From: Craspedostauros australis
Taxonomy: Eukaryota; Bacillariophyta; Bacillariophyceae; Mastogloiales; Achnanthaceae
DNA: 64,000 nt
Assembly (NCBI GenBank): GCA_026770025.1
Contig: JAMXDE010000032.1
Span: 1 to 64,000, forward strand
Reading direction: 5' to 3'
In this document: positions 1-64,000 of the stretch, piece by piece
How positions within the stretch are numbered: the stretch's first letter is position 1
Layout of the letters: the number at the start of each line of letters is the position of its first letter
The notes under the pieces: generated by a model
What the model was told of the DNA's origin: nothing
Databases searched by the model: none
Seen by the model: only the letters and a program-made list of their open reading frames with translations
Made by a program: the position numbers and the translations under genes

Positions 1-389
1 CGAACCTAACCTCCTAACCCTAACCCTAACCCGAACCCTAACCCTAACCCTAACCCTAACCCTAACCCCTAACCCTAACCCTAACCCTAACCCTAACCCT
101 AACCCTAACCCTAACCCTAACCCTAACCCTAACCCTAACCCTAACCCTAACCCTAACCCTAACCCTAACCCTAACCCTAACCCTAACCCTAACCCTAACC
201 CTAACCCTAACCCTAACCCTAACCCTAACCCTAACCCTAACCCTAACCCTAACCCTAACCCTAACCCTAACCCTAACCCTAACCCTAACCCTAACCCTAA
301 CCCTAACCCTAACCCTAACCCTAACCCTAACCCTAACCCTAACCCTAACCCTAACCCTAACCCTAACCCTAACCCTAACCCTAACCCTA
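1..389. repeat. Telomeric CCCTAA repeat array
   Basis: Nearly perfect tandem CCCTAA (TTAGGG on the minus strand), with a few variant units in the first 70 bases. The C-rich strand runs 5' to 3' inward from base 1, as expected at a left chromosome end whose G-rich strand ends outward. It marks the window as a true chromosome end. TTAGGG telomeres occur in many eukaryote lineages and do not identify the organism. Confidence 0.97.
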
Positions 390-455
390 AGCTTACAGGT
401 TACTGTAAACCCTAACCTTAACCACCCCTAACCCTAACCCTAACCCTAACCCTAG
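390..455. repeat. Degenerate telomere-subtelomere junction
   Basis: The array is broken by AAGCTTACAGGTTACTGTAAA and then resumes as irregular CCCTAA units to about 453. This is the usual look of the inner edge of a telomere, where older repeats have diverged. Confidence 0.8.
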
Positions 456-1145
456 CTATAGCCGCAATAGTGTCCGCAGGTGCAACCAATCAAACCCTAA
501 TGTACGAGGATTTAACACGGTGACGTACGACGGCCAGACCGAAGTTTGGGTCGATTGACGGTCGACGTACAGACGTTTGTATGGGCACTCAATACACACG
601 GTCGACGTACGGACGTTTTTGTATGGAAAATGTCGATGATCCGCAACTCCCCGAAAGTGCGGACGAATGTTCAACATCCGCAACTCCCAAACAACACGAG
701 ATACTACGAGCCACGCGATACACCGTGTTAAACATGTACAGCACGATATGCCATGGTGAGCACATGTTCAAGTACATCTATGTGTACACACACACGCACC
801 ACGTCCATACGTACACATCAACACCTCTGCCACCTTCAACGGACCTCTACAGCCTGAGATATTGATGATCAAAGTACTCAACATCAACCAGTACTTGCAA
901 TACACGGTGTCATGTCCATGTAAGCACACGCACATGTTCACCATGACCATACACACGTGTGACAACAAGAACCACACTCTGAATCAACTTGGTGATGGAG
1001 ATAGTGATGCATGTGTACAACACAAACAACATGTGATAACACGTGCAACCGTGTTAATGTGAGATGAACATCGTCAATGTGAGATGAACTATCTGTCAAC
1101 ATCAAATGAACTATCTGTCAACATCAAATGAACTATTGTTAACAC
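456..1145. other. Subtelomeric spacer with 22-bp tandem repeat
   Basis: No supported gene. The stretch is rich in short CA- and GT-containing motifs. A 22-bp unit beginning ATGAACTATCTGTC is repeated head to tail at 1084-1105 and 1106-1127, with a partial third copy to 1136. All reading frames here are short. Confidence 0.7.
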
Positions 1146-1282
1146 ATTCCAACTACAGGAGGATGGCACAAGTCCCATGAAATGGCTGACTTGTGGGGGA
1201 GGAGGGGGAACAACACCATTCCAACTACAGGAGGATGGCACAAGTCCCATGAAATGGCTGACTTGTGGGGGAGGAGGGGGAA
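1146..1282. repeat. 72-bp tandem duplication
   Basis: A unit starting ATTCCAACTACAGGAGG and ending in GGGGGAGGAGGGGGAA occurs at 1146-1210 and again from 1218 to 1282, a period of 72 bp. The copies look identical over about 65 bases, so the duplication is recent or homogenised. Confidence 0.9.
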
Positions 1283-1298
1283 ACCATCAACTGTGATA

Positions 1299-1300
<2 letters not shown>

Positions 1301-1349
<49 letters not shown>
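1301..1349. repeat. (CA)n microsatellite
   Basis: About 24 uninterrupted CA dinucleotides directly after the 72-bp duplication. A simple-sequence repeat with no coding content. Confidence 0.97.
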
Positions 1350-1352
<3 letters not shown>

Positions 1353-1689
1353 CACATGGTGCAACCAGCCACAACATTCAACAACACGTGAGACCATGAT
1401 GCAACAGTCAACACCAAATGAACCAACGATATCACCCGAAACAGCGTACCTACCACCAATCGAGTTGCACAGGAGTGCAATCATGATGCTTCAACACGGT
1501 TTCCACACAGATCAGTCTACGTTGGTGGAATCTAGATGTACTGAAAGTATGACAAACTTCCAGTTTTGTTAAACCCTAAGGGAGCATATCCGAAGATGAA
1601 CCACACAACTTGGCTGCAGTCTCAACCACTCTGTCCAGAAGTCCATACGAAGGCACTTGCATTCTCGTCGTACAGCTCGTCGAGTATTC

Positions 1690-1997
1690 TAAACTTGTCT
1701 TGTTCGAGGCCAGCTCATCAAGGAAACGTTATGTGCGAACTACAACGAAGACTCGGTGATGCCATACTTGGCTGCCTGGAACGTCTGTGTCTGCAGAAGG
1801 GGGCGTCCTGTGTCTTCGTTCTCAGCGCGCAGACGACGGAATGGTTCATCGAATGCGGATTCGACGAGGTCGAGGTCAGCTGGCTGTCACCCAGCCATCA
1901 CACCGCGTACGATACCAAGCGCAATAACTTGATTTGCCTGAAGAAGATCACCAGCGTTCGAGATTTGGATGCCTCCGAAATGTGGTGTAATAGATAG
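1690..1997 (+). pseudogene. N-acetylglutamate synthase-like GNAT, C-terminal remnant
   Basis: The last roughly 100 codons of this open frame read like the C-terminal half of an ArgA-type amino-acid N-acetyltransferase, the enzyme that acetylates glutamate in arginine synthesis. Visible family features are a helix with GDAILGCLERL, a strand ending FVLSAQTTEWF, the following ECGF turn, and the closing YDTKRNNLI segment that corresponds to the YN-QR-S segment of the family. The amino-acid-kinase-like part and the acetyl-CoA loop are absent. The frame's upstream end has no convincing start, and an AG at about 1749 could be a splice acceptor. Lying under 1.7 kb from the telomere, it is most simply a truncated gene copy, although a final exon of a gene cut by the chromosome end is possible. 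Confidence 0.5.
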
Positions 1998-2756
1998 ATT
2001 ACACAAGAAAGGTGCAGTGGGCGCAATTCGCACAATGCGTTCATATCATATAATAGGTGCTGCACTAGCACATCACAACATAGCATAGTATAGCATACGA
2101 GCATTGTATGGTGTGTATTCGTTGCGCTCTGTTCTACTCTGCTCCACCAATACATGACGATCGTGCTAGTGGCAGTGCCGTCGGCAGGGCACGAGCAGAG
2201 ATGAATGATCAGAGGATGCATCGTTGGTGCTCCAGTGACGAGTACAGACGCGTGGACTTGACGGCAGCAAAGATCGCGAGGATTGCACATGTGTGATGAA
2301 AAGGAAGTGGAGTACTGGCATGGCATGATGTGGTACAGATGTACAAGTGCGGTGACAACAAAGAGGAGCCTTTGCCATTCGATTGGTTTGTGCAACACAC
2401 ACCGATTGTGTTGGCGCCCCGATCGACGCAGTTGGGGCCTTGGAGCGTATTTTCTGTGTGGTTCGGCTGGAATTTTTCCGACCTGAGCGGCACGACACAA
2501 CGTGATGGCTCCACAACGCGATGGCTCCACAATGCGCGCACCATTCACGACACAAAAATAACGGTCCGCGTCACACAATTCACATCACTCATCACTCATC
2601 ACAAAACACAAAACAAACATCATACACCACACATCACATCACAAAACACAACACATCACACCACAATCCTCCATGCCATCAAGCAGACGATGTGCACACA
2701 ACCATTCGAATCACAGGTGCACCTGCAACATGCAATACTACTAATACGATTTGCAG
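1998..2756. other. Subtelomeric spacer, no gene seen
   Basis: Open frames on both strands here overlap each other, are unrelated to known families and have low-complexity composition (CACA-rich around 2570-2670). I see no supported gene or RNA. Confidence 0.5.
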
Positions 2757-3482
2757 TTACATCTCTGCTGTGTTGGCATCCTGCTCTGCTTTGCTGTGAT
2801 GCTCGGTCTTGCCAACGAACATGGTCACTTCGAATGTGCTCATGGTGGGTGCTGCCTCAGTCTTGCTGTTGTTGTTGTGAGGCCCACTGATCTCGGCTTT
2901 GCTCTTGCTGGGCTTCTTCTTCTTCTTGCCTTTCTTCTGTTGCTCAGCCTCCTCATTGGCTCTGGTGGTCGCGACGATTTGCTTCTCCAGCAACGGAATG
3001 AGGCTGCTGGTTGTTGGCAGGTTCGTTTTAAGGCATTGCAGACCACTGACAGCCATCACCTTGAGCGCATCATCGTACATACCTTTGATGTCGGGCTTGG
3101 CGTATTTGAAGCCAGCTGATTCGTCTTTCTTACCTGTTGCAGTTGGTTTCTTGGAAGCATTGTTGGTTGCCTCATCATCCTCCTCCAACGTGAAGTCCGT
3201 GTGAGACACAGTCACACCGATCTCATTGCCGTTCTTGTCAGTTTCGGTGAACGTTTGCTTCCGCACGTTCATGTTCAGTCCCTTGCGCTCCGTCACAAAT
3301 TCGTCACCTCCTTCTGCAGCACAAATTGCGTAGGCGATCTGATGGTGGCGAACATACGCGCGAGCTACCTTGTCCAGCCCAAATTGCTCCCAACAGGTTT
3401 TGCAAGCACCCCACAACGCATCAGTGGTGAACATGCGACTCCCGTGGTGCTTACCTTGATGCGCTGACACGTGTTTCGACAT
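2757..3482 (-). CDS. Hypothetical lysine-rich protein beside the foldback element
   Basis: I do not recognise this 241-residue reading frame. The first ATG is at 3482; the frame stays open upstream into the inverted repeat. The N-terminal half is the more protein-like, with a cysteine pair (ACKTC) and a well-mixed stretch around KVARAYVRHHQIAYAI. The middle is acidic (LEEDDE) and the C-terminal third has a basic run of lysines followed by an asparagine-rich segment. It starts nine bases outside the left arm of the 3491-8201 element and reads away from it, so it may be a 3' part of an older mobile-element gene cut by that insertion. A GGTAAG near 3452 could be a splice donor. No function can be assigned. 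Confidence 0.4.
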   Translation of the reverse strand: MSKHVSAHQGKHHGSRMFTTDALWGACKTCWEQFGLDKVARAYVRHHQIAYAICAAEGGDEFVTERKGLNMNVRKQTFTETDKNGNEIGVTVSHTDFTLEEDDEATNNASKKPTATGKKDESAGFKYAKPDIKGMYDDALKVMAVSGLQCLKTNLPTTSSLIPLLEKQIVATTRANEEAEQQKKGKKKKKPSKSKAEISGPHNNNSKTEAAPTMSTFEVTMFVGKTEHHSKAEQDANTAEM

Positions 3483-3490
3483 CGCTGGGA

Positions 3491-3689
3491 ATATCCGTAA
3501 GGAATTTTTCGGGACTGAGGAGTCCACTTACGGCTAAGTGGATTCCTCAGTCCACTTACCATTTTTGTTGTTTCGTAAGTGGACTCCTCAGTCCAGTTAC
3601 CGTAAGTGGACTGAGGAGTCCACTTACGACCACAAAAAAAGTAGTCGAATTTCGCTCATCTGAGAAAAGACTACTTCGACCACCCCACC
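3491..3689 (+). repeat. Left inverted-repeat arm with four palindromes
   Basis: Contains four copies of a 26-bp palindrome GTAAGTGGACT-CCTC-AGTCCACTTAC or its reverse: 3512-3531 (partial), 3535-3559, 3575-3600 and 3602-3627. A larger hairpin follows, with AAGTAGTC paired to GACTACTT at about 3637-3680. Pairs with 8003-8201 in inverted orientation. Confidence 0.9.
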
Positions 3690-3959
3690 CTGTCACATTT
3701 TTTGGATTCTTCGTGTTGTTGCGTGTAAACTTGTGCACACAGCGATTTTGCATTGAGACGCACCTCCTCCGTTCTTTCCTTACACAAATACTCTCTCCAT
3801 CCCTACAATAACAGCAATCAACACTGACTCTACTCTGCATTAAATTGTCTTTCTCTACTGTTATGATACTGTTGTGCTTCTGTTATGCTACTGTTATGCT
3901 ACAGTCATCCTTGTGAGCCTCTTGTGCGTGGAATACGTTGGTGTACATTATTCGTATTG

Positions 3960-6900
3960 CATATCATCGTTTCTGCTTCTTTCCATGCAGACCGTGAGTT
4001 ATGACCTCTATATCTCTGCTCTGGATCCTGGCTTCAGCGGCTGCCTTGTGCGCAGCTTGTATTGCTGCTTCCAGATTCAGGACAGGCACCCTTGAGCTAA
4101 TTATTGTGGCCGTGTTTGTTTGATGTGCCTTGGCAGTGGTGGCTTCACCATCGGCATTGTCATTGCTTTCGTTGCTCATCTCTCTTGCTATCTCTGTTAC
4201 TGCATTTGTAGCTGTGGTAGTTGTCTCATCTGTGTTTGCGCTGATAAAGACGTTCATTGTGGTGGCTTCTCTCATTGATGCTGGGCCTTCACCTTCTCTA
4301 CCCATTCGACAGGCTCCTTGTGCACAATTCGATGACATAAGTTGTGAACAATGATTGCGTCCGCTCCTTTTGCGACGCTTCTTAATGCCATGGTTAGGGC
4401 AATGCCACATGTCATGAGCCACTCCTGTTTGTCAGCTTCGATGTATCAGCAAGCATACAAGTTGCATCCTGGACAGATCCAGTGTCTACACACTGAACAG
4501 GCAACACAGGTTCCCCTCATGTCTGGACAGTACCTTGCTGCATGCTCACCCTGCCGCAATCATTTGGTCATTTTGATCTCCTCCTTGGGATCCATCATGG
4601 ATAAGCTGGCAAGCATTCCTTTTTATTTTGATGGTCCTCGGGGCATCCCCATGGCTGCATCTCGCCATCTTCGACGGATGACCCGCCTGCTGGAATGATA
4701 TCAGTGTTGTGGGTCGCTGTCTCCGTGCCTCCCTTTTGTTTCTTGCCCTTTCTTTTGTCTGCAGCCATGACTGCAAGCAACTTGCGCAACCGAGCAATGA
4801 TTCATCCCATCAACTTGTTCAGGCTTCACTCATGATTTACTCTGCTGGGATAATGTTCGATGGTGCCAGTGTGGCCTGCTTCAATTTCACGCTCGGAGTG
4901 TGCCTCTGTTGTGTAGTGAATCAATCAATGCAGTGCCACAAACATGGTTTGTAGCTGTCAACCGACTGCTATGCAATGGATTGTTGCAATGAGTGGGGAT
5001 GCTTCGTGCTGCTGGATGAGCTTTGTTGTTATGTTAGACCCACCATTCAGGCATTTCCATACAGCACAGTTCAGGGGAGGAACGTCTTCACTGGAGGTAC
5101 TGGGAAAGCAAGAATGTTGTGGTGGGTTTGTCAAGTCTTCTTGTGATGGAATACACCATCCCCTGTGATGTTCCGCAGGTTCTTGCTTGCCCTGCAGCAC
5201 TTGTTCGTCTTTGGGTTCAGCTTGAGAAACTCTGTATGGAGCGTCTTGGATGATTGCTGATCTACCTCTGGAATTTCGGGGAAGGCAAACGCCAAGAGCA
5301 AACGGGATACATCTTCAGGAACGTTCTCAGAATGATGCAAGAGGCCAAGGGAAAACCTTGTTCCTACAATGCACAGGATGTTTCCCTTTTTGTCTCCTGT
5401 CACCCAATCGAGCGTTCATGTGAGTCAGTGGTTGTGGAAAAGGGATCCACAGTTGTGTGAGAAGACAGATGAGGTTGGTACGGAACAAGGTGAAGCCATT
5501 CGGACATGGAGAACCTGTGTTGCATTTGCCACAAGGCACACTTACCGATCACAATCAGAGCTCCTCTCACACCATAGACACATATGCATGGTGAAGCACC
5601 TGAATCATTTCTTCGTCTGCCCGGAAGAGTGAGCGATACATTACATCTTGTGCATTCAGATATAGATGGGTGCTAGTTGGGAAATTGTGCAAACGTTCCA
5701 CATTTCCGATGCGACTCCCCTTTCAGTTTTTGTGTTCTGAGTTGTTCTCGTCTTCATCTCTACAATGAATACCTCATTGTGTGCATCATTGGTTGGATCC
5801 CCCACAATGCTCAGGAAATCGATGGAGGCACGTACGTAGGTTTTGATCTGTTCCGGACAAGGCCAGCATGAAATGCGGCCTTGATGGTCGTGTTGATTCC
5901 ACCCACATGTTCGCAGTCCATGGCTGCTCTCATCAGTAGTTCCTCGTTTGCGTGTCCCAGACGTGTGTAGGCATAGGATTTACCATGCCAGGCCTTCATG
6001 AACCATGCCTGCAAAGCCGTCTTTGCAAGTCGTTGCCGCAGTTCCAGCAACTGGGGTGATGCGGTACCATCACTTCCATTGCTGAGCACATCATTTTCAT
6101 TGTGTTCTCCTTGTGTATCAGTCTGGAGACTGGAGTTACTGTTCCTTGTTGCTGCTGTGGCTTAGTCTGCATTATTGGATGGGGATGAAGGATTGCTGTG
6201 CTCTGAGCTACCTCTATTTTTGCGTGCAGCTGTGCTATCATCTGGTAGGCATGCGTCAGTGAATGCTGATGTGTCTGCAGCCTCTGCTCTACTGGAAGCA
6301 CCTGCATTCGACGCGGATGTGGCAGTAGTGGGTGGACCAGAGGCAGATGTGCTCGATGCTGCAGTGTTGGAAGCTGGCGTGCCTGATGTGCAAGGGGTTG
6401 GTGTGTTGAATGTGGACAATGTGGATTGTGAGGCAGGTGAGCCTGAAGTCTTGGGTGCAGATGCTGCAGCTGCAGCTTCTTCAGTGAGGTGTGTGTTGCA
6501 TGCCGAAGTTTGAAGATATGGAGGATTGAGCTGGAGATGAAGGGAGAGCAAAAGTGCTGACGACTGAGGTTGTAGATGTTCAAGTCTGCTGAGCAGACAA
6601 AGATTGTCCTTGATGGCAGTGGACGGACTTTGTGCGCCTTGATGCTGGTGTGAGTCGAGATGGCCTCGTCCATCTAGAAGCAGATGACCTCGTGCTGTGC
6701 GTTGTAGATGCGGATGGAGGAGGAGCTGATGTGGCAGACATCAATGCAGACGATGTGAATGAAGGGGAGGCACAACAACTGCATGTACTAGGTGCAATTG
6801 TATACCTGCCAGAGTCGCAGTTGATGCTGGCTGCAGCATCACTTGACTGCTGGGTTGCAGCAGCCTGGGCAACACTGACTCCCTTCTCACGGGCGATGCC

Positions 6901-7740
6901 GTGCGGGTCCTGCAGTTGTTTGTTGTCTGGCTAGGAGATGGGATGGAATGGTTTGGATTGGTCGAAGCAGCCATCATTGCAGTCTTGTAGAGGATGTCCA
7001 TGTCCTTTGAAAGCTGCTTCATGCACAGCCGTTGAAAACAGTTTGGCGGCATTGTGCAGTGCTTGCGATTTGCCTTCCCATGGGTGCTCAGGGTGAGGCT
7101 GAGCTTTTTTGCAACGTCTTGGCTGGACGCTTGTTTCATTGCGCGAGCGCAGACAGGTGCAGACTTTCTGCTGAGCAGTCATCCTTTGACCATTGCGCAA
7201 CAGAGGCTCGCAGGTTGGCCTCCAATTTCGATGAGTTGTCTTGTTCATTTGTGAGCCCCTTGTAGTGCACCTTTGCATCAAGCAAGGCCTTTCCCACAGC
7301 AACACAAACTCTGCTGCATTGGGATCCAGCATCTTCCATTGCAGGCCCATAGAAGCCACTCGTTCTGGTTCTGTCAGAGCTGGTTGTTCAACAGTTCCGG
7401 ATGTGCCGGTTGCAGATGTGCTGGTTGTAGTTGTGTTAGTGTGAGCATCATTGGGGATGATGATGTTGGCGGCAGCAACAATGGCAGCAATCAGCATGGC
7501 TGCTGGTGCATTGTTGGCCACATGAGCATTGCCAACAAGGTAGACTCCAGTATCAACGTTGTTGGCGTCAACATTGCTTTCGTTGTGGACACCAAGGATG
7601 TCATCATTGTTGTCACTGTCAAGATGGATTGGGGTATCAACAACCCAGTCTTCGTATGAACTGTCGGTGTCATTGTCGCTGTGGTTGGTGGCGTCTGCTA
7701 TGTGCTCGATGAGGGATGCGATGTCAGGCAAAGTACTTAC
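3960..7740 (-). pseudogene. Broken coding remnant inside the foldback-like element
   Basis: Coding-like stretches follow each other on the minus strand but change frame repeatedly. They include 6931-7731 (acidic, SSYEDWVVD), 7136-7339, 6741-7139, 5811-6089 (RQRLAKTALQAWF), 5131-5403 (ENVPEDVSRLL) and 3964-4422. Between 7340 and 6741 the apparent coding frame steps through all three frames, which fits indel decay. Some breaks could instead be introns: a CGGTAAGT occurs near 5545. I do not recognise the protein family. The region is inside matching inverted repeats, so it is most likely the decayed gene of that element. Confidence 0.35.
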
Positions 7741-8002
7741 GATGAAACAAGCTTCTTGAAGCTGGTGGGAACCTAAACAGTGTTATAGTAGAGGAACATT
7801 TGATGATGAAAGACGTTGATGGTACTGAAGGGAACGGCAATTACGATAAAAAGCTTGTGGTTGCACACAAAGTTGTTGTGTTACCGTCTACAAGTCTATT
7901 GAAGTCCAAGGATGCGGTTGACAACACGTAAATCAACGCGACAAAATACGAAGCCAGCATCACAACCAGAACGCAACCGAGAGAAACAGGGAATTTGGAG
8001 GA

Positions 8003-8201
8003 GGTGGAGTGGTCAAAGTAGTCTTTTCTCAGATGAGCGAAATTTGACTACTTTTTTTGTGGTCGTAAGTGGACTCCTCAGTCCACTTACGGTAACTGGA
8101 CTGAGGAGTCCACTTACGAAGCCCAAAAATGCAAGGGGGTCGTAAGTGGACTCACCAGTCCACTTACGAAAACGCCCACACAAAAAATTCCTTACGGATA
8201 T
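8003..8201 (-). repeat. Right inverted-repeat arm with three palindromes
   Basis: Inverted counterpart of 3491-3689. Palindromic units lie at 8065-8090, 8092-8117 and 8142-8167, and the AAGTAGTC/GACTACTT hairpin at about 8016-8052. Small differences from the left arm, including one fewer palindrome, show the arms have diverged. Confidence 0.9.
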
Positions 8202-8610
8202 CCAGTTGCACGCAAGTCCAATGCGCGTAAAGTCGTACTTGACTGCAGCATACAACAACGCACAGCGCGCAGCGAAGAAAACAACCGTGGCACCAAATGC
8301 GACCAACAACAACACCAAAATGGCATCGACATCACCATCGTCACCACCATCACCATCGCCGCCTGCAACAGCAACAACCGCAATTGTGGCGGAAGCAACA
8401 GATACGACGCAAACAGAACAGCAGCACAGGGAAGAAGAGGAAGAGATGGAAGAAGAGGAACGAGAGCACAGAATGTGGTGTGAGGCCAACACCACCAAGG
8501 CACATGCAGAGAACGAAGAGATGGTCCCAGAAGAAGTGAGGGATGCGATTCGGACGAGGATGAGAACGAGACTGTTGGCGAAAATGGAGGAAAAAAATAG
8601 GACTAATTAA
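8196..8610 (+). pseudogene. C-terminal remnant of an element-A-type protein (element B)
   Basis: From about codon 17 of this frame the product aligns with the C-terminus of the large element A protein: QLHASPMRVKSYL against QLHANPMRVKASL, then a lysine/alanine-rich stretch, a threonine-rich linker, an EEEE-rich helix, and REHRMWCEAN against ELDHQMWCDAD. The rest of the protein is missing because the foldback-like element ends at 8201. The stop codon TAA is the last three bases of the TTAA at 8607-8610, the target site of element A. The fragment is on the opposite strand to A's gene, so it belongs to a second, older copy of the family. Confidence 0.8.
8607..8610. repeat. TTAA target duplication, left
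   Basis: TTAA immediately outside the left tip of element A; it matches 22100-22103. Its last three bases are the stop codon of the element B remnant. Confidence 0.8.
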
Positions 8611-8766
8611 GAGCCCGATCAGTGAGTCGACCTGCACTTTGAAATGGACCTCCAGAAATTTTCTCTCCTACAAACTAACCAAGCACATATTCGTAATCCT
8701 TGTAGGTCTAATACAAATAATTAACCATTACATTTTTGAATCAGATCCTACTTTAAGTTTTATGGA
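8611..8766 (+). repeat. Element A left terminal inverted repeat
   Basis: Reads inward GAGCCCGATCAGTG..., and its reverse complement aligns end to end with 21944-22099. Shared internal landmarks are GGATTACGAATATGTGCTTGG and CCATAAAACTTAAA. The outer 45 bases are identical and the inner part has diverged. Confidence 0.88.
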
Positions 8767-9046
8767 CCGATGGATATGCGCAATTTTCGATCTCTTTCGT
8801 GTTTCGGCCTCTTGCTTACGACTACATCGATCCAATTTAACCCTTTGCTGTTCTTTGTTTCAGCAACTTTGTTCCGATTTTGAATTGTTTAGTCTCTTTT
8901 TCAGGTGTTCGGATGAGGCCATCCAACAGTCCATCCACGATAGCACTAGTTGTAGAATGTTGGGGGAAGCGGTTAATCCACGTTTACGTTACTTACACCA
9001 TGTGCTTGTCCAATCCGTCATCGACGTCACGAAATTGGATACTTCG

Positions 9047-9420
9047 TCATGAAGCACCAATGATATCACGATGCACAACATCATCAGGTCTGCTTCGTCG
9101 TGGCGAAGTGATTGAGTGGGGTTGGTACTCCTCGAGTGTTTTGTGTCGTGGTCTTTTTGGACAGTCGGTACAATTGGAGGTAAATATCCACATCCCCCAA
9201 CATGTGAGGCCGGTTGAGAGTGGCAAACTCGACACACCAACATGGAAGTGGAGCAACACCAAAAAAAATACCACAATGGCCATCGAACGGTATGCTTGGC
9301 GCCGCAACAACCAGCCGGCCAATTCAAGATCCAAGAACATCGCCGTCACCTCCACGCAACGTTTGGTGGGTGGACGAACGGAGGCGGGAAGAGGAGTTGA
9401 TTTGGGGCCGTCGTAGGCCC
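9047..9420 (-). pseudogene. Possible retroelement integrase-region relic
   Basis: Within the 1.8 kb between the stop of the element A gene and its left end, the minus strand encodes a short stretch resembling the zinc-binding and N-terminal integrase region of a copia-type Pol. A possible first histidine lies in LLHFHVG, followed by CTDCPKRPRHKT and then DDVVHRDIIGA, reminiscent of the family's C-x-x-C...K...R...VH-DI-G pattern. The frame then stops and similarity would continue only after shifts. It may equally be chance, since only these short motifs agree. Confidence 0.3.
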
Positions 9421-10437
9421 CAGAAATACGATCACGATTTGGCCCCAAATCGGCTCGTTGGTTTTGGCCTGTGTATGGCACACACAGGCCATATCAGCGC
9501 CTACAGATACGCAAGACGCCTCAGGAAGGCCAAGACAAAGGCACCCTCGAAGTTTGAGGCTCGCGGAGCACCGGGAAGGTGTCCGCACGGAGGAAAAGGT
9601 GGTTCTGAGGAGTTTTGGTTGAGGCTTGCGCGGCACTGGTCGCGTGGCTTTGGCTGCGAGGAGCGATGGGACGACGCCCCTCAATCTCCAAGGCCCCCAT
9701 ACAAGATGCGTGCGGCATCAATTGAAGATGCACGTCGTGAAGTATGCTCTGCTGAAGTTTTCTGAAAGAGGCTGCAGCCGACCATATCTGCAGAATGGTC
9801 ATGTTTGGTTGGAGCAAAAAATGCACCACCACATCATCATCTGGAGGTGTATCACGTCATCCATGCACTCCCAGCCCATTCTGGATGCATCCGCGTGTCG
9901 CCATGGAGTGTGGGAATGCACGAGGAGTGCTTGGAGGGGCTGAACGGATCGTATGGATGAGGTATGGATCCGTATCCATACCGCATCCGGATTGAACACG
10001 TTTTTTGGCAATTGCTCTGTTTCAGTGTGTGGCTGCATTGCTGCATGCAGAGCCAATGTCTGTGGCCAGCCTTCATGGAGTGGATAGCTGGGGGGTATGC
10101 AGAGCGAATGGTATGCACAGTTTGCTGAAATACAAGGATGATGATGATGATCATGTGTGCTCATTGGAGGGCAACATTGTGGCATCAACAATTTTTTCCG
10201 AATCCACCACACAAACACAGCAAACCAACATGATTTCCAAATATATTCTATACTCATTTAACTTTGATATTCTGATTAACAGATAGCCAGGCATCTGAGC
10301 GCAATGTTTAGATTTAATTTTAAACGATGTGTTGTTGAGATATAGCATGACAAGCAGATATTGGATGTGCTTTTTGGACGGCCTCTAGACTCGTTTTAGT
10401 AGCATGGTCTGCCACCCACAAAACTCCACAACTAGTG

Positions 10438-13400
10438 TTATCGCGGCAGTACGTGCCCATCACAATTTTCCGTCCCATCATCCAACACAGCCTCACTTTC
10501 TGTGTTGGCCTTCAGTGTGTCAGCATCACACCACATCTGATGATCCAGCTCCTCTTCTTCTCTCTGCAACTCCTCCTCTCTTCGTTCCTCCTGTGTTTCA
10601 GCTGGCGCATCGCGGGTCGCCACAATTGCAGATGCTGTTGCTGTTGCTGTTGTGTTGCCTGTTGGGTTGGTGGTGGTTTCCGTCTTGATGAGGGCAGCCT
10701 CCTTCTTTTCCTTGCGTTGTTTGGCGTTGTACGCTGCAGACAGCGACGCTTTCACGCGCATGGGATTTGCGTGCAGTTGTACGTACCAGTCAGTTTTGGT
10801 CCTGTTGTCGTCCATCAATTGCTCGTGTGCTTCGTGTTCGGACGGTCTGTTTTTCAGGTCCTTCGCGGACGCTTCACTGATGTCCTTCAATTTGTCCGCG
10901 ATGTATTCTGGTAGTTCCGCTGGTTTGCGCGTTGTTTTGCTCGCCCAGCCTGGCACTGCAAGTGGTGGATGTTCTGTTTCTGCAGTCTGGTCTTGTAGCG
11001 CTGTGGTGTGATCGGATGGTAGATGTTGTTGTCCGTCTGCGATGGCTTTGCCGAACGCCAGTGCCTTGCTCTCTGCTGCTGTGCGCCCGAGTTTTCGCGT
11101 CTTGTCCGTCTTCCTGAACGATTCGGACGTTATCGGCAGCTTGTCGGACGTGATTGTTCTGTCCTCGATGACACCCAACTCGTTGATGATCCACCCTTCC
11201 CATTCAGCGCTCTTGACCACGACGTCTTCCGTGATACCAGATGCAGCCACCAACCGCGCCTGGTCATCATCATACTTCACCTCGTGAGTTTGACGTACCT
11301 GTTGTCCAGATGCGCGGAATCGTCGTTTTGGTGCGCCAGGAAGCGTGGTGATGTTGCCTTGGAGGGACGACGCGTTGACCAGTACTGTGGTGGTACCCGC
11401 GATGCTACCAGCTTTCAGTGCTTCGTAGAGTTGGCGGGCGGTCTTGATGTCACGTCCGCTTTGCACGTATTTTCGCAGTACACGGGTGATGAACGCGAAG
11501 TGGGTGTCCAGCATGCTCTTACCGGTTTGGGCCTCCGTGTAGATCCACGCGATGATTTTGGCTGCTTTTGGTGTCGCAAGGTTCTTGTTGAGTACCGATG
11601 TGATGAGCGCGATGTGCTCGTGACTGGCAAAGCAACACGCATTATCGCTCTGTAGGATGATTTCAGTCACGGATGGGTGAATGTCTTTGACCTTTTTTTG
11701 CACAATCTCCAGCAGTCCACCAACTTGAAGTGTGTCTTGTGTTGGTCTTCCACTGACCACAATGTCGATGAACCGATAAGTAAAAATGTCATTGCGACAC
11801 GTGATGACCATCGCCCCAAGCAGTGACATTCCCTTTTTCCCCCAATATTCTTGTTGGGCTTCGCTTTGGCCTGTCGGTAGAATTTTTTGCTTATGGTCGA
11901 GTACCACATAGGCTCTTTCAGGCTTTTCGTTGAGCTGGGATTGATAAAAAGCGATTTGTCCGAATTGAACTTTGGCACGCACTTTGTGAGCCATGTAATT
12001 AATGATTTCATCAGCGAATCCCGGCGCTGCCGCAAGCATTGATTGCAATTCGTCCTTGTGTTCTGCGAGTTCGTTGTCCTTAAGCATTTCGACGAATGGG
12101 ACAAAACGATCATTCACAAATCGCATTGCTGCGCCACAACGGTTGCATACTTTACGCGGTTGTTCGTTTGTTGTGACCACAGGAATGTCATTTGTGATGA
12201 TTGGAATGTTGTTTGTGATGGTGGTGTTCTTCTTGCGCTTGTGCTTGTTGGTGCGTGGCTTGCGTTGATTGGTTGATGTGGTTGTTGCCTTCTTCTTCTC
12301 CTTTCCTGTGATGAGTGCGAACGCAGCCGAATGCATGGGGTCGTCACACTCATGCTGCATGTGTGACGCGGTGAATTCCCATTTGACGAACACAACAAGC
12401 AGTTCGAGCGCATGCGAGAGGGACTCTGCTGTGCGCACATGTGGTGAGATGACGTCATCTGGCTCATTGTTGTCATGGTGGGTCTTGTCATTGGCATCGT
12501 TTTTCTCCTCGCCCCCCACTTCATACTTAGCCTTCAGCAGGTCGACTAGGCGCGAAATTGCCTGTTTCAGTTTCTCCGTGGCCATCCAGAAATAGCTCTC
12601 AAAGGAAGAAAGCCCTGTCTTGATCTTGCTTTTGCGTGTGAGGAGGTTGGTCATTGTAGCGAACGCAGGCCTTCCTACTGGGTTGTTAGTTGTGGACGAG
12701 TACATGCCGAATAATTCTTGGATGGTCGTGCCACCTCGATCGAACACTGGGACATTTTCAAATGCAACTCCACCATACTGTACCGTGTGACTTAACCCTG
12801 CCTTGTATGTTGTTGTTGTCATGAGGAAGGACACCACGCCAGAGAGATTGCAGGCACTCACACGGTACTGAAGAACTCGTAGTGGAATGCTTTCACCGTG
12901 GCTCATCATGTCGTAGTAGCGTCGCAAGGTGTCTGTCTGACTGCGTGTGATCGTGTCGCGTTTGGGAAGCATGCGCGCCTTCTGTTCCTCCGATAGTCCA
13001 TGTGCCTGCTTGCCCAAGATAGCAGTACACAGTGTGTGGGGCGCGGACATGGCCAAGGCAGCTCTCACTGTGACAGACGACGTAGTTTCGCCGAGCAAAC
13101 CCAGGGTGTACAGATTGGGCGCCAACATGATTGGCGGAAGCTCCACATTGCCTCGTACGTATGCAACCACCTGTTCCATTTGACAAGTTGGCACCTCTTC
13201 TTCTGGAAGCAGGACAGTCCAAAGCGCGGACGATACGACATTCCACATCTGTTTCACATAGCTCCAGACGGTTCGATCATGTCTGCCTGCGAGGACGAAC
13301 CCTTTTTTCGGCATGAGCTGCAACAGTTTTGGATCTAGGTTAGATCGAAGCGCTGCCATCACACGAACGATGGCGTCGCGCCTCCAGATTCCCGCCTCTT

Positions 13401-13764
13401 CCAGATCGTACCCGAACTGGCCTCCTCTCCTGTTCCTGCTGGCGCGCGGCCCCTCCTTCTTGTAGTTGTCGTCGTACGTGCTGTCACTGTCGCCAGAGGC
13501 ATCTGCGTAGCCCCCAGCAACAACAGCATTGCAGCGACGAGGGAGCCTCGCTGGTGGGGCAGGCTCGACAGGTGGTGCAACGTCGGCCATAGCAGGCGGG
13601 GGTGGCGCGTTCACGACAACGCTCACCAAAGTCCCATCGCCGACACCTCGTCCCTCCGAACGCACCCTGACATTGGATTCGTCAAAGACGCCTCCGTTGT
13701 TGTCAAGGATGTGGACATACACATGCAGCTCGCGAGCGTGCGCATGCGTACCGTTCGGGACAAG
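10438..13764 (-). CDS. Element A large protein, main part (candidate transposase)
   Basis: Residues 77-1184 of a protein whose first 78 codons lie beyond the copia insertion at 21211-21444; the 6-base target duplication is codons 77-78 and is present on both sides. The frame is open throughout. After a proline-rich N-terminus come a long helical region, a basic linker, a CNRCG cysteine pair (near 12145), and a segment with the layout of an RNase-H-like fold. In that segment an aspartate in VVLDHKQKIL (D699) is followed by YWGKKG, D783 in LQSDNACCF, then E820 and D829 in IYTEAQTGKSMLDTHF. These four acids are candidate catalytic residues. The C-terminus is acidic and helical. I recall similar D...GKRG...SDNA...EAQ-GK proteins of unknown function in animals; a search is needed to confirm. 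Split by copia, it cannot make a full product. Confidence 0.72.
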   Translation of the reverse strand, partial: LVPNGTHAHARELHVYVHILDNNGGVFDESNVRVRSEGRGVGDGTLVSVVVNAPPPPAMADVAPPVEPAPPARLPRRCNAVVAGGYADASGDSDSTYDDNYKKEGPRASRNRRGGQFGYDLEEAGIWRRDAIVRVMAALRSNLDPKLLQLMPKKGFVLAGRHDRTVWSYVKQMWNVVSSALWTVLLPEEEVPTCQMEQVVAYVRGNVELPPIMLAPNLYTLGLLGETTSSVTVRAALAMSAPHTLCTAILGKQAHGLSEEQKARMLPKRDTITRSQTDTLRRYYDMMSHGESIPLRVLQYRVSACNLSGVVSFLMTTTTYKAGLSHTVQYGGVAFENVPVFDRGGTTIQELFGMYSSTTNNPVGRPAFATMTNLLTRKSKIKTGLSSFESYFWMATEKLKQAISRLVDLLKAKYEVGGEEKNDANDKTHHDNNEPDDVISPHVRTAESLSHALELLVVFVKWEFTASHMQHECDDPMHSAAFALITGKEKKKATTTSTNQRKPRTNKHKRKKNTTITNNIPIITNDIPVVTTNEQPRKVCNRCGAAMRFVNDRFVPFVEMLKDNELAEHKDELQSMLAAAPGFADEIINYMAHKVRAKVQFGQIAFYQSQLNEKPERAYVVLDHKQKILPTGQSEAQQEYWGKKGMSLLGAMVITCRNDIFTYRFIDIVVSGRPTQDTLQVGGLLEIVQKKVKDIHPSVTEIILQSDNACCFASHEHIALITSVLNKNLATPKAAKIIAWIYTEAQTGKSMLDTHFAFITRVLRKYVQSGRDIKTARQLYEALKAGSIAGTTTVLVNASSLQGNITTLPGAPKRRFRASGQQVRQTHEVKYDDDQARLVAASGITEDVVVKSAEWEGWIINELGVIEDRTITSDKLPITSESFRKTDKTRKLGRTAAESKALAFGKAIADGQQHLPSDHTTALQDQTAETEHPPLAVPGWASKTTRKPAELPEYIADKLKDISEASAKDLKNRPSEHEAHEQLMDDNRTKTDWYVQLHANPMRVKASLSAAYNAKQRKEKKEAALIKTETTTNPTGNTTATATASAIVATRDAPAETQEERREEELQREEEELDHQMWCDADTLKANTESEAVLDDGTENCDGHVLPR

Positions 13765-14519
13765 TGTTGGAAATCCGGGGTTAGGTAGTAGATTAATCTC
13801 TTATCAATCTGTACCAATTTAGAACTGTGAGAACAAACTCCTTGACTCTCCAATTCCAGTTCAGCAGCAAGTGTAATCTGTAGCAGTTCACCATGATCAT
13901 GCACTTGTTCATGGTTGCTTTCATCTGCTTCATCAGCTTGCTCTCATGCTCTCTTCTGCAGGTTCATCATGCATCATCGTGGTGATTTGCATCTTCTACA
14001 TTCGAGCAGCATCTCTCATAGACGCACAGGTACCTTCAGCATGGGTCTCAGTCTGATCGATCCCACTTGACCTTCGGTTCCTCAGTGTTCCACCTGCGCC
14101 ATCATCACATACTCACCGGTCATGTTCAATGCATGTCGCGTCGTCATTCGTGCTCTTGAGCGGATAGGAGCATCGCCTCCGTTTCGCTTTCTCAGAGAAG
14201 CGATCCCTTGTCCGTCGATGCGCGTCGACATGTCTGATACATATCGACAGTTTCGCCCATAGTCTTGGCTCATGTGCGATTACATCCCTAGAGGTCGATC
14301 CATAGGTTCGCCCTCATTACAGCGGTGGTACATGGATAGGCTCCATGGTGGGACATGACTGATGTTGATGTCATTCATGAACAGAGGGTTGATGGGGGAC
14401 AGGCTGCAAGGTGGTCCGAGTGTTACCAACAAAGTTGACCTCGTCGAGTTGTGAAGATATTATTGGGAGGTGCGGCAATCATGGGTATCTTGGTAAAAGT
14501 GTACCCCCGATTCCTGACA
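13765..14519 (-). repeat. Copia 3' LTR
   Basis: Read on the minus strand it starts TGTCAGGAATCGGGGG and ends in CCAACA. Differs from the 5' LTR at 13800 (C versus G) and in CACCGGTC versus CACTGGTC near 14117. Confidence 0.95.
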
Positions 14520-14531
14520 CCCTTCCATTGT
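14520..14531 (-). other. Polypurine tract of the copia element
   Basis: On the minus strand AATGGAAGGGTG directly precedes the TGTCAGG start of the 3' LTR, the expected position of the primer for plus-strand DNA synthesis. Confidence 0.65.
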
Positions 14532-14604
14532 CGCATTGACAATATATCGTTCTTGACTCTGCTCTCTCTTACCCTTCATCACCACCGTCCCACTCTCCGT
14601 TCCG

Positions 14605-17600
14605 TTAGTCCAATGCTGACCTTGGCTGGATGATATCGCCCTTGTGTCTGTCGTAGATCTCCTTCTTCGTGTTCTTGGTGAACCCGTCTGCGATGTTGTC
14701 CTCTGAACGTACGAACCGGGCTCTAGCCTCTCTGTTCGCAATCAGTTCTCGAATGAAGTGATGTCGTATGTCGATGTGTCTGGTTCGGGCGGATGTGGAT
14801 GGGTTGGAAGCGATGAAGATTGCTCCCACGTTGTCAACCATCACGTCTGCTGGTCTGTGTATCTCCAGCCCGATGTCTCTCATCAGTTGGGTGAGGAAGC
14901 GGATCTCCTTTCCGGCCTCCGATAGTGCAACGTACTCTGCTTCCGTTGAGCTCAGTGTCACGCTGCGTTGTGCCTTCGATCTCCAGATGATTGGCACTCC
15001 TTGTAGTAGCACGATGTGTCCTCCTACGCTGATGCGGTTGTCCTTGTCGCCAGCGAACTCGCTGTCGGTGTATACAACAATCTTCCATGCATCGTTCTCC
15101 AATGGATCCGGCTTCACCCTCAGTCCATATTCCCTCGTGTCCGACACGAACTTCATGACCCTTAGCATTTCCTTGTATGCTACGGCTGTCGGTCCATCCA
15201 ACACCTTGGTCAGTTCACGTACCGCGTTGGCGATGTCGGGCCGGGAGTGTTTTACCAAGTATAGCAGCATACCTACTCCACTTCGGTACCTGCTGTGCCG
15301 TTCCTTGTCCACCTTGGGCGAGTCACTGTCCCTTTGGATGCCTTGCCCTGGTGTCCCTGGTGTACCGTACCGCTGTAGCTTCATCACGTCGTCCTTGAAT
15401 GTCTCGGTGATGTTCTTGATGATGTGCGGTTGGTTCACCCAGCAGTTCGTATGATCGTGGTTGAATATGATCTTGCAACTGAGATAGTCTTCGAGATCCT
15501 CTTCCACCTTGATTCCGAACCGCTCTGCCTTGATATCCCTCACTAGCTTCTTCAGTTCCTGTTCCTCTCCGATGCACAAGCAATCGTCAACGTAGGTTCC
15601 GATCAGAAGTAGGCTCCCTTCCTGATTCCGAATCAGAAGGCATGGATCCACAGCGCTCTGTCTAAACCCCAATTTGAGTAGGATGTCGACCAGCTTCTTG
15701 TTCCATTGTCTGGCACTCTGCACGAGTCCATAAATCGTCTTCTTGAGTAGCAGGCATTCGTCGGCTTCATGCTTCATACCCTTGGGGCATCGCATGTAGA
15801 TCTCCTCCTCGAGCTCTCCATGTAAGAATGCTGTCTCAAAGTCGATAATGATGCTGTCCAAGTGTAACAACATCTTCATTGTGAGCATAACGCGGTAGGT
15901 TGCGTCGTGTATCACTGGTGCGTGGTGTGCTGAGAAGTCAACTCCTGCAATCTGCGAGTATCTGCATGCGACGAGTCTTGCACGGAACACACCGTTCCTC
16001 TTCTCCTTGAACACCCATTTGGTCTTCACGCATCGCTGATCCTTCGGCATTTGGTTCATCTTGATCTTCTCCCATACTCCTCTTCTGGTCATATCGTTGA
16101 ACTCCTTGTTGATGGCCTCCCGCCATTTCGTTCTCTTCTCAGGATCTGCATGATCCCAGCACTCCTCGAATGTGGTTGGGTCTAGCATCATTGCGACATT
16201 AGCTTGTTCGTACCCCTCTTCGAGTGGTCGTTGGTCCAATCCTTGGCTCGCTGTGATGAAGTCGTCGAGTCTCATCTTACCGTGAGTAGTGTCTATCATC
16301 ATACCTGCGACATCTCTGTTGAATGTTGACCAATTTGTGTGGAAATCCTGTCCTGATGTTGCCAATGGTGTGGTAGTCGTTGTTGGAGTAGTCTCGTTCT
16401 CTCCTTCATCTGATTCTGACTCTCCACTGGATCCTAGGTCTCGTTCCTCCATTGGAATGGGTGAATTGTTGAACCCCGCGAGAGCCTTCAGCATCCTTGG
16501 CATTCCTCTAACAGGTGTTGCGACTGGGACCTCGTCTTGATCGTGTGGTCTCTTCTCGTTGTCCCTTCCGGATTCACCGTCGTTATCATCGTACGAATCG
16601 TCATCCCCTTGGGTGGGGAGCAAGTCATCTTGCCCTTGAGCAGCGTCTTCTGTATCTACATCAATTCCGGCTCCTCTGCTCTGATCTGCGTCGTCGGTCT
16701 CCATTCCCTTGATGGTGTCCTCACGTCGCTCCCAAGTTACTCTATTGTTCGGGGAAAGTATCTCCGATGTAGAGTCGTCATCTTCCAGGTCCATTAGTAC
16801 TGACCTGTTGGCGTTCGTAATACCCTTGAACTGCCCATATGACTGGTTCATCCATGTCACGTCTCTTGTGATTAGGATTCTCGTTGTAGCTAGATTCATC
16901 ATCCGGTACACACCACTAGCATGCGATTGGCCGTATCCGACGAACATAGCCGGTTTGGATCTGCTGTCCAGCTTCGCCTTGATTGTTCGTCCTCCGATGT
17001 GGACCATACCTATTTCCCCGAATGTACGCAGTCCATCTACGTAGGTGGGGATCTGTTCGTTGAACAGGATACACGCTGGTTCTCTTGTCTTTGTTCCGAT
17101 GATGTTCTCCAATTGCGTGGCTGTGCGAGCTGCTTCTGCCCACAGCTTACTTCGAGAGCTCTTCGGTAGATGCGTCTGATTCAGCATAGCTCTCACCTTT
17201 CCGTATAGTACAGCGAATTTTCGCTCCACGCGACCATTTTGTTGGGGAGTGGCCGCGGCGGTGTACTCGAAAGTCGGTCCGAATCCAGCGTTAAGTAGTT
17301 GCTTCTCCGTGGAGTAATTTTCTCCCGCGTTGTCACATCCCACATTTTTCACGCTCACTTCCTGATTCGCCCGAAGCCACCGTAATAACCCCACCATCTT
17401 GGATCCGACGTCACTCTTTTCTTTCACAAAGAAACTCCAGCAGTAATCGCTGTAGTCATCGATAACCAGAAGCCAGTATTTGCCTTGGCCGAAACTGTAC
17501 GTCTGAACACTCGATGTGTCCATGAACAGTCGCTCTCCGACTTTCTTTGCTCTTGGCTGTAGAGTTTTCGTCAATCCTCTTTGTCGCGATTTGCCGATCG

Positions 17601-20373
17601 CGCAATCCACACAAGCGTTCAGCTTCCCTGTGACATTTCATCCGTATCGTCCCGCAGTGCGAGAGATGGTGTAAGTGTCAACATGGCCTAACATTTTATG
17701 GATTTTGTTGATGTCGATCGGTTTCTTCGTCGACACCCCGACGTTGGCTTGATCGTCGAGTGCAGGAGCGGCTATCATGTTTACGCCACTCACAAATCCG
17801 CTGTGCGTCGCCATGATGCGATCGAAGCGAATGCGTTGTCCCTTCTTCTCCAAGGACATGACCACACCTCGGTTGCTAATATCGAAACCGTTTTCGAGAG
17901 CCTTGTTGATGCTCAAGAGGTTGACCCATAACTCAGGTACGTACTTCACCGACTTGAGGAGGATGATTGCGGTATCGCCATTCTTCTGCATGACCTTCAT
18001 CCGCTTGTCCCCCACCTTGGTTGCCTTGAGGTATCGACCGCTGCCTACCTTGATGGAGTGATTCGCTGTGCGCACGTTGATCATACCCTCGTCGTTGTTC
18101 GTGAGGTGACAGGAGGCGCCGGAATCTCCCAACCAGGTGTTGGCCTCGTGGCGGTCGGGTGCGATGATCGACTTACGCGTATCGACGTCGTCCAAGTCGC
18201 CGATCACCATTGCCATTTCGTGGCCGTTGGCATCGCTGTACAGCGGTAGCTCGCAGTGAGTGCGATAATCACGGACGCCATTGATGCTCGGATGGTGCAT
18301 CCACATCAGCTGCTCCGATGCGGTGCTGCTCATCGCTCCGATCAGCGCCTGTTGAATTGGCTGAAGGCGAACGTTCTCCAGCATTCCGTTCATCCGGTAT
18401 GCATTCACGCAGATGTCGAGCGCGCCTCGCACTCCGATTTGGTGCATCAAGTAGTACAAGGAGCGTGGCTCCACCCCCGTCAGTCTGAGGGTTGCAATGT
18501 CATGTACTGCGTCGATGCAGATGAGGGAGAGTTCGGACCGGACGTCGTTTGGTGAAAGGACGTTGCTCAACGAGCATCGGGCGGTCACGAATAATAATCC
18601 GCTCGTTTCATCTAGCACCTCTCTGCGCACCATCCTTTCGCCTTCGTTTCTAGGCACGGCACCTCTTGGCTCGTTGGCGAGCTGGATGAAGAAGGGTATG
18701 TTCGGGCAGTCCACGCACCATGCGTAGAGGGGCCCGCGCTTGAGGCACAACGGACACCATCCGTTGTTCATGTCGCGACGCGATGATTGCTCGATCATGT
18801 CGTCGAGTGCGCTTGGACGGGATGGGAGACTATAGACCGGTTCGTTGATGGCGCGGTCGATGTTGTCGTTGTCGACTCCTGTCATCGCCATCTCCGTTAC
18901 GTCTGCGTCCTCTTCATCTGTCGTTCCCTCGTGGTACTCTGTGACCACTTCGTCGGGATCCTCGGCTTCTGCGTCGGATGAAAAGAGCTCGTCTTTGATC
19001 ATCTCCTCGTCGTTGATAGGGGGCCCGTAGTAACCGTACTCTCGTGGAGAGTGCTTGGCCATATCTTCGGAAGTCCATGCTCTTTCTGCGTTGGATGTTC
19101 CGCTCTCGAAGCTGGCGGTTCCGTCGACGTCGATCGTGACGAACGCCATGTCATCCATCATCACGTCGTCATCGTGTGAAAACACACGGTCCTGTGTTGT
19201 CACATTTCTGTCTTGGTTTGCGAATTTGGTGATTTTGTTGAGTTTTTCGATGATCACATTTTCTTCTTCGATCGCGTCTTCGTTGATGAACACACACATC
19301 ATATCGTCTGATGCGGTGAGTGCGACGTCGTCGACTCCATCCATTCCGTCGGTAGCGACGTTGGCGGAGTCCGCCTCCTTCATGGCGGCCCTGAGCTTGA
19401 AGCACTGCACAATCTTGTGCCCCTTCTTGCCGCAGTAGTTGCATTCCCCGTTGAATTTGGGTTTGCCTCCGCCGTTGCCTTGGCCCTTCGACTTGTTCTT
19501 GCCGTTGCCCTTCTTGGCTGCGGAGCGACAATCCGCCTTCTTGTGGCCGTAGGCGCCACAGTTGCGACAGTTGCCCTTGAAGCTCCCCATGGCTGCGAGT
19601 GCCATCTCCTCCTTACTGTTGTTGCCGCCTCGGTTGGAGTTGCCTCCCTTGATGTTGCGGCCGTCGTAGGTGGCGCTCATGGTCTCGCGGATGTCTTCGA
19701 TAGTCATGGTCTCTTCCTTTCCGAGGAATCTGAGTTCTATGATCTTCACATCCATTTCGTACTCTTTGCCAAGGGCGTTGAGCACGAGCATGTGGTACTG
19801 CTGCATATCCATGTTGATACCAGCGTTACCGAGGCGATTGCGCAGCACTTCCATTTCGGTGAGGAACGTGTCTGGATTCTCGCCCTTCTTCAATCGCATC
19901 CCGTTGAGTTGAGCTAACAACTTTGCCTTCATAGGCGCGGTTCGTTGCTCGTAGATGCGCTCAAGAGCCTTCCACGCCTTGCGCGGGTCTCCACTCTCAG
20001 TGAGACTGCCCTTAGTCCCCACCACAGCCATGAAGGCGACATCGCCTTCCGTAGTTTCGTGGTTGATAGCCACGGTCAGTTCTTCGAACGCGTACTTAGC
20101 CAGCATCTTCTTGTATTCTGCCTTTTCCGCACGGGTCAGGGAGGATACTTTCTTAGGTTCACTCGCGCCTTCCTCCGTTTTTGGAACGGGAGCCAAAGGG
20201 TCTGAGCTGAACGGTGCTGGCTTCACCACTACGTCATCGAAGTCCATGAGGTAAAAATCCTCGAGCCCCTTGCGCGTGGCGCGGGTGATGAACTTGATAC
20301 TCCAGCCTTTCCAACTGGAACGCTTGCTGTCGAAGACGACAACGCGATCAGACTTGAAGAGGTGGGAGCTCAT
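14605..20373 (-). pseudogene. Copia Gag-Pol polyprotein with one in-frame TGA
   Basis: One reading frame from ATG 20373 to the stop at 14605, interrupted only by TGA at 17638-17640 (1,921 sense codons). In order: Gag; two CCHC zinc knuckles (CRNCGAYGHKKADC and CNYCGKKGHKIVQC, about 19,390-19,580); protease with DSGAS; a gag-pre-integrase segment starting HKMLGH; DDE integrase (LVIDDYSDY, CDNAGENY, TPQQNGRVERK); reverse transcriptase with YVDD; RNase H with TDSEFAGD and STEAEY; and the closing HIDIRHHF and NIADGFTK motifs. The TGA falls inside the gag-pre-integrase domain, between GRYG and NVTGKLNAC, rather than at a domain boundary. A CGA to TGA change is the simplest explanation, so full Pol would need readthrough. 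Confidence 0.95.
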
Positions 20374-20431
20374 GGTCGAAGTAGTGGTGGTGATGTTCGT
20401 TGCTGTGTTGGTGGGTGATGGAAACGTTGGA

Positions 20432-20455
20432 TTTCAATCGTAACGTTTCGAAACG
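20432..20455 (-). other. Primer-binding-site region of the copia element, tRNA not identified
   Basis: The bases following the 5' LTR on the minus strand read CGTTTCGAAACGTTACG. They lack the TGG start expected for priming from a tRNA 3' end, so the primer may be an internal tRNA piece or the site may be altered. Confidence 0.3.
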
Positions 20456-21210
20456 TGTTGGAAATCCGGGGTTAGGTAGTAGATTAATCTGTTATCAATC
20501 TGTACCAATTTAGAACTGTGAGAACAAACTCCTTGACTCTCCAATTCCAGTTCAGCAGCAAGTGTAATCTGTAGCAGTTCACCATGATCATGCACTTGTT
20601 CATGGTTGCTTTCATCTGCTTCATCAGCTTGCTCTCATGCTCTCTTCTGCAGGTTCATCATGCATCATCGTGGTGATTTGCATCTTCTACATTCGAGCAG
20701 CATCTCTCATAGACGCACAGGTACCTTCAGCATGGGTCTCAGTCTGATCGATCCCACTTGACCTTCGGTTCCTCAGTGTTCCACCTGCGCCATCATCACA
20801 TACTCACTGGTCATGTTCAATGCATGTCGCGTCGTCATTCGTGCTCTTGAGCGGATAGGAGCATCGCCTCCGTTTCGCTTTCTCAGAGAAGCGATCCCTT
20901 GTCCGTCGATGCGCGTCGACATGTCTGATACATATCGACAGTTTCGCCCATAGTCTTGGCTCATGTGCGATTACATCCCTAGAGGTCGATCCATAGGTTC
21001 GCCCTCATTACAGCGGTGGTACATGGATAGGCTCCATGGTGGGACATGACTGATGTTGATGTCATTCATGAACAGAGGGTTGATGGGGGACAGGCTGCAA
21101 GGTGGTCCGAGTGTTACCAACAAAGTTGACCTCGTCGAGTTGTGAAGATATTATTGGGAGGTGCGGCAATCATGGGTATCTTGGTAAAAGTGTACCCCCG
21201 ATTCCTGACA
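20456..21210 (-). repeat. Copia 5' LTR
   Basis: 755 bp, the same length as 13765-14519 and differing at two positions. Followed on the + strand by GACAAG, the second copy of the target duplication. Confidence 0.95.
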
Positions 21211-21444
21211 GACAAGGTTGCCATCCGCTGCAAGTATTGGCTTCACATCGATCACTTGCGTGATGGTGCTCGGCTTCCCCAATGCAGCGGATGGCTTGTC
21301 AGGCAACAGTTGCTCGACAGTAGGCAGCAAGTCCCCCTTCGAATCGAAAGGAGGAGCAGATGCAAGGCGAGCAGAACGGGGTTTCTTACTGGGGGAGGGG
21401 TTAGCATCCTTGGAGAGGGCCTTGGTGGTGGTGGAGAGAGGCAT
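21211..21444 (-). CDS. Element A large protein, N-terminal 78 codons
   Basis: Begins at an ATG (21444) in a favourable CACCATGC context and runs in frame to the copia target duplication, whose six bases CTTGTC encode L77-V78. The same six bases precede the continuation on the other side of the copia element at 13764, and the frame resumes without shift. The segment has a serine/proline/lysine-rich beginning followed by KGDLLPTVEQLLPDK. The frame is open upstream of this ATG too, but that stretch is a low-complexity valine run and an unlikely N-terminus. Confidence 0.7.
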
Positions 21445-21943
21445 GGTGGAGTTGTTGGTGGAGAGTAGTGCTGTTTGCTCGTTGGATGTGATGAACTGCA
21501 GAGGTTGAGACGAAGTGAGGAAGGAGAGCATACGATGAAAGGCCAACCACCTGGTGACAACAACAACAACAACAACAGCAACCACTACTACTACTACTAC
21601 TAGTGTGACAAGAACGGGCATGGAGCGAAAGGGCGAGTGTGCAGGGCATTGGCGAGGAAAGTTGTGAATGGAGCCAAAGTGTGGCGCGATTTTGCGAAAT
21701 GATGGAGATGATGTGTTTTGTGTGATGTGTTTTGTGTCATGTGTTTTGTGCCGAGCAGAATGTGGAATCAGGTGCCACATGCTAACGTGTAATTAACGCG
21801 TACCAAACGACTGACACCTTCGGAAGCAAGTCCGTGACTGATCACCTCACGATAAATACATGAGAACAGCATAGAACCTTCTGCCAACAACAACGGGTTT
21901 TGTGCTGTTGGACCCACGTGACTGCTATGCACACATAGATCAC
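21445..21943 (-). other. Element A upstream region
   Basis: About 500 bp between the element A gene start and its right terminal repeat, the likely promoter and 5' leader. It holds adjoining (ACA)n and (CTA)n short repeats at about 21,563-21,602 and a GTGTTTTGTGT-rich patch near 21,713-21,752. No gene is seen on either strand. Confidence 0.45.
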
Positions 21944-22099
21944 TCCATAAAACTTAAAATAAAGATCTAACAAAAAATGTAACGGTTAATTATGTATAAT
22001 GAGATTATAAGGATTACGAATATGTGCTTGGTTTGGATATCGCAGATGAAAAGTTAGAATGTCCATTTCAAAGTGCAGGTCGACTCACTGATCGGGCTC
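21944..22099 (-). repeat. Element A right terminal inverted repeat
   Basis: Ends ...GTCGACTCACTGATCGGGCTC, then TTAA at 22100-22103. Inverse of 8611-8766 and of the same length. Confidence 0.88.
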
Positions 22100-22103
22100 T
22101 TAA

Positions 22104-22663
22104 TTCAAAATGTGAACAAAGTTGCCAAAACCGAGAACACGAACACGTTATTTTGGATCGAGTTTGTCGGATGTCTATCGTTGAAGCTTAGAAGTGGTCC
22201 AAAAATGGGCACATTGACAGGTCCATAAAACTTAAACTGTGGACTTTAAGATTCTGGGTAATTTTCCTGTTGCTATGGAGACTATAAAGAGTAGGTTGGT
22301 ATGCTTAGTTCTGTTGTAATCGAAGAAAAAGTGCCACTCTACTTTACCAACGGTAGGTCCACTCGCTCACCTGGGTCATATTAACCTAACGGCAGTAAAA
22401 GACATATGAATGCAGTAGCATGGTTGGAAAGAAGAGCTCGAGAGGATTCAGAATATGTAAAGAAAAGAGGTTCCCACTCGTAGGCGTTGGGGTCGAAAGT
22501 TGGAATAACTGAGTATGAAATTGTTATTGCCCAATTATTGGGCGTTGGGTCGTGAAGGGATAAGGAGAGTTAGAAGATTACGAATATGCGTTTGGTTGGG
22601 ATATTCAAGATACAATGTGTAGAGTCCAATAACGGAGTGCAGGTCGACTCACTGATCGGGCTC
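22104..22663 (+). mobile_element. Terminal remnant of older element B
   Basis: The last 100 bases (from about 22564, ending GATCGGGCTC at 22663 and followed by TTAT) resemble the outer end of element A, including AGATTACGAATATGCG and the identical GTGCAGGTCGACTCACTG. A CCATAAAACTTAAA landmark of the A terminal repeat recurs at about 22225. The orientation is that expected for the 3' end of an element whose gene reads on +, as the remnant at 8196-8610 does. Joining across element A gives one broken copy, B. Confidence 0.7.
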
Positions 22664-23015
22664 TTATGTTCTGCACCAATAGCACGTACGTATGGCGAGA
22701 TTCTGTTGGATGTTTTGTAGAATAGCAATCGTCATACTATTCTTGAAGTCTACGAGTACTATTTGTCTCTAGATTCGCAAATGCGCGCTAAAAAGCAAAG
22801 TCTCGGACAGACGATCAGACGAGATCGTACGAAAATGATGACATCAGCATGTGGATTTGATGGCAAAGAACACGTTGGGAGGAGAAAGATCTTGTCTGCG
22901 TTGACGAGACGGACACGCACTCACAGGAACACGAGTAGTCGTACGAGGACGATCTGCTCGGCAAGGGAAGAACGACCTGCATCGGCCCTTGAGCTCATAC
23001 ATATTAGTGCATACT

Positions 23016-23070
23016 CCATACCATACCATACCATACCATACCATACCATACCATACCACACCATACCACA
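23016..23070 (+). repeat. (CCATA)n repeat in GCSH leader
   Basis: Eleven CCATA-type pentamers, two of them CCACA, ending 14 bases before the ATG of the glycine cleavage H gene. Probably within its promoter or 5' leader. Confidence 0.9.
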
Positions 23071-23083
23071 CCAATAACCCAAC

Positions 23084-24070
23084 ATGTCAACCAGCCTCTT
23101 CGTTCGCAACATCGCCCAACGCAGCCTCCAGCAAGGTCTGCGCCGAAGCACCATTTCCCAGCTGTCGGCAGCGCGATTCTCCTCTTACTTCGCGCCAAGT
23201 AAGTGATTGTTGCCATCATACCCACGATATTCGTGATGCCAGGGAGTCATCATTCATTCCCCTCTACATTGCTTGGCTGCGCGTTCTGGACGCAAGTCAA
23301 TTGCAACGGCTTGGCAAGGGGATTATTCCTTCAGATTCTTCAAAACCCCCGAATCCCGTTCGTCTCCTACCATGACAGCTTGTTCCAACGACGGCTGCGG
23401 CTTGCCCCAACCTGTCTTGTCTCGCCCTGCCTGCATTCTCGACTTCAGTCCAGCAAGGTGCATGGTGCTGCGATGGACTCTGCTTCATTATGCTCCATCC
23501 AGACAGTTGGACTCACACTATCATTTGTTACTTTCACATTCAATCCATTCCGCCCAATTCAATGATGTGCGCAAATTTGATGCAAAATCGATGCAAATTC
23601 GATGAATACCTCGTTTGAAAACAATGATATACTCCACCATAATGCTAACACGCGGATATGCTACAATGTCAATGCGCCGAAACTCCGACACGTGTGAAAT
23701 GATTGCAACAACAGCACACGAATACTGCAAGGTCGACGGCGGCATCGCCACTGTCGGAATCTCCGACCACGCCCAGAACGCCTTGGGTGAGATCGTCTAT
23801 GTGGACCTGCCAGAAGTCGGCGACGACGTGGAAAAGTCGGAAGCTGCAGCAGTCGTCGAATCTGTCAAGAGCGCCTCGGATGTCTACGCACCAGTCAGCG
23901 GAACAGTCGTCGAGGTCAACGAGGCGTTGGGGGATTCTCCAGAAATCATCAATGATTCCGCAGAAGAGAATGGATGGTTCTTCAAGGTCGAGATGTCCGA
24001 CGAATCTGATGTGAAGGATTTGATGGATGCTGCTGCCTATGCGGAGCATGTCAAGAGTGAGAGCGGCTAA
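23084..24070 (+). CDS. GCSH: Glycine cleavage system H protein, mitochondrial
   Basis: Lipoyl carrier that shuttles the aminomethyl group among the P, T and L proteins of glycine decarboxylase. Exons are 23084-23198 and 23715-24070; the intron has GTAAGT and CAACAG ends and a phase-1 join giving AP-THEY. The 156-residue product begins with a basic, serine-rich presequence (SLFVRNIAQRSLQQGLRR) typical of mitochondrial import. The lipoyl domain follows with VGISDHAQNALGE, LPEVGD and VVESVKSASD, whose lysine (K90) is the lipoylation site, then PVSG and NGWFFKVEMSD. Length and order are normal for the family. One oddity is THEYCKVDGG, where most members have a tryptophan after THE. It is the first intact host gene inward from the mobile-element cluster. 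Confidence 0.95.
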
Positions 24071-24707
24071 GCACGCGTGTGCAACGGTGGTACCCAGCTC
24101 AACCCTGTTCTACCTTACCAATACTGCACTCCATTTGGAGCAGTCTGAACCTTTCCATGTGGGATTGCAACATCCGTGATTCCACCGGGCCCACTCCTGC
24201 GTCTACTATTCCCACTTGTATCAGTCCAAGTCGAAGAGCAGCAATATCTTCTGCCTCTTCTTCCAAATCACCGATTGATGAGCGCATCAGCACGAGCTGC
24301 GAATAGAGACAGGTGCAGTGGCGTTGAAGACAAAACTATCATGGAGTACCACGAGCAGAGTCGCAACCACGTTGAAGCAAGTCCTGATGGAACGCACCGC
24401 GCATATGAAAAAGCACAGGCAGAATATGGGATGTACTAATACGAGTAAGCACTCGATTATTCACATGCACAATCCCATCATCCTACTTTACGATGATATC
24501 CATGCCTACGTGTTGCACTGCACACACGGGCATTACGCTGCGAGATCTTCTCTGTTGTCGACAGGACATTGCTCGTGTATCGCATAATATCTGGTACGCG
24601 TCAAACTAGTGCGCTATGCTCTACTCGTTACTGCCACCATTCACTTTCAAATGGAGGCCCGCACACCATTCTTACAATTCCATTGCGGTCGTTCGTTCAA
24701 GCAGGAT
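24071..24707. other. Convergent spacer between GCSH and MCM10
   Basis: Holds the 3' ends of two converging genes. No coding frame has family resemblance and I see no RNA gene. Confidence 0.5.
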
Positions 24708-27356
24708 TCAGGCAAACCGTCTGCTCTTAATCATGCTCCATTCCAACCCGGCCCCCAACCTCAGACCACCGTCGGAGGCACCGCCACCGTGCAGCCTGCT
24801 GCGTTCCTCTTCCTTGCTCGCTTTCTTAACAATGGATCGCTTCACCCGCACGTTGTGGTTGGCGTTGATGCAGCTCGCGGGACGGGCAGCGCGGCGTTGG
24901 CCACCGCAGGTCAGACACACCCAATGCCGATCAATGCCTGCCGCCTTCGTCTTGCTCTCCTTCCTCTTCTCGCGGGCCTGCTCCTTGGACTCCATCTCTT
25001 CCAGTTCCACGAGCTTGCCACGGCTGCGGGCGAATTCTTCCGCGGCAGCCTCGTTGGCGAACATGCTCTTGGCGCTGCGAACCCGGGCTTCGTCCTGGCT
25101 GCCCATAGTTCCAAATTGTCGCGCGAAGCTATTCGTGCTGGCACCCGCATTCGATGCGGAACGCCCTGCTTTCCGCGTTGCGACCCCGCTGCTTCTGTTC
25201 GGTGAACTAACTTGTACAACCTTGCCATTGTGGAGCAGCTTGATCTTGGCGGACGGTCTTGACTTCGTCGTCGCCTGCTGCTGCGGTTGGCCTTCCTGTT
25301 GCAAACGCAAACGTGCTGCCATCTCTGCTTGCCGCTGCCTGATGGTCTGCTGGGTCTGGGTGTCTTCGCCATACTTTAGTATCGCAGCGTCAGTGGCCGC
25401 GTTGTTGCGTGCACCCAACCTCGGGGCACTGTTGGCAAACAGCGCACTTGGTTTGGGAACGAAGACAGACCCATCGAAGCCGTCTTTCGCTGTAGTCGCG
25501 ATCGATCGTCTAGGTTTCTTGGTGACATTCGCGGATTTCGACGTTTGCGATTGCTGGGACTGTTGTGATGACGACGAAAAGGATCCCGAGACGCCCTTGC
25601 GCTTGCCACCGACCTGTAACCAGTTGCTCACGCGGGCGCCCCGCCGTTGTGACGTTGAGCTCAAACTAGCACCATTTGCGGCACCATGGTCGTCGCTATT
25701 GTTTCCAACGAAACCGAGCTTTTTCTTGGGCTTCTGCGTTGCGTAAGGATTGCGGGTTGCTTGCGCACCTCCCGCGCTCTGCTTGTTGGATTGCAGTCGC
25801 CTCCCGAAGAGCGGATTCTGGGACTGCTTGGCTTGCCGTGCCAAGAGCTGCGCGTTGCCGCCGCCCATGGCCGGAGCGGCCATTCGGTTGCTGCGCGAGG
25901 CCCCGCGACCCCCACTTTGGTCTCGCTTCATGTGCATGGGGACTCGCGATGCCAAGCCGTCCTTCATCGTATCCCTCGACGCAGATATGGTGGATGCAGG
26001 TTCCAGGAAACGATTTGATTCCGTTTGCTGCGCGTTGAATCGATCGGCAATGATGCTCGCGGCTGAGGATCTGGTGACAGTTCCATTGATGCCGCTAGTG
26101 TTGTTGCTCTCGTCACGATTCGTCTGCTGCCTGGCCGATGTCAAGGTGTTGCGGAACATGCCGGCCGTGTTGGTGCGCATTTGCTGCACGTACGACATAT
26201 TGGCGGAAGCCTTGCCACCGGCCATTCCCCCACCGCCATTTGTGATCATCTGCTTCTTGTGCTTGTCGCAGTACTCGCACCGCCGTTTGTCGACGTAGTT
26301 CTTGCAGGAACCGGTGGGGGCCCAGTTTCCATTGGGCTGCTTGACGCGGACTGTTGCCTTGCAAAACCCGAAATCACGGGCCGTCGCGACCAGCTTGAGT
26401 TGACGAGGGTCCGTGACGGAGAAAGAGACGGAGGTGTCGCCGTTGCTGGGGCCCTTTCCATCTCGCGACTCGCGCGGTGGCAGCAGCTTTGGACAGTTGA
26501 TGGCAATGACCTTGCCGGCCGTACACGACTTGCAGAACTTGCTGTAGCAGTCGCCAAAGAGAAAGACGGTGATGCAAGGCCCCGATGCGAAAGAGCCGAT
26601 CGTCATGATGCAGAACGCGTTGCCCTTGGCGGAGAGGCGGGTGCCGGAGTTGGAGAAAACGATACCCACTGTGCATGCGTTGGTCTTCCCCGCGATGGAA
26701 TCTCTGTTGATGGTCGGAGGCGGCTCCACGAGGAGCCTGATCCAATTCTGCAGGCTCATGGCGCTGAGCGCGGCAGGTGATTGGAACAGGCCGCCCGAAA
26801 TAAAATCCATCAGGTCCACGCTGGAGATGCTCCGGTTGATCATGCGGATTCCCAATCGATCGTCGATGCTTGCGTTGACTGGCTTGTTCGTGGTGTACTC
26901 CTTCCGTTGCGTTCGTCGAGAAGCTGCCTTGTCTGTCGAGGAGATGTTGGATGTGATGGAGGTTGGCGATCTCGGCAAATCGCACGCCGATGCCGTTGAC
27001 GCCGACGCCGATGAAGCCCTTTGCGTTCTGGGGATGCTGCTGTGTTGCGGTCTTCCTCTTTCCGCTTTTCTATCTCCTTGGGTTGATGCGAGAAACTCAA
27101 CATCGGGAAGCATGCCATCCTCTCCATCGCCCTTGCTTCCGATGTTGCTACTTCTACTGCTGCTGTCGCTGTGTTCGCCGATATCGTTGTCGTTGTCGTT
27201 GTCGTTATCTTCATCGTCATCCTCGCCATCATCCATCAAGGCGAGCAGATCGTCCATCTCGTTTTCGTTTGTCTTGCCAGATTCCGAGGGCGATGAATTC
27301 TTGGCCTTGGCGGATGGATTTCCACCGTCATTCATCAAGAGAAGAAGATCATCCAT
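24708..27356 (-). CDS. MCM10: MCM10 replication initiation factor
   Basis: Single-exon gene for an 882-residue protein. MCM10 activates the CMG helicase and binds single-stranded DNA and polymerase alpha in the nucleus. The start chosen is the ATG at 27356, which opens MDDLLLLMNDGG; the frame extends upstream without a better start. Residues 1-50 carry two copies of an MDDLLxLMxDG motif, then an acidic D/N run. The conserved core has an OB fold (RLGIRMINRSISS through CITVFLFGDCYSKF) and then the MCM10 zinc finger with ARDFGFCKATVRV, the next cysteine in GSCKNYV and RRCEYCDKH. Long serine/glutamine/asparagine-rich linkers follow, and a C-terminal zinc-ribbon-like CLTCGGQ...C near the end. The OB-zinc pair is diagnostic. 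Confidence 0.92.
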   Translation of the reverse strand: MDDLLLLMNDGGNPSAKAKNSSPSESGKTNENEMDDLLALMDDGEDDDEDNDNDNDNDIGEHSDSSSRSSNIGSKGDGEDGMLPDVEFLASTQGDRKAERGRPQHSSIPRTQRASSASASTASACDLPRSPTSITSNISSTDKAASRRTQRKEYTTNKPVNASIDDRLGIRMINRSISSVDLMDFISGGLFQSPAALSAMSLQNWIRLLVEPPPTINRDSIAGKTNACTVGIVFSNSGTRLSAKGNAFCIMTIGSFASGPCITVFLFGDCYSKFCKSCTAGKVIAINCPKLLPPRESRDGKGPSNGDTSVSFSVTDPRQLKLVATARDFGFCKATVRVKQPNGNWAPTGSCKNYVDKRRCEYCDKHKKQMITNGGGGMAGGKASANMSYVQQMRTNTAGMFRNTLTSARQQTNRDESNNTSGINGTVTRSSAASIIADRFNAQQTESNRFLEPASTISASRDTMKDGLASRVPMHMKRDQSGGRGASRSNRMAAPAMGGGNAQLLARQAKQSQNPLFGRRLQSNKQSAGGAQATRNPYATQKPKKKLGFVGNNSDDHGAANGASLSSTSQRRGARVSNWLQVGGKRKGVSGSFSSSSQQSQQSQTSKSANVTKKPRRSIATTAKDGFDGSVFVPKPSALFANSAPRLGARNNAATDAAILKYGEDTQTQQTIRQRQAEMAARLRLQQEGQPQQQATTKSRPSAKIKLLHNGKVVQVSSPNRSSGVATRKAGRSASNAGASTNSFARQFGTMGSQDEARVRSAKSMFANEAAAEEFARSRGKLVELEEMESKEQAREKRKESKTKAAGIDRHWVCLTCGGQRRAARPASCINANHNVRVKRSIVKKASKEEERSRLHGGGASDGGLRLGAGLEWSMIKSRRFA

Positions 27357-28340
27357 GTTGGGTGCTACAGTACGAGTTGAGTGCGACCTCTTGTAGGTAC
27401 TTGTGGGGGAAGATTGGCAGGAAAGGGCTGAGGACAGAATTCTGCAACGAGCGAGTGGAGTCGATTCGAGTTGATGAGCACTTCGTGTTGTGTTGATCCG
27501 AGGTCGTGCAATGGTGCAATTGTGCAATTGTACAATTGTGCCTCTTGATGCTTCTTTCGATCCTGCGGTTGTATCAGAATTGTGTCATTTGCGGCGGGGT
27601 GTTGGTTTGAAGTTGATGTCTGTTTGTTGTTGAGTGCGCGTGTGTCTTGTTTTGGCGCGAAGTCGGAGGTTGTTTTTTTTTGGCGCGAAGAGAGGTACTT
27701 ATGTAGCTCTAAATGAATGAGTGTGGCTCGCTCGCATTGTGACATGGACGGTTGTGTCTTGTTGAGGGTTGGCAAGATTCAACGAACGAAACCAAGACAA
27801 GAAGAAGCACGGCGAAGCCATGTTCGACACACGAAAAGAGCCACGAGAGAATTGGGTGCATCCACAAGTCCGTGTAAACACAACAACGAACACAAGAAAA
27901 CAACGATGAACCTCGCACCGTGCGCTGTTGCATTGCGCTCATCCGATCTGATCACAAGTTGCGAGTTGGGAGTTGGCGCCAGAGGCGGTGCATATTGACA
28001 CTGGCCTTGCATCGTTCCCACCTCTACTACATATAATAGTATTCTACAATACATACGAGTAGGTCTGCACTGCGCCCTCGAGTACCCTTGATTGCCCTTG
28101 AGGCTTGGAGGGAGGCTTCCACAAGCACAACTGGGGATTTGCGTGGGAACTATTACACGAGTACTGTACGTGTGAGCACTCGTATAGTATCCTGAGCGTC
28201 GCACCCGCAGAGAGCCAAGTCGAAGCGCATCCACGCAGAGTACTCTACTCTGCACGCTTTTGGAGGACGATACTTCTATCAACTCTGCTCTGCTCCATCC
28301 TCAGTCATTGAGAAGAGCACAGAACAGAACAGCAGAGAGA
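27357..28340. other. Divergent intergenic region, MCM10 and Atg22-like gene
   Basis: About 1 kb between two gene starts on opposite strands, so it should hold both promoters. A short CAATTGTGCAATTGTACAATTGTG repeat cluster lies at about 27,513-27,540. TATA-like TATAATAGTATTCTAC is at about 28,032. No gene seen. Confidence 0.5.
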
Positions 28341-30335
28341 ATGAGATCTTCTCGCGCAGAAGGGGACGCATCGACGCCATCTACGCCAGCATCTGTACCT
28401 GCACCTGCACCTACGTCGACATGGACGTCGGTGTTCGATACGCCGTGCTGGATCAGCCCGCTATACATGTCGGCAACTCTGCAGGATATGTTTGGCAGTG
28501 ACAACCAATCCACTCGCACGCCAGATTCCGAATCATACGGATCACAGAAATCACCCGCATCAACTCAACCCAACAACAACGGCAATAATGGCAACAACGG
28601 CAATAATGGCAACAACGACGATGCAGAGACGGAGAACGACAGCTACGACCGAGAACTGACTGCGATAGATGATGAGCACAGAATACGAATGCAGCGAGAG
28701 GCCGACGAAGTTCTGGGGTGGACGTTGGATGCTGGCGCAAGAGGTGTCGCAGCTGTTGGAACGGCCGTCTTCGTCAGCTCGGAACTCTTGCGGAAGGCGA
28801 CGGAGGCAGCGCTCTGCGATCAGGTCTACAACGACGATGAGGAGAAGTGGCAGGATGCCCAGGGGTGCGATGGGCGCGTGTACGGATTCAAACCGACATC
28901 CATCCTGACGAACATCGTCATGATTGTTGGCATCTTCTCTGCCATCGCCATGCCTCTCGTGGGTTCGCTCATCGATCACACACCGCACAGGCGAGCCGTG
29001 GGAATGGCATCGGCAGCCGCAATGGCGATCCTCATCTTGATCCAGATGCTGGCCATCCGGGATCATTGGTTCGCGGCGGCCATCCTGCAGGTCTTCGTGG
29101 CCATTGCTTACACCGTCCATCTGTGCGCTGTCTACGCGTACCTGCCGGAGCTGACGACGAACGACGATCAGCTCATGACCTACACCTCACGGTTCGTCGC
29201 TGCGCAGTATGGCGGGAGCGTCATGTTCCTCGTCTTCATGGTTGCCCTGCTCTCCGCATTCAACAGCGACGAACAGGTCGAACCGGTGCGAATATCGCAG
29301 GCGTTGGTGTTCATCGTCATCGCCACGTTCATGGGATACGCGTGGTTGAGGCTGTTTCAGCCGCGCCCCGCATCGCAGAAGGCGGCGGACGGCACGTCCC
29401 TGGTTTCAGCAGGCTTCTGGAAGATCTTCAAGACGACCAGGACGATCCTGCTGCATCACAACGCCATCAAGTGGTTCCTCATCTCAGCATCGCTGACGGA
29501 GGCCGCGACGACGGCGTTCTCCACGATCGCCATCACCTGCATGACTGAACAGCTTGGTTTCTCGGCCAAGGAGAATGGGATCGCCATCCTGCTCCTTCTC
29601 GTGTTCGGTGTTCCAGGCACCAGGCTAGCATCGTGGCTCAAAACGATGGTCAACCCCATCATCAGCCTGCAAGCGTGTCTTGCGCTCTGGGTCGTCACCA
29701 TATTGGCAGCCTCCATCTTCCTGCGCGGCGCCGAGCACACGGGCCTGGCGTACCTGTTCGCCTGCATCTGGGGCATCGCCATCGGGTGGGTGTACCCCAC
29801 CGAAAAGGCGCTGTACGTGAGCATCATCCCGCACGGACAGGAGGCCGAGCTGATGGGTACGTACATCTGCGCATGCCAAATCATCTCCTGGCTCCCGCCC
29901 TTGGTCTTCAGCATCGTCAACGAAGCGGGCTACTCCATGCGCTTCGGACTCTCGACGTTGGCGGCGTACTTCTCGCTGAGCTTCGTGCTGCTGTTCTGGA
30001 TGGGAGATTATGACGATGCGGTGACGCAGGCTCGGCTGATCGATGAAGGCAAACGAGGCTTTGCCGAAACGCCCACGCCCGATGAGATGGCGATGACGTA
30101 CAGTCCCGATGCCAACTGCTTCCCGTACGCGTACAATGCTTACGGCGAGTTCGAGATGCACGCGGATGCGGCTCCGCATGGTGATGATTCACCCGCGCCG
30201 GTGCATTCAAAGTCGCAGATCCTGATGCATCCATCGGCAGAGCCTAGTGAAGCGACTCCCACCGGCGCAACGACAAAGGTGGCAATTGCAAGGAATTCGA
30301 TTACCGATTTCCGACCAATTCATGATGACGATTGA
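28341..30335 (+). CDS. Atg22/UMF1-like major-facilitator membrane transporter
   Basis: 664 residues from the first ATG of the frame. After a serine/threonine/asparagine-rich cytoplasmic N-terminus with an NNGNNGNNGNNGNN run come about eleven to twelve hydrophobic spans. These include SILTNIVMIVGIFSAIAMPLVGSLI followed by the loop DHTPHRR, characteristic of MFS proteins. The second half carries WGIAIGWVYPTEKALYVSIIPHGQEAELMGTY, close to the QSRSLYARLIPPG-AEFFGLY signature of the Atg22/UMF1 family. Yeast Atg22 exports amino acids from the vacuole; the substrate here is unknown. The central region has a non-polar glycine-rich spacing typical of the family. No intron is needed. Alternative: another MFS subfamily with similar loops. 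Confidence 0.65.
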   Translation: MRSSRAEGDASTPSTPASVPAPAPTSTWTSVFDTPCWISPLYMSATLQDMFGSDNQSTRTPDSESYGSQKSPASTQPNNNGNNGNNGNNGNNDDAETENDSYDRELTAIDDEHRIRMQREADEVLGWTLDAGARGVAAVGTAVFVSSELLRKATEAALCDQVYNDDEEKWQDAQGCDGRVYGFKPTSILTNIVMIVGIFSAIAMPLVGSLIDHTPHRRAVGMASAAAMAILILIQMLAIRDHWFAAAILQVFVAIAYTVHLCAVYAYLPELTTNDDQLMTYTSRFVAAQYGGSVMFLVFMVALLSAFNSDEQVEPVRISQALVFIVIATFMGYAWLRLFQPRPASQKAADGTSLVSAGFWKIFKTTRTILLHHNAIKWFLISASLTEAATTAFSTIAITCMTEQLGFSAKENGIAILLLLVFGVPGTRLASWLKTMVNPIISLQACLALWVVTILAASIFLRGAEHTGLAYLFACIWGIAIGWVYPTEKALYVSIIPHGQEAELMGTYICACQIISWLPPLVFSIVNEAGYSMRFGLSTLAAYFSLSFVLLFWMGDYDDAVTQARLIDEGKRGFAETPTPDEMAMTYSPDANCFPYAYNAYGEFEMHADAAPHGDDSPAPVHSKSQILMHPSAEPSEATPTGATTKVAIARNSITDFRPIHDDD

Positions 30336-31067
30336 TGCAACCTTCCTTTCTTGTGGCCATCTGTACCTGCTCCAGCGAGGATCACCTTCAAGTACGAACC
30401 CCCCTGCGTGTACAACTGGCGCATTTGTATTGTATGATACAATAATACAACATTATGGAAAACGATATTTATGCAATACAGTACAAGATGATGTGCTGCG
30501 GTACAACACGATAGATGTTGCCAAAATAGAACAGCGTCTCAGAAAGGACAACACAACCGACCACTGCCACCAGCCTACTCTATACTCGTTGGTATTGGTA
30601 TGTTGTTTGGTTGGATTGGTGAGTTGAGTCGGGTCGTAGATGCTCACGACTGACTGACAACGAAAACGCCTTGGACGAGGACCATGATGGTATGTGGTTG
30701 ACCTCGCTGCCACAGATCTCCACACAAAGTTGGCATAAAAAGGCATCAGGTCCTTCCACCCCACTCGTGCCTTCCGTTCGTGGTATTGGTGATCTGGCAG
30801 GCGTTTGTGCTGGGTTGTGCTTCTGTCGAGGCAGAGGCAGAGGCAGAGGCAAGGGCAGAGACGGAGAGAGTGAAGACGTGAGAATCAGGATCAATATTCA
30901 TATTCTATAATAGAATAGTTGATACTGTTGGAGTTATCGTAGAAACAGCAGCAGGTGAAAGCGCGTACTCTGCTCTGTTGGCGTGCGCGTACAGCATTCC
31001 CTCTCTCTCTCTGTCTCTCTGTCTCTCTCCACCAACATAGAGAGAGAGAGGTGCGAAGTGAGGAAAG
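30336..31067. other. Intergenic, tandem upstream region
   Basis: Contains an AGGCAG tandem (about 30,828-30,853) and a CTCTCTCTGT tract (31,000-31,052) just upstream of the next start. No gene seen. Confidence 0.5.
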
Positions 31068-32573
31068 ATGATGGGACTGCATGCCCGCAAAAAGGGAGGG
31101 CAGCATCATGATGCGGAGATCCAGCAGACTGCGACGGTGGGTGGCAGCAACATGAATATGAACGCGAACATGAATGTGAGTGGCAGCAATGCTAACAATG
31201 GAAGCACCAACGCCATTACCAACAGTAACAGCATCGGCAACACAGGCAGCGGCCTGCATTCAGATGCAGAGGCGGCTGCGGCAGGTGGTATGCCACAGCA
31301 CGGCTCTCATGATGGCGAAGGCGCCTCGAAGATCCACCGCAGACGAGGCGGCAGGATGAGGTTCCTTCCCAAAGAGCTGCGGTATCCCGCGATTGCTGTG
31401 GGGGCCTTCCTGGCCGTGGGTTTGATCCTAGGATTCCTCATGCTGCGGCCGAGACATCACAAGATGATCATGCACATGATGCGGGATCCTTGGGGTCACA
31501 GCAGCGGCTTGCGATCGCTCAAGGCGGGATTTCGCCATCACTTCTTCACTGGCCATCCGCGATCGGTCACAGTGGTCATGCCCAGCGTCGTCAATCCCAA
31601 GAACCGTCACAAGCGTCTCAACGCCATCCTGCGAACGTGGGGGCCGGCCGCCAGGGCCGTCTTCGTGGTGCACAATGCAACAGAGTTCCCCAAGGGCTCG
31701 CATGCCATCATCTCGGAGCATGGCAAGCCGCAGGACAAGTACGCCTTCCCGCAGCTCCTGCTCATGCCCCCATCCATCGGCGTTGACGATGGATTGCAGA
31801 GGCTGAACTACGCCATCCGCGCCGTCCACCAAAAGATCAACCCCGACTTCGCCTTCTTCGTCAATGATCACACCTTCGTGGTGCCGTCCCATCTCTGCTA
31901 CTTCCTGGAGGACAAGCTCGCATCAGACGACATGTACGCCGGTCACGCGCTCAAGAACAGGGAGGATGTCTTCAATTCAGGCGCAGCCGGATACGTGCTA
32001 TCCCGACGCACGATGCAGAGGCTGATCAAGAAATGGGATGAGAAGGATCCCACCTGCCTGGTCGCGGATGGAAACGAATGGCTGCAGGGCAACCCGGGAC
32101 TGGTCACCACTAAGTGCCTCAAGAACGTCCTCAACGTCTCCGCGGTCGACACCAGGCGCAGCGGCAAATGGCATCGCTTCCACGCCTTCCCACTCACAAG
32201 GATGGTCTCCGGCGACGTCGACGGATGGTACAAGAACAAGCACAAGAACCTGCACCAGATGATGGAGACGGACGAATCGTATAGCACCCTGCTATCTGGA
32301 ACGGACTGCTGCGCCGAGGATACCGTCAGCTTCCACTACGTCGAGTCCTTCGAATCCATCGCGCTCTACGCCACGCGTCAGCAGCTGTTGGAGCGTCCGC
32401 ACATGACGGATCGGGATCTCGAGTCCCTCATGATGTCGCAGTGGCCCCAAAAGCGCTGGGAGATCGGGGCATACTCCAGAGGCCTGCCCGATGCGACCGA
32501 TCGAGTGGGCTGGTCGCATCTTCTCAAGACGGTTCGGAGGATGACACAAAAACGGACTCAAAGGGAGTGCTGA
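31068..32573 (+). CDS. Fringe/C1GALT1-like (GT31) type II membrane glycosyltransferase
   Basis: 501 residues from the first of two adjacent ATGs; single exon. A polar Asn/Met/Gly-rich cytoplasmic tail is followed by one transmembrane span (about residues 105-126, PAIAVGAFLAVGLILGFLML) and a lumenal domain, the layout of Golgi glycosyltransferases. The lumenal part matches the fringe/T-synthase pattern: NRHKRLNAILRTWG; DFAFFVNDHTFVV at the usual DxD site; AGHALKNREDVFNSGAAGYVLSRR; and a late CCAEDTVSFHYVE resembling the SFHYV of C1GALT1. The DxD metal-binding motif is replaced by N266-D267-H268, so metal dependence or activity may differ. Acceptor and sugar donor cannot be told; galactose would be usual for C1GALT1. 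Confidence 0.75.
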   Translation: MMGLHARKKGGQHHDAEIQQTATVGGSNMNMNANMNVSGSNANNGSTNAITNSNSIGNTGSGLHSDAEAAAAGGMPQHGSHDGEGASKIHRRRGGRMRFLPKELRYPAIAVGAFLAVGLILGFLMLRPRHHKMIMHMMRDPWGHSSGLRSLKAGFRHHFFTGHPRSVTVVMPSVVNPKNRHKRLNAILRTWGPAARAVFVVHNATEFPKGSHAIISEHGKPQDKYAFPQLLLMPPSIGVDDGLQRLNYAIRAVHQKINPDFAFFVNDHTFVVPSHLCYFLEDKLASDDMYAGHALKNREDVFNSGAAGYVLSRRTMQRLIKKWDEKDPTCLVADGNEWLQGNPGLVTTKCLKNVLNVSAVDTRRSGKWHRFHAFPLTRMVSGDVDGWYKNKHKNLHQMMETDESYSTLLSGTDCCAEDTVSFHYVESFESIALYATRQQLLERPHMTDRDLESLMMSQWPQKRWEIGAYSRGLPDATDRVGWSHLLKTVRRMTQKRTQREC

Positions 32574-33134
32574 TGGCTGCCTGCGGTCTGTTTGGTTGAT
32601 GATTTGGGACTGATGATCATGGACTGACGATTGCGAAGTGCGATTGCCATTTCAATTACAACTCGGCTGCAATACGCTACGCTACAATGCAAAAGACGAC
32701 ACCAGAGTGATAGCACATCCAATGTCGATAGTCTGGACTACTCGTAACCCTCCAATACCGATGCTACAAATACGACTATGTGCATTGGTACATATCAAAA
32801 TAATATGGTACGTATGCACATGTACAACTAACTGTATTGCCCGTATGCTCCGCGCACCGTGACTCCTTGCTGCTTTCAAAGTTGCAATGTCGCAAGTATC
32901 CGCAATGTCCAAGCACGGGAGCACGCGTAGATGACGAACGGTATTCTGCTCGTACGCCTATTCCACATGCACATATACGTATACATACGTGCACGTGCAC
33001 TAGCATGATACTCTGTCTGTATGGATATGGAATACTCTGCAATCGCACGCACCATGCATGTTAGTGCCATGGTGTTGTGCTCTATCCGTTGGTCGTCTGC
33101 ATGCGGTGCTGACGATGGCATTGTTTTGGCAAAC
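32574..33134. other. Convergent spacer, no gene seen
   Basis: Lies between converging 3' ends. Composition alternates with ATACGTATAC-type short palindromes near 32,970. No coding resemblance. Confidence 0.5.
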
Positions 33135-34325
33135 TCAGATCAACGCAGGGTTCGATGTCTTGCTGTTGCCCCCGCTGCTCAATTTGACCCGTTTCGCGGT
33201 GGCTGTCGTTGTGACTTGCTCCGCAACGCCCCAGACACCTCCCAACATCCATCGGTTCTTGACGAAGAGATCATTGGCCATAGTCCCCGACTGCCGTATG
33301 CGCATGCCCGCGAACGGGTTCACGCTGAAGAACGTGTCTGTAGGCTTCATATCCATGCCAGCAGCATCGTCGCTGTCATCCCCATCGCCAACATCCATTC
33401 CCAGTACATCTGCCAAACCCGGCGGCAAGGACGCGATGAACTGATTTTCCAACAGGTACTGCGTATCCGCAATGCCTTCCAGTTCGGTGTTGGTCGTGAT
33501 GAGGAACGGCATGCCATTCGGGATGGATTCGACGGTGCCCTGCCATTCGTAATCGGGGCACGTGAAGCCTGGGTTGAAGAACACCACGACATCGGGCTTG
33601 GAGTTCAGCGTCTGCTGAATCTCGTTGAAATCGTAGCTCTTATTGTACGTGAGCATGTGGAGCTCGCTCTCGGCGTTGATGGCCGTGCGCTTGTCGAACC
33701 CGTGGGGACACTCCAGACCGCAAAACACAATCTGAATCCCCGTCAGCGAATGCATTTCCACCAACTCCAAACAGGCATCGGCGTACGCTTTGCAAACCGA
33801 GTCTCGCACGGCCCGGTCGGGATGCTCCGCCCACAGCTCTGCTTCGGATGCGCCAATGACATGAACCGTGAGGACAGAACGCTTGCTTCCGTACAAAGCA
33901 TCCTGGAAGCAAGGTCCTTCCTGCACGATGTTGGCCAACGTGGCAGGGTAAGACTGCAGCTCGCTGTTGATGCGATCCAGCGAGGCCGAGATCGCCTGCT
34001 TCGTCATGCTGCCTGTGTCGCGCTCCAGCACAGCCTCGTCGTCGTTGCACAGCTGCAGGAGGGAGCAGATGATGGTGGCATGGCCCAACGCCTGGTCGTC
34101 CTGATCCTCGGTGGGCGGTTGCGAGTCCTGCAGCTTGCACTCGTCGGAGCAGTACAGCACGCGGCGGCACTTGTCGCAGTCGACATCCGGCTTGGGCTTG
34201 CCGCACGCGCAGCAGGCATCGATGCCAGGGAACAGCTGGTAATCCGGCTCCTGCTCCATGAGCTGGATCATCCGAGTTTGCTGCTCCGGCAGATCATCCA
34301 GGTGCAGCGATTTCAAGAAGTCCAT
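33135..34325 (-). CDS. MYND-type zinc-finger protein with MSS51-like C-terminal domain
   Basis: 396 residues, single exon, starting at ATG 34325 (the frame is open upstream but in a Gln/Thr-rich leader). A MYND zinc finger occupies about residues 38-90: CCACG, DCDKC, then LYCSDECK and a later H...C pair. The rest resembles the MSS51 C-terminal domain found in mitochondrial translation activators and animal ZMYND15/17: SVLTVHVIGASEAEL, an IVFCGLECP strand, VVVFFNPGFTCPDYEWQGT, and FLITTNTELEG. This class typically acts as a protein-binding regulator. Whether this one works in mitochondria is unknown; no presequence is obvious. The C-terminal 80 residues are acidic and then basic, without further motifs. 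Confidence 0.78.
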   Translation of the reverse strand: MDFLKSLHLDDLPEQQTRMIQLMEQEPDYQLFPGIDACCACGKPKPDVDCDKCRRVLYCSDECKLQDSQPPTEDQDDQALGHATIICSLLQLCNDDEAVLERDTGSMTKQAISASLDRINSELQSYPATLANIVQEGPCFQDALYGSKRSVLTVHVIGASEAELWAEHPDRAVRDSVCKAYADACLELVEMHSLTGIQIVFCGLECPHGFDKRTAINAESELHMLTYNKSYDFNEIQQTLNSKPDVVVFFNPGFTCPDYEWQGTVESIPNGMPFLITTNTELEGIADTQYLLENQFIASLPPGLADVLGMDVGDGDDSDDAAGMDMKPTDTFFSVNPFAGMRIRQSGTMANDLFVKNRWMLGGVWGVAEQVTTTATAKRVKLSSGGNSKTSNPALI

Positions 34326-35144
34326 GTTTGGCGGCGTTTGCGTCTGAGTCTGTGTCTCAATCTGAGCCTGAGTCTGCACGAGTGCAATCGGAGTATAGTC
34401 GCTCACGCTTGTTGAATAGAGTGCCACTCGATCGAGTGCATAGTCGTAGTCGCAGACCGTGGCCTGCGCGTACTTGTGGCAACACAAATGATGGCGAAAG
34501 GGTTCCACAAGAACACACGACCACCAATTTCGTGGTTGTCGGTATAGAGACTAATTGAGTACACTCCAACCACAGATTTGAATCGTGTATCGGTTGATGG
34601 ACAGTCGGAGATGGCGCCAAAAATTTGTTCGGCGTGTTTCTTCTTCCTTCTTTTCGTGTCGAGCGTGCATCATTGCCAACACCCACGTGAGGCGAAACAT
34701 CGATGCGCACGTGGGACAAGCACGGAACAACGGAGGAGGCGACGGCAGCGAAGCCCTGGACGCAGCAGTAGTACGAGCTACGAGTGCGCAATTGCTTAGA
34801 GTCGAGGAGATTACATTGTAGAATACCATACAATATGATAGTAGTATGTATAGTAGAGTGTAAGGTGTTGGTACATGTTCAAGCGAACTTGGTGGTAATT
34901 CCTTGATGTGATATTCGCACGATTGGCGCGAGTGTGGCATGGCCCTGCGTCGCCAGTGTCGGCATTCATCTGTTTGCCGGACGCTTCTGCCGAATCTGTC
35001 TTCTTTCGGAACATTATCGCACTTTTGTTGACCTGACCTGCCTTGCCTTCAATTGGTTTGCTGTGTGCCGTGCTGCGTTATTCTTTGTTGCGTATACTAC
35101 ATCGCATGCCTGTGTGCTTGTATAGACGCAATCATCTGTCTTTT
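34326..35144. other. Spacer between MYND gene and protease gene
   Basis: About 0.8 kb: the upstream region of the MYND gene and the 3' end of the protease gene. Only short shadow frames. Confidence 0.5.
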
Positions 35145-38100
35145 TCAAATGAATGCCGCGGCGATGGTTGTTGTGAGTATGCAGGACAATACTTGTGCGA
35201 CAATCGTGGCACTTGAGACTTGCTTCGTCTGCGCAGCTGACCACCAGCCTGGCACTGGGCTTTCATCTTCGTCGCTTGCGCTTCCCGTTCCATCTTCTTC
35301 GGTACTGCCGCCATCGTTGTCTGTGAGCTTGCCCACAAGCGTGAAGGATTTGGTGATGCGAGCCACGTCCTTGAATGGATCCGTCATCAGCAGCTTGCCA
35401 TCGGAGATGGGACCTTCAAATACCTCAACTGGACCGCCCTGTCCGAATTCGCAGCATGCTGCAAGTCGCCGCATGTAATACATACGCACAAATACATCAT
35501 TCGGTCGGCGGGATGTGTGATGTGTACCATACGGTTCGAGTAAAACGATCACGGGAAGGTGGTGCAAATCGAATCGAAATCCGGATCAGAAAACAAGTAA
35601 AACGTTGGATTCGGGTCATATTGTGCCGATGCCGCGATGCTCAAGGCTGCGGCCCTCATCATCATCATCACCATACTTATCATCGCAACCATCGCCATCG
35701 AGGATTCAAGGACACCACAATCACAACCACAACCACAACTACGACAGCAACCGCAGTCGCAACAACGAAATTCCTTACCTCCATCGCCAGCTTCGTCAAT
35801 CAGGACGAGGGTGAAGGTTCTCGATCCTGCAAAGGGTGGTATTCGGACCTTCTGCACGATCGTCTTGCTGCTGTAATCCGACGTGAACGGTCTCGCCGGA
35901 CCATAGTCCACCAACTTGTAAGGCGTCGCGGCGGGACTCAGTGTGCTGATATCTATCCCATCCTCCAGATCCTGATCTAGATTGGTGACTGGATCGTGTG
36001 CCACGAGCAACCATCCGAATTCATTCGGGAATCGATCGAGCTTCAGACGAATGCTCAGGTTGGTGGCGTCGTCATCGTTCAATTTGGCGGAGAGGTCTCC
36101 CGCGAGGAATTTGAACGAGAACTGTTGGAATTCGTTACCGTTCAGCAGGACCTTGTCCTCGTCGTTGCCATGAACCACCTTGATCAGCCCGTCAATCCCA
36201 TCCTTGCCGGTGTCGGTGAAGCGGATCTGGTATAACCCGCCTTCCTCGACATTCATCTTCACTGTCATCGCAGTGTTGGGTGTTTGCAGGGCGCCCGGTG
36301 GGGCGGATGCGACCAGCGCATTTGCTTGCAGTGTGTCCATGCGGTAGACGTGGAAGCCAAACTCGGTTGGTTTGGCATCGGTGGTGAACTCGACTGAGAC
36401 TGGGTACGCAATGTTGGGGTCTTGGATTCCAAACACCTGCACAAGGCCGGATTGGAACGAGCCCTTCTCCAGGATGATCGTCTCCAGCTCCTCGCCACCA
36501 TCCGTGTACGACACCTTGACATAGCTCCCCACTTTGGCCAATCCATCGCCGTGCACGTCGCTGATGCTGAAGCGATACACTCCGACCGGCAACGTCACCA
36601 CTTCCTCGATGGTCTCATCTTCGTTGCTGGAGTAGGAGCCTGGCGGCTTGTCGATGAATGTGTTGCCATCAAAGTCTTCGATGAAGAATCCAGTCTCGTC
36701 CGAGTATTCATCAAGCGTAATGGTAATCTTGATTTCTCTGTTTACCACAGGCGTTTGCGTTGGACTCGCCACGGGCATGTCGCTTGGCGGGGCAGCCTCG
36801 GGATCGCCGTCGATGTCGAACGTAACAGCCTCGCGCTTTTTCTGCTCGAACTTGCTCTTCGCAATGAGATTCGAATCAGTGGCCACTCCATCATACAGAG
36901 CGTAGCCAGTCTCCTGATCGCCCGCGAAGTTGCAGCACATCCCATCACCGTAACTATCCGTGGCGATGAGGGTGTATCGTTGCGTTGATCCGACGGGCGG
37001 GCCGTCGATGTAAATGCGTTCCTCCACAAGTTGTCCCTGCGTCCCAGAGTAATACCTCGATGGTCGGAAGAACACGATCTCGCTCTTGGTGCCCGATGCC
37101 CTCGCTACTTCCGTCGCACCATCGTCCTCGGAGACATCGACTCGGAGCTGCAACGCCAATTCTTCCGGGTACAAATCCATTCGAAGTTCCAACGAGAGGA
37201 AGCGATCTGTCGGTTGCGGCGCGTTCGTCGCTTGCTGATCACTGAGGCTAGCGATGAAGGTGTGCTCGAGCGATGTGCCGAAACTTCCGCTCGACGAGAG
37301 AATCAATGCGGTTTCGTCAGTCGTATCGCTGGTCCCGAGGAACAGTTTGACTGTTGGTGGTGGAGAGGTTATTGGTGAAGTGATGGTGTTGGCGTCGCTG
37401 TTGTGAGTATTGAGATGCAATTCAAAATGCAAACTGATGGCGTAGAATGACGCCAGCAATATATGGGTGCAGCATGGTGTTCGAACGGAACCTGAAGCGG
37501 TCCACCATGTTGTAAAAGGCGAATGGCAAGCAACAAACGAGCACATAGCAAAATCATCCACTGCAGTGCACCCCGATCCAATCCAATCAAGTTCAATCCA
37601 ATCCAATATGCTCCAGAGGCTGCTGCTGCTGCTGCAGTGTGTGCGTGCGTGTTTTTGCCTCTGACTTACCGAAGCCATCGATGATGCCGTCCTCGACAAT
37701 GTCAAAGATTCGGAAGTAATACAGCTCCCCTTCCTCCAGGACCATGGTCTTGACGATTGTTTCGCGACGGTTGGAATAGATTCCCGCCGGGACCCGGCTG
37801 ACATCTTCCACCTCCAAACCGAGCTTCTCCAATCTCCATCCTGTCTCCGTCGGGTAGTCGTCCAACTTGATTTGGACGGTCAGCAGGATTTCGCCTTCCC
37901 CTGCCACAACGACGTCATCATTCTGTTGCTGTGGCATGGTGAAGGTGTGCGTGCGGATGTTGCCGAAGTCATTGCCGCCTTCCACCAGAACCTCCCCTTT
38001 GCCATCGGTGCCCAAGGAGAGTTTGTAAGTGCCAGGAGAATCGCAGCACAGGCCATCACCGAAGGAATCCGTCACGATGAAGTCGTAGTCTTGTCCAGCT

Positions 38101-39820
38101 GCGAGGAACACAGTCTTCGTGATCGTCGCCTTTTGGGTTGGGTACGATCCTGCAGCCACATCGATCACAGTTTCGCCCGATTGCGATCGTTGGATGGACC
38201 AACCTGTCTCCCTGGGATAGTCGTCCAGCTTGATCTCCACAGTGACAGCCAACGAATTCTCATCTGTTGGTCCGTCAGGCGTATCAATGGTGCCGCAATC
38301 CACGTTCGGTGGTGGGTTGCTGGACAGCACGCAGATGTAGGAGTTGATAAAGTCTCGCTGATTGCTCACGCGAGCGTACACCCCGGGGAAGGCTGGGATG
38401 GCGCATCCATACCCCCTGCGTCATTCGTTATCGTCATTGTGTGCACGGGAAGTCGCAATTTGACGTGGAGAAATTGTTAGAGCAGACCACATCGGCATCG
38501 GCTTTGGCACCGTCACCATTAAGATCAGCAACACCAAGATCGGTAACTTCAATGGCTGCACTCTTCGTCAAATACCAGATCCCGCTCATGAACACAGTAG
38601 TTGCCAGTGTGTTTATGATCATCGCAAGCATTCGTCCACAGCCATGGCACACAATGGCACGCGCACATGCGTGCACGTAATCATACGACTGTATTCGATT
38701 GCGGTGGACGAGCCCAGAGTGCTGCTCTGTGTAGCAGGACACTCGACGTACCATGAGACGACACCGACTTGAACGTCGTCGGCGAAATTATCCCCCACAA
38801 TGATGAGGGGTCCACCGCTATCGCCCTGGCAGCTGTCCTGCCCCGCGTCTCTTGCACAGAGCATGTCCTCCGTGATCAATCCCTGGTAACTATCCTGACG
38901 GTACTTCGACTGCTCGCAGACCTGGTTGCTAATGTGATCCACGTCGGCTTCCTGCAGAATGTCGGCGATGGACAAGTCGTTGCCGTACTCCGTCAAACCA
39001 AATCCGATGATGCGGACGCCCTCGTTGATACCTGGGACTGGAAGTTGCGGGTCGGCGTTGAGCCTGATGTAGGGCCTGGTAGATTGCTGGGTGAGCTTGA
39101 GCATCATGAAGTCGAGGGGGAAACTGTCGGGATCGTACTGCGGGTGCGGTATTTCGGGAAATTCCACGGAGATTTCCTCATAATCCTCCGTGGGATCGGT
39201 GCGGTCATAACGACCGATCTGTGCATAGGTGATGTATCCTTGGCAATGTGCTGCCGTGAGCACCACATCCGGCGCGACGAGCGATCCTCCGCAGACATGT
39301 GCTTTGTTGTTGTTCACCAAGGATACGTAGTATGGGTACCGGTTCCTGACTGAATTGGAGCCACCAATGATGCGCGGTGCTGGATAGAACGAAGAAGAAG
39401 CCGACGACGCCGATGAAGATATGTCGGGATGCTGGAGGAGCGGGCACAACACGAGTGCAGAAAGAGAGAGAGAGGGTTGTTGTCGACGTGAGGACGAAGA
39501 GAGTTCCATGGTGGGTGAATGTAAGGGGCAAAGGCCATTTGCGTTGCGTTGCACTGCATAGCACGATATGGTACGGCAGACCAGAGCAGTGCTGTACGAT
39601 GGCGAGGAGGTAGCAACAACCGGCTGGCACTCACCTTCTTGTGAATGCCGGGTCTCAGATCGGGAATGGCTGTGTCCGACGATGTGAAGATGTTCCCTTT
39701 TTCTGCATTAACAGTTGCTGCGGCCGCGGTTGTGGTTGTGGCTGCATCTGTGGTCGCATCTGCGAAAGACGTGGCTTGCAGCACGCACAGCACAATCAAA
39801 GTATGCGCGATCTGCCTCAT
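35145..39820 (-). CDS. Secreted trypsin-like serine protease with six C-terminal modules and GPI-type tail
   Basis: Five exons: 39820-39635, 39431-38752, 38415-37670, 37350-35779, 35458-35145, giving 1,165 residues. Each join keeps phase and restores family sequence (for example VVS-W-GYGC across intron 2). A signal peptide (MRQIAHTLIVLCVLQATSFA) precedes a pro-segment and cleavage site R82-IIGG. The catalytic triad is H124 (TAAHC), D169 and S267 (GDSGGP), and D261 in the pocket predicts cutting after Lys/Arg. The domain ends near C317. Residues about 340-1120 hold six modules, each with a variant of LDDYPxETGW and, in several, GDGLCC. The C-terminus has a small-residue patch and a 24-residue hydrophobic end, like a GPI signal. 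Proposed: cell-surface protease with adhesive repeats. Introns are 203, 336, 319 and 320 bp. Confidence 0.85.
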
Positions 39821-41008
39821 GTGCCTCCACTTTCGTCTATTCTTTATGGTTGGTGTCGTCGTTTCGCAAGAGACTCCACTGTTTCCCATCCGCATTGCGT
39901 GGGTGGAGCAGGGGTTCGATGGTCGCGCTTGAGGAGCGGCTGACATGCTGCTTGTCTTCATGCAACCCGGAGTACTCTGGAGACAGAGAGAGAGTATGCA
40001 AGTATGGTGGGCTCACGAGGCGGGCGTACGAATACGTGAGCACGAATGGAAGTGCACAGTCACCCTCACTTGACTGCTGAATTCCTTCTCCGTCTCTTCT
40101 TTCGTCTCAAGAGAGTCAGCGAGATCACCCCCTGCCTGCTTCGATCTCTATCCCTTTCCTCTTTCCTCTATCGCTGCCTCTCTCTGTCTGTTGGTTAGGT
40201 GGTCAGTGATGATCTCCGCTCCGCTCCAAAGATTCAATCACCTCCACAGTCGCTCGCCACTCGCCAATACTCTTTGCACTTCTGATTGTTGGGTGGAGAG
40301 CCAAACAGGAAGAGGCAAACGACTTTGTATTGGTGATGCGTTTCTCACTTCACTCCTCTCTTGTTCCACTTGCTACCCTTGCTGCACTTCCTCGGCCTAT
40401 TGATTAGTGTTGGTTGATGTTCGTCTCATGTGACGAAAAAGAGAGGAGAAACATGAACGATGGTGTAACGTGCACGATGTGAGCGTGCGTGCCGACAGAG
40501 ATGCGCGACCATACACATTCCAGATCCAACGCACACATTTCAACGTAATATAACTGTGATATAACCTCAATATAACTGTATTGGATAGAAACAGCTTCTC
40601 ATGTTCGCGAACGCTTCGACACACTCGACCATTCGAGGTTTGTCCGGCCGTCCCAAACGCTGTTTGGACCACCATTTCGAGTCATGGATGATGCACACCA
40701 AAGTCAAAACCGAACTTCCCCAATCCACGAAAATCCACGGAAGTCATCACTGAATGCCAACAGAGGCAAGGGAGATGCCTGCACCCACACACAAAACACA
40801 GAGAGAGGACGTCAACACTTTGTCGGCCCCACCAGCAACATCCGAAGCATTCATTCGCTTTCATCTCATCAACCATTGCTGCTCCAATCTGCATACGTAT
40901 TCCTGTGCGCAGAGTAGAGCAACAGCAGCGCCATCCAACACCCTGTACAGGCTTTCCACTAACATTCGAGGCAGAATCCAATCCCAATCCCATTCCCTCG
41001 CTCCCATC
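39821..41008. other. Divergent intergenic region, protease and NDOR1
   Basis: About 1.2 kb between two divergently read starts. Contains CTCTTTC-rich tracts at 40,095-40,190 and a tandem AATATAACTGTGATATAACCTCAATATAAC motif at 40,545-40,575. No gene seen. Confidence 0.5.
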
Positions 41009-43360
41009 ATGACGGAGACTGCAGTTATTAGGAACTGCCGCATCGTCTGGTCCACCCAATCAGGACGGGCCAAGGCATGCGCACGACGTGCATCGCGAAT
41101 CATTCGCGAACGAACGGGTGCGGAGATTGCCACTTCGGGAACATCCTTCGATCAGTGCCAGCCTTCCTTCCTGGACGTGGTCGCGACGGACATGCCCGAC
41201 GACTGCCTGCTCGTCCTCTTCGTCAGCACGACGGGAGACGGGGAGCACTGTGATTCCATCCGACACACCTGGAAGATGCTGCTGCAGAAGTCCTTGCCAC
41301 GGACGATGCTGCGGGACAAGCAGTTCGCGATCTACTGCTTGGGCGACCGTGCCTACGGTCCTCAGTTTTGCGCGGCCGGGCGGAAGCTGGCGGTGAGGTT
41401 GCTGCAGCTCGGGATGACCAATCGCTGCGAGGTGGGATACGGTGATGACAACACGCCAAATGGCGGTGTCTTCATGGATCTGGACTATTGGTTGGATAAT
41501 CATCTCATCAAGGCCTTGCCATCAATACCCGCCGGTTCGTCTGTCACGGCGACATCTGACAATTGGGCTGCCTTTCCCACTCAGGATGTGCCGTACGAGG
41601 TGCAACTTGCGCAAGACACGGCGGAATACAAATCGCAAGGCAGCGATGCCATCATAGAGCACCCTGCCTTTGCAAAGTCCTTCCAAGCTTATTTCATCGA
41701 GATGTGTCCTGCAACAGCGTACTCATATGCCTACACGTCTGCAGGTGCAAGCTCAGACACGCCGGGAATGCTCACAAACGCCAGTGCGGGTGCAGTCAAG
41801 ACAACACGACGCATCGCCAATGACAACACCGATCGCAACAGCACGGAACTACCCTTGTGCGGCACGGTTCTATCAAACACCCGACTGACGGCACCGACTT
41901 GGGATCAGGAGACTCGGCACATTCATATCAACTTGCGTGCGGCGGAAGCAGCCAGCAGCGGTGCCAACACCAATGGCGACGGAGATGTGACGCTGCCGAC
42001 ATACGAGTTGCCGTATCAAGCCGGTGATATTGCTACAGTGCTGCCAACGAATTCGGATGAAGAAGTGCAACGCTTCTTGGATGTTTTACCATCCGCATTG
42101 CGAGCTGTTGCAGACCGACAAATTGTGATCACAACGAAAGACCAATCGGAGAATCAGTCCAACAACACGGTCTGGCCTCAATCTTGCACTCTGCGAAGCT
42201 GGTTGAAGTACTGCGCCGACATACACTCACGGCCAGAACGGGAGGATCTGCGATCGCTGGGCCCTTTCTGCTCCTCGCAGCATCCGATGGGCGACGGCCA
42301 ACGCGAGAAGCTTATCTCGCTGAGCGAAACGTCAGAATCGGCCCTCTTCGCGGATTACATCCTACGTGAGAAACGCAGCTGGGTGGATGTCTTGTTCGAC
42401 TTTAATTCGCTACGACATGAACACTCCAACCTCACCCTTGGAGCGTTGATGCACCTGCTACCTCCCATGCGACCGCGAGATTTCAGCATCGCCAGTTCAC
42501 CGTCGTGGAGCAAATTGAAGAGTGGCGACCATCCTAACGCAAGAGCAACGGCAGCGGGCACCTCAGATGGCTTCGACATTGAGTTGTGCGTCGCTGTGGT
42601 GAAAGGAAAGACACCGCTGGGCCGATCGTACCATGGGCTGTGCTCCGAGTATCTATCGCGACAAAACGCACCAGGCGACGAAACACCCACCGCAGGCAAC
42701 ATTTATGAAAGCGACGTGCAAGCAAGTGCCCACAGGCCATCTCCCTTGCGTGTGTGGATCCGGCCAGGATCGTTTCAACGATTGCCAACGAAGCTCGTAC
42801 CTCACGCTGCTGATGATCCACATCGGGAGCCGCGACGGCGCTTTGAAGTGCCGGTCTTGTATGTTGGTGCTGGCACAGGCGTGGCCCCGCTGCGCTCCCT
42901 CATCCTGGAACGGCAGGCCATCCGCCAACATGGTGTTTCGGAAGCAGGCGCACCGCCAGCAACGCCTCGGGATGTTCCAACGAGCGAAACGCAACCAACA
43001 GACATCCTCCTCTTCGGATGCAGGAGGAAGACTGCCGATTACTACTACGAGTCGGAATGGCAGTCTTTGTGCGAATCCAATCAACTCCGCTTGATGACGG
43101 CCTTCAGCCGCGACCAAGTTCAGAAGCTCTACGTGCAGAGGGTCTTGCGAGAAACCGATGGTGGGCATTTCATCCTCCAGCACCTCGTGCAGAACAAGGG
43201 AGCCGTGTACATCGCTGGCGGTCCCAAGATGGCACGCGCTGTCAAGGACGAGATCGTCGAGGCCCTGAAGATTGCATCCTCCGGTGACGAACGAAAGGCC
43301 AACCTCTTCCTGGCCAAGCTCGCTAAGGTGGGGAAGTTTGCCATCGAAGCTTGGAGTTGA
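41009..43360 (+). CDS. NDOR1: NADPH-dependent diflavin oxidoreductase NDOR1/Tah18
   Basis: 783 residues from ATG 41009; an in-frame upstream extension lacks family resemblance. Tah18 passes electrons from NADPH through FAD and FMN to the Fe-S protein Dre2/CIAPIN1 in cytosolic iron-sulfur cluster assembly. An N-terminal flavodoxin domain (about 1-165) has STQSGRAKACAR, VSTTGDGE and YCLGDRAYGPQ. A ferredoxin-reductase-type half follows with RPRDFSIASSP (near residue 489), GLCSEYL, VLYVGAGTGVAPLRS (near 619), FGCRRKTADYYYESEW and VYIAGGPKMA. At 783 residues it exceeds the usual 580-640, because of polar linkers (residues about 225-330 and before the NADP region). Many canonical residues are kept but FMN loop residues vary. 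An AATAAA lies at 43381, 20 bases past the stop. Confidence 0.9.
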   Translation: MTETAVIRNCRIVWSTQSGRAKACARRASRIIRERTGAEIATSGTSFDQCQPSFLDVVATDMPDDCLLVLFVSTTGDGEHCDSIRHTWKMLLQKSLPRTMLRDKQFAIYCLGDRAYGPQFCAAGRKLAVRLLQLGMTNRCEVGYGDDNTPNGGVFMDLDYWLDNHLIKALPSIPAGSSVTATSDNWAAFPTQDVPYEVQLAQDTAEYKSQGSDAIIEHPAFAKSFQAYFIEMCPATAYSYAYTSAGASSDTPGMLTNASAGAVKTTRRIANDNTDRNSTELPLCGTVLSNTRLTAPTWDQETRHIHINLRAAEAASSGANTNGDGDVTLPTYELPYQAGDIATVLPTNSDEEVQRFLDVLPSALRAVADRQIVITTKDQSENQSNNTVWPQSCTLRSWLKYCADIHSRPEREDLRSLGPFCSSQHPMGDGQREKLISLSETSESALFADYILREKRSWVDVLFDFNSLRHEHSNLTLGALMHLLPPMRPRDFSIASSPSWSKLKSGDHPNARATAAGTSDGFDIELCVAVVKGKTPLGRSYHGLCSEYLSRQNAPGDETPTAGNIYESDVQASAHRPSPLRVWIRPGSFQRLPTKLVPHAADDPHREPRRRFEVPVLYVGAGTGVAPLRSLILERQAIRQHGVSEAGAPPATPRDVPTSETQPTDILLFGCRRKTADYYYESEWQSLCESNQLRLMTAFSRDQVQKLYVQRVLRETDGGHFILQHLVQNKGAVYIAGGPKMARAVKDEIVEALKIASSGDERKANLFLAKLAKVGKFAIEAWS

Positions 43361-44040
43361 GTCGAATTATACAATATATGAATAAAATAGTTCAGTTCCA
43401 TTCGATTCACGTATACAATTCAGTCCTGGGACCTTGTCGACTCCGAGCGGTTCGACAAACAGTTTCACGAACACATGTTTGTATTGTCCTAGTTACCGAA
43501 CCGAACGGAAACCACGACTAGATAGTGTGTTCCACTAGGGAACATGTCGTATCAAATATCGAGTCGTGTTCTCGAGTTTCTGAGACGTGGACTTTGGGAA
43601 GTCGCCAACGAAACCAGCAAAAGCTGCGAATTGAGACGTGATTTGGTCATTTCTGCGGTTTGGATCGCAAGTTTGGTCACAAAGAGGCATCCACAGTTCC
43701 ATCCCTCTCTTTCTTTCTCTCTCTTGATCTCCATCATCATCGTTGCCCTCGTTGTCATCGTTGTCATCATAAAACAGACGAGCGTTGCTCCTTCTCGCAC
43801 ACCCGCAAGAACAAATACAAAGACGAAGACGAAGACGATAACGGTACAAGCGCATGGAACGGTGCTTGCTGCTTCGTCAGTGTTGTTCGAGTGGGCACCG
43901 GAGAGTGGAGGAGAGCACATCAACTGGGGCGCTTCTTACCGCAGTGTGTGCACGAGCACGAGTGTCATTAACACTATCCACATCAACACCACCCATACAC
44001 TAGCAGCGTTGAGAGCATCAGCAGCCACAAAGACAACGCC
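43361..44040. other. Upstream region of ankyrin-type gene
   Basis: AATAAA (43381-43386) is a likely polyadenylation signal for NDOR1. A 184-codon frame (43544-44098) overlaps the next start in another frame and has a hydrophobic stretch but no family resemblance; it is probably leader sequence. Confidence 0.45.
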
Positions 44041-45282
44041 ATGGCAAAAGTGGAAGAAGCTGAGACGCGGAAACCGCTTCAAACACGGCCCAAGCTGAAG
44101 TGGTTGGTTGAAGATGGTGCGCTGACGTCGAATTGGAGTCTGGTGCAAGAGCGCATCGAATCGAACCCAGAGGAGGTGAAGCACGTTGATGCTCTGACCG
44201 GCAGGACGGTCTTGCACCAGCTGTGCTCGGTATCCTACGCGCCAACGAAACTGTTGGAGCTGGTGGCGTCGCTCTTCCCTGAGGCCACGAGGGTGCAGGA
44301 GAATACGTACAAGGCGACGCCGCTGCACATTCGGTGCTACACCAGCCAGCGTTCCGTCAAGAAGGTGGAGACGATCCTCAAGTACATGACGGAGGACGAC
44401 GTGCTGCTCAAGAATCTGTTTGGGGGCACTGTCTTGCATAGCGCCTGCAACAGCAACGCTGACATCAACGTCCTCAAGATGCTGATTGCAAAGAACCCAC
44501 GGATTCTGCTGCAGAAGACGCACGAGTACAGCCACACGGCGATGACGGCGCTGTGGCAGTCGTATCTGCAGAGCATTCCGGGGATCATGGCCATCGCGAA
44601 CATTCTGAACGGCAGGGAAGTGCACACGAATCTGTTCGATCGGTTCTGGGAGAAGGTGGAGCTTCTGGCTTGTGAGAGTTACAAGCTGAGCCCTGCTTAT
44701 CCGGGCGATGTGACCAATGCCAGCCCCAGCATCTGTAACACTAACACGGCCGACGCCGACGCTGACGCTGAAGCAACTAACGATACGACGGCCGGGGACG
44801 GCGAAGAAGTGGCGTTGGACACGAGATACCTGCTGCATGGGATGCTTTTCCTTCGAGTTGATATGAAACTCGCAAAGGTGGCACTGAGGCTGAATCCGTC
44901 CTGGGCCAGGCACGCAGACAAGAACGGTGATTACGTTATCCACAAGATCATCAAGACTCTCCCATTCCCAAACAAAAACTCCGAGATGATCCGCGACGTT
45001 CTGAAATGCTACCCCGAAGCAGCGGGCAAGGCAAACCTCGACGGTGATTTGCCCCTCTTCTTGGCCATACGGGACAAGCTGTCATGGTGGAATGGCGTGG
45101 AGGAAATCGTGAAGGCGTACCCGGATGCGCTGGCCATGCAGGATAGAGTGACGGGGCTCTTCCCTTCCCTGCTCGCAGCGGCGAACGGTGGCAAGGTGGC
45201 CATCGACACAACCTACGAGCTGCTCTGTGCCAAGCCGGACTTGATCAAGGATGCGCACGACTTTACGCAGAACATGAGGTGA
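44041..45282 (+). CDS. Degenerate ankyrin-repeat-type protein
   Basis: 413 residues, single exon, ATG in a strong GCCATGG context. Repeated units of about 35 residues resemble ankyrin repeats: TGRTVLHQLC, KATPLHIRCY, GGTVLHSACNSN, NGDYVIHKII, DGDLPLFLAI and GLFPSLLAAANGG. Each is preceded by a helix with NP or YPEA/YPDA (LFPEATRV, CYPEAAGK, AYPDALAM). This style, with PEA or PDA between repeats, is common in diatom and other stramenopile proteins. A polar Asp/Ala/Thr spacer (about residues 235-258) separates two repeat blocks. A protein-binding scaffold is the likely role; no partner can be inferred. No signal peptide or membrane segment. Confidence 0.72.
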   Translation: MAKVEEAETRKPLQTRPKLKWLVEDGALTSNWSLVQERIESNPEEVKHVDALTGRTVLHQLCSVSYAPTKLLELVASLFPEATRVQENTYKATPLHIRCYTSQRSVKKVETILKYMTEDDVLLKNLFGGTVLHSACNSNADINVLKMLIAKNPRILLQKTHEYSHTAMTALWQSYLQSIPGIMAIANILNGREVHTNLFDRFWEKVELLACESYKLSPAYPGDVTNASPSICNTNTADADADAEATNDTTAGDGEEVALDTRYLLHGMLFLRVDMKLAKVALRLNPSWARHADKNGDYVIHKIIKTLPFPNKNSEMIRDVLKCYPEAAGKANLDGDLPLFLAIRDKLSWWNGVEEIVKAYPDALAMQDRVTGLFPSLLAAANGGKVAIDTTYELLCAKPDLIKDAHDFTQNMR

Positions 45283-46398
45283 ACATGGAGTGGGCATGAA
45301 GTAGCCATGAAATAGGCATGGAGTGAGAGTCAGAGTAAGAGTGTACAATAGTAAATATGAGGATGCGCTGATGCATGGCGCCCCTGGAGTCTTCCACTCG
45401 TACTCGTATTTGCAGTGCCAATTTCTCTTCTCTACAACTATGCATCATAATACTTACCAGCAGCTCGTCCGACCACCTCGCTCACTCGAAGAATGCTCTG
45501 TATGGTCCAAGTCCATACCGCACAAGAATCATCATCGTGGCAAGCGCAAGTAGAGTCGAGCCAAGTATGCAACAGAGAACGCATACAGTAGAACACTTGC
45601 TTATGAACATATCACGTGCGACTCTTTCCTCTTGGAGTGTGTAGACGTTGGCCGCAAGGAGGCATTGCAACAGATCGACGGAGGACCGCAAGTTTGGCCT
45701 CTCTCTCTCTCTCTAGATTCGATGTGATACTCAAAGATGACACATTGGACTAGGACGACTACATGTCCACGCTTCAAAACCCCAACAAGGAAAATACACA
45801 CATGCGCGGGAGAAGCGAACGGGCATGGAAAACCATGACAAACACGGCAAACGCGACACACACGAAAAAGAGACGGACAAACGAAGGATGGCACGAATCG
45901 AAGAGGCGGGTTGCGTTCGTCCTTGGCATTTCGCATTGTTCATGTTCCTGCCAACCAGCGTCCCGAGCGATCCAAAGCACTGGGAGAGCGCAGCCCTATG
46001 TATCCTATGTTACAATAGAATAATATTCTACTATACAATACGACCTACACCTCCTCCACTGCCGTCCCCTCCTGCTGATCCCCAGGCTCGTCCTCCTCAC
46101 CCTCACTCTGTTCGCCATACACACCACGTCCACCTGATTCCCAGGGAAGTACGGCAGAGTGGAGGCATTCAGTGTGATAGACATCAACGACCAACGACCA
46201 ACGAAAAGCGCGCGTTCGAGTGGAGCCAACGACCAGAGCATCAATAGAATTGGAGTATAGTATTATACGATACTGCAACAGAGTACTCTGCTCTGCTTAA
46301 AGTCTCTGCACATTACCAAACAGCAAGGCCGCAACAAGAGGCACAGGAAGAGGCGTTTCAGGAGAGGCGACGGAAGCAAACGAGGGAGAGGAAGAACA
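45283..46398. other. Intergenic, no gene seen
   Basis: About 1.1 kb with CTCTCTCTCT near 45,700 and alternating short frames on both strands, none with family features. Confidence 0.5.
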
Positions 46399-47702
46399 AT
46401 GGGTGATGCAATCAGCTCGCTGCTGTTCCAGCCGCCGCCGCCCACTTACCTGCACCCATCAAAGCACTTCTGGCTGAACACATCATCGGGATCTCGAATC
46501 CCCGCCTTCTTCATCGAACGGCCCGATGCCCAGGTCACGATACTCTTCTCCCACGGCAATGCGGAAGACCTTGGCATGATATACGACTGGTTCAGCGACC
46601 TCGCGAGGGTCCTGCGGGTCAACATCATGGCGTACGATTACACGGGGTACGGCAAGTCCAACGGCACGCCCTGCGAAGACAACTGCTACGCCGACATCGA
46701 GGCGGCCTACCAGTACCTTCTGGAGGTCAGGCGTGTGCAGCCAGCGCAGGTCGTGCTGTACGGCCGCTCGTTGGGTTCTGGTGCATCGTGCTACTTGGCG
46801 GCAAAGACGGCGAAGGATGGTCAAAGCGTTGGCGGTGTCATTCTGCAAAGCCCCCTTCTCAGCGCCTACAGAGTTGCTTTCGATTTTCGTTTCACCATGG
46901 TGGGAGATCGAGTGAGTTCAAGGCAGATTCAGACGCTCATTCAGACGCTCATTCAGATGCTCATTCAGAGGATGACTGAGAGCGAAAGAAGATGCAGAAG
47001 CAGAAGCAGATCGAATGAGGGTTGTGACAGCTGCTGTCTGATCGGCCGCCATCCTTGGCAGACCCATGGTGGATGGCAAATGACGCAAGGCGTTTCACGC
47101 TGGATACATCATGGCTACTTCCGCCTTGCATTGCGTTGCATTGTACCTTGTGTGGATCATTGTCACGATAACTCTCGCTCTCATTGTGGTGTATCGTCCA
47201 CTCACCCATTCGCTCCTTTGTGCAATTTGCGCAATTGTCCGTTGGGTCGACTCGTTTACTCGACTCGTTTACTCTACTCTACTCTATTGTGCTATACTTT
47301 GATCACTCATTCCTGAACGCGTGCCCACACTGCCTGCCTCCTTACGAGTAGTTCCCAAACATCGACTATGCGCCAAACATCCGCTGTCCCGTGTTCATCG
47401 TTCATGGCACGCAAGACGAAGTCGTCCCATTCTGGCACGGCGAGGATCTGTTCATGGCGCTGCCGCAGCAGTGGCGAGCGAAGCCGTTTTGGGTGCAGGG
47501 GGCTGGTCACAACAACATCGAGGCACTGCTGCGGCCGACGGGAGCATTCGTCGACAAGCTCATTGAATTTCTCAACCTACACGTTGGGGCCAGACGAGGG
47601 CGCATCGCGCCGCCATCTAGGGTTCCGGAATGTGTGCCGTCCGCTTTGAGAGAGTTCCACGAGGCCACCGGACAGGCCCGAGAGCACAGCCTCCTCGGGT
47701 AG
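46399..47702 (+). CDS. ABHD17-type alpha/beta hydrolase with N-myristoylation signal
   Basis: Exons 46399-46911 and 47352-47702 (intron ends GTGAGT...TAG, phase 0, join GDR-FPNIDYAP) give 287 residues. ABHD17 enzymes remove palmitate from membrane proteins such as Ras. The hydrolase core has FSHGNAEDLG (oxyanion region), the nucleophile S124 in GRSLGSG, D193 in HGTQDEVV and H224 in GAGHNN, a complete catalytic triad. The N-terminus MGDAISS fits the MG-xxx-S rule for N-myristoylation, where animal ABHD17 uses a palmitoylated cysteine cluster; PPPPTYL follows, as in plant relatives. The C-terminus is extended by about 45 residues. The intron holds a 12-bp tandem repeat (AGACGCTCATTC) at 46,931-46,968. 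Confidence 0.88.
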
Positions 47703-48459
47703 GTGATGTGGGCGTGGCAGATTCATACTCGTGCGACCTACTCGAGTACCTCCCAATGGCGCACTTTACTCGAATGCGGTGGTTCGTACTGGTGAGCACC
47801 GTGTCCGCACCGATACATGGTACATAACAGTAGACCAGCAATTGAAGAATGCACCACCCGACAATGGCTTCATGCAAAAGGACCAAGTACCAGTATTCAT
47901 ACAGCCACGGAGTTCTCAATAGTACTCCAGAGTACGTATGTTCCAGTGAAGCAGAGGACTCTACCCAAACATTCTAGCACGTAATTGTCAATCAATAGAC
48001 AAACGGATCGATGCATGAGCGCATGGTTGGATGGAGCGTGAAGCCTGGAGGTAGTTGCACAAGGTCCACCACCCCAGTTTCATGCGCGTTTCCTCCGTCA
48101 AGTTGGATTTGGGATGAAATTTGATGCCAACATTTTGGCGCGAAGTGGTTGTCACGAGTGTTCCACCACGCGGTAGTAGTCGTATCAACATCAGACACCA
48201 ACATCTTCACCGTCACTTTCACTATTGCCACTGTTGCTGTCACTGTTGCTGGCACTGTCGCTGTCACCGACGCAGTCGATACACTGCTCCAATTTGTTGG
48301 TGCAGCTCTCATAAATCCCACGAATTGCAATCGCTGCCAACCCAACTACCGCAAACACAGCCCCAACAAGATCCAACCACGAAATTGAGAACACAGGTCG
48401 TCCCCACCACTCAGCCAAGCCAACCTCAGAGAAGCCCAGACAAGGCCAAACGAAGCAAG
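47703..48459. other. Upstream region of PC4 gene
   Basis: Contains a CACTGTTGCTGTCACTGTTGCTGGCACTGTCGCTGTCAC quasi-repeat near 48,228-48,266. An open frame runs through the end of this stretch into the PC4 start, but it begins without family sequence and is probably leader. Confidence 0.45.
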
Positions 48460-49173
48460 ATGTCGTCCATGATGCTCGCACAACCAGAAGTAACTAAGAA
48501 GCGCAAGGTCGCCGTGAAGGCCGATCCAGCGGCTCGCAGCATCAATACCGCGGCCGCCACCACCACACGCATTGCTACCAACAGCGTGCAAGCATCCGCC
48601 GTTCCTTCGTCAACAGTGAAAGCCACGGCCTCGCCTGTGGAGAAGAACGACGCCGGAGACTCCTTCTTCAAGCTGTCCGCCAAGAAACGATGCACCGTAC
48701 GATCCTGGAAGGGCACCACGTTCGTAGACATTCGCGAGGTGAGATATCGTCAAAATTTGCATCCGACAAGATCGCGTGCAGCCAGCGTGAATGTTTCCTG
48801 TTGCACCCACCGCTCCTTGTCTTACTCACCCACTTGTTCCATTCACTTGTATTCTTCCCCCCATGATTCTATAACTCTGGAATGGCATGCATGCCAACGA
48901 CGCACGGCAATAACATTAACAACAACAACAACAACAAACACGACGACGACGCCCACAATCATGATCATGCGGCAAATATTCCACCAACATCACGAATCGC
49001 AGATGTACGAGAAAGATGGAAAAATGCTGCCATCCAAGAAAGGCATCAGCCTCAACGTGGAGCAGTACACGGCTTTGCGAGATTTGATCAAGGCTGGGCA
49101 TGTCGACAAGGAACTCGAAGCCTTGGAGAAGGACGCGGCGCCGAAGAAGACCTCGCCAAGGAAGAAGAAGTAA
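48460..49173 (+). CDS. SUB1: PC4/Sub1 transcriptional coactivator
   Basis: Exons 48460-48738 and 49003-49173 give 149 residues. PC4 binds single-stranded and melted promoter DNA and supports RNA polymerase II transcription and DNA repair in the nucleus. A lysine- and alanine/threonine-rich N-terminal tail of about 70 residues precedes the single-domain fold: FFKLSAKKRCTVRSWKGTTFVDIRE, then after the join MYEKDGKMLPSKKGISLNVEQYTALRDLI. That matches the KGISL and EQW/Y signature of the family. A basic KKTSPRKKK tail ends it. The 264-bp intron (GTGAGA...CAG) is a multiple of three and lacks stops, so its retention would add 88 codons rather than truncate the protein. Confidence 0.92.
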   Translation: MSSMMLAQPEVTKKRKVAVKADPAARSINTAAATTTRIATNSVQASAVPSSTVKATASPVEKNDAGDSFFKLSAKKRCTVRSWKGTTFVDIREVRYRQNLHPTRSRAASVNVSCCTHRSLSYSPTCSIHLYSSPHDSITLEWHACQRRTAITLTTTTTTNTTTTPTIMIMRQIFHQHHESQMYEKDGKMLPSKKGISLNVEQYTALRDLIKAGHVDKELEALEKDAAPKKTSPRKKK

Positions 49174-49448
49174 GACACGAGATCAGGGCGAATAATACCG
49201 TCAGCAAAAGTTAAAGTCAGTCAATCACATTTACAGTACTATCATCGAATCATTCAGCCAACTGCCCACGTCGTCGCTGTCGTCGCCGTCATTGAGAGCT
49301 TCTTGATTGTCCCGAAATCGATGTTTCGATTATGCGAGTGCTGCATTGCATTATCCATCGCACGAGAGGAGACAGTTGCTCCTGCGCTTTCCCAATTGCC
49401 ATGCATACTCATACACAATTGGGTTCCGGGCGGAACGCGGCACCTACG

Positions 49449-51131
49449 TTACGGAAGCAGTGTCGCCAGAAACGACAGCGCATCTTCCTTCGTTCTTGCC
49501 TCTGCCACATCATCGTATCTGCTTCCAGTGTTCCATGCGAGATGTTCGATTTTTCGGCGAATGGGAAACGAGGTCGAGTATGAGTGTTGCCAGCATGATG
49601 TTAGCACGGTAGGGCAAACGGTTGTTTGAAGTGAGAAACAACGGACAACGTATTGGCTGTTCAAGCGAACCAGGATCTCGATGGTATCTCATCATGACGA
49701 GCAGGCTTGCCCTTGATCGCAGCGGTAGGCAACAGCCTATCCCCGGCGGTCGGAACATCTTGTGCGCGACAACGGGACGAACAGAACGTGGTCCCACCGT
49801 GATACACTTCGGCCAGCAACTGTACCAGGACAACAGGATAACAACTGCACCGGCGCAGACATAAACAATCATGCATAGCTCGTACATATGAGGGTGCATG
49901 CCACAAACAAAATGGACTCACTTTATCGTGGTCCGACCGCGTGATTTGGCGATGGAGTAGCTCGACTTGGCCAGGTTCCGCAGGAACAGTTCAGATGCCA
50001 TGGTAATCATGATCGCTGCCTCGTTCTGGACTATCGGTGTGTCGGGATCCAGCTTCATTGCCTGTTTGCGTTGTGACGTTGCGATAGCGTGACGTTGGGT
50101 GTGCGGAGCATACATGGGGTATTTGTAGAGTGGGTGGGGAATGAAGGAACAGAAAGGAAAGAAAAAATATAGTGGAGCAGTTCCATGGGAAGATGGACAA
50201 GGAGACGCAGCGCACAAACATGATGAACAAGAATGACGTGTAAGTATGGCGAGAACGAAGCGAGACGGAAATGTATTTGGTGCACGAGACAAACACTGCC
50301 GGATAGTGCCTTCCGTGTTGACGAACGATGAGGTGAAGCGGACGATGACACAATCATAGAGGGCGTTCGATGGTGCACAGGGCAAACATCCACCTCCAAG
50401 GAACGCCAAAGCAGCATCCTCTTATTCTGCACCATACGACGAATGTGCGCCGAAGATGTCGGCCCGCTCACCTTCTTCACCGTTCGGAATGGTATCGTCA
50501 ACCCCTTGACTGCCGGCGATCTCCCTTTTTTGGGAATCGGTGGTATTTTCTTCCCGTTCGCATCCTTCTGGCCTTCGGCGTCCTCTCCTGCTGCCGCCGT
50601 TGCCGTTGCTGTTGATTTACCACTTGAGTTTGCATCCTCCGCGGCCTTGTTGGAAGCAGCTGCGACGTCGCTATCCTCATTGTCTTCCACATCGGCTCCT
50701 TCCCTCGCCGTTGATGTGCTCCTGTCATCATCCTGCGCGACATCCATCGATTCATCCATCGCAGCGTTGGATGCAGTGGCCAAAGACTGGTCATCTGCAT
50801 CCGCGTCTGCATTCGACTGGTCTTCGTCGTCGTCTTCATCCTCATTCTCGTCTTCGTTCTCCTCCTCCACCTCTTGGTGGTTGTTATTGTCCTTATCACC
50901 ATCCTCACCATCATCTATCGCAACGCTCGCATGGTCGTTTGCATCACCGTCAGCTTCAGCTTCGGATTCGGCATTGGCGTCGCCATCACCATCGTCATCG
51001 TCATCGTCGCCATCCGTTGCATTCGATGCAGCGGATGCATCTTTGTTCTCGTTCTCATTCTGATCGTCGTCGCTATCGGCATCAGCCATGGGATTGCTCA
51101 TGCTATTTTCCTCGTTTTCCACATCGCTCAT
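49449..51131 (-). CDS. Histone-fold subunit of DPB3/CHRAC-15/POLE4 type with long acidic N-terminus
   Basis: Three exons, 51131-50472, 50061-49922 and 49518-49449, give 289 residues; introns are 410 and 403 bp with GTGAGC...CAG and GTGAGT...CAG ends. The first 195 or so residues are almost entirely D, E, S, A, N and G, a very acidic disordered tail. The histone fold follows: LTIPFRTVKK-AMKLDPD, IVQNEAAIMITMASELFLRNLAKSSYSIA, RTTIKYDDVAE and LSFLATLLP. This pattern fits CBF/NF-Y/archaeal-type histone folds, closest to CHRAC1 and DPB3/POLE4, which pair with a partner in polymerase epsilon or chromatin-remodelling complexes. NF-YC and DRAP1 are less likely alternatives. The last exon is only 70 bases and was found from phase and the YDD...LSFL match. 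Confidence 0.82.
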
Positions 51132-52043
51132 CGTTCAGCCAGTCGTATGGTATTATACGTCACTCCTCAGAGAAGGCTTGCGTCCTTGTAGTGTCGCTGT
51201 GCACGCTGCTCTCGCCCCATAGGCGTCCGATCAATGCTCGTGGTAATAAGTATCCGCGAGAGAAGCCTCAATTTGATTGCATTGAACGCTGTGGCTGTTG
51301 GTCGCAAAGTGACGAATAATAGATCATATAATAAGTGCGGCGTCAACAACCGCAGGCGTCGCGAAGATTGTGGACGACACAGAGGATGAACGGCAGGTCG
51401 CGCCATGGTCTCCTTTCGTTTCTTCTCTTCTGGAAACGGAGTACGTCCAAATCGATTCGAGCCCACAGGAGTCGAATGGGTCGACCCAAGGCGCCATGGT
51501 GTGGCATTGCAGCTGGTGCTTGTGTTCCCGCAGCGTTTATGGGTGTCAAGTCAGGATCCATTCTTCCTACTATACTCTGTCACCTTCACGTCCGTACACA
51601 CGCTGCGAACTCGTACTAATACGACTATGCCACAGCAGTATGCAGAGTACTATTAATATATTCTATTGTTATATATACGGCAGAATATTCACGTTGGTTG
51701 CAAGTCACGAAGGACCGAGTAATATTGTGAAAGTACGAGCTATGCAAGAAATGCTTCGTTGTCTCATTAGTCCTCATGATAGTAGTCGGCTCCAAGTTCG
51801 ACCAATGCTCTCCAAAGCCGCTTCCTCTGTGCGTTCCCAACTATGACGACTGTATTATTCCCACTCGTGCAGAGCATATCGTATCGCATCATGTCATGGC
51901 GTTGCGGAACAAGGCTGTTTGTTGTACTTGTACACGTGGTACATATAATCCCACAGAGGAAGTACTATGCACGCTACGCTACTCTACTATACTCTGGTGT
52001 ACCCGCTATATCTGCCGCACTTTCTGTACCTGTCGGGCTTTCT
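51132..52043. other. Intergenic, no gene seen
   Basis: About 0.9 kb upstream of the histone-fold gene and downstream of the E2 gene. Only unrelated short frames. Confidence 0.5.
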
Positions 52044-53783
52044 TTAGCACTCCTCTTGGCTCTTTCGCACGACCTGCCGGACCTTCTTTTTGAAGGCAGG
52101 TCGGTCATTTCGCCACATGACGGCAGCATCGAGGTTGGCTGGGGACTCATCGTTTGGATCGGAGAGCATGGAGATAACAGAGATGAGGATCTGCTCGACG
52201 CCCAGGATTGGCCTCCATCGCTCGTCTGCGCTTTCCTGAGAGTTGAACTGGTCCTCGCCGGGTGGGTGCAGGATCGATATGCACACTTTGCCGTCTTCGT
52301 ACACGTTGGGGTGCCACATCTCGGACGTGAAGGTCATGGTGGGTGGCATGTTGGGGAAGTCGGACGGGAAGACGAGGCGGGCCTTGAAGAAGCCACCCTC
52401 GTAGTATGTGCCGTCTGGTCCCATAACCAGGATATCCCATTCGAATACGTTGCTGTCGTCGACAAGGCCAACACTCACTAGGTCGATTGGGTTCTTTGCC
52501 AGGTCTGTTCGTCGGTTGCAGTTGCGATTGTTGTTGCGATTGCAGTTACGGGGGCATAGAAATGGTAGCCGCGGTGATAGAGAGCCGGGACGGTCCAGAA
52601 TACAGCAGTATGAGATCGGAAGGCAAGGTAGAGCAGAGCAAGGCAAGGCCGTTTTCCCCATCGTGTCGTCACGTTACCGTGCGTTGCATGATATGCCGTG
52701 CCATGGTGTAGGGGCGGAACATGGTTGCATGAATATGCAAGATGAAATATGGGAGGAGATGGAGATGGAGAGAATCATCGAACAGAGCATGGCATTATCG
52801 TATCGATGGCAGCAACACGGATGGTTGCATTGCGTTGGCAGAAAAGGTAGATGTGGCACACAGTTTGTTGGTTGGTTGGGAGATCGATTGGATATGTAGA
52901 GCAAATCAGAGGGGTATGTATGTGCGCGGTTTGCAACGGGTCGGATGAGAAGATGGATTAGTTCGTTGATTGGGCATGATGTTGGTGCATGGTGGCTGCA
53001 CAGGCAAAGGGCAAGAAGGTTGCAACATCAACATTGTGTACGTCGCATGGATGCAGCGACGGATGGGATGCGTGTGCTCCGGAGAGCACATAACTGCGCC
53101 GTCTCCAGTTGATGATGGTTGATGGTCGCTTGTGGTGGTGTGCTTGGGTGGACTGGAATGCGTCTCGCATCGAGGCCTTGCGCAAGGATGCAGCACATCA
53201 ACCGACAGAAGCATCGAGTGCAAGACTCTAACTTGATGCCAACTGCAGCGCGCAGTGCAGCATGCCGCACGTCCTCACGGACGTCACCATCATCGCCGCC
53301 ATTGGAGACCATGAAGCATGCCGCCAAGACATCATGGCGCCATGGCACCAACCCCTGATGCAAAACAGGCTGAATAGGCCAAAGAGCCAACCGAACGTGG
53401 AGGCATACTAGTATAGTACCAAGAAAAACAAACACGACAGGACATCGACAAGGTCATCAACTCGGAACGGAGCAGAGCGTTGGGAGGGTGGTGTTCTCAG
53501 CTCCCTTCGTTCTCGCGCTGGAATGAACCGAGCACCTGGCGGGGCTTTCTTTGGCCATCGCCACCCTGTGACTTCTCCTGCGACCATGTGATCGCGGTCC
53601 TCACCAAGGTAACACCACCGCTCTGCTCCACACGGATAGGATACTCCATGCTCTACCCCATGCAACTGCAACAGAGAGTGTAGAGCATTGGGCATGGAGT
53701 ACAGCAGTGATTCCATCACATTGCAGAATATAGCACTCACCATTGAGCTGACGCCGGAGAAGTTCTGTTCCGTATTCCGACAT
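52044..53783 (-). CDS. UBE2G2: Ubiquitin-conjugating enzyme E2 G2 (Ubc7-type)
   Basis: Exon 1 is only 43 bases (53783-53741); after a 1,236-bp intron (GTGAGT...CAG, phase 1), exon 2 is 52504-52044. The 167-residue product reads MSEYGTELLRRQLN-D-LAKNP across the join, the expected N-terminal helix. The core has MWHPNVYEDGKVCISIL with catalytic C89, the same number as human UBE2G2. The long acidic loop HPPGEDQFNSQESADERW, a mark of the Ubc7/G1/G2/Cdc34 class, is followed by ISVISMLSDPNDESPANLDAAVMWRNDR, which is nearest to UBE2G2. Ubc7 works with membrane ligases in ER-associated degradation, building K48 chains. No membrane anchor is present, as in the family. The long intron contains no recognisable gene. 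Confidence 0.94.
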
Positions 53784-55430
53784 GATTCTTGTCTGCTCCT
53801 GCTGCTTCTGTTGCTCCTGCCGTGCTCAGTCAGCCAATCGATCTTATGCGATGTGCTCTCTTGTGCTCTCTTGTATTATAGAATAATATCTATTCCGGTT
53901 GGTGTACGAATTATCCCCAGTATCGCAAGAAGGCAACTTCGCGGCGTGTTTGAGGTGAATTGGTTGGATTAGTTGCACTGACACGATGATGGCGTGGCCT
54001 GTTGTGGTTTGTCTTTGCTCGATGGTGGGGTTGATCGCCGTCTTTGCTCCCCGACACCTCTGCGAGGCGTGGCTTGCCCCCTTGTTGTTTTGGTTGTGGT
54101 GGCGGTTGCGTCCTGTCTCTCTCGTCTTGCCCGTTGCGTCCGTGTTGTTGCTTTGGTCTTTCGCTTCTTTTTGTCATTCTCGGAAGGATCGTGTGACCGT
54201 CCAATCGACCAAGTCGACCAACTGTATGAAAAAGAACCACGCCGAAATGGCGAAGTCAGCTTCTCGCGTCTGTAGCTCGTACGTGTGGTGTTCTTGGTGA
54301 GCGAACAAGAGAATATTCTTCGCTTCTCCCCAGTCTGCTTGTCTGAAGCGTGGGCGTGTGTTACACGTACTGAAGCAATTTTTCTGAAAATTTGGACGCG
54401 CATCGATGGTCGCTCCACGAATGAGCTTCACGCCAATCACGTTTTGTGCACAATCGGTCGGCGATCAGACGCTCATGCTGTTCAATACGCGACGACGATT
54501 CTCACCAACACAAACACGACAACAAGGCGTCAAAACACGCGCATGAATGGAGAGAGAGCGGATGGGTGGCTGAACACGGAGCGGTTGAAACCACAAGAGC
54601 AAATCGAAACCAAGACCAAACGTGGGAGCCGCCATCGAAACACCAAAGGAGATGACACAAACAGAACGCACCCCGATACCTGACTCTATCATACCACCAG
54701 CAGATCGTATTCTACCCCGCTCCGCTCTGCTCTGCAATTGCATTCCCTTCCGTCACAATACCATCACAAGACAATACGAAACCTCCAACGCCCTCTATCC
54801 TCAACAACGAACATCAGGAGACCTCTGAAAGACAACAGGAAAACAGGAGAACGGGAGAACAGGACTCCACTAATACGCGTACGTGTACGACTATCAGCAG
54901 AGCATTAGCATTCGCATCAGCAACAGCATTCGCAACACCCATTGCAACAACAACCATCGCAACAACTTCAACAGCAACGATTACGATTCGTAACTCCACC
55001 ATCCCAATCCCTTGCGCAGCCACAACCATCAGTGACTGCAACCCCAACGACACGATTGTTGAGTTCAACCATCCCCAATCCCTTCCGCCGCTCTCCGACG
55101 CATCTGTGTCGGCGCAGTTCGAGATCATTTCGTCCTCACCATACCACCCACCACCAACCCCCTGGAAGAACAAACGGAAGCGATTTTGTTTATAATATAA
55201 CACAATACTCATCCACGCAGACGCCAACGTACCCATGATCATAGACTGAGTACTCCGCTCTACTCTGCTTCCTTGAAGTATACAATACTGATACAATACG
55301 CGTACCTATCCAACATTCAAGGCCCTAGAAATCGCAATTCAAAGTGCGATCACAACCACAGAAACACATACTCAATACCAGCTGCTGCACAATACAGCTC
55401 CCGCAGAAATAGCAAGAGACAACATCCAAC
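53784..55430. other. Intergenic, no gene seen
   Basis: About 1.6 kb between E2 and eIF5 starts, read divergently. A CAACAGCATTCGCAAC / CAACAACCATCGCAAC quasi-repeat lies at about 54,920-54,980. Open frames here use non-ATG starts or have skewed composition and match nothing I know. Confidence 0.45.
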
Positions 55431-57041
55431 ATGCCCATTCGAGGAGGAACCGTCATCAACATCTCGGGGAACAACCCCGTGGATGATCCGGAGTATCGTT
55501 ACAAGATGCCCGCTGTGTTTGGAAAGATTGAGGGATCCGGAAACGGCATCAAGACCGCCATCCCCAACATCTCCGATGTCGCCTTGAGTTTGCACCGCGG
55601 GCCGGGAGAGGTCAACAAGTTCTTCGGATGCGAGCTGGGTGCGCAGACCACCTACAACGAGGCCACCGACCGTGCCATCGTCAACGGCTCCCACACCGAT
55701 GACACCCTCCAGGACCTCATGCACCGTTACATCGAGAAGTTCGTCCTCTGCCCCAACTGCGGCCTGCCGGAGACCGATTACAAGATCAAGAACGACACCA
55801 TCTGGCACAAGTGCGCAGCCTGCGGAGCCAAGGAGATGGTCGACATGAACCACAAGCTCTGCAACTTCATCCTCGCCCAGGACAAGAAGGCCAAGAAGGA
55901 GGCCAAGAAAAACGGCAAGGACAAGAAGAAGAACAAGGACAAGAAGAAGGATGACAGCGACGATGACAAGAAGAAGTCCAAGAAAGACAAAAAGAAGGAT
56001 AAGAAAAGGGACAAGAAGGACAAAAAGTCCAAGAGCGCCGCTGCGGCTGATGACAGCGAGAAGGATTACATCAAGGACGCCTTGGCCGGTGGCAAGGACG
56101 ACGATGACATCCTCGGTGGCGAAGCTGATGAGACCTCCGTTGCATCCGAGGCTGGTGTGGACGATGAGGGTGCCATGCGTGAGTAGCGGCCTTGGCTGTA
56201 TTCTCTGCCCGTCCTTCATGCGTGTGATTCCATGTGATTGCATGTCGTGAAGCATATCGTGAAGGAGCGAGTGATGCGATGAGATCCGAGCTGGGCCAAC
56301 CAACATGCATGCGAGCACATGTGTGCGCGTGCGTGTGCGTACACTCACATGCCTGTACACTCGCGTGCCTGTGTGGTGTGATGCCGTGCCTTGACGTTCT
56401 CTGTGAATGCTCGCATTTCTACTTCACACCCTACGAGCATGCAAAATCGTATACTACGCTCTCCGACGTGACTCTCACCGTTGTTCTGCTGCTCTTGTTA
56501 CCCTCCGAACGCGCAACCTCTCCAAATGCACCTACCGCTTGCACAAACCACACACGCAGTGCTTGCCGTGGAGGCAACCCGCAAGTACTTGGTCGACAAT
56601 CCGGACGCTTCTGCGGACGCCATCGCGGAGCTGGTGACCAACCAGCAGATGGCATCCGCCCTCAAGGCGCACGACAAGATCCACATCTTGATCCGCGCCG
56701 CTATGACGGAGGAATTCTTCAAGACCAAGGAGGTCCAGAAGTACGCCCCGGCCGTTGAGGCCATCAGCAACGGCAACCGCATCATCGAGCGTCACCTGAT
56801 CGCCGCCCTGGAGTTCGTGTCCATGGACAAACCAAAGAACTTCCCCGTCATGCTGAAGCAGATGTACGACGAGGATGCCTTGCAGGAGGAGACCATCCTC
56901 GAGTGGGCCGAGGAGGGACGTTCCGACTTCACCCTCGACGCCGTCGACGAGGACACCCGTGCCAGCCTGCGTGCAAACGCAGAACCCGTCGTTGTTTGGT
57001 TGCAGGAGGCCGACAGCGAGGATGAGAGCGAGGATGAATAG
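55431..57041 (+). CDS. EIF5: Translation initiation factor eIF5
   Basis: Exons 55431-56178 and 56560-57041 (phase 1; GTGAGT...CAG) give 409 residues. eIF5 is the GTPase activator of eIF2 in start-codon selection. The N-terminal domain has DPEYRYKMP with the arginine finger (R23), EGSGNGIKTAIPN, KFFGCELGAQT, VNGSH, and a zinc ribbon CPNCGLPET...CAACG. A lysine/aspartate-rich linker of about 60 residues follows (about 150-210). The C-terminal W2 domain (TRKYLVDNPD..., ETILEWAEEG) ends in acidic AA-boxes and WLQEADSEDESEDE. All parts are in the usual order. The linker is more lysine-rich than in yeast or human. Adenine-rich leader sequence precedes the ATG. Confidence 0.95.
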
Positions 57042-58146
57042 AGTGAAGTCGAACGCTTGCGAGAGCAGAACAAGATGGATTGCTTTGGGCCGTCTGTCCT
57101 CGTGCTCCTGCAGGTTAAGAGCATTTCATGTTTTATCACAGGATGGATGATATACCAGTACTTGTGGCGTCCAGAACAGCAACGCAATCCCAACGTCATG
57201 ACACTGACCGTCTACGACTGAATCATTGTCACTATGATACCCATAAAGAGTTAAAAGAAGCATTGTAGTCTGAGAGTACTATATGTGAGAACAGAGTGCT
57301 CGTATTGCGCAAATCAGGAGCGCTTTGATCTCATTGCTGTTGGTGTTGTCATCAGAGTGGAGCGTGACCACTGCTTGCGCCTCATCCATGCAATGAGCAG
57401 CACAGACGGGTGGACCATGAGTGGCATGCAACAACACAAGGTACGGGCAAAGCTCAGCTGGCCGTTCACAGGTCTGCTTCCCACTTCCCCAATGGAGGAG
57501 AGATCATGGAGTGCTGTGCACTTGTATTTTCACGGAGCCTGGAACTGTTCTATCACTGCTCTTCTTTGTACATGATGGGCAAAGCCGCGAAAGAGGGCAA
57601 AGCCTGATTGGAAATAGAATTCTATAGTGCTATATGTGTTGTGTTTGCATTAGTGGTTGATCTTCAATTTGATTTGTTTGTGTTTGGTCTATGTCGGTTG
57701 TGCTGTGTGTGGAGCGCTGGTGCTGCTTTGGGCCGTGTTGGTTGGTTGCAAGCTTCGGTCGATTGCAAGGAATGTTGTGATGGGGTGGAATCATGGCATG
57801 GATATGGCCATGCCTGTGGTTGCGCGCCTGTGACAACAGTCAAGGAGGCCAGCAGGGAAAACGCAAGCAGCCATCGCTGCGGCAAGAGCGATGGTGAAGC
57901 GATTGTGATGGCAGCGTACTCAATGGCATCCTGCTGCGTCGAGGCTTCGTGCTTGTGTGGTCATCACGGAAGCTCCGCCGCATTATGGGATGAGATGACG
58001 CGGTATGCGTCGGGATAATGGATTGATGTTGCACAGATGCTGTGTTGATGCTGTGCTGATACTGTGTGGATTGATAGTGGTTGGTTGTTGGAAGGGGGTT
58101 GTGAGAGAGATGGAAATGGCGAGCATCGCAGTGCCGGACTGCGGTA
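57042..58146. other. Convergent intergenic region, no gene seen
   Basis: About 1.1 kb between converging 3' ends. Frames with non-ATG starts only. Confidence 0.5.
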
Positions 58147-59323
58147 CTAGTAGACGTCCGGTGGTCGCGGTGGGAAGCCCATGAAGTCGTTGCCTGGGTG
58201 GCTGTTCTGAGTCTGGAGGTGGTACTGGAGCTTGAGGATCATCTGCTCGAGTTTGCCGATCTGCGTCTGTGCGTCGGTTCTGAACTTTCTGGCCTCCGCG
58301 AGCTCGTTGTTGGCGTGATTCTGCCGATCTTGCTGGATCGTGACAGCCTTTCGGAGCAGCTTGTTCTCCTTGACGACTCTGTCGAAGTCCGTCTTCATCC
58401 CGCTCATCGAGCTTTCCAGATTGGACTTGTCCGCCTTCAGCGATGCGATCTCGCTTGCCTGCGATTCCAGCAGCGGGCGAAGGTCCTCCTGAACGACAGG
58501 AGGGGCGACTGCGTACGCGTCGGTTCTGCATCTCTTGCCTGGGTTGGGCGAAGCGGCAGCTGCAACGTCGTTGATGTCAATATATAATGTATAGATGTAA
58601 GTGTGGATGTGTGTCAGGATGAAAGGATCAGCAATGAATCGGATGGCAGAGAAGTTGTACAACGAGTCGAGACAGTGTGAAGGAGTGTGTAAAAGACGAT
58701 GGGGGATGAGATGTGTGAGTGGCGGTCTGTGGCGCACATCAAGGGGACAAGGACAGAGACGTTGCTGATGCTGCGAGTGGCAAGAGGAAGGAGGGCGGGT
58801 GGACCGGAAGAGCCTGGACCACACCGCTGCTCCGTCACTACTCGCGTGCTCCACTCCCGCTGTCACTGACACTACCACTCCATCGATCACTGCTGAAGCA
58901 AAACAAGCACAATCACAGTAACTTTGACAGTCACATTGGCAGTAACAACGACAATAACAGGAAGGCAGACAAACGAAAGGCAAGCGGATGAAGCGAAGCA
59001 AACGTACCAGGCGAAGAAAAGGCCTTTGGCGCAGCCGGAAGGACGGCAAAGGGTGATTGCGGAGTGATGTTCTCCACGTCGTCCATGGAGGAGTCGACTG
59101 TGAACCGTCTTCGCTTGAAGGACCGCTGCTGGGAACCGTCGATGTGTCCCATGGCATGGGCGCCATGGTGTGGATGCTGGTGAGCGTGCTGGTGCTCAAA
59201 GCCTGCGGCCAGAGGAGTCCGGGTTGTCGAATCCATGAAGCTGGACGAAAAGGCTGCCACAAGATGGCGCTTGGTTCCAGCCGTTCGTTGTTCGAACGTG
59301 GTTAGCGGTGATGCGACCTCCAT
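58147..59323 (-). CDS. Coiled-coil, probably nuclear, protein of unknown function
   Basis: Exons 59323-59008 and 58559-58147 (phase 1; GTACGT...GCAG; 447-bp intron) give 242 residues. I do not recognise a named family. The N-terminal part is histidine/glycine-rich and contains a basic FKRRRF cluster, a candidate nuclear signal, next to DSSMDDVENITPQSP. A second KRCR follows the join. The C-terminal half (about 125-222) is a coiled coil with leucine/heptad spacing: LESQASEIASLKADKSNLESS, VVKENKLLRKAVTIQQDRQNHANNE, GKLEQMILKLQYHLQ. It ends in NDFMGFPPRPPDVY. Similar proteins with ENKLLRKAVTIQQ occur in stramenopile genomes to my recollection. It is not a bZIP: no basic DNA-contact region precedes the coil in the usual register. 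Confidence 0.65.
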
Positions 59324-60738
59324 GGTGGCTGTGTCTGTGTCTGTGTCTGTGGTTGTGTCTGTGTCGTCTATCTGCTGTCTACCTGGTGTATGATCTGTGC
59401 CTTTTGACGTCTATCGGTAGAGAGAGATGGAGTGTTGCTGTCCGCTATGTTCGTACTATCTGTTGTGGTGGATTGGGAGGAGTGAGTGCAAAAGGTTTTT
59501 CTCGGCTGATGTTTGTTTCTTTGTGCGATTGGATCTGTGGTGTGTCTTGTTTTGTGTGGTTGGGTTGCATCAAAGCCTCCTCTCCTGGGTTTTGCTCTGG
59601 CAGTGCCTGTGCCGTGTATCGTGCCGTTGTGCCTGCGTTTTGGTGTCTGCCTCTTTTTGTGGGTGAGGGAAAACCGATGGAGAGACCCTGTCACGACAAA
59701 ACGTGGTGGGCGTTGATTTTGTGTGGTGTCTCGTGCTGTTGCGTGCTGTTGCGCGCACAGACCCACAAAAAGGAGCAAAACTGTTGGGTTTGGAAGGAAA
59801 ACGATCACGATGGAGATCAACGCAGTAGTAGTAAGACACACGCACAAACAGGGACAAGGCAAAGAGAGAGCCGAGCAAGCCAGCAAGGGAGGAACCAAAC
59901 AGCCAAACGAACAAAACTGCTGGGGCGTCTCTGACAGGTTCTGCACTGCTCTTTGGTGGATCGCTCAGAAATTGCGTGCCACCCGTCGCCAAACCAACAG
60001 TACTTCCAAAGAAGTACCAATACCTCCTTTTTAAATATACAACTCTAATAGTATATGAAGCATCTATTTCAGTGACGAGTTTGGCGAACAATGCCAACAA
60101 CGCTACACATGTGATCGAAGTGGTCAACACTCTCGGAAGCTGAACGGGAAAAACACAAACAACGCAAAAAGTAGGGTCAGGAACAAAGGCAGAAACGGGC
60201 GCTTCGCGGGATGTCTGGCGAATGCGCAAGATCACGAACCGGAAACGAGTGGGTGAAGCCGCGGAGCGAGTGTGTTGTTTCGTCCTTGTGCGCAATGGCG
60301 CGCGCGTATCCGTGCAAGCCATTGGTGGGTGCATGTGTTGCACAGCGTCGCGAGTGTTGTGATTGCTGCGAACGGGAGTACGGAACACGAAGCGCGAAGC
60401 ACGAAGGAAGAAAAACAAGGGAGGAATGCCTTGCCATCAGCGCCAACAACTCCGATACCACTGATACTACTACATGCTGGAAGCACTCTCTCCAGATACC
60501 AATAGCAACACGCACATCACTGACAACAACAGCGCTAACAGCAATAGCAGCAACATCAACATCAACGGTAGCGGCAGCACCAGCAGCTGCTCTACTGCAT
60601 TTCTCTGTATCCGAAGTAGACGCAGAGAAAGAGTGGATCAAGATCGGGAGCAACAGCAAGAGCAACACCACGGGGCTTCCAATCGAGCGCAATCGCCTAG
60701 CATCGATTGTATATATAATAGAATACTAATAGTATCTC

Positions 60739-60774
<36 letters not shown>

Positions 60775-61491
60775 CTCTACGCACGATAGAAGAGGAGGCA
60801 GCTTTCGGAGGACTCTCAGGTGCTCTGCTCGACCTACCGCCAAGTGCAACAGAGTATAGTATTGTATTATATTATACTCCTCTTCAGAGACAGAGCGATA
60901 GAGAAGAGTAGAACAGCAGTCGGGGTCTTTCCACACGGCTGTTGCAAGTTCGGGCATACAGACAGCGAGTCAGAGAGACATAGAGACAGACACAAAGATC
61001 GAGGCAACGAGAGAGACATTAGCACCCGTGGAGACAGAGGAGGACAGCATCCCACAAGGAAAATTCACAGTCTCCATTTTCGTTTGTCCCGGCAATTGCT
61101 TTCGCTTTCGTCCAGGAATCAGCGACTCATCTCGAGGTTGCCGCTGCTGTGGAGATTGCCATTGAGATTTCCACTTGGGATTGCCACTTGGATTGTTATC
61201 GTCGTCGTCATTAGCGTCAGCTTTTGCAAAGGCGCAGGCGCAGGCAGAAGGAAAAGTCAGAGAAGCTACAACCGAGACGAAGGCAGGAGGCACAGACGAG
61301 CGTACTTGACAAGCAGTACTAGAGCACTCCATCGTGTGACTCTGCGGTGTATCACAATACATCGCATCGCGAGCAACCCGAACAAGCCATCTCCAACACA
61401 ACGCGACACAGCGCAACGCAGCGCAGCGCAGCGCAACGATAGTATTCTACAACCCAAGGCATACACCACATCAATATTATTCAACTGAAAC
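59324..61491. other. Long intergenic region, no gene supported
   Basis: About 2.2 kb between divergent starts. Holds a (GA)n run at 60,741-60,771 and GT-rich repeats (CTGTGT) at 59,331-59,371. A 282-codon minus-strand frame at 59,570-60,418 begins with TTG and is cysteine/phenylalanine-rich; I do not accept it. RNA genes cannot be excluded by eye. Confidence 0.45.
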
Positions 61492-63325
61492 ATGCAGGAA
61501 CCAGGCAAGCATGCGCGCACAACCTTCTCGCAGGTCAAGGCCGCGGGAGGACCAGCCCGCCCACTGGACTTTCCATCACCTGTTGTGGCCAGGGGCGTCC
61601 GGGTCAACGCGCTCGTCGTCCATCCGGCCTCTGGAACCCGCCAGGTGTGCTCCGGAGTCATCCATCGCGAAGATCTCGGAAGCGGACCATCTTACGAATC
61701 CGTGAAGGCAACGACTCACTCGCAGGCCCAGTCCTCAGCATCCTCGGTATCAACGTCCTCAGCAGCATCGTCCGCGCAGTACACCTCAGCTCGGCGGCAG
61801 CAACAGCAGCATCTCAAGCAGTTCGTGTCCTACTGGCCGCAACGGCGGCTGCAGGATGCCATCTTCGGCTCGGTCTGGGCCTGCGTAGTTCTCAAACGGC
61901 ACTTCGGGGTGGCCGCAGACGATGCCGCACGTGCGGCCGGGGTGGAACCAGGCAGCCCCACGGCGCCCATCGTCTGGGAGATCACGGGAGACTTCGTCGC
62001 CATCAAGATGATTGAATGGTCGCGTGTGCATCACATGAGAGGCCGTCTCCTCGAAGACCCCGTCAAGGAGGTCGCCGCCATGCAGCTCCTCGGCACGGGC
62101 CATCCCCACGTGCTCGGTTCCACGGAGGTCCTGCAGGATGGGGACTTTCTCTACTCTATCATGCCCTACTGCAGCGGTGGAGATCTGTTCGGTGTTGTTG
62201 TGCAGTACGCGGAGGACAACGGTGGGGAGATTGGCATGCCGGAGCCGGTCGCCAGGTATTGGTTTCGGCAGATTCTTCAAGTACGTCCGAACAGCCAACA
62301 ATCGTGTCAATCCGTACCCATGCATATTCCCAAATGCTCTGTGCCATGCGGGGTATCCATGCATGCCTGCATGCATGTACGCCTACCTGTCTGCGTGTTC
62401 ACGCGAACACTGATGTGGGCATGTCATGCCAAGAGTCATGTCATGCAATGCGTAGCATCATGGCATGTAGCGCAATGCAATGTATAATTGCTTCTTCGCG
62501 AGCTTGAATTGATTGATCGATGAATGTGACGACAATATGTCTCGCTCGCTCACTTGCTAACACATCTTCTCTGCTCTATTCTACTTTTCTCGTACTCCAA
62601 TGCTCTATTATGCGATGCATTCGACGGACCACAAATCAAAATCAAACATGACCAACATCGCACGTGATCCACACGGTACTACTATATTGCAACAATCGGC
62701 TTCGCTCGACGCGGCGCTCTTGTACTCTTTCGCAACCTTCTTCATTGCATCTCCATTCTGAAACCTGCAGGGTCTGCATCATCTGCAATCGCTGGGCATC
62801 TGTCACAGAGACCTGTCGCTGGAGAACGTGCTCGTCAACGAGGAGAATTGCTTGATTATCGACATGGGCATGTGTCTGCGAGTCCCCTACTGCAACCCAG
62901 CCAAGGGCAGCACCGTCACAGACGTCAATCATGGCACGATACGGAGACTCATGAAACCGCAGGGTGTCTGCGGGAAGCACAATTACATGTCGCCGGAGGT
63001 GTTTGCCAACCGCGAGGCGTTCGATGGTTTCGCGATCGATCTTTGGGCCGCTGGCGTCATACTGTACATCATGCTCACGGGATTCCCGCCCTACGACCAG
63101 GCCAGCCGCACCGACCAGCGCTTCGATCTGATAGTCAACGGTCGCTTGATGGACCAGCTCAAGAACTGGGAGATAAACCTGTCGGACGACGCCGGCGATC
63201 TCATGCAGAAGATGCTGCGATTGAATCCCAGAGAACGATTGACGCTCGCGCAGGTCATGGCCCATCCCTGGATCGTCAATGGCCACGCGCAGCCGCCGCC
63301 GCCACCAGAACCAATGCCATTTTAG
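61492..63325 (+). CDS. Serine/threonine protein kinase with DMG in place of DFG
   Basis: Exons 61492-62280 and 62771-63325 (phase 0; GTACGT...CTGCAG; 490-bp intron) give 447 residues. An N-terminal polar region of about 110 residues is followed by the kinase domain. An unusual glycine loop (IFGSVWACVV) precedes the lysine K172 in VAIKMIEW; between them is an insert of about 35 residues. The catalytic loop is HRDLSLEN (D277, N282), the metal site is D294-M295-G296 instead of DFG, and activation-segment CGKHNYMSPEV and DLWAAGVILYIMLTGFPPYD are standard. The last part (RLTLAQVMAHPWIV) closes the fold; a proline-rich tail ends it. Catalytic residues are present, so activity is likely. I recall the HRDLSLEN-IDMGM combination from stramenopile kinases. 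Substrate unknown. Confidence 0.88.
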
Positions 63326-64000
63326 ATCCCTCCACCTACGAGTACTCCACTCTACTCTACTCTCTATACTCTACTCAACCATGTTGCTCTGCTCTGCTTT
63401 GTAAGGGTCTTATGACAGCGATGGCATAACGTATGGTATACTAACAAGGTTTGGCTCGGTTTAGCCCGGTTCAGCAGACAGGCGGAGCACATGCCTCATC
63501 CCTCATGTATTATCTCTCATCCCTCATGTATTATCTCTCATCCCTCCCAAATTGGAACAGCATCAAGCGCACTCGATTGCACACGAGCATGGAGTCAATG
63601 CGGACGGTTCGTGCACTCTCGAAGTGTCAGTACGCTCCCAAGCAATCCAGAGTCATCGATTGATGTGGCCACATCACTCGTCAGGCAAAGAAGCAATGCT
63701 GTGGGGGTGATGGCCATCCACGACCACATGCACTATACACCTAAATGCAAGGGACTAGAATGGCAGAGTATCCGTGGTGTATCACCAAGAGCGTGTGTTG
63801 TTGTAACGGGTGACTTACTCCCATGGTGGGGTGCTGCTACCAAGTCCATTCGTTTGCCCTTGTTCATTCCTTCATCGCGCGTGTCGTGATCTGCCACCAA
63901 AGCGAGGGAACCATGCATGTCGCCATGCACTCGTATGTATTTGAATGTATTAGAATGTGTGAAATGCAGCACCGTCCTTATCATAAGAGCAGCCTTCCAT
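63326..64000. other. 3' flank of kinase gene with 21-bp repeat
   Basis: A 21-bp unit CTCATCCCTCATGTATTATCT is repeated at 63495-63515 and 63516-63536, with a partial third copy to 63546. No gene seen to the end of the window. Confidence 0.6.

Follow-up and report, generated by a model that had tools for sequence, protein, structure and literature searches.

Two exact copies of TTAA flank an element with terminal inverted repeats (TIRs) and one large gene in the diatom Craspedostauros australis, within the window analysed here (the 64,000-nucleotide stretch at positions 1 to 64,000 of contig JAMXDE010000032.1), raising the question of whether the element belongs to a TTAA-targeting group and, if not, which of the known superfamilies it resembles. 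A previous sequence-only reading had proposed a TTAA-targeting DNA transposon, possibly of a separate family. The present results very probably describe an autonomous DNA transposon that targets NTAN, encodes one RNase-H-type transposase and most resembles Sola elements, and that is likely to move by cut and paste.

Structure of the window copy

The whole transposon copy occupies positions 8611-22099 on the minus strand, as defined by its TIRs and flanks, and its 13,489 bp include a later insertion of 7,446 bp by a Copia-type LTR retrotransposon, on both sides of which the copy aligns with an intact genome copy (L019). The tips are GAGCCCGATC, starting at 8611, and GATCGGGCTC, ending at 22099, and the exact TTAA reported on both flanks was read directly at 8607-8610 (left) and 22100-22103 (right). 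The TIRs, originally given as 156 bp, are also present: the left repeat (8611-8782, plus strand) and the right repeat (21928-22099, minus strand), both of approximately 172 bp, align at 81% over 172 bp.

The description of a single large minus-strand gene was borne out, with the qualification that the figure of 1,184 residues adds together two pieces parted by the Copia element. The main coding piece, which includes the stop codon, lies at 10438-13764 (minus strand; ORF, translation and alignment). It is contained in a frame of 1120 aa at 10438-13800 (protein P0001), which opens at 13800 within the Copia LTR and derives its first 12 residues from it. The N-terminal coding piece, at 21211-21444 on the minus strand within an ORF at 21151-21792, extends to the Copia insertion point from a likely start methionine (MPLSTTTK...), which was placed there from a homologous methionine in other copies and tblastn matches. 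The longest frames start in a low-complexity repeat, and the shared downstream methionine gives a protein of approximately 1,170 residues.

The Copia element (13765-21210, minus strand), identified from its LTRs, flanking repeat and Pfam matches, is young. Its LTRs, at 13765-14519 and 20456-21210, are 755 bp each with two mismatches between them, it is flanked by GACAAG at 13759-13764 and 21211-21216, and its proteins match the Pfam models RVT_2, SH3_retrovirus, Retrotran_gag_2 and Pol_BBD. The two long frames at 17638-20433 and 14605-17637 share one reading frame and are parted by one stop codon.

The transposon itself is inserted into an older relative, a member of a subfamily termed subfamily X, the C-terminal coding end of which is at 8200-8610 (plus strand; 85% amino acid and 93% nucleotide identity to L096) and the 3' tail and terminal repeat of which are at 22104-22663 (plus strand), followed by TTAT at 22664-22667. 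L096, a subfamily X copy on another contig, is uninterrupted and has a single TTAA at this site, and 337 of 357 positions are identical between it and the joined flanks of the window copy. This empty site directly demonstrates a 4-bp duplication for the window insertion, in which the element met TTAA by chance inside the 3' end of the older copy. The nesting also gives the order of events: subfamily X first, then the present element and finally Copia.

Insertions of one family member into the terminal region of another were also seen, from flanks judged by eye, at L082-L085 (G000:C9:1593309-1605479) and at L070/L071, and self-nesting may be frequent in this family.

To the left of the transposon, positions 3563-8173 hold a repeat structure with 127-bp inverted arms at 3563-3689 and 8003-8129 (94%). 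Each arm is made up of palindromic units around GTAAGTGGACTC...GAGTCCACTTAC; another such unit lies at 8138-8173, and the right side of the structure adjoins the truncated older relative near 8200. A 12-bp tandem repeat array at 7-492 is exact in the middle and diverges toward its ends.

A recently mobile family in the host genome

The genome to which the window belongs (74.8 Mb in 90 contigs) contains 286 matches to the tip pattern (144 + 142), against none for the reversed control. The protein search, in which 44 of 561 candidates were scored, yielded at least 44 matches with identities of 83-100%, the window among them, and 36 of these have no internal stop. A 140-residue C-terminal query from the subfamily X relative yielded at least 151 matches (150 of 305 candidates scored). 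The 100 tips listed include 37 inward neighbouring pairs, of which 32 span 5,989-6,110 bp and the other five 8.9-14.9 kb; short inward pairs are absent among these 100 tips. Seventeen loci with both tips measure 6,009-6,145 bp, with repeats ending at 152-173 bp.

L025 matches L028 along all 6,053 bp (100.0% identity), and the two have different target-site duplications (TSDs; ATAG and GTAT); five of the 17 intact copies (L027, L029, L030, L032 and L033) are mutually 98.8-99.8% identical. This is a real multi-copy family, copies of which have moved recently. Judged from the coding sequences, the transposase has been under purifying selection, with dN/dS of 0.20-0.23 over the whole protein in all seven pairs compared and of 0.05-0.18 for residues 566-860. 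The element is well defined: it is multi-copy and recently mobile, its ends are exact, its target follows a clear rule, and an empty site has been observed.

Tip bases 7-10 differ among copies (GATC, CTCG, CCCG, GGAT) and mostly agree between the ends of one copy, an exception being L056/L057 (CCTT vs CCAT). These bases may mark subfamilies.

A 5.8S gene and an interrupted 18S gene show the host genome to be eukaryotic. The latter (L098, G000:C62 near 24276) is broken by intron-like stretches outside the Rfam model, the matches to which cover model positions 1226-1659 spread over 1,051 bp and, after a gap, 1667-1823.

The putative transposase

The motifs of the RNase-H-like arrangement first described (YWGKKG and SDNACCF) are indeed present, as are its acidic residues D699, D783, E820 and D829, which correspond to D635, D719, E756 and D765 of P0001. 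In a comparison of nine sequences, two of them from the 59%-identical subfamily X, four candidate catalytic acids are invariant (9/9), all encoded on the minus strand: D635, the putative first acid (11896-11898); D719 in SDNACCF, the putative second (11644-11646); D765 in GKSMLDTHF, the preferred putative third (11506-11508); and E756, the alternative third (11533-11535). The preference for D765 over E756 is tentative and arises only because Sola transposases are described as DDD. Equally invariant (9/9) are C485/H490 and C552/C555 (12136-12348, minus strand), which lie around a basic low-complexity linker and could possibly form a split zinc site.

The region containing the putative triad, residues 566-860, is the most conserved of three segments between the window copy and subfamily X (72%, vs 59% overall). 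Close copies do not always follow this order: between those in the window and L017 it is 95.6% identical and the N-terminal segment 96.9%. A single-sequence AlphaFold model of residues 549-877 (329 residues) had a mean pLDDT of 39.5, too poor for use. Its low-confidence order of elements, namely a strand that ends immediately ahead of D635, a short helix, two strands, a helix, a short strand before D719 and then helices, would agree with an RNase-H fold and is no proof of one. The model places both E756 and D765 in low-confidence predicted helices, giving no choice between them.

Searches of Pfam, NCBIfam, PHROGs and the PDB linked the protein to no known transposase, whether by sequence or by fold. 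In Pfam, no transposase model was matched by five proteins, P0001 among them, with E values allowed up to 1, or by ten putative catalytic segments with E values allowed up to 10; the best unrelated hit was Glyco_tran_WecG (E 0.065), a family that four of the ten segments matched. The best E values (Pfam 0.021, PHROGs 0.089, PDB 0.16) included no transposase, and P0001, the only NCBIfam query, had no match there. The convergence criterion of Repbase is an E value below 0.005 (PMC4455052). A retroviral-type integrase core, as in Ginger, gave no Pfam match, nor did the Copia pol of the window at E 0.001, and hhalign of a very shallow alignment (A2) against 149 residues of that pol, a comparison of little power, returned a probability of 0.2 percent. 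Relatives were also absent from viral contigs and prokaryote genomes, within the limited reach of protein scans by short peptide patterns, and from phages and plasmids by tblastn. One viral contig (L101) matched the tip pattern by chance, the match lying inside a long phage-like gene that bears no resemblance to the element. The sequence-only reading is supported in so far as the element is a genuine DNA transposon, the single large gene of which goes unrecognised by the libraries searched.

This lack of significant matches, for P0001 and the putative catalytic segment in Pfam, PHROGs and the PDB and for P0001 in NCBIfam, is one argument that the element lies outside Sola and represents a DDE/D superfamily not described before, which would have a 4-bp, TA-centred target rule of its own. 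The silence of the libraries weighs little, however, as they may lack Sola models and as the Copia element in the window was only a partial positive control for the Pfam search, which recognised its reverse transcriptase and gag and missed its integrase core at E 0.001.

Target site selection

Target specificity was assessed from a census of 30 further end pairs, 20 loci distinct from these pairs, and the window copy. Perfect 4-bp TSDs were found in 27 of the 30 pairs, 17 of the 20 loci and the window, and all 45 are NTAN, with TA at the centre: TTAT (7), ATAG (7), ATAT (6), TTAA (4), ATAA (4), ATAC (3), CTAG (3), GTAT (3), CTAT (3), GTAA (2), CTAC (1), TTAG (1) and GTAG (1). The remaining three pairs have unequal flanks (GTAT/CTAG, ATAG/ATAT and CTAT/ATAT), every one of them TA-centred, and the remaining three loci (L016, L031 and L035) have no recognisable tip. 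The census revealed no strong base preference outside the four target bases. A literature search judged by titles, which is a weak test of novelty, gave no title concerning an element with an NTAN TSD.

Two adjacent copies at L060-L063 (G000:C6:1182200-1196504), the flanks of which are unequal (ATAG/ATAT in one, CTAT/ATAT in the other), look as though they had undergone rearrangement or recombination.

With TTAA in only four of 45 perfect TSDs, TTAA specificity is ruled out, and with it falls the earlier argument that an element with this target and neither a piggyBac nor a Kolobok transposase should form a separate family. A single flanking TTAA can mislead, and target specificity needs many insertions to be established. 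That the element is nevertheless a TTAA-specific transposon, whether of piggyBac, of Kolobok or of some new group with this target, is therefore extremely improbable, although TTAA does lie on both sides of the window copy and the tips are of the Kolobok form.

Pfam holds a piggyBac model, and no match to it was found here, in a search for which the Copia control was only partial. What is shared with piggyBac is the 4-bp TSD and the TA at the centre of TTAA. The piggyBac elements are described as TTAA-specific (PMC7351741), which sets them apart from the present family. Classical Kolobok elements are likewise described as TTAA-specific, with tips of the form 5'-RR...YY-3' and, in the stretch that leads from the second acid to the last, a C/DxxH motif (PMC9587614). 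The tips of the present element (GA...TC) fit this form and its TSD is also 4 bp, but the census excludes membership of classical Kolobok, as of piggyBac, by way of TTAA, and in the translation no C/DxxH occurs between D719 and D765, if the triad is as assumed. KolobokP elements are described as having long terminal direct repeats, and their TSDs of 3-5 bp as showing no strong preference (PMC9587614); the strict NTAN rule and the missing C/DxxH speak against a lineage of this kind.

Proposed mechanism of transposition

On the strength of its ends, its duplications and the selection test, the element is best explained as an autonomous DNA transposon of approximately 6.0-6.1 kb that would most likely move by cut and paste. 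Its single protein of approximately 1,170 residues would bind the inverted repeats, presumably through its N-terminal part, and use an acidic triad of the RNase-H type, consisting of D635, D719 and probably D765, to cut at the GAGCCC tips. The ends would then be joined to the two strands of an NTAN target at positions four bases apart, and gap repair would produce the 4-bp duplication. The window copy would represent one such event, a chance landing on TTAA in an older relative, later broken by Copia.

The same ends and target could also be used in copy-out paste-in transposition through a circular form, and the high copy number and near-identical copies fit either mode. Eukaryotic DDE/D elements with long TIRs mostly cut and paste, and a copy-out mode appears improbable for the present element.

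Comparison with known superfamilies

The TSDs of Kyakuja-Dileera-Zisupton (KDZ) elements are 8 bp long, as opposed to 4 bp here. The likeness to this group is the large transposase, as KDZ proteins can exceed 1,300 residues (PMC12477816).

The 4-bp TSD makes Sola, a superfamily unnamed in the earlier reading, the natural comparison. One of its groups, Sola3, targets TTAA. Sola elements are described as having a DDD transposase, a 4-bp TSD, a length of mostly 2-9 kb and TIRs of 11-1124 bp (PMC10741241), and in a comparison made by description only, the present element lies within these ranges with its 4-bp TSD, length of 6.0-6.1 kb and TIRs of approximately 152-173 bp. D635, D719 and D765 are compatible with the DDD pattern, but E756 is equally invariant. 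The brown alga Ectocarpus is listed as carrying Sola-1 and Sola-2 (PMC12477816).

The target rule differs from that given for Sola2, the TSDs of which are described as AWWT, or as ATAT, AAAT or ATTT (PMC3627910). This difference, the strict NTAN rule and the size of the protein, approximately 1,170 residues, all favour the separate superfamily considered above, while the size of the element, its TIR length and its TSD length, all within the described range of Sola (PMC10741241), count against it, and a separate superfamily is on balance unlikely. Equally unlikely is the more specific proposal of an undescribed DDE/D superfamily, still or very recently active, with one large transposase and a strict TA core in a 4-bp target, which would form a bridge from Tc1/mariner, with its TA, to piggyBac and Kolobok, with their TTAA. 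Should the protein prove not to be Sola, the family would constitute both a new superfamily and a new case of a transposase reading a TA core. The preferred reading remains that the element likely works like a Sola-type element, and its overall anatomy makes it somewhat probable that it is a divergent member of the Sola superfamily.
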